Shown here: piece by piece, positions 1 to 64,000 of the stretch
Position numbering within the stretch: position 1 is the stretch's first letter
Layout of the letters: each line of letters starts with the position of its first letter
NCBI GenBank assembly: GCA_025060615.1
Contig: JANXBS010000010.1
Location: 1 to 64,000, forward strand
Length of the DNA: 64,000 nucleotides
Direction of reading: 5' to 3'
Origin: Anaerolineae bacterium
Lineage (GTDB): Bacteria; Chloroflexota; Anaerolineae; DUEN01
Translations under genes and position numbers: made by a program
Notes under the pieces: generated by a model
The model's input: the letters and a program-made list of their open reading frames with translations, nothing else
Told to the model about the DNA's origin: nothing
Database searches by the model: none

Positions 1-306
1 CTTATCACATACAGCGAGCACGGCTATGGCTATGTCGTCGAAAAGGCTCCCACCTCGAAGGGATGGACTTTCACCACATTCGAAGAGTTATGGAACTACG
101 GCTTCCCCCAGGAAATGGCCCATTTTGCTCGCTGCGTGCGCGGCAAAGAGACCCCACAGGCCACCGGCGAGGATGGACGAGTCGTGATGGAAGCCTTGTA
201 CGCGGGATATCAGTCAGCCGGCACCGGCTGCAAGGTGACCCTGCCCTTCCGACCCCAAGGGATCAAAAAGCCGATTGATCTCTGGTGGAACCCAGTGGGG
301 AGATAA
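1..306 (+). CDS. Gfo/Idh/MocA-like oxidoreductase, C-terminal fragment
   Basis: The reading frame is open from the first base and stops at 306, so only the last 101 residues of a longer gene are present. The fragment contains a segment reading EMAHFARCVRGKETPQATGE followed by a VVMEALYAGYQSA helix. This is the usual end of Gfo/Idh/MocA sugar dehydrogenases, where a substrate-domain strand is followed by the helix that packs on the Rossmann domain. The NAD(P)-binding half lies outside the window, so cofactor and substrate cannot be judged. The next gene, rpsO, has its own promoter, so this gene ends a separate transcription unit. The family call rests on the tail only. Confidence 0.6.
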   Translation, partial: LITYSEHGYGYVVEKAPTSKGWTFTTFEELWNYGFPQEMAHFARCVRGKETPQATGEDGRVVMEALYAGYQSAGTGCKVTLPFRPQGIKKPIDLWWNPVGR

Positions 307-332
307 CGGTGACATATTTTGGCCGTTGTGAT

Positions 333-361
333 TTGCTCACCGCATCTCGTTATGCTATAAT
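333..361 (+). promoter_or_regulatory. sigma-70 type promoter of rpsO
   Basis: A -35 box TTGCTC (333-338) and a perfect -10 box TATAAT (356-361) are separated by 17 bases. It sits just after the preceding stop codon and about 75 bases before rpsO. Confidence 0.75.
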
Positions 362-379
362 CCAGCCTGAAAATCGGCT

Positions 380-410
380 GAAACATCGCCTTAGTATTCA
401 CCGATGTTTC
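380..410 (+). promoter_or_regulatory. rpsO leader stem-loop
   Basis: GAAACATCG (380-388) pairs perfectly with CGATGTTTC (402-410), leaving a 13-base loop, in the untranslated leader 27 bases before the rpsO start. A smaller AGCC/GGCT stem precedes it. Ribosomal protein S15 commonly represses its own mRNA by binding leader structures, so this is a candidate autoregulatory site. The structure is seen; the role is inferred. Confidence 0.5.
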
Positions 411-436
411 GGCCTATTGCCAGGAAGGAGATGCAG

Positions 437-706
437 GTGGCTCTCTCGAAAGAGGAAAAGCAGGCGATCATTCGAGAATATCACGTCCATGAGATGGATA
501 CCGGCTCACCTGAGGTTCAGGTCGCTCTCCTAACGAACCGAATTAACCACCTGGTTGAGCACTTAAAAGTCCACAAGCACGACGAGCACTCCCGTCGAGG
601 GCTGCTCAAGCTGGTGGGACAGCGCCGTCGTCATCTGGCGTATCTAGCCAGGAAAGACTACGAGCGTTACCGAGAGCTGATCGAACGGCTTGGCTTACGC
701 AAATAG
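437..706 (+). CDS. rpsO: 30S ribosomal protein S15
   Basis: Primary 16S rRNA-binding protein of the small subunit platform. The 89-residue product has the family hallmarks: the [16 protein letters not shown] segment, the [20 protein letters not shown] segment and the [11 protein letters not shown] end. The GTG at 437 is chosen because GGAG (427-430) lies 6 bases upstream and the product then matches the usual 89-residue length. An ATG at 431 abuts the ribosome binding site and would be poorly placed. rpsO followed by pnp is a widely conserved gene order. An intrinsic terminator follows directly. Confidence 0.95.
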
Positions 707-731
707 GCCAGCTCAGAGAGGGTTAGTAGGG

Positions 732-773
732 ACGAGTAGATGTGGCGACCAGTTCACCCATCTACTCGTTTTG
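732..773 (+). terminator. intrinsic terminator after rpsO
   Basis: ACGAGTAGATG (732-742) pairs perfectly with CATCTACTCGT (759-769) and is followed by TTTT. It lies 26 bases after the rpsO stop codon. Confidence 0.85.
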
Positions 774-804
774 TATTGGGGGACTCTCAGGTAAGCCGGC
801 TAAT

Positions 805-957
805 CCAACGGACAGCCCAGTGCGATTCTGATCCGTCCGAGGTCTAGGAATTGGTGAGTGGAGCCAATCTGACTAGGTAATAGTTTGGCTATAGTCACCA
901 GTCCCTGACCTCTGGGCAGTATCAGAAGCCTGTGGCTGTCTTACGGCCACAGGCTTT
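805..957 (+). promoter_or_regulatory. structured pnp leader ending in a terminator-like hairpin
   Basis: Successive stems can be drawn in this 150-base stretch: CGGAC with GTCCG; ATTGG with CCAAT (about 850-868); TGACTA with TAGTCA (about 870-897); and finally AGCCTGTGGC with GCCACAGGCT, which is followed by TTTTCT near 957. The last hairpin has the form of an intrinsic terminator and lies about 40 bases before the pnp start. The layout suggests either a free small RNA or an attenuator controlling pnp. No known riboswitch consensus was recognised, and no convincing promoter was found at its start. Confidence 0.5.
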
Positions 958-997
958 TCTGTGGCCAAACCCGATAGAGATCAGAGGAAGGGGAAAT

Positions 998-3241
998 ATG
1001 AACGAACCGAAACGATTTACCGCGCAAGTGGCGGGTCATGAGATCATCATCGAGACCGGATTACTGGCACCCCAAGCGGGAGGGGCCGTTACCGTCCAAT
1101 CCGGTGAGTCTGTAGTCTTGTGCACAGCCACAGCCGCGAAAGGGCTGCGGGCCGAGAGTGAGGATTTCTTCCCGCTGAGCGTCGAGTTCGAGGAACGCCT
1201 CTACGCTGCAGGACGCATCCCCGGCTCCTTCATGCGCCGGGAAGGCCGCCCCAGCGATGAAGCGATCCTCCTCTGCCGGCTGGTAGATCGGCCGTTGCGT
1301 CCATTGTTCCCCAAAGGATTTCGCAACGAAGTACAGGTGATCCTGACCGCCCTCTCGGCTGATAAGGAGACATATCTGGACATTCTAAGCATCATCGGAG
1401 CCTCCGCTGCGCTGATGATCTCCGACATACCGTTCCTAGGGCCAGTGGGCGCAGTTCGGGTCGGATATATTGACGGTCAGTTCGTGATCAATCCCACCGC
1501 CTCTCAAATGGAGCGAAGCACGCTCGACCTGCGCCTGGCCGGCACCGAGGATGCCATCCTCATGGTAGAGGCCGGTGCCCATGAGATCCCCGAAGATGTC
1601 ATGTTAGAGGCCATGCGCGTGGGGCATGCGGCCATGCAGGACCTAATTCGCGTGCAGAAGGAGATGGCCGCAACAGTGGGCAAGCCGAAGATGTCGTATA
1701 TAGCGTTTGAGCCATCACCAGAGGTGGAAGCGGCTGTACGGGAGCGGGCTCAGGCCCGCGTGGAACAGATCCTAGAGCAGGGGCTGGCCAAAGGCGAGCG
1801 TTCTGAAGCGCTCGACGCGCTGTTGAATGAGCTGATCGAGGAGCTGGGGACTACCTTCGACCCTGTTGAGATCAACGCAGTGTTCGAAAAGGTGGTCAAG
1901 CAGATCGTGCGACGGCGCATCTTAGACCTGGGGATTCGTCCCGATGGCCGTGATGCGAAGACGATCCGTCCCGTGTCCTGTCAGGTAGGGCTGTTGCCAC
2001 GCGTGCACGGGAGCGGCCTCTTTAACCGCGGGCTGACCCAGGTGTTGACCATCGCTACCCTGGGCACACCCAGTGAGGCGCAAACCCTTGACACCCTCAG
2101 CCCTGAGGAGACCAAGCGCTATCTCCACCATTACAACTTCCCGCCCTACTCCACCGGCGAGGTTTGGCCACTGCGAGGGCCTAAACGGCGCGAGATCGGT
2201 CACGGTGCCCTGGCCGAGCGCGCGCTGCTGCCGATGATCCCCCCCGAGGATCAGTTCCCATATACGATCCGGCTCGTCTCTGAGGTCCTCTCCTCGAACG
2301 GTTCCACCTCGATGGCCTCTGTATGCGCCAGCACATTGGCGCTGATGGACGCCGGTGTCCCTATTAAAGCACCCGTGGCAGGGGTGGCGATGGGGCTCAT
2401 CACCGACGAGAATGGCCGTTACGCGATCCTGACTGACATTCAGGGGATCGAGGACGCCATGGGCGACATGGACTTCAAGGTCGCCGGCACCGCACGCGGC
2501 ATCACTGCGCTTCAGATGGACATCAAGATCAAAGGGCTGTCCTACGAGATCCTAGAGCAGGCGCTGCGGCAGGCGCGGGAAGGGCGGCTCTTCATCCTGG
2601 ACAAGATGCTGCAGGTGATCCCAGAGCCACGCAAGCAGCTCTCCAAGTATGCGCCGCGCATCATCACGATCCACATTGACCCCGAAAAGATCGGCAAGGT
2701 GATCGGCCCAGGGGGCAAGGTCATCCGCAAGATCCAGGAAGAGTACGACGTCAAGGTAGACATCGAAGAGGATGGCACTGTCTTCATTGCGGCGACCGAC
2801 CAGATGGCCAGCGAATCGGCGGTGCGCGAGATCGAATTGCTAACCGAAGAGGTAGAGGTTGGAAAGATCTACACAGGCCGCGTCGTGCGAACTGAGCCAT
2901 ATGGCGCCTTTGTGGAGATCCTGCCGGGCGTGGATGGTATGGTACACATTTCCCAGCTGGCCGATTACCGAGCTCCCTCCGTCGAAGACGTGGTGAAAGT
3001 GGGTGATGAGATCATGGTTATGGTGGTGGACATTGATTCGACAGGCAAGATCCGGCTCTCGCGCCAGGCGGTTTTGGAGGGATGGTCACCCGAAGAGGCG
3101 CGCGAGCGGGATCGGGGTATTGCTCGTGGTAGCCGGCCCAGCAGCGTCCGTGTCTCAGCCGGGCGTTCCAGCGGACGTGCCAGCGGGAGCAGCCGTCCGG
3201 CTAATACTGACAGCGATCGCAGCCGCTCTCGTCGCCGATAG
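998..3241 (+). CDS. pnp: polyribonucleotide nucleotidyltransferase (PNPase)
   Basis: Phosphorolytic 3'-5' exoribonuclease of mRNA turnover. The 747-residue product shows two RNase PH-like domains (about 10-230 and 320-550), with [21 protein letters not shown] in the first and the catalytic-domain stretch [13 protein letters not shown] then [12 protein letters not shown] in the second. A KH domain ([15 protein letters not shown]) and an S1 domain ([20 protein letters not shown]) follow. The tail of about 45 residues is rich in Arg and Ser. The ATG at 998 follows a GAGGAAGGGG ribosome binding site, so an upstream in-frame start is not needed. A structured leader precedes it and a terminator follows. 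Confidence 0.97.
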
Positions 3242-3265
3242 CGCCCTCGACAGGGATGCGATTCT

Positions 3266-3307
3266 AACAGCCTGGGCGTCACTAGAGGGCGCCCTGGCTG
3301 TTTATTT
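3266..3307 (+). terminator. intrinsic terminator after pnp
   Basis: AACAGCCTGGGCG (3266-3278) pairs with CGCCCTGGCTGTT (3290-3302) with one mismatch and runs into TTTATTT. Confidence 0.8.
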
Positions 3308-3348
3308 CAGAGGAGCGCCCGGATAGGGGCATGTTGGTGAGGGTGGGA

Positions 3349-3930
3349 ATGTCCGAAGCTTATAATCCATTGCCAACGCCTTCTCCATCACAGCCAGCTT
3401 CCCGGCCAAGATTAGGAGCTCGTATGATGACGATAGCGCGGGAGGTCGCGGAGACGGTGATCCCGGCCGTCCTCATCGCGCTGATCATCCAGATCTTCTT
3501 AGCCCAAGCCACGCGCGTCTATGGGCAAAGCATGGAGCCCAACCTGCACACGGACCAGCGCCTAGTCGTGGAAAAGCTCTCCTATCGGTTTCATGCGCCG
3601 CGACGCGGCGATATCGTCGTGATCCGCTTGCCTAACCAGAGCAATGAACTACTCATCAAGCGCGTGATTGGGCTGCCAGGTGAGACGGTGGAAATTCGTC
3701 AGGGAGTGGTCTATATTAACGGCAAGCCCCTGGATGAGCCATATGTGACCTATCGGTCGCACGAGACGCTGGCGCCCCGCGTGATCCCACCGCTGAGCGT
3801 GTTCGTATTGGGGGATAACCGGTCAGCCTCCAACGATTCGCGGGTGTTTGGCCCCGTGCATCGGGACAACATCGTCGGCCGAGCCTGGTTTTCCTACTGG
3901 CCTCCCTCGCTGATCGGGTGGGTAGAGTGA
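3349..3930 (+). CDS. lepB: signal peptidase I
   Basis: Membrane-bound serine protease that removes signal peptides from exported proteins. An N-terminal membrane segment (about residues 30-52) is followed by the catalytic motif QSMEPNL with Ser61, and by the LIKRVIGLPGE motif carrying the general base Lys104. The box VLGDNRSASNDSR then completes the family signature. At 193 residues it has the short form common outside the Proteobacteria. The ATG at 3349 follows GAGGGTGGGA; a start at 3331 is possible and would add six residues. It lies after the pnp terminator and 19 bases before the permease-HAD gene. Confidence 0.93.
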   Translation: MSEAYNPLPTPSPSQPASRPRLGARMMTIAREVAETVIPAVLIALIIQIFLAQATRVYGQSMEPNLHTDQRLVVEKLSYRFHAPRRGDIVVIRLPNQSNELLIKRVIGLPGETVEIRQGVVYINGKPLDEPYVTYRSHETLAPRVIPPLSVFVLGDNRSASNDSRVFGPVHRDNIVGRAWFSYWPPSLIGWVE

Positions 3931-3949
3931 CCCTCTCCCCGGTTATATC

Positions 3950-5788
3950 ATGTCACCCCGATGGAGTCCACTGACCAAACAGATCGTGACAATCAGTGGC
4001 CTCGTGGGCCTGATCTGGCTGATCTCACGGTTTAGCCAGATCCTAGGCCCTCTAATGATGGCGATCATCCTTGCGTACTTCCTCAACATTCCAGTCCGCT
4101 GGCTGGTACGACGCACCGGATGGCCGCGCACTGGCGTTGTCATCGGCGTTTACATAGCCTTCCTGTTGCTGCTGATCCTGGCACCAGCACTCCTGACGCC
4201 TCGAGTGGTCACGCTGGTGCGCTCGCTGGCAGGCCTGGTAGCTCAATTGGCTCAGGAATTGGGGCGGCTTTCACTCCAGCCGATCCAGGTGATGCCAGGG
4301 GTGCAGGTGGAATTCGCTAGGCTGTACGAGCAGCTTAGCGGTGCAATCCAAGCGCTCCTGTCGCCGGCTGCGACGGGCGCGCTCAGCCTGGTATTCACCA
4401 TCGCGTCAAGCTTGCTATGGTTGGGCTTTGTGCTGGTCGTCTCCTTCTGGTTGGTGAAGGACTATCCACTGCTCATCCGCTATGTCACCGATCGCATCCC
4501 CTCGGAATATCGCGGCGAGCTAGTAAGGCTCGGCCGCGAGTTGGTGATGGTTTGGGACGGGTTTGTGCGTGGGCAGCTCAGCGTGGGCATCGTGGTGGGG
4601 CTGTTCCTGGCCGTGGTGCTCTCACTGATCGGGATGCCTAACGGGGTCGCGTTAGGCCTCTTCGCCGGCTTGATGGAGCTGGTTCCCACCATCGGCCCCA
4701 CTGTGGCCGGCGTGTTAGCAACGCTGGCCGCTTTTTTTCTGGGTTCTACTTATCTGCCTTTGAACAACACCTGGTTCGCCCTCCTAGTAGCGCTGATCTT
4801 CATCCTGACCTTTCAGCTAGACAGCGTCTTCCTGATCCCGCGTTTCGTGGGACGGCGCGTGCGCCTACATCCATTGGTGGTTTTCATTGGCCTGATCGCC
4901 GGAGCGCAGGTGGCCGGCGTATTGGGCATCCTGCTGGCCTCGCCAACGATCGCCTCGCTGCGCGTGATCGTCAGTTACGTGATAGCTAAGCTGCTGGACC
5001 GGGAACCGTTCGAGCCGTTGCCCTCGCCGCCCGATCTGGCGGCCCAATGGCGTGAGCTGCTGCGCGAGCGGGGCATTGAAGTCCTGCTATTCGACTTGGA
5101 TGGGACGCTTGTGGAAACGGATGACGTGGTCGTACGCACGTGGGCAAGGCGTGTGGCGCCCCTCAAGCGGATGATCCCGGCGCTGGAGCCGGAGCGGGCT
5201 GTGCGTTGGATCGTGGGACGCCTGGAGGGGCCGGCGAGCCTTGCCCTTTTGGTGCTAGACCGCCTGGCCTGGGATGAGCAGGCGTTGGATTGGGCGGAAT
5301 GGCTTACCCGCCAGCTCGCGCGCCGACCTCCAGAAGCGCTAGTAGCCGTGCCCGGCGCTGTTGAGACGATCCGCCATCTCCGGACACGCTACCGGCTGGG
5401 GATCGTGACCACACGCCGGCTGGCCGATGTAAAGCAATTCCTTCGCCAAGAAGGGCTAGAGGAGTGCTTCGAGGTCATCGTCGCCCGAGATACCTACCCG
5501 CTGCTGAAACCCCATCCTGGTCCAGTGTTGCACGCGGCCCAGATGCTTGGGGTGAAAGCAGAGCGATGCGCCCTGGTGGGCGACACCATGATGGACATAG
5601 CGGCAGCCCAGGCGGCTGGCGCGGTATCCATCGGAGTTCTCTCTGGCTTCGGCCAGCGCGACGATCTGGCGCAGGCTGATCTGGTGGTGGACTCGGTGTT
5701 TGATCTGCTCGATTGGATGTTTATGGACGGCGCTCAGGTGTCAGCTCGCCCCCACAGCCCGGAGGGCGCTAATGGCCTGCTCTCGTGA
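3950..5788 (+). CDS. AI-2E/PerM family membrane protein fused to a HAD phosphatase
   Basis: A 612-residue fusion. Residues 1 to about 350 have about eight membrane segments and the layout of the AI-2E exporter/PerM family, including the typical MELVPTIGPTVAGV stretch. From about 372 a HAD-superfamily hydrolase of the phosphoglycolate phosphatase type follows: motif I LLFDLDGTLVETDD (Asp382, Asp384), motif II region IVTTRR, a lysine in LLKPHPGP and motif IV ALVGDTMMDIAAAQAAGA. All catalytic positions look intact. The frame is continuous across the junction. The ribosome binding site is weak; the gene starts 19 bases after lepB, so coupling is likely. Its 3' end overlaps aroKB on the other strand by 48 bases. 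Substrates of either half are unknown. Confidence 0.85.
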   Translation: MSPRWSPLTKQIVTISGLVGLIWLISRFSQILGPLMMAIILAYFLNIPVRWLVRRTGWPRTGVVIGVYIAFLLLLILAPALLTPRVVTLVRSLAGLVAQLAQELGRLSLQPIQVMPGVQVEFARLYEQLSGAIQALLSPAATGALSLVFTIASSLLWLGFVLVVSFWLVKDYPLLIRYVTDRIPSEYRGELVRLGRELVMVWDGFVRGQLSVGIVVGLFLAVVLSLIGMPNGVALGLFAGLMELVPTIGPTVAGVLATLAAFFLGSTYLPLNNTWFALLVALIFILTFQLDSVFLIPRFVGRRVRLHPLVVFIGLIAGAQVAGVLGILLASPTIASLRVIVSYVIAKLLDREPFEPLPSPPDLAAQWRELLRERGIEVLLFDLDGTLVETDDVVVRTWARRVAPLKRMIPALEPERAVRWIVGRLEGPASLALLVLDRLAWDEQALDWAEWLTRQLARRPPEALVAVPGAVETIRHLRTRYRLGIVTTRRLADVKQFLRQEGLEECFEVIVARDTYPLLKPHPGPVLHAAQMLGVKAERCALVGDTMMDIAAAQAAGAVSIGVLSGFGQRDDLAQADLVVDSVFDLLDWMFMDGAQVSARPHSPEGANGLLS

Positions 5789-7342
5789 GACGCCGTCAGC
5801 GATCACGACGCGTCCGATCTCCTCGGGGATGACGAAGCGCAATTGTCCGGCGGCGCGCTTTTTGTCCGTGCCCATGGCCTGGTAGAGCGCTTCGGCGCTA
5901 TACCCCTCAATCCGCACGGGCAACCCCAGACGATCCAACAGATCAATCAGCCGATTGGCAGTTTGAACCTCGCAACGGCCCAGATGGACCGCCAAGCGAG
6001 CGGCGGCGGCCATCCCGATGCTCACCGCCTCGCCATGACGCATTCGATAACCTGAGAGCTGCTCCAGGGCGTGACCGAAGGTGTGACCCAAGTTGAGCAC
6101 GGCCCGCCGACCCTGCTCAAAGGGATCCTCCTCCACCACTTCGATCTTCACCCGTACCGCGTCTGCGATCAGCGCGGTGAGGGAGGTTGGTCCCGTCCGC
6201 TCCTCCATCTGGCGGAACAGCTCAGGCGCGCCGATAACGCTGTGCTTGACCACCTCGGCTAGACCGGCCCGGAACTCCTCTGATGGCAACGTGCTCAACG
6301 TTAACGGATCCATCAGCACCATCTCTGGCTGCTTGAAGGCACCCACCAGGTTCTTGCCTTCGGGCAGGTCCACCCCTACTTTACCTCCCACTGAGGCATC
6401 CACCATGCTGAGCAACGTGGTGGGTATTTGCACGAAGGGCACACCGCGCAGGAAGGTGGCAGCGACAAAGCCAGCAATGTCGCCTACCACTCCACCACCC
6501 AGGGCGATCACCGCACTGCGACGATCTAGGCCCGCGGCGAGCAGCCGGTGATACAGAAAGCGCACGGTGTCCAGCGTCTTATGCTCTTCTCCTGCGGGGA
6601 TTTCGACGACGGTAGGGCAGAATCCCGCCGCCTCCAGCGCGCGCGTCAGGAGGCCAGCCCAATGCTGGCCGATGACCGGATGCGTGATGATGGCCACGGG
6701 GGAAGGGGCCAGCCGGCGGGCGAGCAGCTCGCCGGCCCTGGAGAGGATGCCCTCGCCCAGGACGATGTCATAGGAGTGATCGCCAGGGGCGTGGACGGGC
6801 AATCGGCGCGCCTCTGTCAGCCCCCAGAGGAGCGCCAGCGCCCGCTCGACGGCCTCGGCCAAGGTGAGCTCGCTGGTGTCGAGCTGGAGCTGGATGGAGT
6901 TATAAGCCGCTGCGCGCTCGTCCAATAAGGCCTCGATGCGGGCGCGGCGATCGGTGCCATCCAGCTTGGGCCGGTTAGCACTGGCCCCCACGCGAGCCAT
7001 GATCACGTCAGGGCTGGCGCGCAGGCAGATGATGTCGCCTGTGGCGCCTAACAGAGCCCGGTTCTCGGCGCTGACTAGCGCACCGCCGCCCGTAGCGATG
7101 ACCAGCCCAGAGCGCGCGGCCAGCTCACGGCATAGCTCCCGTTCCATGGCTCGAAAAGCTTCCTCTCCCTGCTCTTGAAAGATCTGCGGGATGCTCCGGC
7201 CGGTGCGCTCCTCGATGACGGCATCCATGTCCACAAACTCGCGGCGTAGCCGCTTCGCCATAAGTCGGCCAATGGAAGTTTTCCCTGTCCCCATGAAGCC
7301 GGTCAGGATGATGTTTCGCTCCTCACTTTGACGAATTTGCAT
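5741..7342 (-). CDS. aroKB: bifunctional shikimate kinase / 3-dehydroquinate synthase
   Basis: Catalyses two non-consecutive steps of the shikimate pathway in one 533-residue chain. Residues 1 to about 175 are shikimate kinase: P-loop GFMGTGKTS, DMDAVIEERTG for shikimate and Mg binding, and the ATGGGA turn. Residues about 185-525 are dehydroquinate synthase, with the NAD-binding ALGGGVVGDIAGFVAA, the IPTTLLSMVDASVGGK region and metal-binding residues in GLAEVVKHSVI, LNLGHTFGHALE and RHGEAVSIGM. The ATG at 7342 follows GGGGTGAGG. A GTG nine bases further upstream is also in frame but lies inside that site. It is the last gene of the minus-strand aro block. Confidence 0.95.
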   Translation of the reverse strand: MQIRQSEERNIILTGFMGTGKTSIGRLMAKRLRREFVDMDAVIEERTGRSIPQIFQEQGEEAFRAMERELCRELAARSGLVIATGGGALVSAENRALLGATGDIICLRASPDVIMARVGASANRPKLDGTDRRARIEALLDERAAAYNSIQLQLDTSELTLAEAVERALALLWGLTEARRLPVHAPGDHSYDIVLGEGILSRAGELLARRLAPSPVAIITHPVIGQHWAGLLTRALEAAGFCPTVVEIPAGEEHKTLDTVRFLYHRLLAAGLDRRSAVIALGGGVVGDIAGFVAATFLRGVPFVQIPTTLLSMVDASVGGKVGVDLPEGKNLVGAFKQPEMVLMDPLTLSTLPSEEFRAGLAEVVKHSVIGAPELFRQMEERTGPTSLTALIADAVRVKIEVVEEDPFEQGRRAVLNLGHTFGHALEQLSGYRMRHGEAVSIGMAAAARLAVHLGRCEVQTANRLIDLLDRLGLPVRIEGYSAEALYQAMGTDKKRAAGQLRFVIPEEIGRVVIADGVSREQAISALRAVGAS

Positions 7343-7384
7343 AAACCTCACCCCGTTTCCCGCAGAAACCGTGCTCTACTTTAC

Positions 7385-8002
7385 TCAATCGAAGTCCGTC
7401 GGCCAATCAGGGTGGCGATAATGCTCAAAGAGCCGGTGGATCTGCGCTGGCGTGACGCGCCCCATGGAGAGCTCCGGGAGTGCCTCTTCTGGAAAGAAGC
7501 CCACGCCGTCCGTCTCCGCGCTCAACGTCGGCTCGCCACCCAATAATTCGCATCGGAAGAACAGCTTGTAGATATGAAAGGGATGTGGCGGATGGTCGTG
7601 TTTGTTCCGATCATAGAGGGCCAGCAGCTTGACCGCGCGCGTGCGATAGCCTGACTCCTCGAACACTTCACGTTCTACCGCCTCGCTGGGGGACTCGCCG
7701 ACATCCACCCAGCCGCCCGGCAGCGTCCAGCGGCCATCTACCCGCTCCTTGACCAGCAAGATGGCGTCGTCGCGAAACACGGCCCCGCGCACGTCTACCT
7801 TGGGCGTGGCATGTCCCTCCTCACAGGCGAACAGGGCGCGCAAACCTTCCAGGCTGGCATCCGAGTGGGCAGCCATGATCTCGATGGCGATCTCGCGTAT
7901 AGCCTCGTATCGTTCGATCTCGAACGGGCTTTGCGCGTAATGGAGACCACTCTGCGCAAGGGCTTGCAATTTTTGAGCCCATTCCAGCCATTTAGGGATC
8001 AT
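7385..8002 (-). CDS. NUDIX hydrolase with N-terminal helical domain
   Basis: A 205-residue protein with a complete NUDIX box: [20 protein letters not shown] then ESGY, which fits GX5EX7REUXEEXGU. About 60 residues before the box domain form a helical extension ([20 protein letters not shown]) typical of the NUDIX N-terminal domain family seen in YjhB-like proteins, some of which cleave nucleoside diphosphate sugars or CDP-choline. The substrate is not predictable from sequence. The ATG at 8002 lies inside the end of aroC, so the two are translationally linked; a TTG at 8023 would extend it by seven residues. The gene ends 42 bases before the aroKB start. Confidence 0.88.
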
Positions 8003-9188
8003 TTGAGTAAACCGAGTAACCAAATCGCCAGGCCTCGTTGTCCATCACCAGATCCTCAAGCCGGGCCTGACGCAGCGCTTGAAAGCGCGGCCGCATCTCG
8101 TCTAGGCTATCCCCTCCCAGCTTCTCGATCAGCGCGTCAGCCAGGACAAAACAGGTCATAGCCTCCAGGATCACGCCAGCCCGGGGCACTGCGCAGAAGT
8201 CCGACCGCTCGTAGTCTGTTGTGGATGGCTGCCCGCTAGCCAGGTCCACTGAGCGTAACGGGGTCAACGTGGTGGCGATCGGCTTCATCGCGACGCGGGC
8301 GACGATGGGCTCGCCCGTGGTGATCCCTCCTTCAAAGCCTCCGGCACGGTTAGTCCGTCGCACCAGTCGTCCGTTCTCTAGGAAGATTTCATCATGCACC
8401 TGAGTACCTGACAGCCGCGCATTGGCAAAGGCGGGCCCGATCTCTACCCCTTTCATGGCATGCACCGAGATCAGGGCGCCCGCCAGCCGGCCATCCAGCC
8501 GCCGATCCCAATGGACATGAGAGCCCAGACCGGGAGGAACCCCCAGCGCTACGACCTCGATCACGCCGCCCAGCGTATCTCGTTCCATCATCGCCTGGCG
8601 GATGCGCTCGCGTACGGCCTCAACCCGTTCCGGGTGCGCGACGCGGACATCGTTTGTTTCGGCCATAGCGAGCCGCTCAGGGTACGGCATGTCAGGCGGA
8701 GGCGTTGCGTCTACACCGCCGATCTCGATCACATACGAGCCGACGGCGATGCCGAACTCGGCCAGCAGACGACGACACACCGCGCCTACCGCTACACGGG
8801 CGGCGGTCTCACGGGCGCTGGCCCGCTCTAACGCCAGCCGCAGCTCGCGATAGCCGTACTTGATGGCGCCGGTCAGGTCCGCATGACCAGGCCGGGGGAT
8901 GGTCATCGGCTCGATCAGCCGATCTTTCCACTTGGCATAATCTAGGTTCTGGATGCGAAACGCGATCGGACCTCCGGTGGTGCGCCCGGCCATCACCCCT
9001 GCGGAGATCTCCACCGCATCCTGCTCGATCTTCATGCGTCCTCCTGACCCATAGCCTGCCTGACGGCGGGCCAGGTCACGGTTGATGTCGTCAGGTGAGA
9101 GGGGCAGGCCGGCCGGCATCCCTTCGAGGATCGCTGTCAAATACGGCCCGTGGGATTCCCCAGCGGTTAGAAAGCGCAACATCAGCAT
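7992..9188 (-). CDS. aroC: chorismate synthase
   Basis: Converts 5-enolpyruvylshikimate-3-phosphate to chorismate with reduced FMN, the last common step of aromatic biosynthesis. The 398-residue product starts with [20 protein letters not shown] and carries [17 protein letters not shown] and [18 protein letters not shown]-binding and catalytic histidines lie in GESHG and [11 protein letters not shown]. Length is normal. The start could be 9188 or the in-frame ATG at 9182; neither has a strong ribosome binding site. It is followed by the overlapping NUDIX gene and then aroKB. Confidence 0.97.
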
Positions 9189-9212
9189 ACCAAAAATTAC
9201 ATAAGCGGTTTG

Positions 9213-9611
9213 TCAGGTAGAAGACCTATCCTCGGCGGATGGAGGCGTTGTCTCCATGGGCGGCTCCTTCTTCAGTAGGTGGCTCAGCTCCTGATTCAGA
9301 GCCCGCAGGCCGGTCAGGAGCGCTCCACGGACCTCCTGCACCACAGGGGTCTTCTCCACTGAGGCGACAATCTTCTGCGCCTGCTCAGGGATGCCTTCCG
9401 CCTCCAGGCGTTCTTTAGCCGCTTGCAGGGCCTCGTCCACTTGTTCGCCCAGCGTACGCAACCCCTCGCGCACCTCTTGCTCTAGCTTCTGGCGCTCTGG
9501 GCTTTCCCAGGCCGCCTTCAGCGCTCTCCCAAGCTGCCGACCAAGCTGCTTAAGCTCCTCGACTACCTCTTGTGTGGAAGCTGAAGGCTTCGGCTCTAGT
9601 GGCTCACTCAT
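9213..9611 (-). CDS. small helical protein of unknown function
   Basis: The product is 132 residues, highly charged and predicted to be almost entirely helical, with heptad-like Leu/Ala spacing (EEVVEELKQLGRQLGRALKA and LRTLGEQVDEALQAAKERLE). No signal peptide, cysteine pair or catalytic motif is visible. The pattern resembles apolipoprotein-like or coiled-coil proteins, but no specific family was recognised. The ATG at 9611 follows a good GGAGG site. It lies between the glycosyltransferase gene (66 bases upstream) and aroC (24 bases downstream) on the same strand and is probably co-transcribed. Confidence 0.7.
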   Translation of the reverse strand: MSEPLEPKPSASTQEVVEELKQLGRQLGRALKAAWESPERQKLEQEVREGLRTLGEQVDEALQAAKERLEAEGIPEQAQKIVASVEKTPVVQEVRGALLTGLRALNQELSHLLKKEPPMETTPPSAEDRSST

Positions 9612-9676
9612 GGTATCCTCCGTATGAGCGATTACTAACACTTTACCTTTACTTTTCCATTCATGCAAGCTGCGCG

Positions 9677-12586
9677 TTAGCGCACCATGACTGGCGTGTC
9701 CGATAGCACGATCCGATCGCCCAATGGCTCCCCTGTCGCATCCCGAATGGGAAGGCGAGCATTAGTCGCCGGCAGATACATCCCCACCTCCAGCAAGTGA
9801 GGCCCTGGGGTGGCATCGGCTGCCAGGGTCAGCACATGCCGATCCACCAGATACTCGCCGACCAGCCAGCCCGTAGTGGGATACATGCCATTGCCTGGAG
9901 GCGCGTCCATTTGCCCACGGAAACGGCCGGCTGCGTCCAGCAGATGGACGAACACGGTATACTCGGCATCGGCCGAGCCTATGGCCTGCCAGTAGAGTGT
10001 AAGGACGATCTGCCCGCCCGGCGTCGCGTGCCCCGCTTCCAGATCGTAGCCGATCAGCCGGGCAAAGGAGCCGACCTGCACATCCAACAGATGTTGTGGG
10101 GATGGCCGGGCATACTCATGCGATCGCCCGCGCACGAGAGCCTTCCCTAAAACCAGATGGTCCGACGCTTGGCGCAGTGATAACCTTGGGCGCGCGAGCG
10201 AGAGCCGGGAACGATCAGACAAGCGAAACATCCCAGCGATCAACCGGTGCGAGCCATCGGGCACCGTCGCCGGCAGTCGTAGCTCCACAGGCTGCCGGAT
10301 GAGCGTCCCGCGCTGCCATTCGTAGGTGGGGAAAGCGTGGGCCGGCGGCCCCTCCCACGCAGCCAGAAGCCTTTGCTGGTCGTCCAGGAGTTGAACGAAG
10401 GCTAGATACTCCTGATCCACATCCCGTTGAGCCTGCCAGAACAGGTTCACTGGGATGGTCCGCCCCGGCTCAAATGGCCCTTGGCCTAGCGTGTACCCTA
10501 AAAAGCGTATGCCCCCGTCGAGGTCAATAGCTCGGCGTATGGCGATAGGCAGATGGCGAGGGTCGAGTGGTCGGTCAGGCGGCCACACATCCACCTGGCC
10601 GAGCGCGAGTTCGATACCCTGGGTGCGGCCATCGGGCCCGATGAGGTCCAGTGCCTGTCCACCTTCCGGAGTGTATACCTTAAGCCATACTGTGTAACGG
10701 CCGGGCGGAGTGCCAGCCGGCACCATCAGGCCATGCCGGTCCCAGATGCGCTGCCCAGGCTGAGCTAGCTCGAACGGCTGGCTGCCGCCTATCGGCTGGC
10801 TATCACGCTGGCTCCACGTGCGTCCGAACTCGTCGGCCAGACGTAATCCCACCTGCAACCCCTTCGGCACCTGGCCGATCACCTCCCACTCGAGATCTAC
10901 ACGGATCACGTCGTATTCCGGCTGCAACCGTAACGGATCCTGGGCCAACTCTGGGCGAGTGGGGTCACGGGGGATATTGGGGGCGACCACGCTGCGATGG
11001 AGGCGCAGCACACGGCCGAACTCGGCAGGCGCGTTCCCCTGAGGGCCAGCGATGCCAGGGCTGGCTGCAGGGGTGAACAGCGTCAGCCGCGTATTTGGCC
11101 CATACCAGACATTGGCCGTTGGATAGACGTCCGCCCGCCCCAATAGGTACGATTCTATGTGGGTCTCTAGCACACCTCCCAGGCTGAGATGCTCCGGCAA
11201 CCAGATCCGACGGCCCAGAAAGAGCGTCTCATCCAGAGCCGCCCGCACGTCTTCGTCCCACGCCTCCGATGGCAACAAACGGGCAAGGGGGTCTCCTGGC
11301 CGGGCATAGGCCCGGAAATAGCCAACTTGCCACGGGAACACGCACCATACGACATCGTCCGGCTGTCCCTGCTGCCGCACCTGCTCGATCAACGGTCGAT
11401 AGTCGTCAGCGGGATAGCGCGGCACCAGATAGAACGTTGCCAAGCTGAGCGCGGCCAGCGCCGCCCAGCCAGCCCCACCAGCCATGGCCACCCAGCGCCG
11501 CTCTCGCCAGAGGTCATCTAGGGCGATCGCCGCCATTAGCCACAACAAGGGGGCGGTCAGGAGCAACAGACGCTCGCCGCGATCGGGGAAGAAGGGATAA
11601 TGCAGGTTCAGCAGGAACCCAAAGGTCAGGCTGGTTGCCAGGGTGCTGAGCAGAAGAGGGACCGCTTGCGAGCCGGGCATCTGTCCTCTTCGTCGCCACA
11701 GCCACCAGGCGATGGGCAACAACGGCAACAGCCCCGTTGGCCACAACACCCGCAACGCCCCTTCCACGTGGCCGATAGCGAAGACGCTCAGGTGACGGGC
11801 GAGATATACCAGGGGGCCCAATGGCCGGTCCGCTTCGACTAATACCTTCTGCGAGATATAAGGGATCAGCTCAGGAGCGGCGTACAACACCCAAGGCAGG
11901 TAACCAAGGGTCACGATGGCTTGCAGGCCTATCCAGCGGATCAACGGACGGGGATGTCGCCGCCAGCGCCATAGCGCATACACGGTGAAGCCGATTGGCA
12001 ACAAGGCGGCGTAGTACTGGGTATAGAGGGCTGCCAGTGCCAGTAAAGCATAGCTGATCCAGGTGCTGCGGGCCGAGGAGGTCTCTCCAACACGGGTTAC
12101 CCCTAGGATGCGAGCCGCGTAACACGTGGCGCCTATCCCCCAGAGGGCCACTAGCCCGTACATGCGCACTTCCTGGCTATAGTAGATGTGTAGCGGGTTG
12201 AACGCTAGAAGCGTAGCCGCCCATAAGCCGACGCGCGGCCCCGCCAGCTCGCGGCCTACCAGATACACAATCGGAATGGTCAGCGCTCCGATCAGCACAG
12301 ACATCGCCCGCAGCACCAAGGGCCCTGGCCCCCACAGGACGATCCACAGGTGAAGCAGCGCGTAGTACAAAGGGGGATGGATATCGCGCGCCGTCAACGC
12401 TGCCATCTCCGACAGGGAGTGGGTAGCGAACCAGACGCTGTATCCCTCATCCCACCAAAGGGGCTGAAAGCCTAGGCGAGCCACGCGCAGCACAAGGCCA
12501 GCTAGGGTCAGCAGGACCACAGCTCGCAGGTTGCCCCAGCTGCGCTGGCCGGAGAGAGCCAAAGGGATCGAGGATGTGTCGCGCAT
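9677..12586 (-). CDS. membrane glycosyltransferase (GT39/ArnT-like) with duplicated C-terminal domain
   Basis: A 969-residue integral membrane protein. The first 430 or so residues carry about ten to twelve membrane segments. An early acidic motif WWDEGYSVWFATHS is followed by RDIHPPLYYALLHLW, the pattern of polyprenyl-phosphate-sugar-dependent mannosyl- and arabinosyltransferases. After an extracytoplasmic linker, two similar soluble modules occur, each with an NLFWQA or TLYWQA strand, a FVQLLD or FVHLLD strand and a PDGSHRL or TPGPHLLEVGMY strand, suggesting an internal duplication of a beta-sandwich. The acceptor is unknown. The ATG at 12586 follows GGCGGGT; a GTG at 12601 is possible. Confidence 0.82.
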   Translation of the reverse strand: MRDTSSIPLALSGQRSWGNLRAVVLLTLAGLVLRVARLGFQPLWWDEGYSVWFATHSLSEMAALTARDIHPPLYYALLHLWIVLWGPGPLVLRAMSVLIGALTIPIVYLVGRELAGPRVGLWAATLLAFNPLHIYYSQEVRMYGLVALWGIGATCYAARILGVTRVGETSSARSTWISYALLALAALYTQYYAALLPIGFTVYALWRWRRHPRPLIRWIGLQAIVTLGYLPWVLYAAPELIPYISQKVLVEADRPLGPLVYLARHLSVFAIGHVEGALRVLWPTGLLPLLPIAWWLWRRRGQMPGSQAVPLLLSTLATSLTFGFLLNLHYPFFPDRGERLLLLTAPLLWLMAAIALDDLWRERRWVAMAGGAGWAALAALSLATFYLVPRYPADDYRPLIEQVRQQGQPDDVVWCVFPWQVGYFRAYARPGDPLARLLPSEAWDEDVRAALDETLFLGRRIWLPEHLSLGGVLETHIESYLLGRADVYPTANVWYGPNTRLTLFTPAASPGIAGPQGNAPAEFGRVLRLHRSVVAPNIPRDPTRPELAQDPLRLQPEYDVIRVDLEWEVIGQVPKGLQVGLRLADEFGRTWSQRDSQPIGGSQPFELAQPGQRIWDRHGLMVPAGTPPGRYTVWLKVYTPEGGQALDLIGPDGRTQGIELALGQVDVWPPDRPLDPRHLPIAIRRAIDLDGGIRFLGYTLGQGPFEPGRTIPVNLFWQAQRDVDQEYLAFVQLLDDQQRLLAAWEGPPAHAFPTYEWQRGTLIRQPVELRLPATVPDGSHRLIAGMFRLSDRSRLSLARPRLSLRQASDHLVLGKALVRGRSHEYARPSPQHLLDVQVGSFARLIGYDLEAGHATPGGQIVLTLYWQAIGSADAEYTVFVHLLDAAGRFRGQMDAPPGNGMYPTTGWLVGEYLVDRHVLTLAADATPGPHLLEVGMYLPATNARLPIRDATGEPLGDRIVLSDTPVMVR

Positions 12587-12641
12587 ACCCGCCAAACACA
12601 CGGTCAGCCGGGAACCTTGTCTCTATGGCTCCTAGCTGGGA

Positions 12642-12677
12642 TGAATCAGGGAACCCGTGAGAGAGTTCACTGATTCA
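12642..12677 (-). terminator. hairpin after the SH3 lipoprotein gene
   Basis: TGAATCAGGGAAC (12642-12654) pairs with GTTCACTGATTCA (12665-12677) with one mismatch, three bases after the stop codon at 12680 on the minus strand. No T-run follows, so termination is uncertain. Confidence 0.45.
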
Positions 12678-12679
12678 AG

Positions 12680-13621
12680 TTAGGGCCTCAGCCATTCCAC
12701 AAGGAACTCACGCGTAGTCCCCGAGACCGAGAAAATCTGATCGGGACCGGCTGGCTGGCCGCTGGGATCCAGCAACTGGACGGTGTACTGGCCATCGCTG
12801 GGCGGGCGGATCTCGATCTTGGCGTTATAAATAAACTGGCTGTCCAACCCGCCATAAGCGACGGAAATGGCGCTACTGGTGATCCCCTCCCCGACCACCA
12901 TCCCGCCACGCAGGACGCGCACCTTGTAGCCTCCGAAAGCCTGGGTCTTGTTCCTATTGAATACCCGCCCCCAGACGGTGATCCAGTCGTTCGTGTTCGG
13001 GCGAGCTTCCACCATGGTCGCGTTGAAAGCGTACTGCAGCGCAGGTGTAGGGGTCGGTGCAGGCGGCGCAGGCGGCTGCGTCGGACGGGGACGCGGTGTG
13101 GGAGGTGGCGGCGGGATCCGCTCCGGCACATTCACTGTATCGATAGCTCCCTCTGCCCGCACCACTTGTCCAGAGACCCAGACGAGCTGATCGCCCACAC
13201 AGCAGATCTGCCACCAGTCCCCCTGCGGGTTCTTCCCTGTCACAGCGAAGCGTTGGCCGGCCTGCGCTTTCCCCACGGCAGGATAGTTAGTGCCGGGACC
13301 CGCGCGCAGGTTCACCACGTCCTCATTTACTACCACAAAGGGTGTGGCAGTCGGAGCAGGACTCGCTGACTCCGACGTAGGTGTAGGCGTTGGGGATTCT
13401 GGAGTAGGGCTCGGTTGCTCGGGCTGGGGATTGACCTGCACTACTGGCTGCATCTCCGTCAGCTCCGGGGTGACCGGCGTGGGTGTAAAGGTGGGACGTG
13501 GGGTGCGCGTGGGTGTGGGCGTCGGCAGAGGCCGGCCGATCAGCCCCGTCACCGAGCAGCCCAGCGTCATCACCAAGGCTAGGGTAATCCCCATCACGAT
13601 CCAGGCAATACGATTATGCAT
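12680..13621 (-). CDS. SH3-domain lipoprotein (paralogue 1)
   Basis: A 313-residue exported lipoprotein. The signal peptide ends in a lipobox (MTLGC, Cys22). A low-complexity Pro/Thr linker of about 70 residues follows. Residues about 96-155 form a bacterial SH3 domain (VVNLRAGPGTNYPAVGKA then WWQICCVGDQLVWVSG), usually a peptidoglycan- or surface-binding fold. A second Pro-rich linker leads to a C-terminal beta domain of about 115 residues with no recognised family. A GGAGAGG site precedes the ATG. Two copies of an 11-base tandem repeat lie just upstream. A close paralogue is the next gene upstream. An unusual Cys-Cys pair is shared by both. Confidence 0.85.
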   Translation of the reverse strand: MHNRIAWIVMGITLALVMTLGCSVTGLIGRPLPTPTPTRTPRPTFTPTPVTPELTEMQPVVQVNPQPEQPSPTPESPTPTPTSESASPAPTATPFVVVNEDVVNLRAGPGTNYPAVGKAQAGQRFAVTGKNPQGDWWQICCVGDQLVWVSGQVVRAEGAIDTVNVPERIPPPPPTPRPRPTQPPAPPAPTPTPALQYAFNATMVEARPNTNDWITVWGRVFNRNKTQAFGGYKVRVLRGGMVVGEGITSSAISVAYGGLDSQFIYNAKIEIRPPSDGQYTVQLLDPSGQPAGPDQIFSVSGTTREFLVEWLRP

Positions 13622-13684
13622 CTTCCTCTCCTTCTTCGATAGTTAGCAGATAGTTAGCACGCATAAGGAAGTGAAATGTCAGCA

Positions 13685-14680
13685 TCAGAACAGACGTATA
13701 TAGGCGATGTAAATGACCAGGTTCTGGCGGGCACTGCCACGGGTTGTGAAGTTGCGTTCCGGCGACAGGCGATTGCCAGCAGGGTCGGTCAGATAAATCG
13801 TCCAATCGGCCTCCCCAGGGTCTTTCAGCTCGTACTTCAGGTTGTATTTGAAGGAACCTTCGCTGGGGGCGGTGATGCGCGCCGGATCTTCGTGCGAGGT
13901 GGCATCCGTGCTCACATCCACTCCATCCCGCAACACCTTCAGCCGATAGCCTGGCAGTGAGCGCTCGCGGCCGGGCGCTCCCTCGTACACCCAGACCCAG
14001 ATGGTGAGCAGCGGGTTGGTCGTCTGGAAGGGGAACTCCGGCCCGCGTGCCACGTCAAATGGCGCAACCGGTGTCGGTGTCGCAGTGGGGGTGAACGTAA
14101 CGGTGGGAGTAGGAGATGGCATCGGGGTGGGCGGCTCGGGCACCACCGGCACAGCGGCCAGGAACCCCTGCGGCTGTACGAAGTTGGCCACCACCCATGC
14201 CACGCGTCCCTGCACGCAGCAAATCTGCCACCAACTGCTGTCAGGTGTTCTCCCCTGGATCGCATAGGTCTCACCGCGCCGCACTTCGCCGATCTGTTCG
14301 AAGGTGATCGCTGGTCCCTGTCGGACGTTCACCCTGTCCTCGATGATGGTCAGCCACGGCGTAGGATAGGGCGTGGGCGTGGGAGACGGGGTGGGTGGGG
14401 GTACAGCCGTCGGCGTGAGCCGTACTGGCGTCATCCCGCGTGAAGAGAGAGCCGCTGCAGCAGGCACGGGGGCCTCAGCCGAAAGGGTAGCAGCCGGTAA
14501 GATGCCCGCCTCACCCCCAACGGGAGTGGGTGTAAACGTTGGGCGCAAGGTGCGGGTTGGCGTGGGCGTAGGTCGAGGAGATCGGGCCAAGAGGCCCCCT
14601 GCAGAGCACCCAAGAGCGGCCAAAAACAGCAGGATGGCGAAAACGATCACCCTTCTGTCGGGGAGACGCCGCGGTATCAT
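13685..14680 (-). CDS. SH3-domain lipoprotein (paralogue 2)
   Basis: The product is 331 residues with the same plan as its downstream neighbour: a signal peptide with lipobox LAALGC, a Pro/Thr linker, an SH3 domain (RVNVRQGPAITFEQIGEVRR then WWQICCVQGRVAWV) and a C-terminal beta domain ending in FTTRGSARQNLVIY. The pair clearly arose by duplication. The ATG at 14680 is chosen because the signal peptide then starts with a short basic n-region (MIPRRLPDRR). There is no ribosome binding site, and a -10-like TATACT lies 6 bases upstream, so the mRNA may be leaderless. Confidence 0.83.
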   Translation of the reverse strand: MIPRRLPDRRVIVFAILLFLAALGCSAGGLLARSPRPTPTPTRTLRPTFTPTPVGGEAGILPAATLSAEAPVPAAAALSSRGMTPVRLTPTAVPPPTPSPTPTPYPTPWLTIIEDRVNVRQGPAITFEQIGEVRRGETYAIQGRTPDSSWWQICCVQGRVAWVVANFVQPQGFLAAVPVVPEPPTPMPSPTPTVTFTPTATPTPVAPFDVARGPEFPFQTTNPLLTIWVWVYEGAPGRERSLPGYRLKVLRDGVDVSTDATSHEDPARITAPSEGSFKYNLKYELKDPGEADWTIYLTDPAGNRLSPERNFTTRGSARQNLVIYIAYIRLF

Positions 14681-14686
14681 AGCGCG

Positions 14687-14716
14687 AGTATAACACACTT
14701 CAGAAGCGGGGACCAA
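14687..14716 (-). promoter_or_regulatory. possible promoter for the SH3 lipoprotein pair
   Basis: On the minus strand TTGGTC and TATACT are separated by 18 bases; TATACT ends about 6 bases before the ATG at 14680. This would start transcription at or next to the start codon. Confidence 0.4.
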
Positions 14717-14727
14717 AAACAAGCCGT

Positions 14728-15600
14728 TTATGCCTGGAGCGCGATCTGTAACGCTCTGGCCATCACCTCCAGAGGTGGCTCAACCCCTGTCCAACGGCGA
14801 AAAGCGGCCGCCCCTTGATGGATTAGCATGCCCAGCCCGTTGAGCGTCCGGGCTCCGGCCGCCCTTGCTTGCGCCAGAAAGCGGGTTTCGAGGGGTTGGT
14901 AGATCAGATCCATCACGAAACAGCGGCTCGGCAACGGCAGGTCTGCCGGCCAAGGAGAGGTATCCACCTGCGGCCACATGCCCACAGGAGTGCAGTTGAC
15001 GATCAAGTTCACGTCCCCGCCGATGAAGCCCAGGCCGCCTGGAAGTCTATGCGCCTCGAACGCCACCTGCGGGAAGAGCGCGCTCATGTCGCGGGCGATC
15101 GCTTCAGCTCGATCCAGCGTGCGATTCCACAAGCCTACACGGCTGGCGCCAGCCATGGCCAGCGCATAAGTCACCGCCCGCGCTGAGCCGCCGGCGCCCA
15201 GAATGGCCACGCGAGCGCCTTGAGGTTCGAATCCACCCTCGCGCAAAGCGGCCAGAAAGCCATATGCATCGGTGTTATCACCGTGTAGCTGCCCGTCCTT
15301 TTCCACCCAGATGGTATTGACGGCTCCAATCGCGCGAGCGGCCTCGGTCAGGTCATGTAGATAGGGGATCACCGCCTGTTTGTGCGGGATGGTGACATTC
15401 ACGCCGACGAAACCTAGGGCACGCAGCCCAGCTAGCGCCGCGCCTATCTGATCAGGCGCTACGGGAAGCGGCAGGTAGCGCCAGTTCATGCCCAGGGCGT
15501 CAAAGGCGGCATTATGCATCTGTGGGCTAAGCGAATGTTCCACCGGCCATCCGATCACGCCAACCAGCCGGGTACGGCCGTCAATCCCCATCTCACCCAT
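14728..15600 (-). CDS. aroE: shikimate dehydrogenase
   Basis: NADPH-dependent reduction of 3-dehydroshikimate. The 290-residue product carries the shikimate-binding motif VEHSLSPQMHNAAF, the catalytic Lys in VNVTIPHKQAV, the NTDAYGF motif and the NADP-binding loop LGAGGSARAVTYAL. The ATG at 15600 overlaps the aroA stop codon by 8 bases; an in-frame ATG at 15591 is an alternative. Translational coupling with aroA is evident. The gene ends 47 bases before the start of the SH3 lipoprotein gene. Confidence 0.95.
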   Translation of the reverse strand: MGEMGIDGRTRLVGVIGWPVEHSLSPQMHNAAFDALGMNWRYLPLPVAPDQIGAALAGLRALGFVGVNVTIPHKQAVIPYLHDLTEAARAIGAVNTIWVEKDGQLHGDNTDAYGFLAALREGGFEPQGARVAILGAGGSARAVTYALAMAGASRVGLWNRTLDRAEAIARDMSALFPQVAFEAHRLPGGLGFIGGDVNLIVNCTPVGMWPQVDTSPWPADLPLPSRCFVMDLIYQPLETRFLAQARAAGARTLNGLGMLIHQGAAAFRRWTGVEPPLEVMARALQIALQA

Positions 15601-16903
15601 ATTCGATATCAGCGCCCAGATCAGCCAACAACTCCGGAAACTCCGGAAATGACTTCCCAATACATTCCGCACCTTCGATCACGGTCTCCCCAGCCGCCAC
15701 CAGCCCGGCTACTGCCAGTGCCATCGCCAGCCGGTGATCGCCGTGGGCATCCACCGGGGCTCCTCGCAGTGGCGTACGCCCCATCACAGTGAAGCCATCT
15801 GTCCTTGGCTCGATCTGAGCCCCCATCTTGCGCAGCTCCTCGACCACCGTCGCCACCCGATCTGACTCCTTGACCCGCAGCTCAGCGGCATCACGCACGA
15901 CGGTCTCACCCTCAGCCTGGGTCGCCAACACCGCTAATAGGGGAAATTCGTCAATCATGCGTGGCACAAGAGCCCCGGCGATGGTGGTGCCCTTCATCCC
16001 TTCCACAGCGCTTACCCGCAGATCGGCCAGTGGCTCTCCACCCGAGACGCGCTCGTCTAGCCGTTCTAAACCTGCGCCCATGGCAAGCAGCGCCTCCCAT
16101 AGCCCAGTTCGCGTGGGATTGACCCCAACGCCCTCCAGGACCACCTCTGATCCAGGGACTAAAAGCGCAGCTCCGATCAGGAAGGCGGCCGAGGAGAAAT
16201 CGCCTGGGATGTCCAATGTGAGAGGGGCCAGCGATGACGTGGGAGGCATAAGGCGGATCGTCGAGGCTTCATAGGTGAGAGGCACGCCCATCGCCTGCAA
16301 CAAGCGCTCGGTGTGATCGCGCGAGGGGGCCGGCTCCCGTATCACCATTAGGCCGTCAGCGAAGAGCCCGGCCAGCAAAAGGGCCGACTTCACCTGGGCT
16401 GACGCCACAGGCAGCGCGTACTCAATCCCGGACAAGTTGCCGCCGTGGATGGCCAGAGGTGGTAAATTCCCTCCATCGCGCCCTAGAATAGTGGCACCCA
16501 TCTGGCGCAAAGGCTGCGCCACGCGGCCCATTGGTCGCCGGCGTAATTGCTCGGACCCAGTGAGGACCGATGTAAATGGCTGACCGGCGAGCAGCCCGGC
16601 CAGCAGGCGGATCGTTGTGCCTGAGGACTCGCAGTAAAGCACGTCGCTAGGTTCTCGCAACGATCGAAGCCCGCGGCCCCAGACGATCACCTCAGCCTCT
16701 TCTGAGCGTTCGATCTCTGCGCCCAGCATTGCCATGCATCGCAAGGTGGCCAGCGTGTCCTCAGAGGCCAGCCAGCCACAGGCGTGCGACTCACCCTCAG
16801 CCAGTGCGGCTAGGATCAGGAAGCGGTTTGAAATCGACTTGTCGCCGGGCACACGCGTTCGCCCTCGCAGAGGATCACCTGGCCGAACACGCAATTGGAC
16901 CAT
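15593..16903 (-). CDS. aroA: 3-phosphoshikimate 1-carboxyvinyltransferase (EPSP synthase)
   Basis: Transfers enolpyruvyl from PEP to shikimate-3-phosphate. The 436-residue product shows VPGDKSISNRFLILAALAEG at the N-terminus, the SGTTIRLLAGLLAG motif, RRPMGRV and the C-terminal RVKESDRVATVVEELRKMGA and HGDHRLAMALAVAGL. The class I type motif LFNAGTA is not present; the active-site text is closer to class II forms (ESSGTTIRLL), which are often glyphosate tolerant, but this needs testing. The ATG at 16903 follows GGGGAG. It heads the aro block and has a strong promoter. Confidence 0.96.
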   Translation of the reverse strand: MVQLRVRPGDPLRGRTRVPGDKSISNRFLILAALAEGESHACGWLASEDTLATLRCMAMLGAEIERSEEAEVIVWGRGLRSLREPSDVLYCESSGTTIRLLAGLLAGQPFTSVLTGSEQLRRRPMGRVAQPLRQMGATILGRDGGNLPPLAIHGGNLSGIEYALPVASAQVKSALLLAGLFADGLMVIREPAPSRDHTERLLQAMGVPLTYEASTIRLMPPTSSLAPLTLDIPGDFSSAAFLIGAALLVPGSEVVLEGVGVNPTRTGLWEALLAMGAGLERLDERVSGGEPLADLRVSAVEGMKGTTIAGALVPRMIDEFPLLAVLATQAEGETVVRDAAELRVKESDRVATVVEELRKMGAQIEPRTDGFTVMGRTPLRGAPVDAHGDHRLAMALAVAGLVAAGETVIEGAECIGKSFPEFPELLADLGADIEYG

Positions 16904-16920
16904 TCTCACACTCCCCGTGT

Positions 16921-16949
16921 ATTCTAAATGCGTGCTTTCGATCCGTCAA
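16921..16949 (-). promoter_or_regulatory. aroA promoter
   Basis: On the minus strand TTGACG (16944-16949) and TAGAAT (16921-16926) are separated by 17 bases, about 18 bases before the aroA start codon. Confidence 0.75.
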
Positions 16950-16959
16950 TGCAAGACGG

Positions 16960-16989
16960 TTGACGCGATCTGTCCGCATGCCCTACACT
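16960..16989 (+). promoter_or_regulatory. promoter of the methyltransferase operon
   Basis: TTGACG (16960-16965) and TACACT (16984-16989) are separated by 18 bases. It is divergent from and only 10 bases away from the aroA -35 box. A small GGCTG/CAGCC hairpin (16991-17005) falls at the predicted transcript start. The leader up to 17136 is otherwise featureless. Confidence 0.6.
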
Positions 16990-17135
16990 CGGCTGCTGGA
17001 CAGCCAAAACATTCTAGGCGAAAATACGCCCAGTGGCACCGAGAAATCTTTCTCTAAAGGCCACGGTTAAATGCAGAGCTACCCGTCCGGTGAAGCTCAT
17101 GTTTTCACCTTCAAAATCATCACAGGAGCGAGAAA

Positions 17136-17882
17136 GTGGACACTGAGATCCATGTCAAGGTGTCCAACGAGAAGGCTGCCCTGCTAGGCCATCCTAGCTA
17201 CGTATGGCGCTTTGGACAGGATCGCCGGCTGGGATTGATCCGACAATGGGCACCGTTGGAAGGCCGGCGCGTGTTGGATGTCGGATGCGGCCTGGGCATG
17301 TACATGCGCAAAATGCGGGCCTTCTCGCCCCACGTGTACGGCGTGGAGATTGACCTGGAGCGTGCCATAGAGGCCGGACATGCGCTATCCCTGGTTGCCG
17401 CGGCCGCAGCCGAGGCGTTACCCTTTCCGGATGCCTCGTTTGACGTGATCTTATCGCACGAGATGATCGAGCATGTACGGGATGACCGGCGCTCGATCGC
17501 CGAAGCTGTGCGCGTGTTACGGCCAGGTGGCAGGCTGGTGCTGTTCTGCCCTAATCGGCTCTACTTCTTTGAGACGCACGGCCATTATTGGCGAGGCCGC
17601 TATCACGAGGGCAACACGCCGCTGATCAACTGGCTGCCCGATCCGTTGCGTCATCGGTTGGCTCCCCATGTGCGGGCATACACCCGCGCCAGGCTGCGGC
17701 GGCTATTCGACGGTCTGCCCGTTCGCATCGTCTTTCACACCCAGATCTACCCAGGCTATGACAACATCGCCTATCGGTGGCCACGAATAGGCCGCCTGTT
17801 GCGGCGGATCACGTATGCGCTTGAACGGACGCCCTTGCGCGTCTTCGGGTTATCTCATTTCTTGGTGGCAGAACGCCTGTGA
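17136..17882 (+). CDS. class I SAM-dependent methyltransferase
   Basis: A 248-residue protein of the Methyltransf_11 type. Motif I is VLDVGCGLGMYMRKM, the acidic residue binding the SAM ribose is in YGVEIDLERA, and motif IV is FDVILSHEMIEHV, followed by VLRPGGRLVLFCP. The C-terminal third is basic and aromatic (THGHYWRGRYHEG) and may bind the substrate. Such proteins act on small molecules, lipids or sugars; nothing here fixes the substrate. The GTG start at 17136 follows AGGAGCG. The next gene, a putative rRNA methyltransferase, starts 8 bases after its stop, so the two form an operon. Confidence 0.85.
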   Translation: MDTEIHVKVSNEKAALLGHPSYVWRFGQDRRLGLIRQWAPLEGRRVLDVGCGLGMYMRKMRAFSPHVYGVEIDLERAIEAGHALSLVAAAAAEALPFPDASFDVILSHEMIEHVRDDRRSIAEAVRVLRPGGRLVLFCPNRLYFFETHGHYWRGRYHEGNTPLINWLPDPLRHRLAPHVRAYTRARLRRLFDGLPVRIVFHTQIYPGYDNIAYRWPRIGRLLRRITYALERTPLRVFGLSHFLVAERL

Positions 17883-17890
17883 GGGCTCAG

Positions 17891-18766
17891 ATGGGCTTTC
17901 CCACGGAGGGCCTGACGCCAGAAATTGACAAGGCCGAAAGCCCGCTGGATCAGCTTGTGGCTGCAGTCTTGAGCAGTCCCAAATATCGAAGCGTATGCGC
18001 TGACTTCATTAAATATATTGGCGCGCGCGAACTGTCCAAACGGCGCAGCCTGAAGGAGGCGATCAAAGCCACTAAGAATAAGCTACACCAGGTAGGAGGA
18101 GCTTATCTAGGAAGCCGGATGGAGTACACCGCCTGGTTACAAGAGTTAAAGGCAGCTCGAACCGATCCTATGGCACTGCGAGCGGCTTGTGCCCGAATCA
18201 TGGCCCATCACGCATCGACGCGCGAGCGCTTGCCTATCCTCGATCGGTTTTACACGACGGCCCTGGCTGACCTCGCCCCGGTGCATTCCGTCCTCGACGT
18301 GGCCTGCGGTTTAAACCCGTTAGCAATCCCATGGATGCCGCTAGCGAGAGATGCCGTATACTGTGCATGCGACATCTACCAAGACATGGCGGACTTTCTG
18401 AACCAGTTTCTGGCTCTTATCTCCGTTCGTGGCCGTGTATCTGTCTGCGATGTGATCCAGTACAACCTTGCAGACACAGGCGATCTCACACAGCGGGTGC
18501 AAGTAGCGTTCGTCCTGAAGACCATCCCCTGCCTCGAACAGGTAGATCGGTCGGCCAGCTTGCGACTTCTGGATGCGCTCAACGCAGAGCATATGCTGGT
18601 TTCATTTCCGAGACACAGCCTGGGCGGTCATGATGTAGGGATGACCAGCACCTATGCGGCTAGGTTTGAGAAGCTGATCGCCAGCAGGGGCTGGCCAATA
18701 CAACGCTTTGACTTCGCCACCGAGCTAGCATATCTCGTCACAAAGACGCCAGCCTCCGACCGCTAA
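17891..18766 (+). CDS. 16S rRNA (guanine-1405-N7)-methyltransferase homologue (ArmA/Rmt/FmrO family)
   Basis: The 291-residue product matches the aminoglycoside-resistance methyltransferases along its length. The N-terminal helical rRNA-binding domain has SSPKYRSVC, KLHQVGGAYL and HASTRERLPILDRFY, which parallel SKKYRALC, RLHGICGAYV and HASTKERLAELDTLY as I recall them from RmtB. The SAM domain has VLDVACGLNPLAIPWM (about 134-149), CDIYQDM and the family-specific SFPRHSLGGHDVGM (238-251) then YAARFE. Known members methylate G1405 in the 30S A site and give high resistance to 4,6-disubstituted deoxystreptamines. GAGGG sits 5 bases before the ATG at 17891; a GTG at 17879 is an alternative. It shares an operon with another methyltransferase and meets the URO-D gene tail to tail with a 4-base overlap. 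Confidence 0.88.
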   Translation: MGFPTEGLTPEIDKAESPLDQLVAAVLSSPKYRSVCADFIKYIGARELSKRRSLKEAIKATKNKLHQVGGAYLGSRMEYTAWLQELKAARTDPMALRAACARIMAHHASTRERLPILDRFYTTALADLAPVHSVLDVACGLNPLAIPWMPLARDAVYCACDIYQDMADFLNQFLALISVRGRVSVCDVIQYNLADTGDLTQRVQVAFVLKTIPCLEQVDRSASLRLLDALNAEHMLVSFPRHSLGGHDVGMTSTYAARFEKLIASRGWPIQRFDFATELAYLVTKTPASDR

Positions 18767-19749
18767 TCTCGTTCGACCGCCTGTCGCGCCGCCCGGATGT
18801 TGGCGATCGGTGCGATGATCGGTGTGACACATCCGGTTCCCACGATGAGGCGCATCCCATTGGTCTGGCTGATGGCGGCCCGGGCCTCAGCCATGACCTC
18901 GTCCGGCTCCCCGCGCACCAGTGTCTCCACCCGGTTGATCCCGCCCAGCACGGCCCCCGGAAATCGTCCCAGAGCTTCACGCAGTGAAGGCGGCGTCTCC
19001 TGATCATGCCAATTGATGGCCTGGACGGGGTAATCGCGAAACAGGTCAAACATCACATCGGCGCCATGTAGATGAAGCAGGTTAAACCAGCAATCTTGGG
19101 CTGCCTCCAGCACACGCAGGTCATATGGCCGTCCAAAGACCTGGTATTCCTGCTCGCTCAGCAACTGATAGGAGGCGTGTTGGACAGCGTAGAAGATGCC
19201 AGCCACGCCGGCAGGCTTGATTGCCTCAATGAAGCGAATGGTAGTTTGGGTGATGGTCTCCAAACCGGCGCGAAGGGCGTCGGGATGCCGCCGCATGTGG
19301 ACCAGCAGGCGCTCACCAGCCAAGTTCTTTGCCTGGGCCAGGGGGCTGAAGATCGTCTGGATAAACGGCACCTCATCACCTACCTCGCGGCCGATCAGCT
19401 CCAGACAGCGCACCTGCCGGCCGAGCCCGCCTTTGCCCGGATCGAGAACGGGAAGCTTTTCCCAGTCAGATGGATTATGCACGGGATGGCGCACGTATTG
19501 GCGTGTCCCCTCCGAGTCACCCAGCCACACGCTTTCTGTCCCCCAATCTTCCAGGCAGAAGTCGCTGGAAGGGGTCACCTTAATGAAGTCGAAGTCGAAC
19601 TCACGTTGAAAGGCGATGGTGGAACGCGCCAGGTCTTCAGCGCGCTGGTCATCTACCGGCCAGTGTCGCCATAACGCGACAGCGACGCGATCCACCGGTT
19701 GGCCTCGAAATGTAGCCTCCAGCCGCTCTCGTTTGCTCATCTCGCTCAT
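18763..19749 (-). CDS. uroporphyrinogen decarboxylase (URO-D) family protein
   Basis: A 328-residue TIM-barrel protein of the URO-D superfamily. The N-terminus reads MSKRERLEATFRGQPVDRV, then FDFIKVTP, and a late HDQETPPSLREALGRFPG, as in the divergent members that include corrinoid methyltransferases (MtaA/CmuA-like) and uncharacterised relatives. The classical HemE start RPVWFMRQAGRY is absent, so haem synthesis is unlikely. No corrinoid protein or other methyltransfer partner lies nearby. An AGGAGG site precedes the ATG at 19749 and a good promoter lies at 19794-19822. Confidence 0.8.
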   Translation of the reverse strand: MSEMSKRERLEATFRGQPVDRVAVALWRHWPVDDQRAEDLARSTIAFQREFDFDFIKVTPSSDFCLEDWGTESVWLGDSEGTRQYVRHPVHNPSDWEKLPVLDPGKGGLGRQVRCLELIGREVGDEVPFIQTIFSPLAQAKNLAGERLLVHMRRHPDALRAGLETITQTTIRFIEAIKPAGVAGIFYAVQHASYQLLSEQEYQVFGRPYDLRVLEAAQDCWFNLLHLHGADVMFDLFRDYPVQAINWHDQETPPSLREALGRFPGAVLGGINRVETLVRGEPDEVMAEARAAISQTNGMRLIVGTGCVTPIIAPIANIRAARQAVERD

Positions 19750-19793
19750 AGGAATCCTCCTGCGATGCGTCCTAGGTTCAGCCAATCTCTGCC

Positions 19794-19822
19794 TTTATAC
19801 CATCAGCCTGTCCAGACGCCAA
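19794..19822 (-). promoter_or_regulatory. promoter of the URO-D family gene
   Basis: On the minus strand TTGGCG (19817-19822) and TATAAA (19794-19799) are separated by 17 bases, with a TGG just before the -10 box. Confidence 0.7.
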
Positions 19823-19839
19823 AACCGGTGGCCTTGTAA

Positions 19840-19874
19840 ACACGTTAGGCGAGCCGAAGGCTCGCCTAACGTGT
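19840..19874 (-). terminator. strong hairpin ending the group 4 hydrogenase operon
   Basis: ACACGTTAGGCGAGCC (19840-19855) pairs perfectly with GGCTCGCCTAACGTGT (19859-19874) around a three-base loop, 34 bases beyond the hycI-like stop. Only TTTAC follows on the minus strand, so it may act as a weak terminator or as a 3' stabilising hairpin. Confidence 0.65.
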
Positions 19875-19908
19875 GGCTCATATACACACCAACCCTATAG
19901 GCATCCAG

Positions 19909-20517
19909 TTAACGATTGTCCTCGTCAGAAAGCCTCCAGACTCGGAGCAGCTCCTCTGTTATAACCTCCACAGCCTGGCGCACCGCCGGCGAGAGCGGCG
20001 CGCCGAGGGAATCGTCGGCCGGCTGAATTCCGATCAGAGCGACTTCACAGCCGAGCTCTGCAGCCAGATATCCGGCCAACAAGCGGAGGGACGACATGTG
20101 CGTAGACATGCCCAACCCGCTCACATCTTCCCACGTCAGCCAGCGGATTTCCCCTGGCGCCGTGCCCATCTGCGCCGCATCCACCAGCAGCACCAGATCG
20201 GGCTCAAAGCGACGCAAGGGCCCCGTGCAGTTCTCCGGAGCTGGGCCGGCATCCACCACGAGCAACCAGTCTGACAACCAGAAAGCGACCCCAGAACTTC
20301 CCTCTGTAGACGGGCCCTGATTTGAAAACGCTTCTACTAGGTTACGTGCCACCACCACACCCGCGGCGTCGTCCCCGCGCAGCTCATGGCCGATGCCAAC
20401 GACGGCAAGCCTGGGCGGGCCATCAGGCCGCCGCAAGGCGATGCTCTCATGCAGTCGAGACAGCCTCTGCCGAAGCTGGTTGGCCCAGGACGGATCGGAT
20501 ATCGGCTTCGTTTCCAT
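19909..20517 (-). CDS. hydrogenase maturation protease, HycI type
   Basis: Endopeptidase that removes the C-terminal tail of a [NiFe] hydrogenase large subunit after nickel insertion. The 202-residue product has the family nickel-sensing motif VVGIGHELRGDDAAG, an acidic residue in VLLVDAAQMG and the conserved STHMSSLRLL histidine. Between the first motif and the second, about 40 residues are extra compared with HycI. It is the last gene of the group 4 hydrogenase operon, whose large subunit has a cleavable tail. The ATG at 20517 is inside the preceding ferredoxin gene; a TTG at 20529 would add four residues. Confidence 0.85.
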   Translation of the reverse strand: METKPISDPSWANQLRQRLSRLHESIALRRPDGPPRLAVVGIGHELRGDDAAGVVVARNLVEAFSNQGPSTEGSSGVAFWLSDWLLVVDAGPAPENCTGPLRRFEPDLVLLVDAAQMGTAPGEIRWLTWEDVSGLGMSTHMSSLRLLAGYLAAELGCEVALIGIQPADDSLGAPLSPAVRQAVEVITEELLRVWRLSDEDNR

Positions 20518-20866
20518 AATAGATGACAAACGGCTCTCGGGTCAGCGCCGCCAGCTCCCACTGCTCATCCGACATCGCTAAGCCGTTGAAGCGGCAGGTC
20601 TGCACGCATTGGGCGCAGAAGATACAGCGGTCGAGATGATAACGCATGACGAAACGCTTGCTCTTCTTGTCCAGGACGATCAGCTCCAGCGCGTTCGCCG
20701 GGCAATCCTTGGTGCATAGGCCACAGCCGGTACACCGATCTGCGAACCAGTGCAATTGGCCGCGCAACCGTTCCGGCGCCTCTCGGCGCACAAACGGATA
20801 TAGTTCAGTGGCTGGCCGCTTGAACAGCGATGGAACCACATCGTTCAGCATGGCGCCAAGCTTCAT
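20447..20866 (-). CDS. group 4 hydrogenase ferredoxin-like subunit (NuoI/HycF type)
   Basis: A 139-residue polyferredoxin with two [4Fe-4S] motifs: CTGCGLCTKDCPANA and CIFCAQCVQTC. It links the proximal cluster of the small subunit to the soluble electron donor or acceptor. The N-terminus (LFKRPATELYPFVRREAPERL) matches NuoI/EchF-type subunits. The ATG at 20866 overlaps the stop codon of the NuoH-like gene (ATGA). The product ends with a divergent acidic tail that overlaps the start of the protease gene by about 70 bases. Confidence 0.88.
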   Translation of the reverse strand: MKLGAMLNDVVPSLFKRPATELYPFVRREAPERLRGQLHWFADRCTGCGLCTKDCPANALELIVLDKKSKRFVMRYHLDRCIFCAQCVQTCRFNGLAMSDEQWELAALTREPFVIYYGNEADIRSVLGQPASAEAVSTA

Positions 20867-21786
20867 GACAACACCCCCTTCCAGGCAATGGTGACAAGGA
20901 ACTGCACGAGCACCAACAGCGCGCCGTAACGCCACCATAGGCCTACCGTCTGATCAATGCGCAGCCGGGCGAAGAGCGCTTGCACGCTAGCCAATCCCAG
21001 TAGCAACGCCAGCGTCTTCGCAAAGAACGCCAACGGGTTGTTGACCCCGCCCAGGTAAAACGCGGCGATCAACGTCAACCCGATCACTAATTCTACCCCC
21101 TTGCCAAGCCGAAAGAGGGCCAGCCCTCGCCCGCTGTACTCGGTGAGCGCGCCCGCCACGATTTCGGTCTCCGCCTCCGGCGCGTCAAAGGGTGGCAGCT
21201 CCAGCTTGCCTACCAATCCAATAAGCGCTACCACGAAGCCAACCGGCTGAGTGAGCAGGAGCCAACGCTCACCGGCATACGCGGCGATCTCGCGGATCTG
21301 CCAGCTACCGGCAGCCAGAGCCGGGCCCAGCAAGGCGAGCAAGAACGGCGCTTCGTACGAGAAGAGTTGCGTCAGCGTGCGCGTGGCACCCACCAGGGAG
21401 AAGCGGTTCACCGTATTCGCCCCGGCCAGCCCCATACACAGGGTCAACAGGCTGAGCAGATAGAGCGTCACGATCAGATCCCCTGGAAAGCTATGCGAAG
21501 GGGCTAGCCCGAGCAATGGCACATAGAGCGCCGCTGTGAGCGCCCCAGCCAGGGCGACCACCGGCAACCCGACGAAGAGGCGCGGGTTCACACCCTCCGG
21601 CACTACCTCTTCCTTGGCCAATAGCTTCACGACATCGGCGACCGGCTGGAACCAGCGCGGGCCGATCCGATTCTGTAGCTGGGCGATCAGCTTGCGATCC
21701 ATCCATTCGTAGGCCAGCCCTAGCAGGAGCAGAAACAGGCCAGCTGGAAAGAACAACAATGCCACGAGGCTATGGATCACGCTCAT
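20863..21786 (-). CDS. group 4 hydrogenase membrane anchor (NuoH/HycD type)
   Basis: A 307-residue membrane protein with about eight hydrophobic segments. Diagnostic motifs are YEWMDRKLIAQLQNRIGPRW (quinone/ion-channel face of NuoH), the KLLAKEEVVPEGVNP loop and LPPFDAPEAETEIVAGALTEYSG, with its conserved acidic cluster. In complex I and in Ech/Mbh hydrogenases this subunit couples the peripheral arm to ion translocation. The start ATG at 21786 shares one base with the stop codon of the large-subunit gene. Confidence 0.92.
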   Translation of the reverse strand: MSVIHSLVALLFFPAGLFLLLLGLAYEWMDRKLIAQLQNRIGPRWFQPVADVVKLLAKEEVVPEGVNPRLFVGLPVVALAGALTAALYVPLLGLAPSHSFPGDLIVTLYLLSLLTLCMGLAGANTVNRFSLVGATRTLTQLFSYEAPFLLALLGPALAAGSWQIREIAAYAGERWLLLTQPVGFVVALIGLVGKLELPPFDAPEAETEIVAGALTEYSGRGLALFRLGKGVELVIGLTLIAAFYLGGVNNPLAFFAKTLALLLGLASVQALFARLRIDQTVGLWWRYGALLVLVQFLVTIAWKGVLS

Positions 21787-22967
21787 CAGCACCTCTCGAT
21801 CCCGTATCGCCGTAGCATCTCCCACGTCCACAGATCACGGTCACCACGGGCATGATGCACAAACACCATGCGATCGTTGCAGGAGAAGCAGGGGTCCACC
21901 CCGGCCAGAATCATCGGAATGTCGGCCAGTTGATGTCCGATGGCTAGCGCCAACACCGAGGCCAGATTACACAAAGTTGGCGTGCGCACTTTTACACGCT
22001 CCGGCTTGTCGGTACCGTTGCTTTTGAGGAAATAGAACAGCTCGCCTCGCGGCGCTTCCACGCGGCTAATGGTCTCACCCTCTGGGATGCGGCGAGGCAT
22101 GCGCGTCGTCAGCTCGCCGGGAGGCATGTGGTCCAAGATCTCGCGGATCACACGATAGCACTCGAACAGTTCTTTGACGCGAACCACGAAGCGCGCCTCT
22201 AGATCGCCCGCCGTATCCAGCACCATTCGCACCGGGAAGTCGGCATAGGCAGCGTAGGGCGCTTCAATGCGGACATCACGAGCTACGCCGGACGCCCGCG
22301 CCGTCGGTCCTACCACTCCTAGCCGTTCAGCCTGCTCTGCCGTCATGACACCGACGCCGCGCGTGCGCTGCAGAAAGGCCGCGTCGGTCGTTACCACGTC
22401 CAGATAGTGGCGCGTGCGCGCTTCCAGGAAGTCTATTCCTTGTCGGATATGGTCGGCCTGGACCTCGGTGATATCGAACTTGACGCCCCCTAACACGTTC
22501 ACTGAATAGTTAACGCGGTTACCGGTCAACTCCTCGAGCAGGTCCATGACTTTCTCGCGATCGCGCCAAGTGTACATGAACAGCGTATCGAAGCCGGCCT
22601 CGTGTGCAGCGACCCCGATCCAGAGCAAATGGCTGTGGACGCGCTCTAACTCAGCGACCAGCACACGGATCGCCTGAGCGCGCGGCGGGGCAGTCACGCC
22701 AGCCAGCCTTTCCACCCCTAGACAGTAGGCGGTGGCATGGATGTGTGAGCAAATACCACAGATGCGCTCCATCAAATACAGGTTCTGAATCCAGGTACGC
22801 CCTTCGGCTGCCTTTTCGATACCGCGATGCGCATACCCCAGCCGCACCGTTGCTGACGTGACCACCTCACCGTCTACGGTGAATTCGAAATGGCCAGGCT
22901 CCTTAAGCGCTGGATGCTGTGGCCCGATGGGGACCACGAATTTTTCAAGATGCTCAGCAGCCTGCAT
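21786..22967 (-). CDS. group 4 [NiFe] hydrogenase large subunit (NuoD/HycE type)
   Basis: A 393-residue NuoD-like protein that keeps all four nickel ligands: RICGICSHIH (Cys70, Cys73) and DPCFSCNDR (Cys360, Cys363). Complex I NuoD proteins have lost these, so this is a catalytic hydrogenase. After Arg366 a 27-residue tail follows (MVFVHHARGDRDLWTWEMLR and seven more residues), a typical target for a HycI-type protease, and such a gene ends the operon. The N-terminal GPQHPALKEPGHFEFTVDGE is family-typical. An AAGGAGTG site precedes the ATG. Confidence 0.94.
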   Translation of the reverse strand: MQAAEHLEKFVVPIGPQHPALKEPGHFEFTVDGEVVTSATVRLGYAHRGIEKAAEGRTWIQNLYLMERICGICSHIHATAYCLGVERLAGVTAPPRAQAIRVLVAELERVHSHLLWIGVAAHEAGFDTLFMYTWRDREKVMDLLEELTGNRVNYSVNVLGGVKFDITEVQADHIRQGIDFLEARTRHYLDVVTTDAAFLQRTRGVGVMTAEQAERLGVVGPTARASGVARDVRIEAPYAAYADFPVRMVLDTAGDLEARFVVRVKELFECYRVIREILDHMPPGELTTRMPRRIPEGETISRVEAPRGELFYFLKSNGTDKPERVKVRTPTLCNLASVLALAIGHQLADIPMILAGVDPCFSCNDRMVFVHHARGDRDLWTWEMLRRYGIERC

Positions 22968-22984
22968 AGCTACACTCCTTACGC

Positions 22985-23506
22985 TTAGGCCGTCGCAGTC
23001 GGCACAATGAAATCCTTGCGCAACGGATAGACGTCGTCAGGCCAATCATCCGGCAGGAAGAGATGGCTTGGATCAGGCGTGCCCACCACAGTGACCCCCA
23101 ACATCTCGCTCAGCTCGCGCTCAAAGAAACCAGCCGATGGGATAATGGCGCAGATGCTGGGGACAGAGGCGGTGTCGCGAGGGACGCGCACTCGCAATGT
23201 GACCACCGCTGCGCCAGCACAGAAATGATAGAGCACCTCGATCTCACCAACTGTAAGCCTCACACCGGCAGCCTCCTCCAACCGCTTCTGTTGTTCCTCT
23301 GGCAACTCGGCCGGAACCCCTGGATGGTCCAATCCGGTAATGGCGGACAGATAGCCCCATCGCGCGTCTGCCAACGCCCTCACCGCCCGCAGCAGATCGG
23401 TCACCGCCACCTCTACGTCCAGCCGGTGTAGCTCCGACCTCGTCGTCTGCTTCGCCCACGGCATGAGCAGGGATTCGGCAGTCTGTAAAGCGGTTTCAGT
23501 GTCCAT
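22985..23506 (-). CDS. group 4 hydrogenase NuoC-like subunit
   Basis: A 173-residue homologue of the 30-kDa subunit of complex I. The signature is FFERELSEMLGVTVVGTPDP followed by LFLPDDWPDDVYPLRKDF. It makes no cofactor contacts but joins the small and large subunits. GGGAG lies before the ATG at 23506. In HycE-type enzymes this domain is fused to the large subunit; here it is a separate gene directly before it. Confidence 0.9.
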   Translation of the reverse strand: MDTETALQTAESLLMPWAKQTTRSELHRLDVEVAVTDLLRAVRALADARWGYLSAITGLDHPGVPAELPEEQQKRLEEAAGVRLTVGEIEVLYHFCAGAAVVTLRVRVPRDTASVPSICAIIPSAGFFERELSEMLGVTVVGTPDPSHLFLPDDWPDDVYPLRKDFIVPTATA

Positions 23507-23545
23507 AGCTCCCTCGCTGTGCTGATGGAAAACGAAGGGCGTTTG

Positions 23546-24016
23546 TCACTTGCCTTTTGCCGTCTTCAGGCTTCCCAGCAGCTTTACAATGCCGTCAATG
23601 ATCGCCTCTGGGCGGGGTGGACAGCCCGGGATGTAAGCATGAACCGGAATCACCTGATCTACGCCCCCTAGTACATTGTAGCATCCCTGAAACACCCCCC
23701 CCGAGGTGCCACACGAGCCTACCACCACCACGAACTTCGGCTCGGGCATCTGCTCGTAGATGCGCAGGAGCCGCTCGCGCGCCTGGCGTGTGACCGGTCC
23801 CGTGCATACCAGCACGTCCGCATGGCGCGGGCTGCCCTGCAGCTTGATGCCAAAGCGCTCCACGTCGTATCGCGGCGTCAACGTGGCTAGAATCTCGATG
23901 TCGCAGCCATTACACGATCCGCTGTTGAAGTGGATCGCCCAAGGCGAGTTCACCCGCGCCCACGTCCTCACCTGATCCAGCAACTCCTGCCACGCTCCAT
24001 TCTTGCGAGGATCCAT
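23546..24016 (-). CDS. group 4 [NiFe] hydrogenase small subunit (NuoB/HycG type)
   Basis: A 156-residue protein that binds the proximal [4Fe-4S] cluster. Ligands are in NSGSCNGCDIEILA, VVGSCGTSGG and IPGCPPRPEAI. The ATG at 24016 follows GGGAGGTTGAG. An earlier in-frame start would add 29 residues without similarity. It is directly followed by the NuoC-like gene. The gap to the NuoA-like gene upstream (about 107 bases) is the largest inside this operon, and nothing distinct was seen in it. Confidence 0.92.
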   Translation of the reverse strand: MDPRKNGAWQELLDQVRTWARVNSPWAIHFNSGSCNGCDIEILATLTPRYDVERFGIKLQGSPRHADVLVCTGPVTRQARERLLRIYEQMPEPKFVVVVGSCGTSGGVFQGCYNVLGGVDQVIPVHAYIPGCPPRPEAIIDGIVKLLGSLKTAKGK

Positions 24017-24123
24017 CTCAACCTCCCGTGTGGGACGATAGAGCATAGACCATGGACCATAGATGAATTGGAGATCCTTCTTCGGTCCATCACCATCACC
24101 CACCGTCCCTCGTCTACGGCCTA

Positions 24124-24438
24124 TTATCCCAGCACTAGCGCTAGCAACGCCAACAGTAACCCTACTAGATATACCCCTGTCACCAGGGTCAAGCCGCCGC
24201 TGCCAACCACTAGGACGCCCAAGTGCAGCACGGCGAAGAAGAGCGCAACCACGAAGAAAGGCCGATATCCTGGGGCAGCCGGGCGAGTGGGCGGCGCCTC
24301 TCCGCTGGCATAGACGCTCGCCTTCAGTGGTGTAACCTGCGTTGGGCCTGCCAGCACCCGTCCCACGCCCGATAGGATCGCCACGAGCACCACATAAACA
24401 AGGAAAGCAACGGGTGGTGAAAGCAGCACCTCTCCCAT
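24124..24438 (-). CDS. NuoA-like small membrane subunit
   Basis: A 104-residue protein with three membrane helices. The order fits NuoA: a first helix (FLVYVVLVAILSGVGRVLA), a loop with VYASGEAPP in place of the usual YECG-P motif, and two C-terminal helices. The acidic residue that usually lies in the second helix is not obvious; FFAVLHLGVLVV has His at about that place. It has a GGAGGC site. It probably helps anchor the peripheral hydrogenase module. Assignment is by layout and context more than by motif. Confidence 0.65.
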   Translation of the reverse strand: MGEVLLSPPVAFLVYVVLVAILSGVGRVLAGPTQVTPLKASVYASGEAPPTRPAAPGYRPFFVVALFFAVLHLGVLVVGSGGLTLVTGVYLVGLLLALLALVLG

Positions 24439-24457
24439 GATGCCTCCTTGGCAGGGC

Positions 24458-26011
24458 TTATCTTCCCCACGCTATAAGCACAGCAGATCCGGCCGGCCCC
24501 GTCAGCCAGTTGACTAGACTCGGCCATACACCGATCGCCACCACAGCTAGCATGAGCAGGATTAGTGGTACGCGCATCGCCACCGGCAGCGGTTGACCCT
24601 GAAGCATCGCCACGGAGGGCTGCCGGCGATAGACCGCGTTGACCAATGGCGCATAGTACGCCAGCGAGAGCACACTGTTTAACGCAGCGAATGCTACCAA
24701 CAAGCCGATCAGCAAATTGTGGGTGGCAAAGCCGGCAACGAAGATCTGCCACTTGGACATGAAGCCCGCTAGCGGCGGCAAACCGCCCAAGCCTAGCACC
24801 GCCACGCTCAGCGCCAGCGCAACCAGCGGATACCGCTGCGCCGCCCCCGATAAATCGTTGACGGTCAATGGCCTAGTTTCCATCTCACCTGTCGCTTGCT
24901 TATGGCTCAGGTGCAGGGCGTAGAGCAAAGCACCGGCCGCTAGGAATGCCAACCCCTTCATCAGGCCATGGTTAAGCAAGTGGAAAAAGCCGCCTTGCAC
25001 TCCGGCGGCTTGCCCCGCATAGAGGCCGACGCCAATCCCTACCAACATATAGCCAACATGACTGATGCTAGAGAACGCCAACAGGCGTTTCACTTGTGTC
25101 TGCCGCAACGCCAGCAGATTGCCCACGAGCATATTTAGCGCGCCGAACCCCATCAGCAGCGCGCCCCAAGAGACCCCTGCCATCAGGGAAAGCCCGCCCA
25201 GCGCGACCAACGGGCGTAACATCGCTACCAGGCCGGCCTCGATCACCACGCCCGAAAGCATGGCACTAATCCCGCTAGGAGCCTGAGCGTGAGCGTCGGG
25301 CAGCCAGGTATGTAGCGGCACCAACGCCGTCTTGACCCCAAAGCCAACCACAAACAGCGCCCCAGCAGCCCATAAGGCACGAGTGGCTGAGCCCATTGCG
25401 ACGGCTCCCTGGATCTCATCCAGATGGATCGTCCCGGTTTGCGCTAAGACCAGCGCAATCCCTAGTAACACCGTCACCGAACCAACTGCGCTCTGTACCA
25501 GGTACTTGACACCCGCCTCCAATGAAGCCCGTTCCTCGCGGTAGAACGCGACCAGCAAATATGACGAGACGGCCATCGTCTCAAACCAGATCCATAGATT
25601 GAAGAGATCGGCGGCACAGGCTAGGCCGATCATCGCTCCCACCATCGCTGAGAGCATCGCATAGTACTTTTCCTGGCCGACTTCGTGGGCGAGATAAGGC
25701 CCGGAATACAGCATAACCAACGTCCCTAGCGCCAATGCTACCGCCGATAGCAACAGGCTCAGCCCGTCCAATCGAAGCGATACCATCCCCACCGTGTACG
25801 TGGCCGGCCCTGCGAGACTCAGCTCACGTGCGGCTAGCACAAACGGGATCCAGGTCGCCCCCAGCGCTAGTAATCCGGCCCCATACGCCGCGCGGTTCTG
25901 CGCTGCGGACTGTGAATCGCGGGCGGCAAGCCGCCCGGCCAAATAGATCACCGGCGAGGCGACCATAGGCAAGGCGATCAGCCAGACAAACGCGGTCGTG
26001 TTCATCGTCAT
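24458..26011 (-). CDS. proton/ion-translocating subunit (NuoN/NuoM/MrpD family)
   Basis: A 517-residue antiporter-like protein with about fourteen membrane helices. Features include the PLHTWLPDAHAQAPSGISAML motif, which carries the helix 8 to loop signature, a lysine in GFGVKTALVP and a glutamate in WIWFETMAVSSYLLV. The KRLLAFSSISHVGYMLVG helix is also diagnostic. It would form one ion channel of the hydrogenase complex. The start at 26011 overlaps the NuoL-like stop as ATGA; an ATG at 26005 is possible. Confidence 0.92.
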   Translation of the reverse strand: MTMNTTAFVWLIALPMVASPVIYLAGRLAARDSQSAAQNRAAYGAGLLALGATWIPFVLAARELSLAGPATYTVGMVSLRLDGLSLLLSAVALALGTLVMLYSGPYLAHEVGQEKYYAMLSAMVGAMIGLACAADLFNLWIWFETMAVSSYLLVAFYREERASLEAGVKYLVQSAVGSVTVLLGIALVLAQTGTIHLDEIQGAVAMGSATRALWAAGALFVVGFGVKTALVPLHTWLPDAHAQAPSGISAMLSGVVIEAGLVAMLRPLVALGGLSLMAGVSWGALLMGFGALNMLVGNLLALRQTQVKRLLAFSSISHVGYMLVGIGVGLYAGQAAGVQGGFFHLLNHGLMKGLAFLAAGALLYALHLSHKQATGEMETRPLTVNDLSGAAQRYPLVALALSVAVLGLGGLPPLAGFMSKWQIFVAGFATHNLLIGLLVAFAALNSVLSLAYYAPLVNAVYRRQPSVAMLQGQPLPVAMRVPLILLMLAVVAIGVWPSLVNWLTGPAGSAVLIAWGR

Positions 26012-27756
26012 GCCCCCCACATCACGATGGCAAGGACGATCACCAGCCCACCCACGATGCCAACCATGTTCCAGTTGAGCTGACCGGTTTGGGTTGCACG
26101 CAGCGCTGTCGCCGCAGTCTGCGTCCAGCTTACAACATGGCGATTGACCTGCTCAAATCCGAAGTCCGCCGCGGCGGCGCGGGCGATCCCACGTCCCCAG
26201 GCCTCTAACCCCCGCAGCCGATCCCGCCACCACCAGGCGGCCAGTCCTATCATCACCGAGAACAGGGCGATCAGCGTGGCTGGAGCGGTGACGATTTCGA
26301 CGATCACCATCATAGTCCCTTCAGCGTGCAGGTGATGGAATGGCAGACTTTCCGCCAGTAGACGACCGAAAGGCCCGGCCAATAGCCAGGTGGTGAGCGT
26401 CCCCAACGTCAACAGGCCCAGTGAAACGCGCATGGCTGCGGGCGCATCGTGGGCGTGCCAATGGCCACGGGGTTCTCCGAAAAAGGCCAGCCAGACCAGG
26501 CGGAAGGTATAACATGCCGTGATTCCAGCACCGATCAGCATGAGCGCATACGCCCAGGCCGGTCCCTGATTCAGTCCCGCCTCCAGCACCAGCTCTTTGC
26601 TCCAGAAGCCATTGAAGATCGGCAGCCCAGCCAATGCCAATGCGCCGATGGCAAACGTGTTGCGTACGAAGGGCATCTTCTGGCCCAGCCCTCCCATCTT
26701 TCGCAGGTCGCGCGTGCCGATAGTGTGGATTACAGCGCCAGCACCCAAGAAGAGCAGCGCCTTGAACACGGCATGGCTGAGCAGATGGAACTGGCTGGCG
26801 AACACCGAGCCCACCCCTACAGCGTAGACCATATAGCCGAGCTGACTGATGGTCGAATAGGCCAGTATGCGCTTGATGTCCGTGGATACCAATCCCATCA
26901 CCGCCGCCAAGATCGCTGAGAGCACGCCCACGAGAATGACAGCAATCGTCCACCCTGGCACGGACGCAAAAGCTGGATAAAAGCGGGCGAGTAGGTAGAC
27001 GCCAGCGTTCACCATCGTCGCAGCGTGGATCAACGCGCTGACCGGCGTCGGCGCTTCCATCGCGTCGGGCAGCCAGGTGTGAAATGGGACCTGGGCCGAT
27101 TTCGCCGCCGCTGCCACTAGGAAGCCAAAGGCGGCTACGCTCAATACAGTCGGCGGCAGCGTAGATGCTCTCTCCAGGAATAGGGAGATCTCATAGCTGC
27201 CAAGCGACGCATAAGCGAGCAGCGCGCCAGCCAACAGTCCAATCCCGCCGAGTTGGGTCATGATCAACGCCTTGATACCCCCAGCCACCGCCTTCGGATC
27301 GTCGTTGTGAAACGAGATCAGCGCATACGAGCAGAATGCTGTGATCTCCCAGAAGACGAAGGCCAGTAGTAAACTACCGGTGAGCACCAGGCCAGCCATT
27401 GCGCCAATGAAGAACAGCACCAACGCATAGTAACGGCCAAGCTGCGCCTCGCCGCGCATATAATCTACGGAGAAAATCACCGCCAGACTGCCGATGACAG
27501 TCGCAATCACGGCCAGGAACACACCCAGTCCATCAGGCACGAACGTGAAATCGCCGAAGATACCCCCTACTGCCAGTCGCAGCACAACTGCATTGGTGGT
27601 AAACGGCAATAAGGCCAGTGCCACAACGCCCGCAGCCACCGAAAAGCTGATTGCCAGGGCATGTTGCAAGCGCGGCCTTTGATCCCCTGCCCACCAGACG
27701 CTCAATGCGCCAGCCCACGGCAGACCGATCGTGAGCGCAATAAGAACAGCCACCAT
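26008..27756 (-). CDS. proton/ion-translocating subunit (NuoL/MrpA-N family)
   Basis: A 582-residue antiporter-like membrane protein. It has FVFWEITAFCSYALISFHND, the AKSAQVPFHTWLPDAMEAPT signature, HAATMVNAGVYLLARFYP and KRILAYSTISQLGYM. After the canonical helices, a C-terminal region of about 170 residues contains a further amphipathic stretch and terminal helices that resemble the lateral helix of NuoL. The ATG at 27756 lies 8 bases after GAGGGGG. With the NuoN-like product it gives the complex two pumping modules. Confidence 0.92.
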   Translation of the reverse strand: MVAVLIALTIGLPWAGALSVWWAGDQRPRLQHALAISFSVAAGVVALALLPFTTNAVVLRLAVGGIFGDFTFVPDGLGVFLAVIATVIGSLAVIFSVDYMRGEAQLGRYYALVLFFIGAMAGLVLTGSLLLAFVFWEITAFCSYALISFHNDDPKAVAGGIKALIMTQLGGIGLLAGALLAYASLGSYEISLFLERASTLPPTVLSVAAFGFLVAAAAKSAQVPFHTWLPDAMEAPTPVSALIHAATMVNAGVYLLARFYPAFASVPGWTIAVILVGVLSAILAAVMGLVSTDIKRILAYSTISQLGYMVYAVGVGSVFASQFHLLSHAVFKALLFLGAGAVIHTIGTRDLRKMGGLGQKMPFVRNTFAIGALALAGLPIFNGFWSKELVLEAGLNQGPAWAYALMLIGAGITACYTFRLVWLAFFGEPRGHWHAHDAPAAMRVSLGLLTLGTLTTWLLAGPFGRLLAESLPFHHLHAEGTMMVIVEIVTAPATLIALFSVMIGLAAWWWRDRLRGLEAWGRGIARAAAADFGFEQVNRHVVSWTQTAATALRATQTGQLNWNMVGIVGGLVIVLAIVMWGA

Positions 27757-27810
27757 CACCAGATCCCCCTCGTCCTTAATCAACCGTAGACGAGCCTAAT
27801 ACGGGCGCGG

Positions 27811-28122
27811 TCATCCGCGCAACCCGGAAAGTGCCTGAACATCCAGAGTACCTAAACGCCTCCGAATCTGCACAGCCAGCGCCAGCCCTATCACAGCGAC
27901 TACCGTATCGGCTACGATCACCGTTACTGCCAGGCTCTGACCTAAGTGGACTTGACCGCTGACGTGGCCGGCTGCCACCAGCGCCAACACGGCAGCCTTG
28001 ACCAAGATCTGCAGTGCTACCACGATCTTGATCAGGTTGCGGATGGTCAGCAGACCATAGAGGCCTATGCCGAACAACCCCAACACCCCGACTAACGCCA
28101 CGTTCGCCAGGGAAAACGTCAT
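27811..28122 (-). CDS. NuoK/MrpC-like membrane subunit
   Basis: A 103-residue protein with three helices in the NuoK/MnhC pattern: FGIGLYGLLTIRNLIKIVVALQ covers the first turn and second helix, and LAVTVIVADTVVAVIGLALA the third. The usual buried glutamate of NuoK helix 2 is not present, which fits MrpC-like rather than NuoK-like function. An AGGAGGTG site precedes the ATG, and the start overlaps the preceding stop as ATGA. Confidence 0.8.
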   Translation of the reverse strand: MTFSLANVALVGVLGLFGIGLYGLLTIRNLIKIVVALQILVKAAVLALVAAGHVSGQVHLGQSLAVTVIVADTVVAVIGLALAVQIRRRLGTLDVQALSGLRG

Positions 28123-28721
28123 GAATGCACCTCCTGCGAACGCACAGGAAGCTCTGCCGCGGTGGTCTGATGTCCATTACTACCGGACGGCCGCAGTTTG
28201 CTAGATGGCGATAGCGAGGATCCGATAGAACTCTCAGGCTGCGCCGCGCGCTCACGCGTCCAGACGGGCGTTTCGGCCAAAAGGCCCAGGATGCCCAACA
28301 CGCCGGCGAAGATCAATGCGATTTGCACCAGCACATCCAGGCTACGCGCCTGCCACAGCATGTGGGCGAAAGAGAGTTCAGCCATCGGGGCAACCGTGCC
28401 GGTCCATGGGAAAGCCAGCCCGGCCAGGAGGAATAAGGAGAGAAGCACTAGGCCCCAGGCTAGAGGTTGAGGGACCAGGGAACGCATAGGTATCGCTTCC
28501 TCGCCAGCTACGTTGATGGCGAACACGAACAACACGGTGACCAAGCCCGCTCCAACACTGAGCTCGATAACGGCGACCTCATGCGCGCCCATCCCATATA
28601 GAATGAGAGCCACCAGGGCGCTAGTGCCCGCTAGCCACAGAGCTGAGATCAGCAGCCGAGCTGCCCGGATTGCCTGGACTGCGCACAAGACGGCCCCAAT
28701 GACCAGGAACCAATGCAGCAT
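28119..28721 (-). CDS. MbhD/DUF4040-like membrane subunit, first gene of the group 4 operon
   Basis: A 200-residue protein with about five membrane segments. The stretch ILYGMGAHEVAVIELSVGAG fits the DUF4040/MbhD and MrpA C-terminal type, and a later LDVLVQIALIFAGVLGILGL segment fits MbhE or NuoJ-like partners. The C-terminal 40 residues are polar and look unstructured. It opens the operon: GGAGGCGAGC precedes the ATG at 28721 and the start is about 190 bases from the divergent plus-strand operon. Assignment between NuoJ and MbhD-type is unsettled. Confidence 0.72.
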   Translation of the reverse strand: MLHWFLVIGAVLCAVQAIRAARLLISALWLAGTSALVALILYGMGAHEVAVIELSVGAGLVTVLFVFAINVAGEEAIPMRSLVPQPLAWGLVLLSLFLLAGLAFPWTGTVAPMAELSFAHMLWQARSLDVLVQIALIFAGVLGILGLLAETPVWTRERAAQPESSIGSSLSPSSKLRPSGSNGHQTTAAELPVRSQEVHS

Positions 28722-28777
28722 GCTCGCCTCCGAATTGTGCAATTTTGAACAATCTGCCGAGCCTTTGACGCTTCCTC

Positions 28778-28820
28778 ATGACTGACATCATAGCTGCGCT
28801 CGAGATCTGCATGGTACAAT
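28778..28820 (+). promoter_or_regulatory. candidate activator site and extended -10 promoter of the bidirectional hydrogenase operon
   Basis: A 14-bp near-palindrome ATGACTGACATCAT (28778-28791) is followed by an extended -10 element TGGTACAAT (28812-28820). No -35 box is visible (AGCTGC at the right place). If transcription starts near 28827, the palindrome is centred at about -42, the class II activator position. A sister site lies at 31515-31528. The same palindrome could also serve the divergent minus operon. Confidence 0.5.
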
Positions 28821-28907
28821 CGTGTTGCTGTGTCTGAGGAAATGTATGGTTCCTTGACCTATCTAGATGCCGATGCGAGAGATCCGATACGTTTGAGGAG
28901 AGCGATT

Positions 28908-29009
28908 GTGAATAAAATAACATTTGGTCCTTTACCTCACCATGACCATGATCATACTCATTCCGGCCCTCAAGGACGGTCTCAAAAGGGGTATGTTTCT
29001 GTCCGATGA
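28908..29009 (+). CDS. histidine-rich small protein (33 residues)
   Basis: A GTG at 28908 lies 7 bases after a GAGGAG site. The frame encodes 33 residues with a PHHDHDHTHSGPQGR core (five His and two Asp in eight positions), then a stop whose TGA overlaps the next start as ATGA. The frame stays open further upstream, so a start at ATG 28842 (55 residues, poorly spaced site) is possible. His/Asp clusters of this type bind nickel or zinc in HypB- and SlyD-like proteins. Position at the head of a [NiFe] hydrogenase operon suggests metal binding or sensing, but this is inference. It may also be a leader peptide. Confidence 0.5.
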   Translation: MNKITFGPLPHHDHDHTHSGPQGRSQKGYVSVR

Positions 29010-29365
29010 TGAGGCTTGAAGAGCTGATCAAAATCATTGATGGCGAAGTGCTCACAAAAGACAACGATCTCTCCAAGGAGATCAAGGGCGGATTTGGGGC
29101 AGACCTGATGAGTGATGTGTTGGCCTCCATCCAACCTAACGCGGTCCTGCTGACTGGCCTGTGTAATCCGCAAGTAGTGCGTACGGCGCAGATGGCAGAT
29201 GTAGCGGCCATCGTCCTAGTACGCGGGAAGAAGCCGCCTCAAGAGACCATCGATCTGGCCAACCAGGAGCGTATCCCGCTTATCTCCACGGCTTGCGGGA
29301 TGTTTGAAGCCTGTGGGCGTCTCCACCGCGCAGGACTGCCCAGCCTGGAAAAGACGGTCACCTGA
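29006..29365 (+). CDS. DRTGG-domain protein (regulatory)
   Basis: A 119-residue protein made of a single DRTGG-type domain: LIKIIDGEVLTKDNDLSKEI, a central GGFGADLMSDVLASIQPNAV strand-helix and a C-terminal VAAIVLVRGKKPP then ERIPLISTACGMFEACG. Such domains occur with CBS pairs and phosphotransacetylases and are thought to bind nucleotides. In clostridial [FeFe] hydrogenase loci a similar protein stands next to an ATPase and a PHP protein. The start overlaps the His-rich peptide stop. The stop shares a base with the next start. Confidence 0.75.
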   Translation: MMRLEELIKIIDGEVLTKDNDLSKEIKGGFGADLMSDVLASIQPNAVLLTGLCNPQVVRTAQMADVAAIVLVRGKKPPQETIDLANQERIPLISTACGMFEACGRLHRAGLPSLEKTVT

Positions 29366-30366
29366 TGGAACAGGGGCTCATGCGTAGCGGACAAAGGATC
29401 ACTGACGAGCTGGCAGGGTATATCACCCGTGTGGAGGAGCTCGCCTACGAGCTGCGCATTAGCGAGGTCATGACCCGTGATGTGAAGACGGTCACTCCAG
29501 ACATGCAGATGGTGCAAGTGTTGGAGCTGTTCCGCAAAGCCCGTATCTCCGGGGCACCCGTCGTCGTTGAGGGCAGGCTGGTCGGGATCATCAGCATTGA
29601 GGATCTGATCCGTTGTCTGCGTGGAGGCGATGTAGCTGCGCCGGCTAGCGATTACATGAGCACCCAGGTGATCACCGTCAAAGCGTTCCATCCAGTAGTG
29701 GAAGCCTTGAAGTTGTTCGCCCAGACCCGCGTAGGCCGGCTTCCCGTCGTGGATGAGAGCGGAGCGCTGGTGGGGATCATCACGAAAGGCGACATCACGC
29801 GCGGGCTACTGAGAGCTTTGCAGTCCGATTACCAGGAAGAAGAAGTCAGACGATACCGCGCCAGCCATCTGTTCGAGGACATCGTCTCGGACCGTACCAG
29901 TTTGATCCTGAGGTACACCATCAAGCCTAGAGATTTCGCCCATGGCGGAGCAGCTTCCAGCCATATCAAGCGCGCCTTGCTCAGGCTGGGAGCCAACCCG
30001 CAAATCGCCCGGCGTTGCGGTATTGCCGCATACGAGGCCGAGATGAACCTAATCATTCACACCACTAACGGTGGCGTGATCCAGGTCGAGATCGAGCCTC
30101 ATCTCATCACCATGAGAGCCGTGGATGATGGACCTGGCATCGAGGATATCGAACTGGCAATGAGGCCTGGCTACTCCACCGCTCCTGAAGAAATCCGTGA
30201 GCTTGGCTTTGGCGCTGGCATGGGACTGACGAACATCCAACGCTGTGTGGATCAAATGGTGCTAGAGTCAACTCCAGGTAAGGGGACTCGGCTGGAGATG
30301 AAGATCTTCCTCCAGCATGAGGAGGCTCTCAAAGATTGTCACTATAACCAGGAGAAGAAAACGTAG
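29365..30366 (+). CDS. CBS-pair protein fused to an RsbW-like ATPase domain
   Basis: A 333-residue soluble protein. Residues about 30-150 form two CBS motifs (VMTRDVKTVTPDMQMVQVLE, and YMSTQVITVKAFHPVVEALK), which usually bind adenylates. Residues about 185-320 form a GHKL ATPase of the anti-sigma/serine-kinase kind, with YEAEMNLIIHTTNGG as N-box, VDDGPGIEDIELAM as G1 box and GFGAGMGLTNIQRCVD as G2 box. No histidine phosphoacceptor domain is present. It probably senses energy charge and passes a signal by phosphorylation or sequestration. The partner is unknown. The ATG shares one base with the previous stop. Confidence 0.85.
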   Translation: MEQGLMRSGQRITDELAGYITRVEELAYELRISEVMTRDVKTVTPDMQMVQVLELFRKARISGAPVVVEGRLVGIISIEDLIRCLRGGDVAAPASDYMSTQVITVKAFHPVVEALKLFAQTRVGRLPVVDESGALVGIITKGDITRGLLRALQSDYQEEEVRRYRASHLFEDIVSDRTSLILRYTIKPRDFAHGGAASSHIKRALLRLGANPQIARRCGIAAYEAEMNLIIHTTNGGVIQVEIEPHLITMRAVDDGPGIEDIELAMRPGYSTAPEEIRELGFGAGMGLTNIQRCVDQMVLESTPGKGTRLEMKIFLQHEEALKDCHYNQEKKT

Positions 30367-30367
30367 C

Positions 30368-30712
30368 ATGACGCTCCAAGAGATTGTGGATCAGCTCAAC
30401 CTGAGACCGCTAACAGCCAGACACGACTTCGACCAGGTGACCCCCAGCAGCGGCTATGCCTCGGACTTGCTGAGCTGTGTCATGGCCGGCGCACGGCGGG
30501 GAGGGCTCTGGGTTACTCTGCAGGCACATGCCAACATCGTGGCGGTAGCAGCGCTGCTAGATCTGAGCGCTGTTATCATCACAGAAGGAGCTATGCCAGA
30601 CCCAGAGACGATCGCTAAGGCAAACGAGGAGGGAGTTATCCTGCTCTCCACCGACAAATCAACGTTTCACATCGTCGGCCGATTGTGGGAATTGGGCTTG
30701 AAAGATCACTGA
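30368..30712 (+). CDS. second DRTGG-domain protein
   Basis: A 114-residue paralogue of the protein two genes upstream: LQEIVDQLNLRPLTARHDFD, then SSGYASDLLSCVMAGARRGG and a C-terminal VILLSTDKSTFHIVGRLWELG. It follows the CBS-ATPase gene by one base. The first ATG in a good position is 30368. Having two single-domain DRTGG proteins flank the CBS-ATPase gene suggests they form a complex. Confidence 0.75.
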   Translation: MTLQEIVDQLNLRPLTARHDFDQVTPSSGYASDLLSCVMAGARRGGLWVTLQAHANIVAVAALLDLSAVIITEGAMPDPETIAKANEEGVILLSTDKSTFHIVGRLWELGLKDH

Positions 30713-30728
30713 TGCCAGGCTGGATTGC

Positions 30729-31496
30729 TTGAAAACGTACCGTGCCGAGCTCCACGTCCACACGGTGCTCTCCCCCTGCGCCGAAATCGAGATGATCCCA
30801 CCGCTTATCGTCCAGAAGGCCCTAGACCTGGGCATTGAGCTCATCGCGATCACCGATCATAATGCCAGCGCGAATGTGCAGGCAGTGCAACGAGCTGCTA
30901 TAGGCACCACATTGACAGTGTTGCCAGGAATGGAATTGCAAACCCGCGAGGAAGTCCATCTATTGTGTCTTTTTGATACCCTGGAGCAGGCTGAGTCATG
31001 GCAGGCCTTTGTAGACGAACATATGCCGAGGCTCGAGAACAACGCTGAATTGTTTGGCGAACAGCTTGTCGTAGATGAAACGGGTGAGTTTGTTCGTCGT
31101 GAGACGCGACTATTGTTGACCTCAGCCACCCTTTCTCTAAAAGAGGCCGTAGCAGGCGTCACACGACTTGGCGGGATCGCGATCCCTGCCCATGTGGACC
31201 GTAAAGCCTTCAGCCTGATTGCCAATTTGGGCTGGATTCCTCCAGATCTCTCCATAGCCGCTGTAGAGATTTCCCGGCATCTGAGCCCCGCTGAAGCCCG
31301 TCAACGGTTTCCACAGCTTGGCAGCTACCCCTTGATCCAAGGAGGCGATGCGCATCGCCTAGGAGAACTGCTGGGCGCCAACATCTTCCGACTAGCCGCT
31401 CCAACGGTAGCAGAGTTGATCTTGGCGTTCCGGAACGAAGATGGACGCTCACTGACCTTCCATTCCGGGGCGCTTGATAATCCCGAAGGGCAATGA
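30729..31496 (+). CDS. PHP-domain metal-dependent phosphoesterase
   Basis: A 255-residue PHP protein. Metal ligands are in AELHVHTVLSPCAE, IAITDHNASAN, GMELQTREEVHLLCLF, IPAHVDRK and QGGDAHRLGELL, so all conserved blocks are intact. PHP domains hydrolyse phosphate esters of nucleotides or peptides, or phosphoproteins. The TTG start at 30729 is chosen because no ATG or GTG is available before the first conserved strand. It is the last of the regulatory genes before the promoter for the structural genes; its substrate may be a signal made by the neighbouring proteins. Confidence 0.85.
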   Translation: MKTYRAELHVHTVLSPCAEIEMIPPLIVQKALDLGIELIAITDHNASANVQAVQRAAIGTTLTVLPGMELQTREEVHLLCLFDTLEQAESWQAFVDEHMPRLENNAELFGEQLVVDETGEFVRRETRLLLTSATLSLKEAVAGVTRLGGIAIPAHVDRKAFSLIANLGWIPPDLSIAAVEISRHLSPAEARQRFPQLGSYPLIQGGDAHRLGELLGANIFRLAAPTVAELILAFRNEDGRSLTFHSGALDNPEGQ

Positions 31497-31514
31497 GTAG
31501 CCCGAAAGTGCAAT

Positions 31515-31556
31515 ATGACATCGGTCATTGGACCCCCTCACAATTAGCGATAATAT
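31515..31556 (+). promoter_or_regulatory. internal promoter with 14-bp operator before the hydrogenase structural genes
   Basis: TTGGAC (31528-31533) and TAATAT (31551-31556) are separated by 17 bases. A perfect inverted repeat ATGACATCGGTCAT (31515-31528) abuts the -35 box and is centred near -41.5. The repeat has the 5-4-5 layout of FNR/CRP-family sites. Just upstream, an imperfect direct repeat (CCCGAAGGGCAAT, CCCGAAAGTGCAAT) spans the PHP stop codon. Confidence 0.65.
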
Positions 31557-31629
31557 TCCACATGGAGCCACGCTCCTACGGCGAGATAAGGCTCATGAAA
31601 ATATCCTAAAACTGCAATCGGAGTCGCTC

Positions 31630-32148
31630 ATGCTGAAAGTGTTGGAAAACATCCCAGAGACGGACCCGCTCGTCGACCCAGAACAGCGGGCTATCATTGA
31701 TCAGATCCTAGAAGAGAACAAGGATCTGCCGGGTGCGCCGATGGTAGTTCTCAACGAGCTACAAAGCCGCATCGGATACATTTCACCGGCAATGCAAGCA
31801 TACACGGCGGAGAAATTGCGCATCCCGGTGAGCCAGATTCACGGGGTGGTCTCTTTTTACTCGTTCTTCACCACTCAGCCGCGTGGGCGGCATACGGTCA
31901 AGTTCTGCATGGGAACTGCTTGCTACGTGGGGGGCGCGCCGCAGTTGATCGAGAAAGCGCAACAAGTTTTAGGGGTAAAGGTAGGCGAGACCACTCGCGA
32001 TCGAGCGATCACGCTGGAGGTTTGCCGTTGTGTCGGCGCATGTAGTCAAGCGCCGGTAGTGATGGTAGATGAGGAGGTCCATGGTCGCGTAAGACCTAAC
32101 AAACTACCTCAGATTTTGCGCAGATATCAGGAACAGGAGGCAAATTGA
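31630..32148 (+). CDS. NuoE/HndA-like [2Fe-2S] subunit (first copy)
   Basis: A 172-residue thioredoxin-fold ferredoxin. The cluster ligands are in FCMGTACYVGG and CRCVGACSQAP, the C-x4-C and C-x3-C pairs of NuoE/HoxE/HndA. The N-terminal helices (AIIDQILEENKDLPGAPMVV) are family-typical. It would relay electrons next to the flavin subunit HndC/HydB. The ATG at 31630 has GGAG 6 bases upstream. It begins the structural part of the operon behind its own promoter and overlaps the ATPase gene by four bases. Confidence 0.92.
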   Translation: MLKVLENIPETDPLVDPEQRAIIDQILEENKDLPGAPMVVLNELQSRIGYISPAMQAYTAEKLRIPVSQIHGVVSFYSFFTTQPRGRHTVKFCMGTACYVGGAPQLIEKAQQVLGVKVGETTRDRAITLEVCRCVGACSQAPVVMVDEEVHGRVRPNKLPQILRRYQEQEAN

Positions 32149-32717
32149 GAGAATTGGCCTTACATGTGCTAGATATCGCTGAGAACAGCGTAGAGGCTGG
32201 CGCTACCCAAGTCCAGATCACCGTGGAGGAGAACACACGGGATGACCGGCTCAAGATCGTGGTGGAGGACAACGGGCGCGGGATGGATGAGCAGTTGCTT
32301 GCTCGCGTCACCGATCCTTTCGTGACGACGCGAACCACCCGGAAGGTAGGGCTGGGCATCCCTCTCCTAAAAGCGGCCGCGGAAGCTTGCAATGGGAGCC
32401 TGTGGATTACCTCGGCGCCAGGACAAGGGACTCGCTTAGAGGCCGAATTCCAACGTAGCCACATTGACCGGATGCCCCTCGGTGATCTGGCAGGTACCTT
32501 GTTCACGCTGGTCATCGCCTATCCGAACGTGCATTGGATCTTACGATATCGAATCGATCACGCGGAGTTCATTTTTGACGATGAACCCATTAAGAAGGAG
32601 TTGCAGGATATCCCGCTCACTGAGCCATTCGTTTTGGCCTTCATCCGGGAATATCTACAGAGAGGAATCTCGAATGTCCAAGAGGCCCTTGCCTCTCCCG
32701 AGCTCGCTCATACATAA
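32145..32717 (+). CDS. GHKL ATPase-domain protein of the hydrogenase operon
   Basis: A 190-residue protein whose first 105 residues are a histidine-kinase-like ATPase domain: VLDIAENSVEAGA (N-box), VVEDNGRGMDEQLL (G1) and KVGLGIPLLKAAAEACNGS (G2). It lacks a phosphoacceptor histidine domain and any sensor or membrane part. The C-terminal half is unique. The same gene sits between HndA and HndB homologues in clostridial [FeFe] hydrogenase operons, as I recall. GGAGG precedes the TTG start, which overlaps the previous stop. Role unknown, likely regulatory. Confidence 0.85.
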   Translation: MRELALHVLDIAENSVEAGATQVQITVEENTRDDRLKIVVEDNGRGMDEQLLARVTDPFVTTRTTRKVGLGIPLLKAAAEACNGSLWITSAPGQGTRLEAEFQRSHIDRMPLGDLAGTLFTLVIAYPNVHWILRYRIDHAEFIFDDEPIKKELQDIPLTEPFVLAFIREYLQRGISNVQEALASPELAHT

Positions 32718-32743
32718 CAAATCCGATCTGCAGGAGGAAACTC

Positions 32744-33112
32744 ATGCCAGTTGTGAAATCGCTTGAAGATTTAAAACGGCTAAAAGAGGAAGCGCTCGCT
32801 AAACGCATGGCCAGGACAACCACTGGACGCGCGCAGATCACCGTCGCCATGGGCACCTGTGGGATCGCCGCCGGCGCTCGCGATACTATGAAGGCGATCC
32901 TTGAGGTGATCGAGCAGGAGAACCTGACCGGGGTGGTGGTTACGCAGACCGGGTGCATTGGGCTCTGTGAGTGGGAACCCATCGTCCAAGTGGTCGTCGG
33001 CGATGAGCCGAAAGTCACCTACGGCAAGGTCTCACCGGAGCGAGCTAGACAGATCATGCGGGAACATGTGCAAGGCGGACGGGTCGTTTCGGAATTTCTC
33101 GTTCCAGGTTGA
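32744..33112 (+). CDS. HndB-like thioredoxin-fold [2Fe-2S] ferredoxin
   Basis: A 122-residue protein with a basic N-terminal helix followed by a thioredoxin-like ferredoxin domain. Ligands are one Cys in AMGTCGIAAGARD and two in TQTGCIGLCEWEP; the fourth Cys of the usual set is not obvious. The closest described family is HndB of the NADP-reducing hydrogenase, which accompanies HndA, HndC and HndD. AGGAGGAAA precedes the ATG. The gap to the next gene holds a tandem 11-base repeat (33122-33143). Confidence 0.85.
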   Translation: MPVVKSLEDLKRLKEEALAKRMARTTTGRAQITVAMGTCGIAAGARDTMKAILEVIEQENLTGVVVTQTGCIGLCEWEPIVQVVVGDEPKVTYGKVSPERARQIMREHVQGGRVVSEFLVPG

Positions 33113-33165
33113 TGTTTAAACCTTAGATAACACTTAGATAACACAACGGACAAGGGTGTTGAACG

Positions 33166-34947
33166 ATGAAGTATTACCGATCACACGCGTTGGTGTGTGT
33201 AGATCCTGAATGCCTGGCAAAGGGCGCCCATGAAGTCCTGGACGCCTTGCAGGATGAGCTAGTCGCCCAAGGATTGATCGAAGAGGTACAGGTGCTGGAG
33301 ACCTCGCGGATTGGCGGCTGTGCCAATGGGCCTGAGCTCATGGTGTATCCGGAAGGGGTTCACTACGCCGGGCTGACGGTAGATGACATCCCGTACCTGG
33401 TGGAAGAACACTTCCTGAAGGGGCGCATCGTCAAGAAGTTTTTGGCACCGATTCCCAAGCGCGTCGATGAGGAGCTGGGGCCGCCGCAGGCTAAGGAAGT
33501 GCGCGTGGTCCTGCGCAACTGCGGCAAAATTGACCCAGAGAACATCGAAGACTATATCGCTGAAGACGGGTATCTAGCGCTGGCAAAGGTGCTCACCGAG
33601 ATGACGCCCGAACAGGTGATTAATGAAGTGATCAATTCCGGGCTGCGCGGGCGCGGCGGTGCCGGCTTTCCGACCGGCAAAAAATGGCAGCTTGTGCGCC
33701 AAGCCCCCGGTAACCCTAAATATGTGATCTGCAACGCCGATGAAGGCGATCCAGGTGCGTTCATGAACCGGCGGGTTTTGGAGGGTGATCCTCATTCTGT
33801 CCTGGAAGGAATGATCATCGCCGCCTACGCTATCGGCGCCAGTCAGGGATACATCTACTGCCGCGCGGAGTATCCGCTAGCGGTGCGGACGCTCAACATC
33901 GCCATTCAACAAGCAAGGGCCTTTGGCTTTCTGGGGGAGAACATCTTAGGCAGTGGGTTTTCGTTTGACATCGAAGTACGTATGGGAGCCGGCGCGTTTG
34001 TCTGTGGTGAAGAGACCGCTCTAATGGCCTCCATCGAGGGACGGCGTGGTGAACCACGTCCCCGTCCGCCATTCCCAGCAGTCAAAGGGCTGTGGGACAA
34101 GCCCACCAACATTAACAACGTCGAGACATATGCAAATATTCCTCAGATCATCCTGCGCGGGGCGAGCTGGTTCGCCAGCATGGGAACTGAACGCAGCAAA
34201 GGGACCAAAACGTTCGCTATCGCTGGCGATGTGAAACGCACAGGGCTGATCGAGGTGCCATTAGGGATCACGCTGCGTGAGGTCATCTATGATGTAGGCG
34301 GCGGTATCAAAGACGATAAGGCCTTCAAAGCTGTGCAAACCGGTGGTCCGATGGGCGGATGCTTGCCGGCGGAATACCTTGACATGGAGGTGGACTACGA
34401 GTCGCTGACGGCAGCCGGCTCTATTATGGGATCGGGCGGTATGATCGTGATGGATGAGGACACCTGCATGGTGGATATCGCCCGATTCTTCATGGAGTTC
34501 ACCCAGGATGAGAGCTGTGGCAAGTGCGTCCCTTGTCGGGTCGGCACACGGCGCATCTTGGAGATCCTCGAACGCATCTGCGCCGGCCAGGGACGGCATG
34601 GAGACATAGAGGTGTTAGAGATGCTCTGTGAGCAGATCAAAAACACCAGCCTGTGCGGCCTGGGGCAGGGCGCGCCGAATCCGGTTGCCAGCACGCTGAA
34701 ATATTTTCGATCAGAGTACGAGGCACACATTTACGAGAAGAGGTGCCCGGCCAAGGTGTGTCGCGCGCTGATCACATACGAGATCTTGCCCAATGTATGC
34801 ACGGGTTGTACGGTCTGTGCTCGTAACTGTCCCGTCGAAGCGATCACCGGAGCGCGCCGCCAGACTCACGTGATCAACCCAGATATATGCATTCGCTGCG
34901 GCATCTGCATGCAAGTCTGCAATTTTAACGCTGTAGTTGTTCGATGA
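33166..34947 (+). CDS. NuoF/HydB/HndC-like flavoprotein with C-terminal ferredoxin domain
   Basis: A 593-residue NAD(P)H- and FMN-binding subunit. Order: N-terminal thioredoxin-fold domain (about 1-95) with Cys11, Cys16 and Cys52 but Arg48 where a fourth ligand is expected; NuoF core with SGLRGRGGAGFPTGKKW (about 160-175) and ICNADEGDPGAFMNRR; an N3-type [4Fe-4S] cluster with CGKCVPCRVGTRR (about 451) and LCGLGQ (about 496); and a C-terminal double [4Fe-4S] domain (CTGCTVCARNCPVEA, CIRCGICMQVCNF). This domain layout is that of HydB in electron-bifurcating hydrogenases. It needs a partner carrying the catalytic site, which in this operon is HoxYH-like. Confidence 0.93.
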   Translation: MKYYRSHALVCVDPECLAKGAHEVLDALQDELVAQGLIEEVQVLETSRIGGCANGPELMVYPEGVHYAGLTVDDIPYLVEEHFLKGRIVKKFLAPIPKRVDEELGPPQAKEVRVVLRNCGKIDPENIEDYIAEDGYLALAKVLTEMTPEQVINEVINSGLRGRGGAGFPTGKKWQLVRQAPGNPKYVICNADEGDPGAFMNRRVLEGDPHSVLEGMIIAAYAIGASQGYIYCRAEYPLAVRTLNIAIQQARAFGFLGENILGSGFSFDIEVRMGAGAFVCGEETALMASIEGRRGEPRPRPPFPAVKGLWDKPTNINNVETYANIPQIILRGASWFASMGTERSKGTKTFAIAGDVKRTGLIEVPLGITLREVIYDVGGGIKDDKAFKAVQTGGPMGGCLPAEYLDMEVDYESLTAAGSIMGSGGMIVMDEDTCMVDIARFFMEFTQDESCGKCVPCRVGTRRILEILERICAGQGRHGDIEVLEMLCEQIKNTSLCGLGQGAPNPVASTLKYFRSEYEAHIYEKRCPAKVCRALITYEILPNVCTGCTVCARNCPVEAITGARRQTHVINPDICIRCGICMQVCNFNAVVVR

Positions 34948-34968
34948 GCTTAGAGGAGGAACACGAGC

Positions 34969-35442
34969 ATGGATGTTAGAGATGCCCCAGATGTTCTCTC
35001 CGTCGTGCAAACGGCGGTCACCCGACATGGCACTAGTCGGGAGGCACTTATCCCGATCCTATCGGAAGTCAACCAAGCGCTGGGATATCTGCCTACCGCG
35101 GCGCTAACGGAGATCCATCGGCTCTTGAAGGTCCCAGGTAGCCAAATATTCTCAGTAGCAAGCTTCTACCGGATGCTGTCCACGAAGCCTAGAGGTGAGC
35201 ACGTCATTCAGTTCTGTGAAAGCGCCCCTTGTCATGTCGTAGGCGGCCGTGAGGTGTGGCAAGCCCTGCAGGACGCGCTACACCTGAATCCAGGTGAGAC
35301 TAGCGCTGACGGTAAATGGACGCTGTTGACCACTAGTTGCCTGGGGATCTGCGGTGTGGGGCCGGTTGTCGTGATAGACAACGACGTTTATGGCAACGTG
35401 GAGCCCGAACAGATCCCAGAGATCCTGGCTCGTTATGCCTAA
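34969..35442 (+). CDS. NuoE/HoxE-like [2Fe-2S] subunit (second copy)
   Basis: A 157-residue second NuoE homologue, with ligands in FCESAPCHVVGG and TTSCLGICGVGP. The helical N-terminus is shorter than in the copy at 31630. GAGGAGGAACACGAGC precedes the ATG. It is directly followed by the second NuoF homologue, as in hoxE-hoxF or nuoE-nuoF pairs. Confidence 0.92.
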   Translation: MDVRDAPDVLSVVQTAVTRHGTSREALIPILSEVNQALGYLPTAALTEIHRLLKVPGSQIFSVASFYRMLSTKPRGEHVIQFCESAPCHVVGGREVWQALQDALHLNPGETSADGKWTLLTTSCLGICGVGPVVVIDNDVYGNVEPEQIPEILARYA

Positions 35443-35454
35443 AGGGGGAAACAA

Positions 35455-37098
35455 ATGAAAGTAATCCGTTCGATGGTATTGGTCTCCAGTGATCCAGAGA
35501 GCATGGAACGCGGCGCCCAGAAGATCTATCGGCGTTTGCAACAAGAGATCGAGAAATTCGGCCTACAGGATGAAGTCTCGGTAGCCATGGTGGGTGATGT
35601 AGGACGACACGATGCCTTGCCACTGGTGATCGTGTATCCGGAGGCGGTGATTTATGGACCAGTTAAGCCAGACGATGTGCCGTTCCTAGTGGAGGAGCAC
35701 CTGTATAAGGGCCGTATCGCCACTCGGTTGCAAGCCCCAGCCCGAGAGCTTTCGGGGCGCATCGCCTGGCTCTCCGCCCGCCAGGGGACGCTGCCGGCGC
35801 AACAACGCATCGTCTTAGAGCGGACCGGCCAGATCAACCCCGACGACATCGAGGACTATATCGCGCATGATGGATACGTGGCGTTGGGGTTGGCCCTCAC
35901 CACTATGAAACCAGAGGACGTGATCAGCGAGATCACCAAGTCCGGCCTGCGCGGCCGAGGCGGCGCCGGCTTCCCCACTGGGCTGAAGTGGCGTTTCGTG
36001 GCTCAGGCGAAGGGCCACCCCAAATATGTCATCTGCAACGCTGATGAGAGCGAGCCGGGGACGTTCAAAGATCGGCTGATCTTGGAGGGCGATCCCCATA
36101 GCGTCCTAGAGGCGATGGTCATCGCCGGGTATGCCGTCGGCGCTAATGAGGGATACATCTACGTGCGCGGCGAATATGGGCTGGCCCAGGAGCGGCTGGC
36201 TCGGGCGATCGCTCAGGCAAAGGAAATGGGTTTTCTGGGAAGGGATATCTTCGGTAGCGGTTTCGATTTCGAGATCCACATCCACGCCGGCGCCGGCGCC
36301 TACATCTGCGGCGAGGAGACCGCGCTGATCGAGTCCATCGAGGGGAAGCGCGGTGAGCCGCGAGCCCGTCCGCCATACCCGACGACGCACGGCCTGTGGG
36401 GAAAGCCTACCCTCGTGAACAACGTGGAGACGTTGGCGAATGTGCCCCCCATCATTCGAAACGGCGCCTCGTGGTACAAACAATTTGGCACCCCTAGCAG
36501 CCCTGGCACTAAAGTCTATACGATCCTGGGGAATGTCAACGTCACCGGGCTGATCGAGGTCCCCATGGGCATCACCCTGCGCGAGGTGATCGCCATCTAT
36601 GGCAAAGGGATGAAAGGCGGAGCTGCGTTCAAGCTAGCGCAGACGGGCGGTTCCAGCGGCTCGATTATCCCAGCTAGCTTGCAGGATACCCCGATGGACT
36701 TCGATTCGTACAGTCGAGCCGGCGTATCGCTGGGGTCAGGGGCGCTGTTGATCTGCGATGAGAACACGTGCGTAGTAGACCTGGCGCGGGTCTTGCTGAA
36801 CTTCTTCCGGCGCGAGACCTGTGGCAAGTGCACGCCCTGCCGAATCGGCACGGAGCGCGCATACCAGATTCTATCCAGTTTGGCTGAGGGAACCGGTCAA
36901 TTGAGCGATCTGGACGATCTCCAAGTGATCGCTAAGTCCATGGCTGAGCTTTCGAACTGCGGCCTGGGGCAGTCAGCTGCAGTGCCCATCCGAGATATCC
37001 TGAAGCACTTTAGCGCGGAAGTGGAAGCCCACATCCGGCTGAAGGTGTGCCCGGCTGGCGCTTGCCCGATGAGCGGCCGGTTGGCCAGGGCCGCTTAA
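35455..37098 (+). CDS. NuoF/HoxF-like flavoprotein without C-terminal ferredoxin domain
   Basis: A 547-residue paralogue of the gene at 33166. The core is complete: SGLRGRGGAGFPTGLKW, ICNADESEPGTFKDR, and an N3 cluster with CGKCTPCRIGTERA and NCGLGQ. Two parts differ. The N-terminal thioredoxin-like domain is kept (SSDPESMERGAQKIYRR) but has lost every ligand Cys. The C-terminal double ferredoxin domain is missing; the chain ends shortly after KVCPAGACPMSG. It should bind FMN and NAD(H) but not ferredoxin. GGGGAAAC precedes the ATG. Confidence 0.92.
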   Translation: MKVIRSMVLVSSDPESMERGAQKIYRRLQQEIEKFGLQDEVSVAMVGDVGRHDALPLVIVYPEAVIYGPVKPDDVPFLVEEHLYKGRIATRLQAPARELSGRIAWLSARQGTLPAQQRIVLERTGQINPDDIEDYIAHDGYVALGLALTTMKPEDVISEITKSGLRGRGGAGFPTGLKWRFVAQAKGHPKYVICNADESEPGTFKDRLILEGDPHSVLEAMVIAGYAVGANEGYIYVRGEYGLAQERLARAIAQAKEMGFLGRDIFGSGFDFEIHIHAGAGAYICGEETALIESIEGKRGEPRARPPYPTTHGLWGKPTLVNNVETLANVPPIIRNGASWYKQFGTPSSPGTKVYTILGNVNVTGLIEVPMGITLREVIAIYGKGMKGGAAFKLAQTGGSSGSIIPASLQDTPMDFDSYSRAGVSLGSGALLICDENTCVVDLARVLLNFFRRETCGKCTPCRIGTERAYQILSSLAEGTGQLSDLDDLQVIAKSMAELSNCGLGQSAAVPIRDILKHFSAEVEAHIRLKVCPAGACPMSGRLARAA

Positions 37099-37126
37099 CC
37101 ATCACTTGCAACACGTGGAGGATATT

Positions 37127-39130
37127 ATGGTTAGTCTGACAATAGATGGCCGGCAGCTAGAGGTCCCTGAGGGGATAACGGTACTAGAAGCAGCGAAGTT
37201 GGCCGGTATCGAGATTCCAACCCTGTGTTATCATCCGCGATTAACGCCCTATGGTGGTTGTCGTCTCTGTGTAGTAGAAGTGGAGCGGATGCGCACGCTG
37301 CAACCGTCGTGCACCTTGCCGGTGAGCAACGGGATGGTAGTATACACCAACACGCCCAAAGTGCGTGAGGCCCGCAAGTTCATCCTGACGTTGCTCTTCA
37401 GCGAGCGCAATCACTACTGCATGTACTGCCAGATGAGCGGTGGCGACTGCGAGCTGCAAAACGCTGCCTATGGCGAGGGCATGACGCATTGGCCTCTGCC
37501 GCCTAATTGGAATCCATATCCAATAGACGCCTCTCACAAGTACTTTGTGCTGGATCATAATCGATGCATCATATGTCGGCGTTGTGTTCGCGCCTGTGGT
37601 GAGCTAGTAGGCAACTTCACACTGGGCGTGCGGGAGCGTGGTGCAGATGTCATGATCATGGCCGATCTCGATGTGCCCTTGGGCGAGAGCACGTGCATCT
37701 CCTGCGGCACTTGTGTTCAGGTCTGCCCGACAGGCGCTCTGATTGACCGGATGAGCGCATACCGCGGGCGCGAAAAGGATGTCCAGCGGATCAAAAGCAC
37801 GTGCGTTGGCTGCAGCGTGGGGTGTGGGATCGAGCTCATCGTGCGCGATAATCACTTACTTCGCATTGAAGGGGATTGGGATGCCCCAGTCAACGGCGGC
37901 CTCCTATGTGAATTGGGCCGGTTCCGGCCATTGTACGAGGACCGCGAGCGGATTGTGACGCCGCTGGTGCGCATGAATGGAAGGTTGAAGGCGGCAACAT
38001 GGGAAGAAGCCCTTCACCGTATTGCCGCCCAACTGAAGCCACTCGTTGGCAGAAACGGCGACGGCATTGCTGCATTAGCTTCGACACGGCTGCCCGCGGA
38101 GGCGCTCTACTTGTTTAAGCAGCTCTTCGCCGAAAAGCTGGGCAGTGAGATGGTGACCAGCATTGAGGAAGGGCTCCCCACCGCTGTGCCAGGAGCGATA
38201 GCGCAAGCTGCTGGCAGGCCGTTAGAGGGTGGTCTGGAAGCGCTTCAGTCAACAGATTGCGTAGTAGTCATCGGCGCTGATCTGACCGAAAACCACCAGG
38301 TCGCCGGATTTTTCGTCAAGCGCGCCCTTCCCAACGGCATCCGGCTGATCGTAATTGACCCGCACGAAAACGGCTTGCAGCGGCTGGCGCACTACGCGTT
38401 GCGGCCTAAGAAAGGCACTGATCTCGAGTTGCTACTAGGCATCCTAGCTGGCGTTATCAGACTGGGATTGGCCAAGGGAGAGGTGAGCAGTGCTTACGAC
38501 CTTGATCGGCACACTCCTGAGGCGGCCAGCCAAATCACAGGCGTCCCCATTGACCAAATCCTAGCCGTGAGCCAAACGATCGCTACTGCTCAGAAGCCAG
38601 TTTTCGTCTACGGTAAGGGGATCATCGGCGATGGATCCCCGCAGGCGCTGAAGGCATTGCTGGAGCTGGCCCGTCTAGTAGGAGCGCTGGACGAGGAGCG
38701 CTCAACGGTGGTCAGCACCAAAGGGCAAGCCAACAGCCTAGCAGCGTATCTGTATGGGCTCGATAGAACATTTGAGGTAAACGGCCATCAAGCGGTTTAT
38801 TTGGCGCTGGGGGATGACACACCTAGCCAGCGGCTTATCCAGCGTCTGCAAGGAGCGCCGTTCATCGCCGTGCAGGCCAGCTATGTCTCGCCGGTCACAG
38901 CCATGGCAGACGTAGTACTGCCGGTGACCACTTGGGTCGAACAAGAGGGACATTACCTGAACTTAGATGGCCGACTGCAGAAGGCTCGTCGCGGCCTTCA
39001 GCCGCCGGCAGAGGTACGATCCAACGTGGAAGTCTTGGAGGCTATCGCTGCGAACCTGGAGATGACATTGAACTGCAGTTGGAAAGAGGCGTTGAGGGCG
39101 CGAGTGCCCATAGTAGCCATTCGGGAATAA
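37127..39130 (+). CDS. NuoG-like iron-sulfur subunit with molybdopterin-type domain
   Basis: A 667-residue electron-transfer subunit. Order: [2Fe-2S] domain (CYHPRLTPYGGCRLCVVEV); His/Cys-ligated [4Fe-4S] (HYCMYCQMSGGDCELQ); two [4Fe-4S] motifs (CIICRRCVRAC, CISCGTCVQVCPTGA); a further [4Fe-4S] set (CVGCSVGCGIEL and a later LLCELG); then a molybdopterin oxidoreductase-like domain to the end. Soluble hydrogenases usually have the short HoxU (about 240 residues), so this long NuoG form is notable. No [FeFe] H-cluster motifs are present. GGAGG precedes the ATG. It joins the flavin subunits to HoxYH. Confidence 0.93.
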   Translation: MVSLTIDGRQLEVPEGITVLEAAKLAGIEIPTLCYHPRLTPYGGCRLCVVEVERMRTLQPSCTLPVSNGMVVYTNTPKVREARKFILTLLFSERNHYCMYCQMSGGDCELQNAAYGEGMTHWPLPPNWNPYPIDASHKYFVLDHNRCIICRRCVRACGELVGNFTLGVRERGADVMIMADLDVPLGESTCISCGTCVQVCPTGALIDRMSAYRGREKDVQRIKSTCVGCSVGCGIELIVRDNHLLRIEGDWDAPVNGGLLCELGRFRPLYEDRERIVTPLVRMNGRLKAATWEEALHRIAAQLKPLVGRNGDGIAALASTRLPAEALYLFKQLFAEKLGSEMVTSIEEGLPTAVPGAIAQAAGRPLEGGLEALQSTDCVVVIGADLTENHQVAGFFVKRALPNGIRLIVIDPHENGLQRLAHYALRPKKGTDLELLLGILAGVIRLGLAKGEVSSAYDLDRHTPEAASQITGVPIDQILAVSQTIATAQKPVFVYGKGIIGDGSPQALKALLELARLVGALDEERSTVVSTKGQANSLAAYLYGLDRTFEVNGHQAVYLALGDDTPSQRLIQRLQGAPFIAVQASYVSPVTAMADVVLPVTTWVEQEGHYLNLDGRLQKARRGLQPPAEVRSNVEVLEAIAANLEMTLNCSWKEALRARVPIVAIRE

Positions 39131-39149
39131 TTCAGGAAGGAGTGTTGGG

Positions 39150-39692
39150 ATGACAAAGCCAAAGATTGCCACTGACTGGTTAGCAGGATGCTCGGGATGT
39201 CACATGTCATTGCTAGATATTGACGAGCGAATCGTCCAACTGGCGGAGCTGGCCGATATCCGGGCAACCCCTGTCACCGATCTCAAGGAGCCCGATGAGA
39301 GTGGCGTAGATGTAGGGATACTGGAAGGCGCAGTGAACCTAACCACCAACGAAGAGGTCGCCCACCGTATGCGCCGGCGCTGCAAGATCCTGGTAGCGTT
39401 GGGGGATTGCGCCGTGTTCGGCGGTGTATTGACCATGCGCAACTTCCACAAGCTGGAGGATGCCCTACGCCGAGCTTACGTGGAAGCGGAGAGTGTAGAC
39501 GGCGATGGCAAGATTCCTTCTAGCCCGGAGTTGGGCCGGCCGACTCGAGTGCGGGCATTAGATGAGGTCGTGGACGTAGACGTCTACATCCCAGGCTGTC
39601 CGCCTGATCCAGATGTGATTTTTTACGCGCTGAGCGAGCTGTTACAGGGGCGCATCCCAGAGCTTAAAGACGAGAAGCTACACTGGCATTGA
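39150..39692 (+). CDS. hoxY: [NiFe] hydrogenase small subunit, HoxY-like
   Basis: A 180-residue small subunit with a single proximal [4Fe-4S] cluster: ligands in AGCSGCHMSLLD, ALGDCAVFGG and IPGCPPDPDVI. There is no Tat signal and no extra clusters, so it is cytoplasmic and of group 3 type. AGGAAGGAG precedes the ATG. It is followed by the large subunit with a short spacing, the two forming the catalytic pair. Confidence 0.93.
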   Translation: MTKPKIATDWLAGCSGCHMSLLDIDERIVQLAELADIRATPVTDLKEPDESGVDVGILEGAVNLTTNEEVAHRMRRRCKILVALGDCAVFGGVLTMRNFHKLEDALRRAYVEAESVDGDGKIPSSPELGRPTRVRALDEVVDVDVYIPGCPPDPDVIFYALSELLQGRIPELKDEKLHWH

Positions 39693-39703
39693 AGGGGGTA
39701 GGT

Positions 39704-41131
39704 ATGTTCGCACAGAAGATCACGATCGAGCCGGTAACCCGCATCGAAGGGCACGCCAAAGTCACCATTCACCTGGACGAGCAAGGTAAGGTCCGACAAG
39801 CTTTCTTCCATGTCAACGAATTTCGTGGCTTCGAAAAGTTCTGCGAAGGACGCATGTACTTTGAGATGCCCGTGATCACACCCCGCATCTGCGGGATCTG
39901 TCCGGTCAGCCATCATCTAGCTGCGGCCAAGGCTTGTGATGCCTTGACCGGCGCCATACCTCCGCGCCCAGCGCAACTGCTGCGCGAGCTTATGCACATG
40001 GGGCAGATAATCCAGAGCCACGGCATGCACTTCTTCGAGCTGGCCGGCCCCGATCTCTTGTTGGGGTTCGACGCTGATCCGGCCGTGCGCAACGTGGTCG
40101 GCCTCATTCAGGCGAACCCAACGCTGGCGCTCCAGGCGGTCAACCTGCGCAAATATGGGCAGGAGATTATCCGCACCCTGGGCGGGCGGAAAGTGCACCC
40201 GAACTTCGCCGTGCCCGGTGGCGTCAACAAGGCGCTCAAACCAGCTGAGCGAGACGCGATCCTGGCCGGCGCTGACGAGGCCATCGCTACGATCCAGACA
40301 GGCTTGGTCATCATGAAGGAGTGGGCCGAAAAGAATCGGGTAGAGATCGAGCGGTTCGCGGTGTTCCCCAGCGGGTACTTCGGGCTGGTTACGGAAAAGG
40401 GAGGGCTAGAACTCTATGATGGCAAATGCCGGTTGATCAGTGCCGATGGGAAACTGCTCGAGGAGTTTGAGGGGCGTGATTATCTGAACTACATCGCTGA
40501 GCGCGTCGAGGATTGGTCGTATCTGAAGTTCCCCTACTACAAAAAGCTGGGATGGCCGGCCGGTGTCTATCGGGTGGGGCCGCTAGGGCGCTTAAACATC
40601 GCCGAGCGAGTGGATACGCCACTGGCAAGCGAGGAGTTTAGCGCCTTTAAAGCGCTCAATTGTGGAAAGCCAGTTGAGCACACCCTGTACTACCACTACG
40701 CGCGATTGATCGAAGCCCTTTTCGCAGTGGAACGGGTCAAGATGTTGCTAGACGACCCTGACATCCTGAGCACCGACATCTTAAACACGCGTCGCGACTT
40801 TCAGCCGGAAGGGGTAGGCGTTATCGAGGCGCCGCGCGGCACCCTATTCCACCATTACTGGATCAACGAGCACGGCCAACTGACGAAGGTCAACCTGATC
40901 GTCTCCACAGGCCACAACAACTGGGCCATGAGTCAAGCGGTGGACTCGGTGGCTAAGATGTATGTGGACGGAACGAAGTTGACTGAAGGGATGCTGAACC
41001 GCGTTGAGGCAGCCATCCGTGCCTATGATCCATGCCTGTCCTGCTCGACCCACGCTGTGGGACAGATGCCAATGGTGGTAGAGCTTTATGGGCCTGATGG
41101 CACGCGGCTGGATGTGCTGCGACGGGATTAA
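39704..41131 (+). CDS. hoxH: [NiFe] hydrogenase large subunit, HoxH-like
   Basis: The 475-residue catalytic subunit carries [13 protein letters not shown] near the start, the L1 nickel motif [11 protein letters not shown] (Cys63, Cys66) and the L2 motif [10 protein letters not shown] (Cys444, Cys447). After the His of L2 a tail of about 25 residues ([16 protein letters not shown] and more) remains, to be cut by the protease encoded next. The sequence is of the group 3 bidirectional type. AAGGGGGTAGGT precedes the ATG at 39704. It may belong to the HoxEFUYH or the bifurcating HydABCSL branch; only phylogeny can decide. Confidence 0.94.
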
Positions 41132-41150
41132 CCAAGCACAGGTAGAGGGA

Positions 41151-41648
41151 ATGGGCGAAGCCCGTAGGATTTTAGTGCTAGGCTATGGGAACCTAAACCG
41201 CCAAGACGATGGCATTGGGTTTCATGTCATTAACGAACTCGCTCGGCGGTGGGGGCGTCAGCCATTCGAGCCCCAGGACGATGGGTTGTCTCGTCTAGGC
41301 GGCTCTGTGGACTTGGCTTTCGTCCCCCAATTGGTCCCAGAGCTAGCCGAGGTGCTTGCTGATTACGACGAGGTCTACTTCGTAGATGCCCACACGGGTG
41401 CATATGAAGAGCCAATCCGATGGGAGACGCTCAAACGCGCCTACGCTCCATCGGCCTTTACCCACCATATGACGCCAGTGACATTGCTGGAGATCACAGC
41501 AGCCCTGTACGGGCGGGCACCTATGGGCCGGCTGATCTCAGTAAGAGGGTATCGCTTCGGCTTCGGCGTGGAATTGTCATTGGAAGCTCAAAAGTTGTGC
41601 GAAGAAGTCGCTGAGCAGATTATTCAGTGCGTGTCGTCCGGATGCTAA
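41151..41648 (+). CDS. hoxW: hydrogenase maturation protease, HoxW type
   Basis: A 165-residue endopeptidase that trims the HoxH tail. It has ILVLGYGNLNRQDDGIGFHV (nickel-site Asp in the family), a second acidic site in VYFVDAHTG and the conserved histidines in AFTHHMTPVTLLE. GGTAGAGGGA precedes the ATG at 41151. It follows hoxH by 19 bases and ends the operon. It differs strongly from the HycI-type protease at 19909, as expected if each processes its own large subunit. Confidence 0.9.
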   Translation: MGEARRILVLGYGNLNRQDDGIGFHVINELARRWGRQPFEPQDDGLSRLGGSVDLAFVPQLVPELAEVLADYDEVYFVDAHTGAYEEPIRWETLKRAYAPSAFTHHMTPVTLLEITAALYGRAPMGRLISVRGYRFGFGVELSLEAQKLCEEVAEQIIQCVSSGC

Positions 41649-41809
41649 AAGCAAGCAAAAGCCCACCCCATATCATTAAGCCAACTGAAATGAGCTGTTT
41701 CAGAGTAATTCGCCATCCTTGGACTTTTCACGGGCTGATGGATGGTCGGCAGGCCCAGTGGTACACAGCAAAACGTAAAACGCAATCGGTCTTCAACCTT
41801 CTCTTCCTA

Positions 41810-41839
41810 ATCCCCTTCCCCAAGCTTGGGGAAGGGGAT
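41810..41839. repeat. perfect 30-base palindrome, likely terminator or repeat element
   Basis: ATCCCCTTCCCCAAG (41810-41824) is the exact reverse complement of CTTGGGGAAGGGGAT (41825-41839). It is in the 411-base gap after hoxW. A degenerate relative is at about 48032-48070. No T-run follows on the plus strand. Upstream of it, 41649-41809 holds nothing recognisable. Confidence 0.6.
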
Positions 41840-41895
41840 ATTCTCCGATGAATCCCCCCAACAGACTAGCCAAAAGTGTCAGATGGCTGGATTTA

Positions 41896-41904
41896 TGGTA
41901 TACT
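41896..41904 (+). promoter_or_regulatory. extended -10 promoter before yqeY
   Basis: TGGTATACT is an extended -10 element; no clear -35 box lies upstream. The 155-base leader to yqeY holds a small ACCAC/GTGGT hairpin and no convincing gene. Confidence 0.55.
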
Positions 41905-42059
41905 TTTTGCCCAAGTGATGTGACCACTCGTGTGGTGGGTTAGCATTCCCATGCCATCACCGAAGTCTTAGAGCATGATCTCCACCGTCATCGAGATTGA
42001 GATTATGGAAGCCGGCACTGCCGATGGGAATGTGTGCCGACCCAGGGATGGGAAGGGCA

Positions 42060-42509
42060 ATGTCACTGATAGACAGGCTGAATGAGGACCTGAAAGAAGC
42101 GATGCGGAAGGGTGATGAACGGCGCAAGCTGGCCATCCGCTCGGTGAAAACCGCCCTCCGCAACGCCGAGGTCGCCAAGATGGCCCCCCTTGATGAGGGT
42201 GAAATGCTTGCCGTGATCGCCAAAGAGGCGAAAATGCGGCGGGAAGCCATCGAAGAATTCAGACGCGGCGGACGGCTCGACCTCGTCGCCGAGGAGGAGG
42301 CAGAGCTGACTGTGCTGGAGTCCTACCTCCCCCGGCAACTAACTGAGACCGAGGTCGAGGCTCACGCTCGATCCGTCATCGAAGCGCTCAAGGCGACAGG
42401 TCAAGCGGATTTGGGCACGGTGATGCGCCGCTTGATGGCCGATCTCAAAGGGCGTGCGGACGGCCGTCTGGTCAATCAGGTCGTGCGCCGGTTGTTAGAG
42501 CTAAGTTAA
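42060..42509 (+). CDS. yqeY: GatB/YqeY domain protein
   Basis: A 149-residue YqeY protein: SLIDRLNEDLKEAMRKGDER, then LAIRSVKTALRNAEV, and the C-terminal ESYLPRQLTETEVEAHAR and DLGTVMRRLMADLKGRADG. YqeY resembles the tail domain of GatB, which contacts tRNA in the Glu/Asp-tRNA amidotransferase, and may have a tRNA-related role. GGGAAGGGC precedes the ATG. It is followed by ybeY after 50 bases. Confidence 0.92.
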   Translation: MSLIDRLNEDLKEAMRKGDERRKLAIRSVKTALRNAEVAKMAPLDEGEMLAVIAKEAKMRREAIEEFRRGGRLDLVAEEEAELTVLESYLPRQLTETEVEAHARSVIEALKATGQADLGTVMRRLMADLKGRADGRLVNQVVRRLLELS

Positions 42510-42559
42510 CGTTGCAGCGGCTTCGAAGATGTCGCCATTGCGTAGGGTAAGGAACGGCC

Positions 42560-43006
42560 ATGGCCGTTTATGTGCATGTTGAGTTGTCGGCCACGGTGGA
42601 TGAGGAGGACCTCATCCATGCCGTGCAGGCCGCGCTGGATGCCGAAGGCCGCTCGGATGGAGAGGTGACGGTAGTCCTCACGGATGACGCCCAAGTGCAA
42701 GAGCTAAACCGGCGGTACGCCGGCGTAAACGCGCCCACAGACGTGCTGGCATTTAGCGCACGGGAGGGTGCCCCCGGCTTTGTGATCCCGCCGGAGGCCG
42801 CCGGCTACTTAGGCGACATCATCATTTCCATACCCTATGCAGCTCGCCAGGCGGCTGAGCAAGGACACTCCCTGGCAGCGGAATTACGCATGCTGGCTGT
42901 TCACGGCGCGCTCCACCTGCTAGGGTACGATCACTCGACGGCAGAGGAGCAAGCCGAGATGTGGCGCCGGCAGGACTCGATCTTGCGAGCATTGCCCCCG
43001 CTGTGA
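42560..43006 (+). CDS. ybeY: endoribonuclease YbeY
   Basis: A 148-residue single-strand endoribonuclease of 16S rRNA 3'-end maturation and 70S quality control. The zinc motif HGALHLLGYDHST is intact, as is LTDDAQVQELNRRYAGV and PTDVLAFS. AAGGAACGG precedes the ATG. The stop codon shares a base with the next start. Confidence 0.95.
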   Translation: MAVYVHVELSATVDEEDLIHAVQAALDAEGRSDGEVTVVLTDDAQVQELNRRYAGVNAPTDVLAFSAREGAPGFVIPPEAAGYLGDIIISIPYAARQAAEQGHSLAAELRMLAVHGALHLLGYDHSTAEEQAEMWRRQDSILRALPPL

Positions 43007-43374
43007 TGAGTGGTATGACCCGTTGGGAAAGCTTCCGTTGCGCGTTGGCTGGCGTGGTTTATGTGCTGCGCACCCAGCGCAACGCCCATATTGAGCTGAT
43101 AGCTACAGCCGTGGTGATCGCAGTTGGGCTCTGGCTACAGGTGACTCGGCTCGAGTGGGTGCTGTTGGCGGCAATGATTGGCTTAGTCTTCACCGCCGAG
43201 ATGATCAACACCGCAGTCGAATGCGTCGTGGACCTAGTCACGCTGGAGCATCTCCCGCTGGCACGTATCGCCAAAGATGTGGCCGCTGGCGGGGTTTTGG
43301 TCACTATCCTTGCGTCCTGCATCGTGGGGCTGCTGATCTTCGGCCCACGCCTATGGGCTATGATAGGACAATAG
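43006..43374 (+). CDS. dgkA: diacylglycerol/undecaprenol kinase family protein
   Basis: A 122-residue protein with three membrane helices. The family signature is FTAEMINTAVECVVDLVTLE, and a lysine-alanine segment RIAKDVAAGGVL follows. It phosphorylates undecaprenol or diacylglycerol, recycling the lipid carrier of wall synthesis. The ATG at 43006 overlaps the ybeY stop as TGATG; ATG 43015 is possible. A ybeY-dgkA order is common. Confidence 0.92.
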   Translation: MSGMTRWESFRCALAGVVYVLRTQRNAHIELIATAVVIAVGLWLQVTRLEWVLLAAMIGLVFTAEMINTAVECVVDLVTLEHLPLARIAKDVAAGGVLVTILASCIVGLLIFGPRLWAMIGQ

Positions 43375-43425
43375 ACGTAAAGTTGGCACTCCGCCGTCTG
43401 TTATCCTTTGCCAAAGGGAGGCACG

Positions 43426-44349
43426 ATGCCAGTTCCCATCATCCTGGACACCGATATCGGATCTGATGTAGACGACGCGCTGGCACTGGCTTTGCTGCTG
43501 GCCAGCCCCGAGGTGGAGCTGATCGGCGTGACCACCGTCTATGGCGATGTGGCTTGCCGGGCGCGGATCGCGCAAAAGCTGCTGCGCCTAGCCCATCGCG
43601 AGGATGTTCCTGTTTTCCCTGGAGCCGGACAGCCGATCTCAAAGCGCCCGGTATGGTGGGGTGGACATGAGGGCGAGGGCCTATTGGAGGGGGAGGAGTG
43701 GCATGAGCCGGTGCGGCAGGACGATGCGATCGCTTGGCTGGTGGATGCCATCCTGGCCCGGCCGGGCGAGATCACGCTGGTTACCATCGGCCCGATGACC
43801 AACGCGGCCCTGGCACTGCGCCGTGAGCCACGTCTAGCCCAAGCGGCGAAGGCAGTAGTGAGCATGGGCGGCGTGGCGCGGGTGGCGGCCAACGCGCTCG
43901 ACCTGCCGCCAGTCGAGCATAACATCCGCTGTGACCCGCAAGCGGCGAAGGAGGTGTTCGAGGCCGGCTGGCCGCTCACCATGATCGGGCTGGATGTCAC
44001 TATGCGTGTGTGGATCACGCGCGATGATGCGAAGAGGCTGGCAGCGACCGGCACCCCCTTCCATCAAGCCCTGGAACGGCTGATCGAGCGATGGCTACGC
44101 TTCGTTGGCCATGATCGCGCGGTATTGCATGACCCGCTGGCCGCTGCCACTGCGATCGGATGTCAGTTCATCACCTGTCACGACTTGCGGGTAGATGTGG
44201 AAGTGGATGGGAGCCTCCTAAGCGGGGCTACAGTGGTGCAACGCCCCTCGGAAGCGAGGCCCGCCAACGCGCGCGTGGCCCTCGACGTGGATGCCGACGC
44301 TTTTGTCCGCTTTTACCTCGAGCGGGTCAGTAACTTTCATGCGACCTGA
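43426..44349 (+). CDS. nucleoside hydrolase (IU-nucleoside type)
   Basis: A 307-residue N-ribohydrolase. The calcium and ribose-binding motif ILDTDIGSDVDDALALAL opens the protein, and VTIGPMTNAALAL, SMGGVARVAANAL and EHNIRCDPQAAKEVFEAG follow. It cleaves the glycosidic bond of nucleosides for salvage. AAGGGAGG precedes the ATG at 43426. Its 3' end overlaps the convergent lgt-like gene by 13 bases. Confidence 0.92.
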   Translation: MPVPIILDTDIGSDVDDALALALLLASPEVELIGVTTVYGDVACRARIAQKLLRLAHREDVPVFPGAGQPISKRPVWWGGHEGEGLLEGEEWHEPVRQDDAIAWLVDAILARPGEITLVTIGPMTNAALALRREPRLAQAAKAVVSMGGVARVAANALDLPPVEHNIRCDPQAAKEVFEAGWPLTMIGLDVTMRVWITRDDAKRLAATGTPFHQALERLIERWLRFVGHDRAVLHDPLAAATAIGCQFITCHDLRVDVEVDGSLLSGATVVQRPSEARPANARVALDVDADAFVRFYLERVSNFHAT

Positions 44350-45092
44350 TCTTCAATGCGCAGATCGTTCGCTATCGTCCGAGAGGGCCGGGTGAGAGCC
44401 CAGATGGCGATAAGAGCTATCAGCAGCCCCAGCACTTGAGCGCCTCGGTAACCTCCAGGCCATAGCCAGGACTCGGCCCGAAACGGTTCAAAGAGGAGCC
44501 GAGCCACCCCGTAGCCTAGAGCCATCGTCCATGCGAGATGGCTTGGCCGCGCGATTCCCCGCCGTCGCCATAGGATCGCCAGCGTGATCAGCATGACCGA
44601 CATTTCGTACAGTTGAACGGGGTGCCGGCGCTCGCTCCACAGCGAAATGGCCCAGGGCATGCGGGTAGGGATGCCATAAGCATCTCCGCTTAGGAAATCG
44701 CCCAGGTGAATTAGGGCCAATGCTAGCGCCAACCCCGGCGCGACGGCATCCGCCATGTCTACCACAAGCAAGCGAGCGCGCGCCAGATAGATCAGCCCGG
44801 CGGCGATGCCGGCAGCGAACGACGCAATCGGGGCGATCGCGCCTGGCTCCAGCGAAAAGATGGCCCTCCAATCCCGCTGATATGCCTCCCAGTGCTGGAC
44901 TACATAGGCCAACCGCCCGCTTGCCAGCCCAATAGCCAACCCTAGAAAGCCGGCATTCCACACTAGATCGCCGCGAAGGCCACGGCGGGTGGCCTCCCGT
45001 TCGGCCAGCCATAGCCCGGCGTAAAACGCCAGCAGCCATAGTAAGGGACGAGTCGGCAACGCCAGGCGGCCCAATTGAATCACCGGCACCAT
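44337..45092 (-). CDS. lgt: prolipoprotein diacylglyceryl transferase-like protein
   Basis: A 251-residue membrane protein with about seven helices. It has the Lgt motif ERRHPVQLYEM, a preceding GDFLSGDAYGIPTRMPWA, which stands for the GNF-NGE-G-T-LPW block, and an arginine in GLASGRLAYVV. It transfers diacylglycerol to the lipobox Cys of prolipoproteins; several lipoproteins are encoded in this window. Some blocks are more divergent than in standard Lgt, so a paralogue with altered function is possible. The tlpA-like gene lies upstream. Confidence 0.8.
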   Translation of the reverse strand: MVPVIQLGRLALPTRPLLWLLAFYAGLWLAEREATRRGLRGDLVWNAGFLGLAIGLASGRLAYVVQHWEAYQRDWRAIFSLEPGAIAPIASFAAGIAAGLIYLARARLLVVDMADAVAPGLALALALIHLGDFLSGDAYGIPTRMPWAISLWSERRHPVQLYEMSVMLITLAILWRRRGIARPSHLAWTMALGYGVARLLFEPFRAESWLWPGGYRGAQVLGLLIALIAIWALTRPSRTIANDLRIEDQVA

Positions 45093-45103
45093 GCTGCGCT
45101 TCT

Positions 45104-45649
45104 CTATTCGTCCAATAGCGCGGCGATCTTGCTTTGCAACGTCGCCTCGCTCATCGGTCCGCCGATCACCATGTCTCGGATGATGCCCTGTCGGTCCACG
45201 AAATACGTGGTCGGCAGCGCATGCACTCGGTAGATTCGCCCCACCTTTCCCCGCTCATCGAGGGCAATTGGGAAGGAAAGACTGAGCTGACCTAAGTAGC
45301 GCTGCACTTGGATAGCAGCCTCTAACTGGTTCACACCCACAACCGCAACGCCATCCTTGTGCCGATCTCGATACACCCGATCCAAGGCAGGCATCTCGGC
45401 CCGACAGGGCGCGCACCAGGTCGCCCAAAAGTTGAGAATCACCACCTGCCCCCGGAGCTCACGAAGGGATAACATCTGTCCATCCACTTGAGGCAGGGTG
45501 AAATCGGGCGCGGTGAACCCCACGCGCGCTTCTGTCGGCGGCGCGCTCGCCGGCCCACTAGATGGGACGCGGCTCATCTGAATCCAGGCCAGGCCCAGTG
45601 CCGCAACCGCAGCGAGCAAAGTCGGTCGAAGCCAGCGAGATCTCCGCAT
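45104..45649 (-). CDS. TlpA/ResA-like membrane-anchored thioredoxin
   Basis: A 181-residue protein with one N-terminal membrane segment (LLAAVAALGLAWIQM) and an extracytoplasmic thioredoxin domain of the AhpC-TSA/Redoxin type. The redox motif is FWATWCAPC (Cys79, Cys82) and the cis-Pro loop is ALPTTYFVD. Such proteins reduce cytochrome c apoproteins or other extracytoplasmic disulfides. GGGAGC precedes the ATG at 45649; a longer frame starts at 45706. It lies 11 bases before the lgt-like gene. Confidence 0.9.
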   Translation of the reverse strand: MRRSRWLRPTLLAAVAALGLAWIQMSRVPSSGPASAPPTEARVGFTAPDFTLPQVDGQMLSLRELRGQVVILNFWATWCAPCRAEMPALDRVYRDRHKDGVAVVGVNQLEAAIQVQRYLGQLSLSFPIALDERGKVGRIYRVHALPTTYFVDRQGIIRDMVIGGPMSEATLQSKIAALLDE

Positions 45650-45756
45650 TTGGCGCTCCCGCTCAAGCGGTTGAAACCTAAGGTAAGTGAACGGACGTGG
45701 CAGCATTATACCTCAGACTGGCGGGATCTTAAAGAGCGAAGGCCCTAGGCGACGCT

Positions 45757-45785
45757 TTGACCTGCCTAGGTGAATATGGTATGAT
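45757..45785 (+). promoter_or_regulatory. promoter of the LysM lipoprotein gene
   Basis: TTGACC (45757-45762) and TATGAT (45780-45785) are separated by 17 bases, with TGG just before the -10 box. Confidence 0.75.
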
Positions 45786-45842
45786 CATTTGTGGTTGCCA
45801 CTTACATGGCTAGCGGCCGTTTGACATTCATAAGGAGGATCC

Positions 45843-46643
45843 ATGCGCCGCGCGAGACTTCTGTTGTCGGTTTCCCTCATCCTGATCCTCGTCGTGGCGA
45901 TGACCGTAGGATGCACACGCCATCGCCCCAGGCCCACGCCGACCCCAGTCGGAGAGCTGTCTACCGAGTTGACGCCAACCCCAGCGCCTACCCTCAGCCG
46001 GCCCGAGCCGACCTTCACTCCCACCATGGCAGCCGAGGAAATCGCTTCGCCAGCTGGGGAAGCTCCCACCCCTGTACCCACCCCTACGTCCGCCGTACCG
46101 CCTATCGAGAAGACAGCAGAGTACACAGTCCAGCCAGGGGATACCCTCTTCTCGATCGCCCAGCGTCTGAGGACGGATGTAGACACGTTAAGGCGGTTGA
46201 ATCGCCTGAGTGAGGATACGATCTCAGCAGGCCAGGTGTTGCAAGTGCCAGCGGGCGCGTTGACGGCCGCTTCGACGGCCACGCCTGTCCCCGGACAGGT
46301 TATCGAACATGTCGTTCAGCGGGGGGAATACTTGGCGATCATCGCCAACAAATACGGCGTGTCGGTGAGCTCGATCGTAAGGGCTAACAATCTGCGCAAC
46401 GCCAACTTTGTCTATCCAGGTCAGAAGCTGATCATCCCTGCGCCGGGCACAACGATGACAGCACCTACGCCAACCCGCACGGCTGGTTCTGCTGCCTCCG
46501 GCAAGATTCACGTCGTCCGGCGCGGCGAGACGCTCCAAAGCATCGCGCTAAAGTACGGCGTCACAGTGCGTGAGCTTTCTGCGGCGAATCGCATCCGCAA
46601 TCCCAACTTGATCTACGTGGGTCAACGGCTAGTCATCCCGTGA
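45843..46643 (+). CDS. lipoprotein with three LysM domains
   Basis: A 266-residue exported protein. The signal peptide ends in lipobox MTVGC (Cys24). A Pro/Thr linker (about 28-90) leads to three LysM repeats beginning EYTVQPGDTLFSIAQRL (about 93), EHVVQRGEYLAIIANKY (about 156) and IHVVRRGETLQSIALKY (about 219). LysM domains bind GlcNAc-containing glycans such as peptidoglycan. No enzymatic domain is attached, so it may tether or organise the cell surface. AAGGAGGATCC precedes the ATG. Confidence 0.92.
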   Translation: MRRARLLLSVSLILILVVAMTVGCTRHRPRPTPTPVGELSTELTPTPAPTLSRPEPTFTPTMAAEEIASPAGEAPTPVPTPTSAVPPIEKTAEYTVQPGDTLFSIAQRLRTDVDTLRRLNRLSEDTISAGQVLQVPAGALTAASTATPVPGQVIEHVVQRGEYLAIIANKYGVSVSSIVRANNLRNANFVYPGQKLIIPAPGTTMTAPTPTRTAGSAASGKIHVVRRGETLQSIALKYGVTVRELSAANRIRNPNLIYVGQRLVIP

Positions 46644-46694
46644 GGGGCCTGTTTGCGCTCCAGATAAGGGTGGCATAAGTGCCGGCCGTATCAA

Positions 46695-46726
46695 CAGGCG
46701 CTGCTTGAGGCAGCGCCTGATTGTTT
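46695..46726 (+). terminator. intrinsic terminator after the LysM gene
   Basis: CAGGCGCTGC (46695-46704) pairs perfectly with GCAGCGCCTG (46710-46719) and is followed by ATTGTTT. Confidence 0.8.
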
Positions 46727-46879
46727 AGAAGGCGGCCCACTGTCAGCGGGCTGGCGGGCATCTGTCAAGCGATCGGCTTCAGCCGTGCGCGATCTTGAGA
46801 ATGCCATGCCTGAACTCTCATCTTGAGAATAACCTGGTTAGGGCATCCACATATTCCACATACAAGGAGGGGATTGAAC

Positions 46880-47950
46880 ATGGGGAAGCTAATCAGCGCG
46901 CTCTTGTTCTCACTGGTGGTTGGCGGAGGGGTGACAGCGTTGATTGCTGGGGCAACGGGACGTCGCAGCGTGCGCGGGCCGGCCTGGCGCAACGCATTCC
47001 TGGCCGGTCTTGCTGCGTTTCTGGCGGCCTTCGGGACGCTGGCTGTGTTGGACTCCTTCACCCAGGTGCAATACGGCACTGTCGCCGTGGTCACGCAGTT
47101 CGGCGCAGTGAAGGGAGTGTTTAAGCCGGGCTTGAACTGGAAAGTTCCTTTCATCCAAAGCACCATCGTTTACCGCACCCAGGAGATCGTTTACGAGACC
47201 GTGGATCCGATGGAAATAGAGCTGTCGCAGGCAGATTACCGGGATAGCGAGGTGGACACAGCCACGTCTGACGGGCAACAGATCCGAGCGCGCTACACGG
47301 TGCGCTTCTTCATCGAGCCAGACCGGGCGACGGACATCGCGCAGCGGTTGGGGCCAGAGGATCGTGTGGTGGAGAAGGTGGTAAAGGCGACCAGCCGCGT
47401 CCACGTGCGCAACATCCTCAAGCGATACGCGGCCAGTCAGCTCTATTCAGGTAATGTAGAAGCGGCCCAATCAGAGATCGAGGAGCGGTTGCGCAGCGAG
47501 TTCAGCAAGGCCGGCCTGGAGCTCACCTTCTTCGGCCTGCGCTCTATCGTCTTCACCGACGCTTACAAAGAGGCCGTGGAGAAGAAACAAATCGAGGCGG
47601 AGAACATTAAGACCAAGGAGAACTTGGCCAAACAGGCCGAGTTTGAGAAGCAGCGCATCATCACCGAGGCACAGGCCGAAGCCGAGCGACAACGGCTGGA
47701 GCGCACTGGGATCGCTCAGGGCGAAGCGGAGGCAATCAGGCTCAAAGCGCAGGCTGAAGCGGACGCCATCCGGCTGAAGGCGGAAGCCCAAGCCGAGGCC
47801 AATCGGAAGATCGCTGCCAGCCTCACACCGGCGATGATCCAATGGCAGGCGGTGCAGTCCTGGAATGGCAACTACCCATTGGTGATGGGAACTGCCGGGC
47901 AATTTATCCTGCCAGGTGATTTATTCACTCCATCCTCTCGCTCGCCTTAA
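46880..47950 (+). CDS. SPFH/prohibitin-like membrane protein
   Basis: A 356-residue protein with two N-terminal hydrophobic segments (about 5-25 and 37-57) and an SPFH/Band 7 domain starting VQYGTVAVVTQFGAVKGVFK. A long charged helix follows (about 240-320) with Ala/Glu-rich repeats such as AEAIRLKAQAEADAIRLKAE. Such proteins form ring-shaped scaffolds that mark membrane domains and guard proteases. AAGGAGGGG precedes the ATG at 46880. A second SPFH protein in this window (54674) has a different build. Confidence 0.9.
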   Translation: MGKLISALLFSLVVGGGVTALIAGATGRRSVRGPAWRNAFLAGLAAFLAAFGTLAVLDSFTQVQYGTVAVVTQFGAVKGVFKPGLNWKVPFIQSTIVYRTQEIVYETVDPMEIELSQADYRDSEVDTATSDGQQIRARYTVRFFIEPDRATDIAQRLGPEDRVVEKVVKATSRVHVRNILKRYAASQLYSGNVEAAQSEIEERLRSEFSKAGLELTFFGLRSIVFTDAYKEAVEKKQIEAENIKTKENLAKQAEFEKQRIITEAQAEAERQRLERTGIAQGEAEAIRLKAQAEADAIRLKAEAQAEANRKIAASLTPAMIQWQAVQSWNGNYPLVMGTAGQFILPGDLFTPSSRSP

Positions 47951-47957
47951 GGGTTCA

Positions 47958-47986
47958 TTGACGGACTTGGGTGAGGATGCTAAAAT
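47958..47986 (+). promoter_or_regulatory. promoter of the eRF1-like gene
   Basis: TTGACG (47958-47963) and TAAAAT (47981-47986) are separated by exactly 17 bases, directly after the SPFH stop codon. Confidence 0.8.
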
Positions 47987-47996
47987 ACCTGTAGCG

Positions 47997-48031
47997 AGGG
48001 TTTTGCGACGGCTACGCCATCGCAAAACCCT
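47997..48031 (+). promoter_or_regulatory. 5' stem-loop at the transcript start of the eRF1-like gene
   Basis: AGGGTTTTGCGACGG (47997-48011) pairs with CCATCGCAAAACCCT (48017-48031) with one mismatch. It begins about where transcription from 47958-47986 should start, so it would cap the mRNA with a hairpin. The rest of the 150-base leader includes the degenerate palindromic element at about 48032-48070. Confidence 0.55.
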
Positions 48032-48151
48032 GAGGATATTCCTTTTCCCCAAGCCTAGGGAAGAGAGGCGAAGGGCAGATTAAAAATCGATCCCAGAATG
48101 TAACGCTCCCGCTAGGCAGGGGAAATGGGAATCTCGATGGGAGGGGGCGAC

Positions 48152-49231
48152 ATGATAGACGAACGGGCAATTCAAGAGCTGGTCAGCTTTCAAGTGAACG
48201 GGGCCTCCGTCTTAAGCCTCTATCTGAATGTAGACCCATACCGACGGACGCGTGAAAAGTACAAGCTGGCCTTACGACGACTGCTGGAAAGCGTGGCCCA
48301 TCAGGCAGACCCGCGAGATCTGACCCGGGTGGAGCGCTATGTTGACCTGGAATATAACTGGCAGGGAAAGGCTGTAGCCTGCTTTAGCTGTGAAGCTGCA
48401 GGCTTCTGGCGAGCGTTTCCGCTTCTGCTCCCTCGTGAAGACCTGGTCTTTGTAGGGGATCGACCCTACGTCAAACCGTTGACCGATATCATGGAACGGT
48501 ACGCGGTGGCGCTCGTCAACCGTGAGGGCGCCCGGCTTTTTGTCTTCTACATGGGGGCCCTGCAAGAGGCCACCGAGATGGCAGGTGAGGACGTGAAGCG
48601 TCATCGAGCTGGCGGTTGGGCAGCGCAGCGCTACCAGCGACATGAAGATGTGACAGCTCAACGTAACCTACGCGAGGCAGCCGAGCGGACGGAAGCCTTC
48701 TGCCGACAACACAAGTGCGATCGCCTAATTCTGGGCGGAACCGAGACCAATGTGGCCCTGTTTGAAGAGCTGCTCCCCTCAACCCTGCGTGAGCGAGTGA
48801 TCGGCCGCATCAGTGTGGATAAAGACGCCTCGCCAGCCGAGGTCAACGAGCGTGCTCTAGATGTGGTACAGGCCTACCTGGCCCAGAGCGAGTCCGCGCT
48901 GGTGGATCAGGTGATCACCGCCGCGGCCAAGGGGGGGGCTGCGGTGATCGGGCTGGCGGATACGCTTGGAATGTTACACGAAGGCCGATTGCGCCACCTC
49001 GTCGTCGAGCAGGGATATCGTGCCCCGGCTTACCTGTGCCAGGGATGCCGTTATATGACCGTGGAGCCCATCGGGCGGTGTCCTTTCTGTGGCAGCGAGA
49101 TGGCTTTCTTGCCCGATGCCGTAGATCATCTGATCCATCACGCGATCAGGCAAGGGCTGGACGTTACCATCGTAGGAGGAAACGAGGCCTTGCAGCGAGC
49201 AGGGCACATCGGAGCCCTCCTCCGCTATTGA
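48152..49231 (+). CDS. eRF1-like (baeRF) family protein with zinc ribbon
   Basis: A 359-residue soluble protein. The N-terminal part (SVLSLYLNVDPYRRTREKYK) and the central YAVALVNREGARLFVFYMGA strand, with the later DRLILGGTETNVALFEELLP, match the bacterial relatives of archaeal and eukaryotic release factor eRF1 and Vms1-like peptidyl-tRNA hydrolases. A C-terminal zinc ribbon (CQGCRYM and GRCPFCGSEM) is present. The GGQ-type catalytic loop is replaced by a segment around RHRAGGWAAQRYQRHED (two Gly and a Gln are present but rearranged). A role in ribosome rescue is plausible. GGAGGGGGC precedes the ATG at 48152. Confidence 0.8.
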   Translation: MIDERAIQELVSFQVNGASVLSLYLNVDPYRRTREKYKLALRRLLESVAHQADPRDLTRVERYVDLEYNWQGKAVACFSCEAAGFWRAFPLLLPREDLVFVGDRPYVKPLTDIMERYAVALVNREGARLFVFYMGALQEATEMAGEDVKRHRAGGWAAQRYQRHEDVTAQRNLREAAERTEAFCRQHKCDRLILGGTETNVALFEELLPSTLRERVIGRISVDKDASPAEVNERALDVVQAYLAQSESALVDQVITAAAKGGAAVIGLADTLGMLHEGRLRHLVVEQGYRAPAYLCQGCRYMTVEPIGRCPFCGSEMAFLPDAVDHLIHHAIRQGLDVTIVGGNEALQRAGHIGALLRY

Positions 49232-49257
49232 GAGGGGCTCAAGGAGATGACCAGCGG

Positions 49258-50343
49258 ATGGGTGGTGATGGTAGCCGGATCTCTTTGCTGTTCGGCTTCA
49301 TGCTAGCGCTGACGTTATGCGTCGTCGCCGGTGTAATCGCGAGCTCGGCGCTGGGCATCCTACAGCGGAGCATTCCCTCTGTGCCGGCCCCCTCCAAAAA
49401 TGTAATGCGGCAGAGCGGACTTTCCTCTACGCAACCTTTCACCCGGCTTACCCCTACCCTATCTATCCAACAGCCATCGCCCACGCCGGCGAGCTCGCCG
49501 ACTGCGACTCCGATCCTGGTCGTTATACCGCCCACGCCGACGCCGGAAAACTCTACGGCAACGCCCACCGATACTGCTGTGCCAACTAGCACTCCGACAG
49601 ATACACCTACACCTATCATCGCCATGACGCCCAGCCCCACCTTGACGCCTACCGATACGGCGACGCCCGTGCCTACGCCTTACGCCGGCCCCTACCGCGA
49701 AGGTAACGGGGTCGATTTACACGCGCGTCGCCTGTCGGCGCCGTTGCGCCTCGACGGCGAGCTGAGCGAGTGGGATGGCTCGGCCGGACAGGATCTAAGC
49801 TATATTTTGAGCGGTGTACAGGCTTACAAGGGAATGGCCGACATCGCTGGTACCGTGTTTACCCAATGGGACGAGCGATATCTCTACCTGGCGGCGCGGG
49901 TTCTAGACGATGTTCATGTCCAGACGCAACGGGGCGAACGTATAGACTGGGGGGATTGTCTGATCATCTGGCTGGACGCCGCCCTAGCCGAGGATTTCGA
50001 CTCAACAGTAGCTGATGGGGATGACTACCAAATCGGCCTTTCCCCTGGCGACTTCGCCATGCTGCCGCCAGAGGCGGTGGTATGGCGGCCTCAGCGGCGC
50101 GCGGATTGGGATCAGGCCATCATCGTCGCCGCGCGCCCACGCGGCGATGGGTACTCGCTGGAGGCGGCGATCCCGTGGGCCATGTTTAACCGCCAGCCTG
50201 CGACCGGAAGCGCCTTTGGATTTTCTGTCCAGCTGCTGGATAACGATCAGCCAGGGGCCGCCGTACAGGACACCATGCTGACCGGGTCTCCCAACTTTCG
50301 CCCCGGAGTGCCAACGACCTTTGGAAATCTCATTTTGGACTGA
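49258..50343 (+). CDS. membrane-anchored CBM9-like protein
   Basis: A 361-residue protein with an N-terminal membrane helix (LLFGFMLALTLCVVAGVIAS), a Pro/Thr linker to about residue 145 and a C-terminal domain (about 155-361) of the carbohydrate-binding family 9 type found in xylanases and in cell-surface proteins: LRLDGELSEWDGSAG, YLYLAARVLDDVHVQ, WGDCLIIWLDA and YSLEAAIPWAMF. It probably displays a sugar-binding module at the surface. The ATG at 49258 lies 11 bases after AGGAG, an unusually long spacing. It follows the eRF1-like gene by 26 bases. Confidence 0.8.
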   Translation: MGGDGSRISLLFGFMLALTLCVVAGVIASSALGILQRSIPSVPAPSKNVMRQSGLSSTQPFTRLTPTLSIQQPSPTPASSPTATPILVVIPPTPTPENSTATPTDTAVPTSTPTDTPTPIIAMTPSPTLTPTDTATPVPTPYAGPYREGNGVDLHARRLSAPLRLDGELSEWDGSAGQDLSYILSGVQAYKGMADIAGTVFTQWDERYLYLAARVLDDVHVQTQRGERIDWGDCLIIWLDAALAEDFDSTVADGDDYQIGLSPGDFAMLPPEAVVWRPQRRADWDQAIIVAARPRGDGYSLEAAIPWAMFNRQPATGSAFGFSVQLLDNDQPGAAVQDTMLTGSPNFRPGVPTTFGNLILD

Positions 50344-50403
50344 ATTGTAGGTGTACTCACGAGGCCAAGACGGCTTTTGTGCTAATTCTAACAAAGAGAA
50401 GGA

Positions 50404-50799
50404 ATGAATCAAAGCAAAACGCAGCCGACGGAGCGTGTCAACCGCCGGCTGCAAGAGGCAGAGATCATCTGGGTTGCTAGCGTGCGGCCTAACGGGGCAC
50501 CGCATCTGTCGCCGGTGTGGTTTGTGTGGGATGCGGGCTGCTTCTTCATCTGCATTAGCCCTGTCAGCCGCAAGGCACGCAACTTGGCGCAGAACCCTCA
50601 AGTGGCCGTGTCCCTGGAGGATGGCCGCAATGTGGTGATCGCTGAAGGTGTTGCCAGCCCAGCTACGGAGAGTGAGCGGGAGCAAGTGGCCGCTCTCTTT
50701 CTCCACAAGTACGATTGGGACATCCGAATGGATTCGACGTACACGTTGCTGCTGAAGATCACACCTAGAAAGTTTCTGACATGGGGCGATGAAGCTTAA
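50404..50799 (+). CDS. PPOX-class (pyridoxamine 5'-phosphate oxidase-like) flavin protein
   Basis: A 131-residue split-barrel protein: AEIIWVASVRPNGAPHLSPV, then FVWDAGCFFICISPVSRKAR and NPQVAVSLEDGRNVVIAEG. Such small proteins bind FMN or F420 and act as oxidoreductases on various substrates. Members with this motif order are often annotated F420-dependent, but the cofactor is not resolved by sequence. GAGAAGGA precedes the ATG. Confidence 0.85.
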   Translation: MNQSKTQPTERVNRRLQEAEIIWVASVRPNGAPHLSPVWFVWDAGCFFICISPVSRKARNLAQNPQVAVSLEDGRNVVIAEGVASPATESEREQVAALFLHKYDWDIRMDSTYTLLLKITPRKFLTWGDEA

Positions 50800-50805
50800 A
50801 TGTTT

Positions 50806-50836
50806 GGATAGACGAAGGTATTGCCTTCGCCTATCC
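50806..50836. repeat. intergenic hairpin before clpC
   Basis: GGATAG-A-CGAAGG (50806-50818) pairs with CCTTCG-C-CTATCC (50824-50836), one mismatch. No T-run follows. It may be a 3' end of the PPOX transcript or a member of a small hairpin family (see 63793-63822). Confidence 0.5.
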
Positions 50837-50882
50837 AAGAGGTTTCCGGACAGGCTTCTGGAAGTAAGCGAGGCTAGAAAAG

Positions 50883-53384
50883 ATGATGCGATTTGATCGT
50901 TTTACCGAGCGCGCACAGGATGCCGCGATGCGCGCTTATGAGATTTTGCAGCGATATCAGCACACTCAGGTGGACACAGAACACATGTTCCTGGCGCTGC
51001 TGGAACAGCCTGGTGGCGTGATCCCACAACTGCTGGAACGGATGGACGTGCCAGTGGCTGCAGTGCGTGCCCGGCTTGAGGAGACGCTGAGCAATAGCCC
51101 TCGCGTGATCGGTGGCTTTTCCGGCCCAGTGGCTCAGGTCTTCATCACACCGCGCCTGAAACGCGTTATTGACATGGCCCAGGAGGAGGCCAACAAGCTG
51201 CGGGATGAGTACATCTCTACCGAACACATCTTTCTGGCCATCGCCAGCGAGCGCAATACACCATCAGCCAACATCCTACGAGAGTTTGGAATCAGCAAAG
51301 AGCGGATCATGCGAGCTATCGAAGAAGTCCGCGGCGGGCAACGGGTCACCGATCGCGCCGCGGAGACCCGATATCGCACGCTTGAAAGGTATGGCCGAGA
51401 CCTGACACAGATGGCGCGTGAGGAGAAGCTGGATCCCGTCATCGGCCGTGATGCGGAGATCCTGCGCGTGATCCAGATCCTCAGCCGGCGCACGAAGAAC
51501 AACCCCGTGCTGATCGGCGAGGCCGGCGTCGGCAAGACGGCGATCGTCGAAGGATTGGCCCAGAAGATCGTCGCTGAGGATGTGCCCGAGATCCTGATTG
51601 GCAAGCGCGTGATCTCGCTGGATCTGGGCGCGATGATCGCCGGCACTCGCTTCCGCGGCGAGTTCGAGGAGCGCCTGAAGTCGGCCATCGAGGAAGTCCA
51701 GCGCGCTGAGGGCGAGATCATCCTCTTCATTGACGAGCTGCACACCGTCGTGGGGGCGGGCGCTGCACAAGGGGCGATCGACGCATCGAATATGCTCAAG
51801 CCCGCCCTGGCCCGCGGTGAGTTACGGTGCATTGGGGCTACCACGCTGGACGAGTATCGCAAATACATTGAGAAGGACAGCGCGCTGGAACGGCGATTCG
51901 CCCCTGTCTACGTGGACGAACCCACCGTCGAAGAGACCATCGAGATCCTGAAAGGGGTGCGCGATCGGTACGAGGCTCATCACAACGTCCAGTTCACAGA
52001 TGAAGCCCTAGTCGCCGCCGCCCGCCTATCCCATCGCTATGTCACCGATCGCCGACTGCCTGACAAGGCCATTGACCTGATCGACGAAGCAGCGGCCAAG
52101 CTCCGGGTGGCCTTATACACCATGCCCCCTGAGCTCAAAGCGAAACGGGCCCGGCTACACAAATTGCAATTAGAGGAAGAGGCTGCCTGGGGCGCGCGCG
52201 ACTACGAGCGGGCCGCCATCTGCAAGGCAGAGCGGCTGAAGCTGGAGGAGGAGTACAACCGGGAGCGCACCGCCTGGCGTCAAGCTACCGGCCTCGACGA
52301 GGTCGTGGACGCCGACGACATCGCCCAGGTGGTGGCTAGTTGGACTGGCATCCCTGTGGCTTCGCTCATGGAAACTGAGGCGCAGAAGCTCTTGCGCATG
52401 GAAGAGGAACTGGAAAAGCGCGTCATCGGCCAGCGCGAGGCTATCGAGGTGGTCTCCAATGCGATTCGGCGTGCCCGTTCTGGCCTGAAAGACCCCAAGC
52501 GCCCTATCGGCTCATTTATCTTCCTGGGCAGCTCGGGTGTTGGCAAGACCGAGTTGGCGCGCGCGCTGGCCGAGTTCTTGTTCGACGACGAGGACGCGAT
52601 GATCCGCATTGACATGAGCGAGTATCGCGAGCAGCATACCGTCAGTCGGCTGTTCGGCGCGCCGCCCGGCTACGTCGGCTATGAAGAGGGCGGTCAGCTC
52701 ACCGAGGCAGTGCGTCGCCGCCCGTATCAGGTGGTGCTCTTCGACGAGATCGAAAAAGCCCATCCTGAGGTATGGAACTCGTTACTGCAAGTCCTAGAAG
52801 ACGGGCGTATGACCGATGGACAGGGGCATGTGGTGGATTTTCGCAACACCGTGATCATTATGACCTCCAACATCGGCACCGAATATTTCCGCCCAGGTGG
52901 GGGGTTGGGCTTTGTCAAAGGGGGAGGCCGCGAATCGCAGGACCAGGAGCTACGGCGTAATATCGAGCAGGGCCTGAAGCGGACGTTCCGGCCGGAATTC
53001 CTCAACCGCATTGATGAGATCGTCATCTTCAATACCTTGACGTTGGCGGATGTTGAGAAGATCGTAGACTTGCAGATGCGGGAGATCAGCGAACGGGTGC
53101 GCGAGCAAGGGATCACGCTGGAACTGACGCCGGCGGCCCGTTCGTGGCTAGCGCGAGAGGGGTTCGATCCTCAGTTTGGAGCAAGGCCTCTGCGCCGTGC
53201 ATTGCAACGGCATATAGAGAGCCCGCTGGCCCGCCAATTGCTCAAAGGGGAGTTCCAATCAGGGGACATGGTGGTTGTAGACGTGGTGCGGGATGAGAGC
53301 GGGCAAGAGCGGCTGACCTTCGAGCGGCGGCCGGCGATGCCAATCGCCATCGAGCTGCCCGTTCAGCCTGAAATCCAGCAATGA
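50883..53384 (+). CDS. clpC: ATP-dependent Clp protease ATPase subunit ClpC
   Basis: An 833-residue Hsp100 unfoldase. Order: double Clp-N repeat ([20 protein letters not shown], about 5-145), AAA1 with Walker A GEAGVGKT and Walker [11 protein letters not shown], a short middle region with a UVR-like helix ([18 protein letters not shown]), AAA2 with Walker A GSSGVGKT and [15 protein letters not shown], and the C-terminal small domain. The LGF in [10 protein letters not shown] is at the place of the ClpP-binding loop, so it should work with ClpP; the short middle domain separates it from the disaggregase ClpB. No clpP, mcsA or ctsR gene lies nearby. Confidence 0.95.
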
Positions 53385-53413
53385 CCTGAGTCGCCAAGAT
53401 CACAGAGCGACAT

Positions 53414-53443
53414 GCCAGGCGCGGACTTCAGCCGGCGCCTGGC
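53414..53443. terminator. hairpin between convergent clpC and psuG
   Basis: GCCAGGCGC (53414-53422) pairs perfectly with GCGCCTGGC (53435-53443). It sits between the two stop codons and could serve both directions; T-runs are weak. Confidence 0.6.
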
Positions 53444-53447
53444 TTCA

Positions 53448-54308
53448 CTATAATCGTCCCAGGGCTACTGCGATCTGCGCGGCGATCCCAGCGTTATTCT
53501 CCAGCAAGGCCAAGTTAGCCCGCAGCGCTTCTCCTCTCGTCAGCTCAGCCACGCGTGTCAGTAGGAATGGCGTCAGAGACTTGCCGCGTACGCCGCGCGC
53601 CTCTGCCTCGCCCAATGCCTGCTCAATGGCCGGCTCCACACGCTCCCTGGGCACCTCGGCCTCCGCCGGCACTGGCACGACGACGAGCATCCCACCTGGC
53701 AGACCAAGTTGGCGCTGCGCGCGAAAGATGGCGGCCACCTCCTCCGGCGTATCCACTCGCTGGTCCACCGGCAGCCCGGAAGAGCGCGAGTAAAAAGCTG
53801 GAAACTCGTCCGTCCGGAAGCCGATCACCGGCACGCCTCGCGTTTCCAAGATCTCCAGTGTCAAAGGCAGATCGAGGATGGCCTTGGCGCCGGCACATAC
53901 GACGCAGATTGGTGTCTGGGCTAGCTCTTCGATGTCCGCGGACACATCAAAAAGTTGACCGCGGTGCACTCCGCCGATGCCTCCGGTGGCAAGCACCTGG
54001 ATGCTGGCGCGGGCTGCCAGGTACATAGTGGCAGCGACGGTGGTCGCCCCATCCTGTTTCTGCGCGATGACCAGCGGCAGATCTCGGCGGCTCACCTTGC
54101 GCACCTCACGAGCGCGCGCTAGATGTTCCAGCTCCGCATCGGTCAGGCCGATACGCACCTGGCCAGCGATGATGCCGATGGTTTTCGGCTCGGCGCCAGC
54201 CTCGCGCACGACCTGTTCGAGTCGGCGCGCCGTCTCCAGGTTCTGTGGCCATGGCAATCCATGGGCGATGACGGTGGATTCAAGCGCTACATAGTCCTTG
54301 TGGCCCAT
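53448..54308 (-). CDS. psuG: pseudouridine-5'-phosphate glycosidase
   Basis: Cleaves pseudouridine 5'-phosphate to uracil and ribose 5-phosphate. The 286-residue product shows ALESTVIAHGLPWPQNLE, the catalytic-lysine region KVSRRDLPLVIAQKQDGATT, ATGGIGGVHRG, DVSADIEEL, GAKAILDLPLTLEILETRGV and FRTDEFPAFYSR. Length is normal. The partner kinase PsuK is not in the window. The ATG at 54308 has no visible ribosome binding site; a TTG at 54314 is possible. It is divergent from the small gene at 54451. Confidence 0.93.
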   Translation of the reverse strand: MGHKDYVALESTVIAHGLPWPQNLETARRLEQVVREAGAEPKTIGIIAGQVRIGLTDAELEHLARAREVRKVSRRDLPLVIAQKQDGATTVAATMYLAARASIQVLATGGIGGVHRGQLFDVSADIEELAQTPICVVCAGAKAILDLPLTLEILETRGVPVIGFRTDEFPAFYSRSSGLPVDQRVDTPEEVAAIFRAQRQLGLPGGMLVVVPVPAEAEVPRERVEPAIEQALGEAEARGVRGKSLTPFLLTRVAELTRGEALRANLALLENNAGIAAQIAVALGRL

Positions 54309-54347
54309 TGACAAACCGACGCTTTAGTGGTAAAATCTCTTTCGTGC

Positions 54348-54363
54348 TAGAACATTTGTTCTA
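54348..54363. promoter_or_regulatory. 16-bp perfect palindrome resembling a Gram-positive LexA box
   Basis: TAGAACATTTGTTCTA (54348-54363) is fully palindromic apart from its TT centre and contains GAAC-N4-GTTC, the core of the LexA (DinR) box. It lies 40 bases before the psuG start and 27 bases before the -35 box of the divergent small gene. Confidence 0.5.
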
Positions 54364-54389
54364 TACATAAGCTAAAAACCAGTCTCCTC

Positions 54390-54417
54390 TTGACAAAATA
54401 GCCTCTTGAAGTACAAT
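54390..54417 (+). promoter_or_regulatory. promoter of the small gene at 54451
   Basis: A perfect TTGACA (54390-54395) and TACAAT (54412-54417) are separated by 16 bases. Confidence 0.8.
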
Positions 54418-54450
54418 GGCGACATCCTCATCCTGATGACGGAGGTAAAC

Positions 54451-54705
54451 ATGGCGTATCGCGACAATTCCGGCCTCGACGTCTGGTTCAAAGATGAGAT
54501 TTTGCAGACCCTAAAGGCTGTGGATATGGCGAACCTGGACATCGCCGGCGAAATAGATTCCTTAGAGATGCGTTTGTATCGCCGCGGCTTTGAGGCCGCG
54601 ATACGCTCTGTAGCCGCCGCGTTTGGCCTGGACTATGAGCCTGCCACGTCCAGGCATCAGCGGCCAACTCACGTCATTGACGGGGTTCCACATCGGGCTC
54701 CGTAA
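54451..54705 (+). CDS. small protein of unknown function
   Basis: An 84-residue protein. The first 60 residues look helical and acidic (VWFKDEILQTLKAVDMANLD, then GEIDSLEMRLYRRGFEAAIR); the last 25 are polar and probably loose. No signal peptide or metal motif is visible and no family was recognised. It has a near-consensus promoter, a GGAGG site 5 bases before the ATG and a palindrome upstream, so it is a real and probably well-expressed gene. Its 3' end overlaps the convergent SPFH gene by 32 bases. Confidence 0.75.
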   Translation: MAYRDNSGLDVWFKDEILQTLKAVDMANLDIAGEIDSLEMRLYRRGFEAAIRSVAAAFGLDYEPATSRHQRPTHVIDGVPHRAP

Positions 54706-56206
54706 TCCCTCCTCCTGGCCTTTCCGGGGGTGTTAGAAACATAGATGGGGACTGTCCGATCGAGATGATGATCTGGGAGCTTTCTATCGCTTTTTCGAGC
54801 GCGCCGACGAGCCGCATGCCTTGAGCCGTGTCTTCGGCGAAGCGCGTGGCCAGATTCACGATCAGGTTAGCCAGGCGATCGGCAGTTTCTGGTGGCATCT
54901 TGGTATAAAGCTCGATCAGCTGATCTAGCGATTCTCTCATCGCCTTTCTCCTCGCTGATAGGCGAACCTCCTCAAACGCGCGCTCGCGCTTGACATCTAC
55001 CTCCCCTTGAGTCATGCTTAGCATCTTTTCCCGATCGGCCACCCAGGGCGCCAACGCTCGGCTGCGGAGCTCCTCTGGTAGGTCCATGGAATCTAACCGA
55101 AGTGTGGTGATTTCAACGCCCCAGTTGGCTGTTCGCGCGCGACATTCCCGCTCTGCCTCCGATGATAGGATGTCGTAGGGACCCTGAGCTTGCCCTTCGA
55201 CGATTGAAACCGGCTCACGGTCCAAGGGAAAGAGTCCTTCGAGGGTATGACGGCCGATGACCGTGCGGATCGCTATGGCAGCGATCTTCTCGACTGCTCT
55301 ATCCCACTCAGCAGGATTCGGCTCGATCATCAGCATTTTCTTCAGGTCCTCACGTCGTGTAGGATAGAGGGCATCACGGATCACCCCTGTGAAAGGTCCA
55401 TCTCCTGCGCTCCGCCCGTCTACAGAGGCCTGAGGGAAGCGATAGCCGACCTTGGCCAGCACCCGTGGCACCGTCAGCCCGTCTGCTGTGAGCACATCGC
55501 GGAGGTCTAAGGTCAATAATTTGGGCTCAAGCCGGATCACACCTCGTATCCGTTCGAAAGGTCGGAGCGTATAAGTGTGAGGGCCCACGATGTTGGTGAT
55601 CTCGCCACCACGCTCTAACACGACGGCCTGGCATGGCTTTACCATCAGAAGCCCAGGACCACCTAGACGATGCAAGATGCCGTCCCTTCCGTCTTTCTGC
55701 TTGACCTCGCCATTCTCCACCACAAAGCAGCTCCCTGGAAGACCTAAAGCCGTCTTCAGAAGATGAAATACGACCGCGCCACGGCCCAATTCGCGAACGG
55801 GATGCATGGCGAGGACCAGCTCGCTGCTAAGGAACGCCAGAGTGGCAAAGATAACCACCACGAGGCCGGCGATGCCCAGGATGCTGAGGAGCCCCAGCAG
55901 CGCCATGCTGCCGGCGCGTTGGGTCAGCTCGATGTGCATGGGCTCATCCATCGGCCAGAGCAGAGGGATCAAATCAAAGGCCAACCCACTACCTGTGAGG
56001 AAGATCAGCGGGATCAGGAAGACAAGCCGGTATGGGGGCGCGATCAGCAGAGACCAGGCGACGGTCACCAATAGGAAGGCTGCCCATCGCAGCGGCCCAA
56101 TCCTCAGAGCTGTCACGCTTGCCACGGCTAACGCCAATAGAAGCGCCCCTAGTAGCCATCGAAGGAAAGGGCGCCCAGAGGGGGATGGGGACAGCCAGGC
56201 GTTCAT
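54674..56206 (-). CDS. SPFH/Band 7 protein with multi-helix N-terminus
   Basis: A 510-residue protein. The first 150 residues hold about four membrane helices (FLRWLLGALLLALAVASVTA, FLLVTVAWSLLI, LVFLIPLIFLTGSG, LLGLLSILGIAGLVVVIFAT). An SPFH-like domain follows (LLMVKPCQAVVLERGGEITN), then GVEITTLRLDSMDLPEELRS and a helical tail that ends in a proline-rich stretch. It is larger than typical prohibitins and not closely related to the SPFH protein at 46880. AGGAGG precedes the ATG at 56206, and a GGTGAG/CTCACC hairpin (about 56219-56240) lies just before that site and could mask it. Confidence 0.8.
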   Translation of the reverse strand: MNAWLSPSPSGRPFLRWLLGALLLALAVASVTALRIGPLRWAAFLLVTVAWSLLIAPPYRLVFLIPLIFLTGSGLAFDLIPLLWPMDEPMHIELTQRAGSMALLGLLSILGIAGLVVVIFATLAFLSSELVLAMHPVRELGRGAVVFHLLKTALGLPGSCFVVENGEVKQKDGRDGILHRLGGPGLLMVKPCQAVVLERGGEITNIVGPHTYTLRPFERIRGVIRLEPKLLTLDLRDVLTADGLTVPRVLAKVGYRFPQASVDGRSAGDGPFTGVIRDALYPTRREDLKKMLMIEPNPAEWDRAVEKIAAIAIRTVIGRHTLEGLFPLDREPVSIVEGQAQGPYDILSSEAERECRARTANWGVEITTLRLDSMDLPEELRSRALAPWVADREKMLSMTQGEVDVKRERAFEEVRLSARRKAMRESLDQLIELYTKMPPETADRLANLIVNLATRFAEDTAQGMRLVGALEKAIESSQIIISIGQSPSMFLTPPERPGGGITEPDVEPRQ

Positions 56207-56296
56207 TGTTCGCCTCCTGGTGAGATAAAAACACCTCACCACCCCAAGCTGGCGGCCCGTCGCCCAATCACATCGGCACGACGTCTTTCTTGTCCA

Positions 56297-56305
56297 ACTA
56301 TATCA
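56297..56305 (-). promoter_or_regulatory. extended -10 promoter of the SPFH gene
   Basis: On the minus strand TGATATAGT forms an extended -10 element about 90 bases before the start at 56206, after the glycosyltransferase stop. Confidence 0.5.
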
Positions 56306-56341
56306 CATTTAAGTTGGTTTGGGAAGATACCTTAGCAGCTT

Positions 56342-57283
56342 CTATTCGGCGACCGTCGGCTGTGTAAGGTTGATGGTCATCGCTTCCAGAGCGGGAAGGC
56401 CAAACCCTTCATAAGTGGGTACAAACACGAATACCTCAGCCAGCGCATAGAGGGCCGGCTTATCTTCCTCTGCGATCCACCCGGGATAGTGAATCCACGC
56501 CTCGACGCCCAGCTCACGGGCGATGCGGCGTGGGTCGGGGGTGAATGGAGTATCCTGAGCAGGTAGGCGGCCGGCGATCACCAGGGACACACCGCGATGC
56601 CGGCCCTGCCGTACCAATCGAGCATAGGCTTCCAACACGCGCTGGACGTTCTTTCGTACGTCGAAGCCGGCGAGATAAAGGATGAAGCGCTCGGGGAGGG
56701 CATAGCGTTCTCGCACCCGCTGCAGGTCATCAGCAGTGAGTGGACGAGCGTAGCGCTCGTCCACTGCCAGGTAGACGGTGTGTACCCTTCTGGGCGGCAC
56801 GCGCAGATGGCAGATGATGTCCTGGCGGGAGGCTTCGGAATCGGCCAGGATGAGATGAGCGCGGCGAGCGGTATGGGCCACCAGAGCTGTATAGAGCCGT
56901 TGCAAAGGGCCACCGCGGTATTCAGGCTGGAGCAACGGGATGAGGTCGTGCACTGTGACGACGATTCGGCATGGCCGCCACCATGGCGACCCCCAATAGG
57001 GGACGTGGGCGACGTCCACGCCCAGACGACGACAGGCTAGAGGGAAACCGATCTGCTCAAACCAGACCTTAGCCAGGTTGGCGTGCAGGCGATCTAGCGG
57101 AGTAGAGAGACACACCACCTGCCAGCCAGGCACGTCAACTGTGGCCGACACATGCCGAGGCAGGATCAGCCAGCGGCTGTCATCTGCGGCGACGCGAGGC
57201 AACCACCGGACCAACCCATGCAGCACCTGGCCGCTGCCGGTGCTCGTCTGCCCCCAGAACCAACCGTTGAGCGCGATCCGCAC
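56342..57283 (-). CDS. GT4-family glycosyltransferase, probably 3'-truncated
   Basis: A 313-residue GT-B glycosyltransferase. The N-terminal domain (NGWFWGQTSTGSGQVLHGLV, VHDLIPLLQPEYRGG) and the nucleotide-sugar domain (RFILYLAGFDVRKNVQRVLE, VFVFVPTYEGFGLPALEAM) are normal. The family then continues with a conserved CGTPV-type segment and a final helix that packs on the first domain, usually 60-80 more residues. Here EAM is followed by a short unrelated tail and a stop. No remainder was seen downstream. The gene follows the epimerase by 9 bases. The donor-site glutamate is retained, but folding may be affected. Confidence 0.8.
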   Translation of the reverse strand: MRIALNGWFWGQTSTGSGQVLHGLVRWLPRVAADDSRWLILPRHVSATVDVPGWQVVCLSTPLDRLHANLAKVWFEQIGFPLACRRLGVDVAHVPYWGSPWWRPCRIVVTVHDLIPLLQPEYRGGPLQRLYTALVAHTARRAHLILADSEASRQDIICHLRVPPRRVHTVYLAVDERYARPLTADDLQRVRERYALPERFILYLAGFDVRKNVQRVLEAYARLVRQGRHRGVSLVIAGRLPAQDTPFTPDPRRIARELGVEAWIHYPGWIAEEDKPALYALAEVFVFVPTYEGFGLPALEAMTINLTQPTVAE

Positions 57284-57292
57284 CGCTTTTCT

Positions 57293-58219
57293 CTAGGAAG
57301 CCGATTGGCGAAAGAATTCGACTGTGCGCGCTAGCCCCTCTTTCAGGCTGACCGTCGGTTCCCAGCCCAACTCTCGGCGCGCCTTGCTGGCATCCAGATA
57401 GATCCGAAACACCTCGCCGAGCTTGGGAGGGCCGTAGTGGGCCTCGCCGGAATAACCGGTGGCGGCTTTCAACTCGGCGAAGATGGTGTTGACGTCAGTG
57501 GGAACACCCGAACCGATGTTATACACCCCTTCGCCCCGTTCCAGGGCCAACAGGTTAGCGCAGGCTACATCGCCTACGTACACGAAGTCACGCTGCTGCT
57601 CTCCGCTGCCATTGATCGTCGGCTGCTTGCCTTGGAGCATAAGGCCAGTGAAGATGGCCACTACGCCCGCCTCGCCCAGCGGATCCTGACGTGGTCCATA
57701 GACATTGGGATAGCGAAGGCTGACATAGGACAACCCATAATTGTGCCGATATAGGTATAGGTAATGCTCGACGGCGTGCTTGCTAGCGCCGTATGGATCG
57801 AGCGGGTTGATCGGATGGTCCTCGGTGACCGGCAGGAACTCCGGCTCGCCGTAGACGGCGCCCCCTGTTGAGGCGTAGATGAAGCGTCGGCACTCATACT
57901 TGCGCGCCATCTCCAGCAGGATGATGGAGCCCAGGATGTTCACCTCGGCATAGGTGACCGGCTGTTCCATCGAATGGCGCACGTTCGCCAGCGCCGCCTG
58001 ATGGGAGATCACCTCCGGCCGTTCGACGGCGAACACCTCCTCCACTGTTTCTTGATCTCGGATGTCCACCTGGTAGAACTGTGCCTTGGGGTTTACATTT
58101 TCCCGTTTCCCTGTGGCCAGGTTATCTATGACGACGACCTCGTGTCCGGCGTTGATGAACGCGTCGACGACGTGAGAGCCAATGAATCCGGCGCCGCCGG
58201 TGACCAGGATTTTGCTCAT
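57293..58219 (-). CDS. NAD-dependent nucleotide-sugar epimerase (GalE-like SDR)
   Basis: A 308-residue extended short-chain dehydrogenase. NAD-binding GGAGFIGSHVVDAF, the catalytic STGGAVYGEPE and PYGASKHAVEHYL (Tyr and Lys of YxxxK), and LRYPNVYGPRQDP are present. Close families are UDP-glucose 4-epimerase and related dTDP/UDP-sugar epimerases; the substrate is not fixed by sequence. It is followed by the glycosyltransferase, so it may supply its donor. Gap to the upstream anchored protein gene is 55 bases. Confidence 0.9.
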   Translation of the reverse strand: MSKILVTGGAGFIGSHVVDAFINAGHEVVVIDNLATGKRENVNPKAQFYQVDIRDQETVEEVFAVERPEVISHQAALANVRHSMEQPVTYAEVNILGSIILLEMARKYECRRFIYASTGGAVYGEPEFLPVTEDHPINPLDPYGASKHAVEHYLYLYRHNYGLSYVSLRYPNVYGPRQDPLGEAGVVAIFTGLMLQGKQPTINGSGEQQRDFVYVGDVACANLLALERGEGVYNIGSGVPTDVNTIFAELKAATGYSGEAHYGPPKLGEVFRIYLDASKARRELGWEPTVSLKEGLARTVEFFRQSAS

Positions 58220-58274
58220 AGAGATGCCTTTTCTCCTCGCGGTTCAGGATTTCAGCCCCGTAGGGCCAGTGGCG

Positions 58275-59576
58275 CTAGTCCCAGGAAAAACGCCGCACAA
58301 ACGGCGGGATGGCCTTGACCGCTTCGATGGTGGCCGTGCGCGGGCCGGCAAAGGAATCATACCAGGCGCTATCGTCCAGCTTGGCGGAGAGCAGCCACGG
58401 GCAGAAGGCAAATAGATAGTCAGGCAGGTCCGTGCCATCTGAGAGCTTGCCAGTGCGGAACCAGTTGAACACCTCTACATGGTAATCGCGATGCAAGGCA
58501 TCGTCAATTCGCGGGAACCGACGGTCGTCGGAGGCGTTGAACTTCCACCCGCCCTCGCCGGCAATCATAGGCGGGACGAAGCCGATCTCCTCCTGCAAGA
58601 TCTGGGCATAATGCCGAAAGCCTAGCACTCCATCGGGATCTTCCGTGTAGTTGGGAGGGTGGTTGAGCCCATAGGGATGTGGGACGAAGAACATGCGCCC
58701 AAAGATAGCTTCGCCCTTACGTTCCTTGATTGCCCGCAGGGTCAGCCGCAGCCACTCATCTGACACGAACTGAAGGCCGACATATCCGCCAGCGTTGTAG
58801 ACGTCGCGCGCGGCCTGTAGGATATTATCGCGAAACTTGTCGAAGTCAGGCTCTCCTTTGCCCCACTCCGCTGAGAGAGATGGCTCGTTATAGAGTTGCA
58901 TATAAGGCGGCAGGCCTAAGCGCTGTAACAGCTCAACATCGCGTCCCCAGCCGAAATAGCGCTGGTCGGCGTTTAGCCCTTTGCGCCAGACCACCATGAT
59001 GCCGGCGTCGCGAAAGCGTAGAGCCAGCCGTTCAAGTTGGATCTCATCGCCGTAAATCACCAGCGCCCATTTCACCCCCAGCTCCTTCAGGCGACCAATC
59101 TGCAGGTCTAGGTCCACCCCTTCGTAGTAGGCCACCGGTAGAAAGTGCATGCAGCGGCCGTTATCGCCGACCGGGCGCGGCCAGTCGCGCAGACTGAGGG
59201 CTGGGAGATCCGTCCGCAGGTTGAGCGGCTCTGGTGTAAGGGTAGGCTCACGGGTAGGCCGCGGCGTCGGCTGCGAAGGTGAGGTGGGTGTAGGGACGAA
59301 AGACAGGCCCCTGACTGAGAACGGATCACTAAGGATTGCCGGCAAAAATGCCATATGGCGTTGGCCAGCCGCGACGGCCGTGGCAGAGCGCGTCGGCGTG
59401 TAAGGCCATCGGGGACCAGGGCTTTGCCCATTTACGGTGGCTTTGCGAAGGCCGGGATCGGCCACGAAAGCGCGGCTGATCCACAGGCTAGTGGTCACCA
59501 GCAGCACGGCGCTGAACGCCAAGCTGAGAATCATTCGTCCACGAGTCAGCGATCTGATCGGTTTCTGTTCACTCAA
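58275..59576 (-). CDS. membrane-anchored glycoside hydrolase-like protein
   Basis: A 433-residue protein with an N-terminal membrane helix (MILSLAFSAVLLVTTSLWIS), a Pro/Thr linker and a TIM-barrel-like domain from about residue 125. It shows MQLYNEPSLSAEWG, the Asn-Glu-Pro acid/base site of clan GH-A enzymes, and a later IAGEGGWKFNA glutamate that could be the nucleophile. The exact family is not recognised; it resembles uncharacterised Chloroflexota surface proteins. A TTG at 59576 is chosen for GAGAGGAG six bases upstream; a 59618 ATG is possible. It heads the minus-strand sugar operon. Confidence 0.72.
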   Translation of the reverse strand: MSEQKPIRSLTRGRMILSLAFSAVLLVTTSLWISRAFVADPGLRKATVNGQSPGPRWPYTPTRSATAVAAGQRHMAFLPAILSDPFSVRGLSFVPTPTSPSQPTPRPTREPTLTPEPLNLRTDLPALSLRDWPRPVGDNGRCMHFLPVAYYEGVDLDLQIGRLKELGVKWALVIYGDEIQLERLALRFRDAGIMVVWRKGLNADQRYFGWGRDVELLQRLGLPPYMQLYNEPSLSAEWGKGEPDFDKFRDNILQAARDVYNAGGYVGLQFVSDEWLRLTLRAIKERKGEAIFGRMFFVPHPYGLNHPPNYTEDPDGVLGFRHYAQILQEEIGFVPPMIAGEGGWKFNASDDRRFPRIDDALHRDYHVEVFNWFRTGKLSDGTDLPDYLFAFCPWLLSAKLDDSAWYDSFAGPRTATIEAVKAIPPFVRRFSWD

Positions 59577-59776
59577 TCGAGGCTCCTCTCCGTCTGATAG
59601 GCGCCCGTCACAGGCCATCGGCAGCCAACAACGCTCGGTTAAATGCCATATGTGGGCTACTTTTCGATGCCTTCCCGGGCAACCTCAGGGTACATGAAAT
59701 AGGGGAAGAAGTCAATTCCACCTGCTCGACGGACGGCGCGCATCCGGCTGACGGGCAGACGCCATGTCACAGACGC

Positions 59777-59804
59777 TTGACAAGAAGGGGCTTCCTGCTA
59801 CAAT
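59777..59804 (+). promoter_or_regulatory. promoter of the ABC transporter operon
   Basis: A perfect TTGACA (59777-59782) and TACAAT (59799-59804) are separated by 16 bases. Upstream, 59577-59776 holds nothing else recognisable. Confidence 0.8.
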
Positions 59805-59814
59805 GCGTGATAGC

Positions 59815-59919
59815 AAAGGTGCTTCATCCGCCTCAGGACGTGCTCTGTGACAGGATCCTGAGCGGGGGACTTACCCGGCGAGAGCGGATATCGAGCGGTC
59901 CGAGGGAAGCACCTTTTTT
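59815..59919 (+). promoter_or_regulatory. compact structured leader ending in an intrinsic terminator
   Basis: Nested stems are perfect: P1 AAAGGTGCTTC (59815-59825) with GAAGCACCTTT (59906-59916), running into a T-tract to 59919; P2 ATCCGC (59826-59831) with GCGGAT (59884-59889); P3 CTCAGGA (59832-59838) with TCCTGAG (59856-59862); P4 CGGG (59863-59866) with CCCG (59874-59877). P2 to P1 on the 3' side leaves a 16-base single strand. The element starts about at the transcript start, and the operon start codon is 71 bases after it. The design is that of a riboswitch or attenuator; no known class was recognised. Confidence 0.7.
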
Positions 59920-59990
59920 GTTTCCTTGCCTGCTCTCAACAGCTTTACGTCTCTATTGGCTGATCTTTTAAACCATTGAGGAGGAGAACG

Positions 59991-61721
59991 ATGGCATCTC
60001 ACAGTCTCGACACGCTCTGGGAGCAGTATCGTCAGGGACGCATCAGCCGCCGCGAGTTTCTGCAGGGTGTGGCAGCTGTAGCAGGGTTGGCCGGGCTTCA
60101 GGCCATCGCTTCCGCCTGTGCTCCCACTCCTGCGCCGGCCGCGCCTGCAGCACCCACGGCAACGCCAGAAACTGCGGTAGCCACGCCTCAACCGGAGGCC
60201 CCAGCAGCTATCGAGCCCAAGTGGTTGATCTACAGCGGCGGCCAGGACGTCCCCACCCTGGACCCCTCGGATCGCACAGACTACTCCATTGGCGCGGTAG
60301 GGCGGCAGCTTTACGATCGTCTCTTCCGCTTTGAGGGCGGGTTTCCGCGGCCGATCGAGCCCTGCCTGTGCGAGCGCTGGGAGGGCTCTGATGATGCCCG
60401 CGAGTGGATCTTCCACCTGACGAACAAGGCGGTCTTTCATGACGGAACGCCTGTAACCGCCGAGGCGGTGAAGTACTCCTACGGTCGGACCCTGCGCTTC
60501 CAACGGCAGCGCTCGAACCTCCTTTTGGGCCTGCTGGAGGAGAAGAACATCGAGGTAGTGGACGACTACACGGTCCGGATGGTCCTGAACGAGCCGTATG
60601 GCGATTTCCCTCGCCTGCTAGCATATCAGGAACAATGGATCATGAACCCCAAGGTGGTCAAAGACCACGAGGTAGGTGGGGACGAGGGCGAGAAATGGCT
60701 GATCGAGCACGAGGCCGGCTCCGGGCCGTTCGTCATCAAGGAATGGCAGATCGGGGATCATTATTCGCTAGAGGCCGTGCCAGACTACTGGCAGGGTTGG
60801 CCGGGTCGGGGACGGCTGGCTGGATTCACTTGGCGGATCATCCGCGATACGCCGCAGCGACGGATCGCCCTCCTAGCCGGCGAGGTGGACTTCGCCGACA
60901 CCATCGGCACAGAGGACGTGGAACTCATCAACAACACGCCGGGATATGTTTGCGAGGTCAACTATGGCACGTTGGCGGGCTACTTTAAACTGAACAACCA
61001 GAAAGGCCCCACGGCGGACGTCAACTTCCGCCGGTTCCTGGCGTATGCCTTTGACTACGAAGGCTACATCAAGTCGCTGGGTGGCCTGGGCAAGCTCCTG
61101 GTCGGCCCTATCCCGGACGGTATCGCCTATCATGACCCGAATGTGCAGCCGGTATACCGCTACGATCTGGAGAAAGCTCGCGAGGCCCTGAACCAGACGC
61201 CATACAAGGATGGCGGCATCGAGCTGGACTTCGTTTACGTGACGGGGTTGACCTTTGAGGAACAGGCCGGGCTTATCCTGCTAGATCAATTGTCCAAGTT
61301 CAATATCAAACTTGACATGATCCCCAAAGTGTGGCCGGACATGGTGGCCGCCTGCAACAAGCCGGAGACGGGCCCCGACATCTCCATGATCTTTGTGGAC
61401 AGCGGGCCGCTGCCCGATGTATGGTTCCGCGAGCAGTGGTACTCCCCCACGTGGGATCGGCCTACCGGCGGCAGTTTCCAATCGTGCGACTTCTACAAGA
61501 ATCCTGAGGTGGACAGCCTTATCGAGCAGGTACGCCGCACCGTGGATGAGGAGGAGCGGGCGCGCATCCTCAAAGAGCTGCAGCGCATGATCATGGAGGA
61601 CATCCCCGGCATCCCCATCTACGTGCTGCCGAATCTGGTAGCTTACAACAAGCGAGTAAAGGGCTTCAAGTACTTCGGTGATATCAGCGTGGACTTCTGG
61701 CGGCTCTGGATAGAGGACTGA
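59991..61721 (+). CDS. ABC transporter substrate-binding protein (SBP_bac_5), Tat lipoprotein
   Basis: A 576-residue solute-binding lipoprotein of the dipeptide/oligopeptide/nickel family. It has a twin-arginine signal (ISRREFLQGVAAVAGLAGLQ) that ends in a lipobox-like ASAC, then a Pro/Ala/Thr linker. The mature fold has WIFHLTNKAVFHDGTPVTAE, the family signature, and a FRRFLAYAFDYEGY segment. Tat export suggests folding before export. The ligand is not predictable. GAGGAGGAG precedes the ATG at 59991. A stable hairpin follows its stop codon. Confidence 0.93.
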   Translation: MASHSLDTLWEQYRQGRISRREFLQGVAAVAGLAGLQAIASACAPTPAPAAPAAPTATPETAVATPQPEAPAAIEPKWLIYSGGQDVPTLDPSDRTDYSIGAVGRQLYDRLFRFEGGFPRPIEPCLCERWEGSDDAREWIFHLTNKAVFHDGTPVTAEAVKYSYGRTLRFQRQRSNLLLGLLEEKNIEVVDDYTVRMVLNEPYGDFPRLLAYQEQWIMNPKVVKDHEVGGDEGEKWLIEHEAGSGPFVIKEWQIGDHYSLEAVPDYWQGWPGRGRLAGFTWRIIRDTPQRRIALLAGEVDFADTIGTEDVELINNTPGYVCEVNYGTLAGYFKLNNQKGPTADVNFRRFLAYAFDYEGYIKSLGGLGKLLVGPIPDGIAYHDPNVQPVYRYDLEKAREALNQTPYKDGGIELDFVYVTGLTFEEQAGLILLDQLSKFNIKLDMIPKVWPDMVAACNKPETGPDISMIFVDSGPLPDVWFREQWYSPTWDRPTGGSFQSCDFYKNPEVDSLIEQVRRTVDEEERARILKELQRMIMEDIPGIPIYVLPNLVAYNKRVKGFKYFGDISVDFWRLWIED

Positions 61722-61733
61722 CAAGAGGGCTAG

Positions 61734-61769
61734 CGCTGGAGGGCGAAGGCCGGCCGTCGCCCTCCAGCG
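61734..61769 (+). promoter_or_regulatory. stable hairpin between substrate-binding and permease genes
   Basis: CGCTGGAGGGCGA (61734-61746) pairs perfectly with TCGCCCTCCAGCG (61757-61769) around a GC-rich 10-base loop. There is no T-run. Similar hairpins protect the abundant binding-protein mRNA from 3' decay in other ABC operons, lowering permease expression relative to it. Confidence 0.65.
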
Positions 61770-61781
61770 AAGGAGCAGGGT

Positions 61782-62795
61782 ATGCGGCTTCGTGATTACG
61801 TCATCCGGCGATTGCTTTTGGTGATCCCCGTCCTCTTCGGGCTTTCTGTCGTCACCTTTGTAGTCTCACGTATGGTGCCGGGGGATCCAGTGAAACTGGC
61901 AGCGGGCCCCCAAGCGAAGCCGGAGGAGATCCAGCGGCTCATCGAAGAGTTCGGACTGGACAAGCCCTTGGTCATCCAATACCTGAACTACATGAAGGGG
62001 CTTTTTCAGGGTAACTTAGGTCGCTCTATGCTCAACCGCCACCTCGTGCGGGATGATCTCGCAAAGTATTTCCCCGCCACCCTAGAGTTGGTGCTGGTCT
62101 CCATGGCCTTTGCGATTGTGATCGGCATCCCAGCCGCTGTGCTGGCCGCAGTATATCGCGATCGCTGGCCGGATCAGGTGAGCCGGATCATCGCTCTCTC
62201 TGGCATCAGTATGCCCCTGTTTTGGCTGGCAATTATGCTCCAATTGATCCTGGGTCAGTGGTTGCGCCTGTTGCCTATCAGCGGCCGCTTTGACCCAAGG
62301 CTCCCTTATCCCAGGGAGATCACCGGGCTGCTGTTGCTTGACACCTTGCTTCTCGGCGATCTCAAGAGCTTCTTCGTCGCCCTGAAGTACATCTTCTTGC
62401 CGGCGTTGACTCAGTCTCTCATCGCCCTGGCCTTGATTATGCGCCTGCTGCGGGCCGACATCCTGGAGGTTCTGCAGAAGGACTTCGTGCGAATGGCGCG
62501 AGCGAACGGCATCCCTGAGCGTATCATCCTGTTCAAGTATGTGCTCAAAAACGGCCTAATCGCCACGGTATCTATGCTGGGTTTTTTGTTTGGATTTCTG
62601 CTGGGCGGCTCCGTCATGGTGGAGACGGTCTTCAACTGGCCGGGGTTAGGGCTATACTCGATGAACTCGGCCCTCAGTCTGGACTTTCAGCCGATCATGG
62701 GGATCACGCTATTTGTCGGGCTGCTCTTCACATTGGTGAATCTGGCCACCGACCTGATGTATGGCGTGTTGGACCCACGTATCCGCTATGGATAG
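61782..62795 (+). CDS. ABC transporter permease, DppB/OppB type
   Basis: A 337-residue inner-membrane permease with six helices. The N-terminus YVIRRLLLVIPVLFGLSVVT and the FGLDKPLVIQYLNYMKGLFQ segment are of the DppB type. The EAA loop for ATPase contact is MARANGIPERIILFKYVLKN. It ends in VLDPRIRYG as usual. AAGGAGCAGGG precedes the ATG. Confidence 0.93.
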   Translation: MRLRDYVIRRLLLVIPVLFGLSVVTFVVSRMVPGDPVKLAAGPQAKPEEIQRLIEEFGLDKPLVIQYLNYMKGLFQGNLGRSMLNRHLVRDDLAKYFPATLELVLVSMAFAIVIGIPAAVLAAVYRDRWPDQVSRIIALSGISMPLFWLAIMLQLILGQWLRLLPISGRFDPRLPYPREITGLLLLDTLLLGDLKSFFVALKYIFLPALTQSLIALALIMRLLRADILEVLQKDFVRMARANGIPERIILFKYVLKNGLIATVSMLGFLFGFLLGGSVMVETVFNWPGLGLYSMNSALSLDFQPIMGITLFVGLLFTLVNLATDLMYGVLDPRIRYG

Positions 62796-62846
62796 GGTGA
62801 TGCGTCATGTATGATGTGTCCCATTTGCGCTTACGAGTGATGAGCT

Positions 62847-63770
62847 ATGAGTGAGGCCATTGCTTTCCGAGTTGACCTAAGAGGATGGTGGCAACGGTGG
62901 CGCCACGAGAACGAGAGCCTAATCGAGGACTGGCGGCGCGCGCTCTACCGCTTCCGTCAGAGCACTCTCTCGATGGTGGGGTTGGGGATCGTCCTGTTCC
63001 TCTTCTTGGTCGCGCTGACCGGTCCTTGGTGGGTGCCGTACCCAGAGGATGCCACAGGGACCCTGCACATCGAGGAACGGTTTCAGCCTCCTAGCCTTCG
63101 CCACCCTTTCGGCACCGATGAGGTCGGGCGTGACATCTTCACCCGCACCGTGATAGGCACCCGCATCTCGTTTCAAGTAGGAGTGATCATCCTGGTAGTT
63201 GCCATCAGCATTGGGGTGACCCTGGGCGGGCTGGCCGGCTATCTGGGGGGATGGATCAGCGAGCTTATCATGCGCCTAGCAGACATCATGCTCACATTCC
63301 CCGGCATCTTCCTGGCCCTCAGCATCACCGCCGCGCTGGGGCCGGGGGTGACCAATGCCATGCTGGCCTTGTCCATTACCTGGTGGCCCGGCTACGCGCG
63401 GTTAGTCCAGGCTCAGGTGATGTCCGCGCGGGAGGATGACTATGTGCAGGCTGCTAAGGCAATGGGAGCCAGCCATCTACGCATCATTTTTCGTCACATC
63501 TTGCCCAACATTATTCCCGCTATCATCGTGAAGGCCTCGATGGACATCGGCTTTGCTATCCTGAGCTTGGCCGCCCTGGGCTTCATCGGCGTGGGAGCTC
63601 AGCCGCCGGTCCCCGAGTGGGGAGCCATGATCTCCAAGGGGCGCGGCTATCTGCCCCACTATTGGTGGTACTCCACCTTCCCTGGGTTGGCCATGTTCTT
63701 GACCGTGTTCGGCTTCAACTTGCTCGGCGATGGGCTGCGCGATGTAGTGGACCCGCGCTCGCGACGCTAA
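62847..63770 (+). CDS. ABC transporter permease, DppC/OppC type
   Basis: A 307-residue permease with six helices. HPFGTDEVGRDIFTRTVIGT is the DppC signature, and the EAA loop is QAAKAMGASHLRIIFRHILP. It ends in VVDPRSRR, as usual. An about 50-residue cytoplasmic N-terminus is somewhat longer than in E. coli DppC. It follows DppB by 51 bases. The ribosome binding site is weak. Confidence 0.93.
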   Translation: MSEAIAFRVDLRGWWQRWRHENESLIEDWRRALYRFRQSTLSMVGLGIVLFLFLVALTGPWWVPYPEDATGTLHIEERFQPPSLRHPFGTDEVGRDIFTRTVIGTRISFQVGVIILVVAISIGVTLGGLAGYLGGWISELIMRLADIMLTFPGIFLALSITAALGPGVTNAMLALSITWWPGYARLVQAQVMSAREDDYVQAAKAMGASHLRIIFRHILPNIIPAIIVKASMDIGFAILSLAALGFIGVGAQPPVPEWGAMISKGRGYLPHYWWYSTFPGLAMFLTVFGFNLLGDGLRDVVDPRSRR

Positions 63771-63792
63771 GAGCCTGTCTGAAGACTTCATC

Positions 63793-63822
63793 GGGTGGGC
63801 GAAGGCGAGCCTTCACTTACCC
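63793..63822. repeat. intergenic hairpin after the DppC-like gene
   Basis: GGGT (63793-63796) with ACCC (63819-63822) encloses GAAGG with CCTTC. It resembles the hairpin at 50806-50836 (CGAAGG/CCTTCG core) and lies between two operon genes. Confidence 0.45.
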
Positions 63823-63843
63823 AATGATGTATCTGGGGCGATA

Positions 63844-64000
63844 ATGGACGAGGATGTGCTAGTCTCGATTCGAGATTTGCATGTCAATTTCCACACTTTC
63901 GACGGCGTGGTGCGAGCGTTAGCCGGCGTGAACCTCGAGCTACGCCGTGGCGATGTGTTGGGGCTGGTGGGTGAGACGGGATGTGGCAAGACGATGACGG
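63844..64000 (+). CDS. ABC transporter ATPase, DppD/OppD type, 5' fragment
   Basis: The first 52 residues of an ATPase gene cut by the window end. LVSIRDLHVNFHTFDGVVRA, then LRRGDVLGLVGETGCGKT, the Walker A motif, are visible. The gene follows the two permeases and should pair with a DppF-like ATPase downstream. A GGGG stretch lies 6 bases before the ATG. Confidence 0.9.
   Translation, partial: MDEDVLVSIRDLHVNFHTFDGVVRALAGVNLELRRGDVLGLVGETGCGKTMT

Follow-up and report, generated by a model that had tools for sequence, protein, structure and literature searches.

The DNA analyzed here (64,000 nucleotides in full, hereafter the window) is part of an Anaerolineae genome of 3.86 Mb, G000, and carries two plus-strand operons, one regulatory and one encoding a hydrogenase. 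By its Pfam matches, the regulatory operon (29006–31496) comprises genes for a DRTGG protein (29006), a CBS-HATPase protein (29365), a second DRTGG protein (30317 or 30368), and a PHP protein (30729), in an order that is the same in most relatives. The HydABCSL-like hydrogenase operon (31630–41131), delineated by Pfam, NCBIfam, and best PDB matches to chains of 7t2r, encodes successively NuoE-like, HATPase, ferredoxin-like, NuoF-like, NuoE-like, NuoF-like, and NuoG-like proteins, followed by the small and large [NiFe] subunits. The best PDB matches of the NuoG-like, NuoF-like, and large-subunit proteins are 7t2r chains A, B, and D, and the predicted enzyme resembles the electron-bifurcating [NiFe] hydrogenase HydABCSL. 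The HydABCSL operon of Acetomicrobium mobile (7t2r) likewise contains extra genes, namely HydD, HydP, and HisK, which are assumed to act in maturation or regulation (PMC8880783). In contrast to that system, the window operon has an additional NuoE/HATPase/NuoF set and is accompanied by a regulatory operon with its own promoter. Upstream, on the opposite strand, lies an Mbh/complex I-like membrane operon.

The first-pass annotation of the window had pointed to two 14-bp palindromes, and both are present in the sequence. Operator A, ATGACTGACATCAT (28778–28791, plus strand), is an imperfect 5-4-5 palindrome before the regulatory operon, and operator B, ATGACATCGGTCAT (31515–31528, plus strand), a perfect one before the hydrogenase structural operon. 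A gap of 23 bp separates operator A from TACAAT (28815–28820, plus strand), the core of an extended −10 element, TGG-TACAAT (28812–28820), while 22 bp separate operator B from the −10 box TAATAT (31551–31556, plus strand), which is supported by the sequence and by relatives. The palindrome centers, 28784.5 and 31521.5, accordingly fall 30.5 and 29.5 bp 5′ of the first −10 base, in agreement with the roughly 30 and 29 bases first estimated, or at about −42.5 and −41.5 when counted from a predicted start set 7 bp past the −10 box. The regulatory promoter had been described as lacking a −35 box, and it does. The structural promoter had been read as TTGGAC-17-TAATAT, of which only the −10 half stands: TTGGAC (31528–31533, spacer 17) shares just three of its six bases with TTGACA, was missed by a promoter scan, and is absent from the orthologous promoters of relatives. 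Both promoters are thus without a proper −35, and from their sequences both look activator-dependent. As inverted repeats spaced 5-4-5 whose half-sites each contain TGA, the palindromes have the form of CRP/FNR-type operators, and their location near −41.5 of predicted starts, at promoters with no good −35, is that of class II sites. The FNR/CRP-like geometry and class II position originally proposed are therefore supported, the distance from site B to its −10 box being kept in relatives as well. Operator A was also considered for the divergent Mbh-like operon and rejected, there being no minus-strand TANNNT at the right distance.

A third exact match to the motif, ATGACCATGATCAT (28942–28955), is probably a coding coincidence, as it lies within the HDHDH codons of a histidine-rich small open reading frame. 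This frame of 33 codons (28908–29009, plus strand) has a GTG start with GAGGAG upstream and encodes VNKITFGPLPHHDHDHTHSGPQGRSQKGYVSVR; its stop codon, TGA, overlaps the ATG with which the first DRTGG gene starts. Among 51 loci, no similar histidine-rich frame was found 5′ of orthologous DRTGG genes, apart from one unrelated-looking match (L158).

For comparison, 61 loci were fetched from Anaerolineae (Chloroflexota), and 60 junctions, each running from PHP to the next gene and excluding that of the window, were counted. Every 4-mer palindrome with centers of 0–12 bp was enumerated, with ten shuffles as the control. The top palindrome was the Rex-type GTGA-N6-TCAC, in 21 loci of 6 families, and the second was TGAC-N4-GTCA, in 11 loci of 5 families, compared to a ten-shuffle maximum of 5 loci. 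Eleven of the 12 near-exact sites (at most one mismatch, window included) have a TANNNT 22–24 bp downstream, which occurs at 3.5% of background positions, giving a binomial p of about 1e-15 that ignores shared ancestry. Loci of named genomes, partly the same records, show equal site-to-TANNNT spacing. The motif is absent from f2 genomes, where PHP and NuoE adjoin, leaving little space in which a promoter could fit. On these sequence comparisons, it is settled that site B is more than chance. Comparing the same promoters in relatives, as had been suggested at the outset, bears out the spacing of site B, but site A is clearly kept only in the same-family locus L069, as ATGACAGCTATCAT located 22 bp before TACCAT behind a leader of different length; L104 and L105 have weak matches. 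Comparison gives strong support to site B and modest support to site A; site B is in all probability a real operator, and site A is probably one too.

Who reads these operators? The search for CRP/FNR homologues that had been called for returned four G000 proteins with cNMP and HTH_Crp domains, one of them with a fitting recognition helix. This candidate, encoded on contig C5 (G000:C5:133900–134598, 233 aa), combines a cNMP-binding-type domain with a Crp-type HTH, and its fold is clear from the sequence. Its recognition helix presents Val180, Glu181, and Arg185, the sole such helix among the four, the others reading R-E-Q, L-Y-R, and R-E-S. The published specificity code pairs Arg180 with G3 and Glu181 with A6, and associates a helix that has a non-arginine residue at 180 together with Glu181 and Arg185 with TTGAC-N4-GTCAA-type sites (PMC1274295). 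Only the C5 candidate fits xTGAC by this code, with the outer base being T in the code and A at the sites here. Its closest orthologues, in G003, G032, and G111 (87, 70, and 51% identity), all occur in genomes with a perfect site B. In G111, a perfect ATGACGTGCGTCAT follows closely on the TATAAT of the orthologue's own gene (locus L169), a position that suggests autorepression. Across the class, co-occurrence of regulator and site is only partly clean. G042 and G073 have a C5 orthologue and no site B, and no Val-Glu...Arg helix was found among the sampled homologues of several motif-bearing genomes from distant families; in families f27 and f45, the helices sampled from some motif-bearing genomes were all of the L-Y or R-E type.

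These f27 and f45 genomes, and the existence of four CRP/FNR proteins in G000, lend some weight to the alternative that the operators are real and of CRP/FNR type, and are read by another G000 paralogue or paralogues (C2:232 kb, C20:66 kb, C13:79 kb). We regard this as unlikely, given that the three other helices misfit xTGAC by the published code (PMC1274295) and that the palindrome is found at the gene of the C5 orthologue itself in G111. The C5 protein and its orthologues are therefore put forward, with moderate confidence, as the putative regulator. The protein contains a single cysteine, short of what an FNR [4Fe-4S] cluster requires, and scores far below the NCBIfam Fnr cut-off. Its score is also under the NCBIfam CRP cut-off, and in the alignment a tyrosine stands in for the arginine through which GlxR binds the phosphate of cAMP. 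The C5 candidate is thus not expected to rely on FNR-type Fe-S chemistry or to respond to cAMP in the canonical manner; redox state, CO, H2, or NO may be its signal.

Taken together, the palindromes before the hydrogenase and regulatory operons very likely form a genuine switch whose general type is known. Our preferred reading, to which we assign a probability of roughly 0.68, is that both serve a single CRP/FNR class II activator, most likely the C5 protein, with Rex probably added in many relatives. The annotation had likewise envisaged one redox-type regulator for both operons, a proposal supported by the spacing, the neighboring genes, and the fitting CRP/FNR helix. From what was computed, namely the sites, their spacing, the retention of site B in relatives, and the functional types of the adjoining genes, we infer binding, the direction of control, and the identity and signal of the regulator as follows. 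A CRP/FNR dimer at about −42 would recruit RNA polymerase to a promoter without a usable −35, and the hydrogenase would be co-produced with the DRTGG, CBS-HATPase, and PHP module when conditions are reducing or oxygen is low. Where a Rex operator overlaps the hydrogenase −10, as in many relatives, NADH-responsive de-repression would probably be added to FNR-like activation. The site suggests how a bifurcating [NiFe] hydrogenase may be tied to the cellular redox state.

A less probable reading still than a paralogous activator is that the palindromes are bound by a repressing CRP/FNR protein or by a dimeric regulator of another family. The site at the G111 regulator gene does sit in a repressing position, 3′ of the −10 box. 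However, a fixed distance of 22–24 bp to a −10 box without a −35 is the arrangement of a class II activator, and operators of the CRP/FNR protein HcpR are known to have the TGAC-N4-GTCA core.

Known regulators offer close parallels to the proposed activator and its sites. HcpR1 operators of delta-proteobacteria and two cyanobacteria follow the consensus wyTTGACnnnnGTCAArw (PMC1274295), whose TGAC-N4-GTCA core is identical to that seen here, and HcpR1, like the C5 candidate, combines a non-arginine residue at 180 with Glu181 (PMC1274295). They differ in that the HcpR helix has Ser or Pro at 180 and the C5 candidate Val, and in that the outer base is T for HcpR1 and A at the present sites. HcpR regulators control hcp and frdX, and the genes found here are those of hydrogenase, ferredoxin oxidoreductase, cytochrome, and bd oxidase. 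FNR class II promoters (TTGAT-N4-ATCAA) are alike in half-site spacing, in position at about −42, and in serving anaerobic energy genes, whereas their outer and inner bases differ from those here, and the C5 candidate, with its one cysteine, is without the N-terminal cluster of FNR. The redox repressor Rex enters the comparison through Rex-type palindromes that overlap the −10 in many orthologous promoters, although its protein family and its palindrome are different from those of the 14-bp sites. A literature search, with most subscription papers outside reach, turned up no report of a CRP/FNR operator or regulon in Anaerolineae. Systems of this kind are known; in the literature searched, neither its occurrence in this lineage nor the set of genes it serves appears to have been described.

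Within G000 alone, the bare motif looks close to random. ATGAC-N4-RTCAT gives 4 strand-hits in the window against 0.28 expected, for a motif picked after the sequence had been seen. It occurs at 17 exact places in G000, mostly within coding sequence. A TANNNT stands 21–24 bp away, in some orientation, at five of the 17, and three of these five resemble promoters, namely A, B, and the site of a CBS gene on contig C14. When the spacing is required as well, G000 alone shows no enrichment (5 versus 5 for the backward control). Exact motif counts within G000 alone do not separate signal from noise. Over nine genomes, motif with spacing occurs 93 times compared to 22 for the backward control, G303 contributing 36 of the 93, many of them TGACA-N2-TGTCACT at 24 bp. 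Because the motif was chosen post hoc and its G000 places lie mostly in genes, significance rests on the comparative evidence. The genome scan that the first-pass annotation had proposed is accordingly divided in its outcome: similar sites do precede anaerobic energy genes, but the bare motif in G000 falls mostly inside genes, so that the random occurrence named there as grounds for rejection partly obtains for the bare motif, with site B rescued by its orthologous promoters. Chance, that is, two unrelated palindromes spotted after the fact, could draw on this intragenic majority and on an imperfect, little conserved site A; yet it is already contradicted for site B by conservation and spacing across five families, as well as by the number of spaced motifs in relatives, which exceeds the control, and we consider it very improbable overall.

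Rex, which was unmentioned in the earlier annotation, is probably a second regulator of the hydrogenase promoter in many relatives. In about a third of the junctions (21/60), a Rex-type palindrome, GTGA-N6-TCAC and often TTGTGA...TCACAA, lies on or beside the hydrogenase −10 (e.g., L101, L104, L125, and L126), and a gene with the Rex N-terminal domain was present in 13/13 genomes tested. Near operator A in the window, the Rex-like sites are weak, with 2–3 mismatches to TTGTGA-N6-TCACAA: tentatively, TTGTGCAATTTTGAACAA (28735–28752; 3 mismatches) between the divergent operons, and TTGTGAATAAAATAACAT (28906–28923; 2 mismatches) in the leader of the regulatory operon. On these patterns, joint control by an FNR-like activator and Rex is likely in relatives and possible in the window. 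That Rex alone controls these promoters, the 14-bp palindromes being incidental, can nearly be dismissed: its palindrome is the most conserved in the junction and its gene is present throughout the genomes tested, but the TGAC palindrome is separately conserved at its own fixed distance and also occurs where the −10 has no good Rex site (L069, L138, and the window). Elsewhere in the window, a Rex-like TTGTGCTAATTCTAACAA (50377–50394; 2 mismatches) lies just before an open reading frame starting at 50404.

Beyond the hydrogenase, sequence comparison supports the view that similar sites precede genes of anaerobic or microaerobic energy metabolism in G000 and its relatives. Since these genes were picked from a list rich in coding hits, single genes are leads, and it is their shared theme that counts as evidence. 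G111 has such sites in front of genes for indolepyruvate:ferredoxin oxidoreductase-like subunits, for multihaem cytochromes, and for a dehydrogenase/CoA-transferase-like pair, the last read from sequence only. One G032 site precedes a CBS protein gene followed by 2-oxoacid:ferredoxin oxidoreductase subunits, and another a response regulator gene with a NuoF-like gene behind it. GTGAC-type sites lie before cytochrome c552 nitrite reductase (NrfA) genes in G326 and G212, the G212 gene being assigned by similarity only. In G000 itself, cydABDC has CTGACCAATGTCAT upstream, with TAATCT 21 bp on, a site whose conservation at cydA promoters is weak (found in G000 and G230 only); a NuoEFG/Nfn-like operon has ATGACCTATGCCAT, 22 bp from TATACT; and a similar site is found upstream of fur-feoAB. 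Other G000 hits were set aside as uninformative, namely a divergent ATGAT-N4-ATCAT beside a LysR-like gene on C26 and those on C31, C27, and C16.

A broader proposal, somewhat short of even odds in our estimation, is that a CRP/FNR subfamily not described so far, with neither Fe-S cysteines nor the cAMP arginine, serves as the general anaerobiosis or redox activator in part of the Anaerolineae and works with Rex at shared promoters. Bifurcating [NiFe] hydrogenase, ferredoxin oxidoreductases, cytochrome bd, and nitrite reductase would then be set by two redox inputs. The site predicts which genes are switched together in poorly cultured anaerobes, and it names one protein to test.

Two further sets of sites deserve mention. 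The G000 CBS gene on contig C14 is preceded by ATGACAAGAATCAT (G000:C14:87542–87555), 22 bp from TAAACT, and its product is similar to the CBS protein of G032; this locus and L252, from two families, encode alike two-CBS-domain proteins behind the same operator and spacing. In G303, more than 20 TGACA-N2-TGTCACT sites are followed by TANNNT 24 bp on, a spacing slightly above that of G000, and from their sequence this set may represent a large regulon of another CRP/FNR paralogue.
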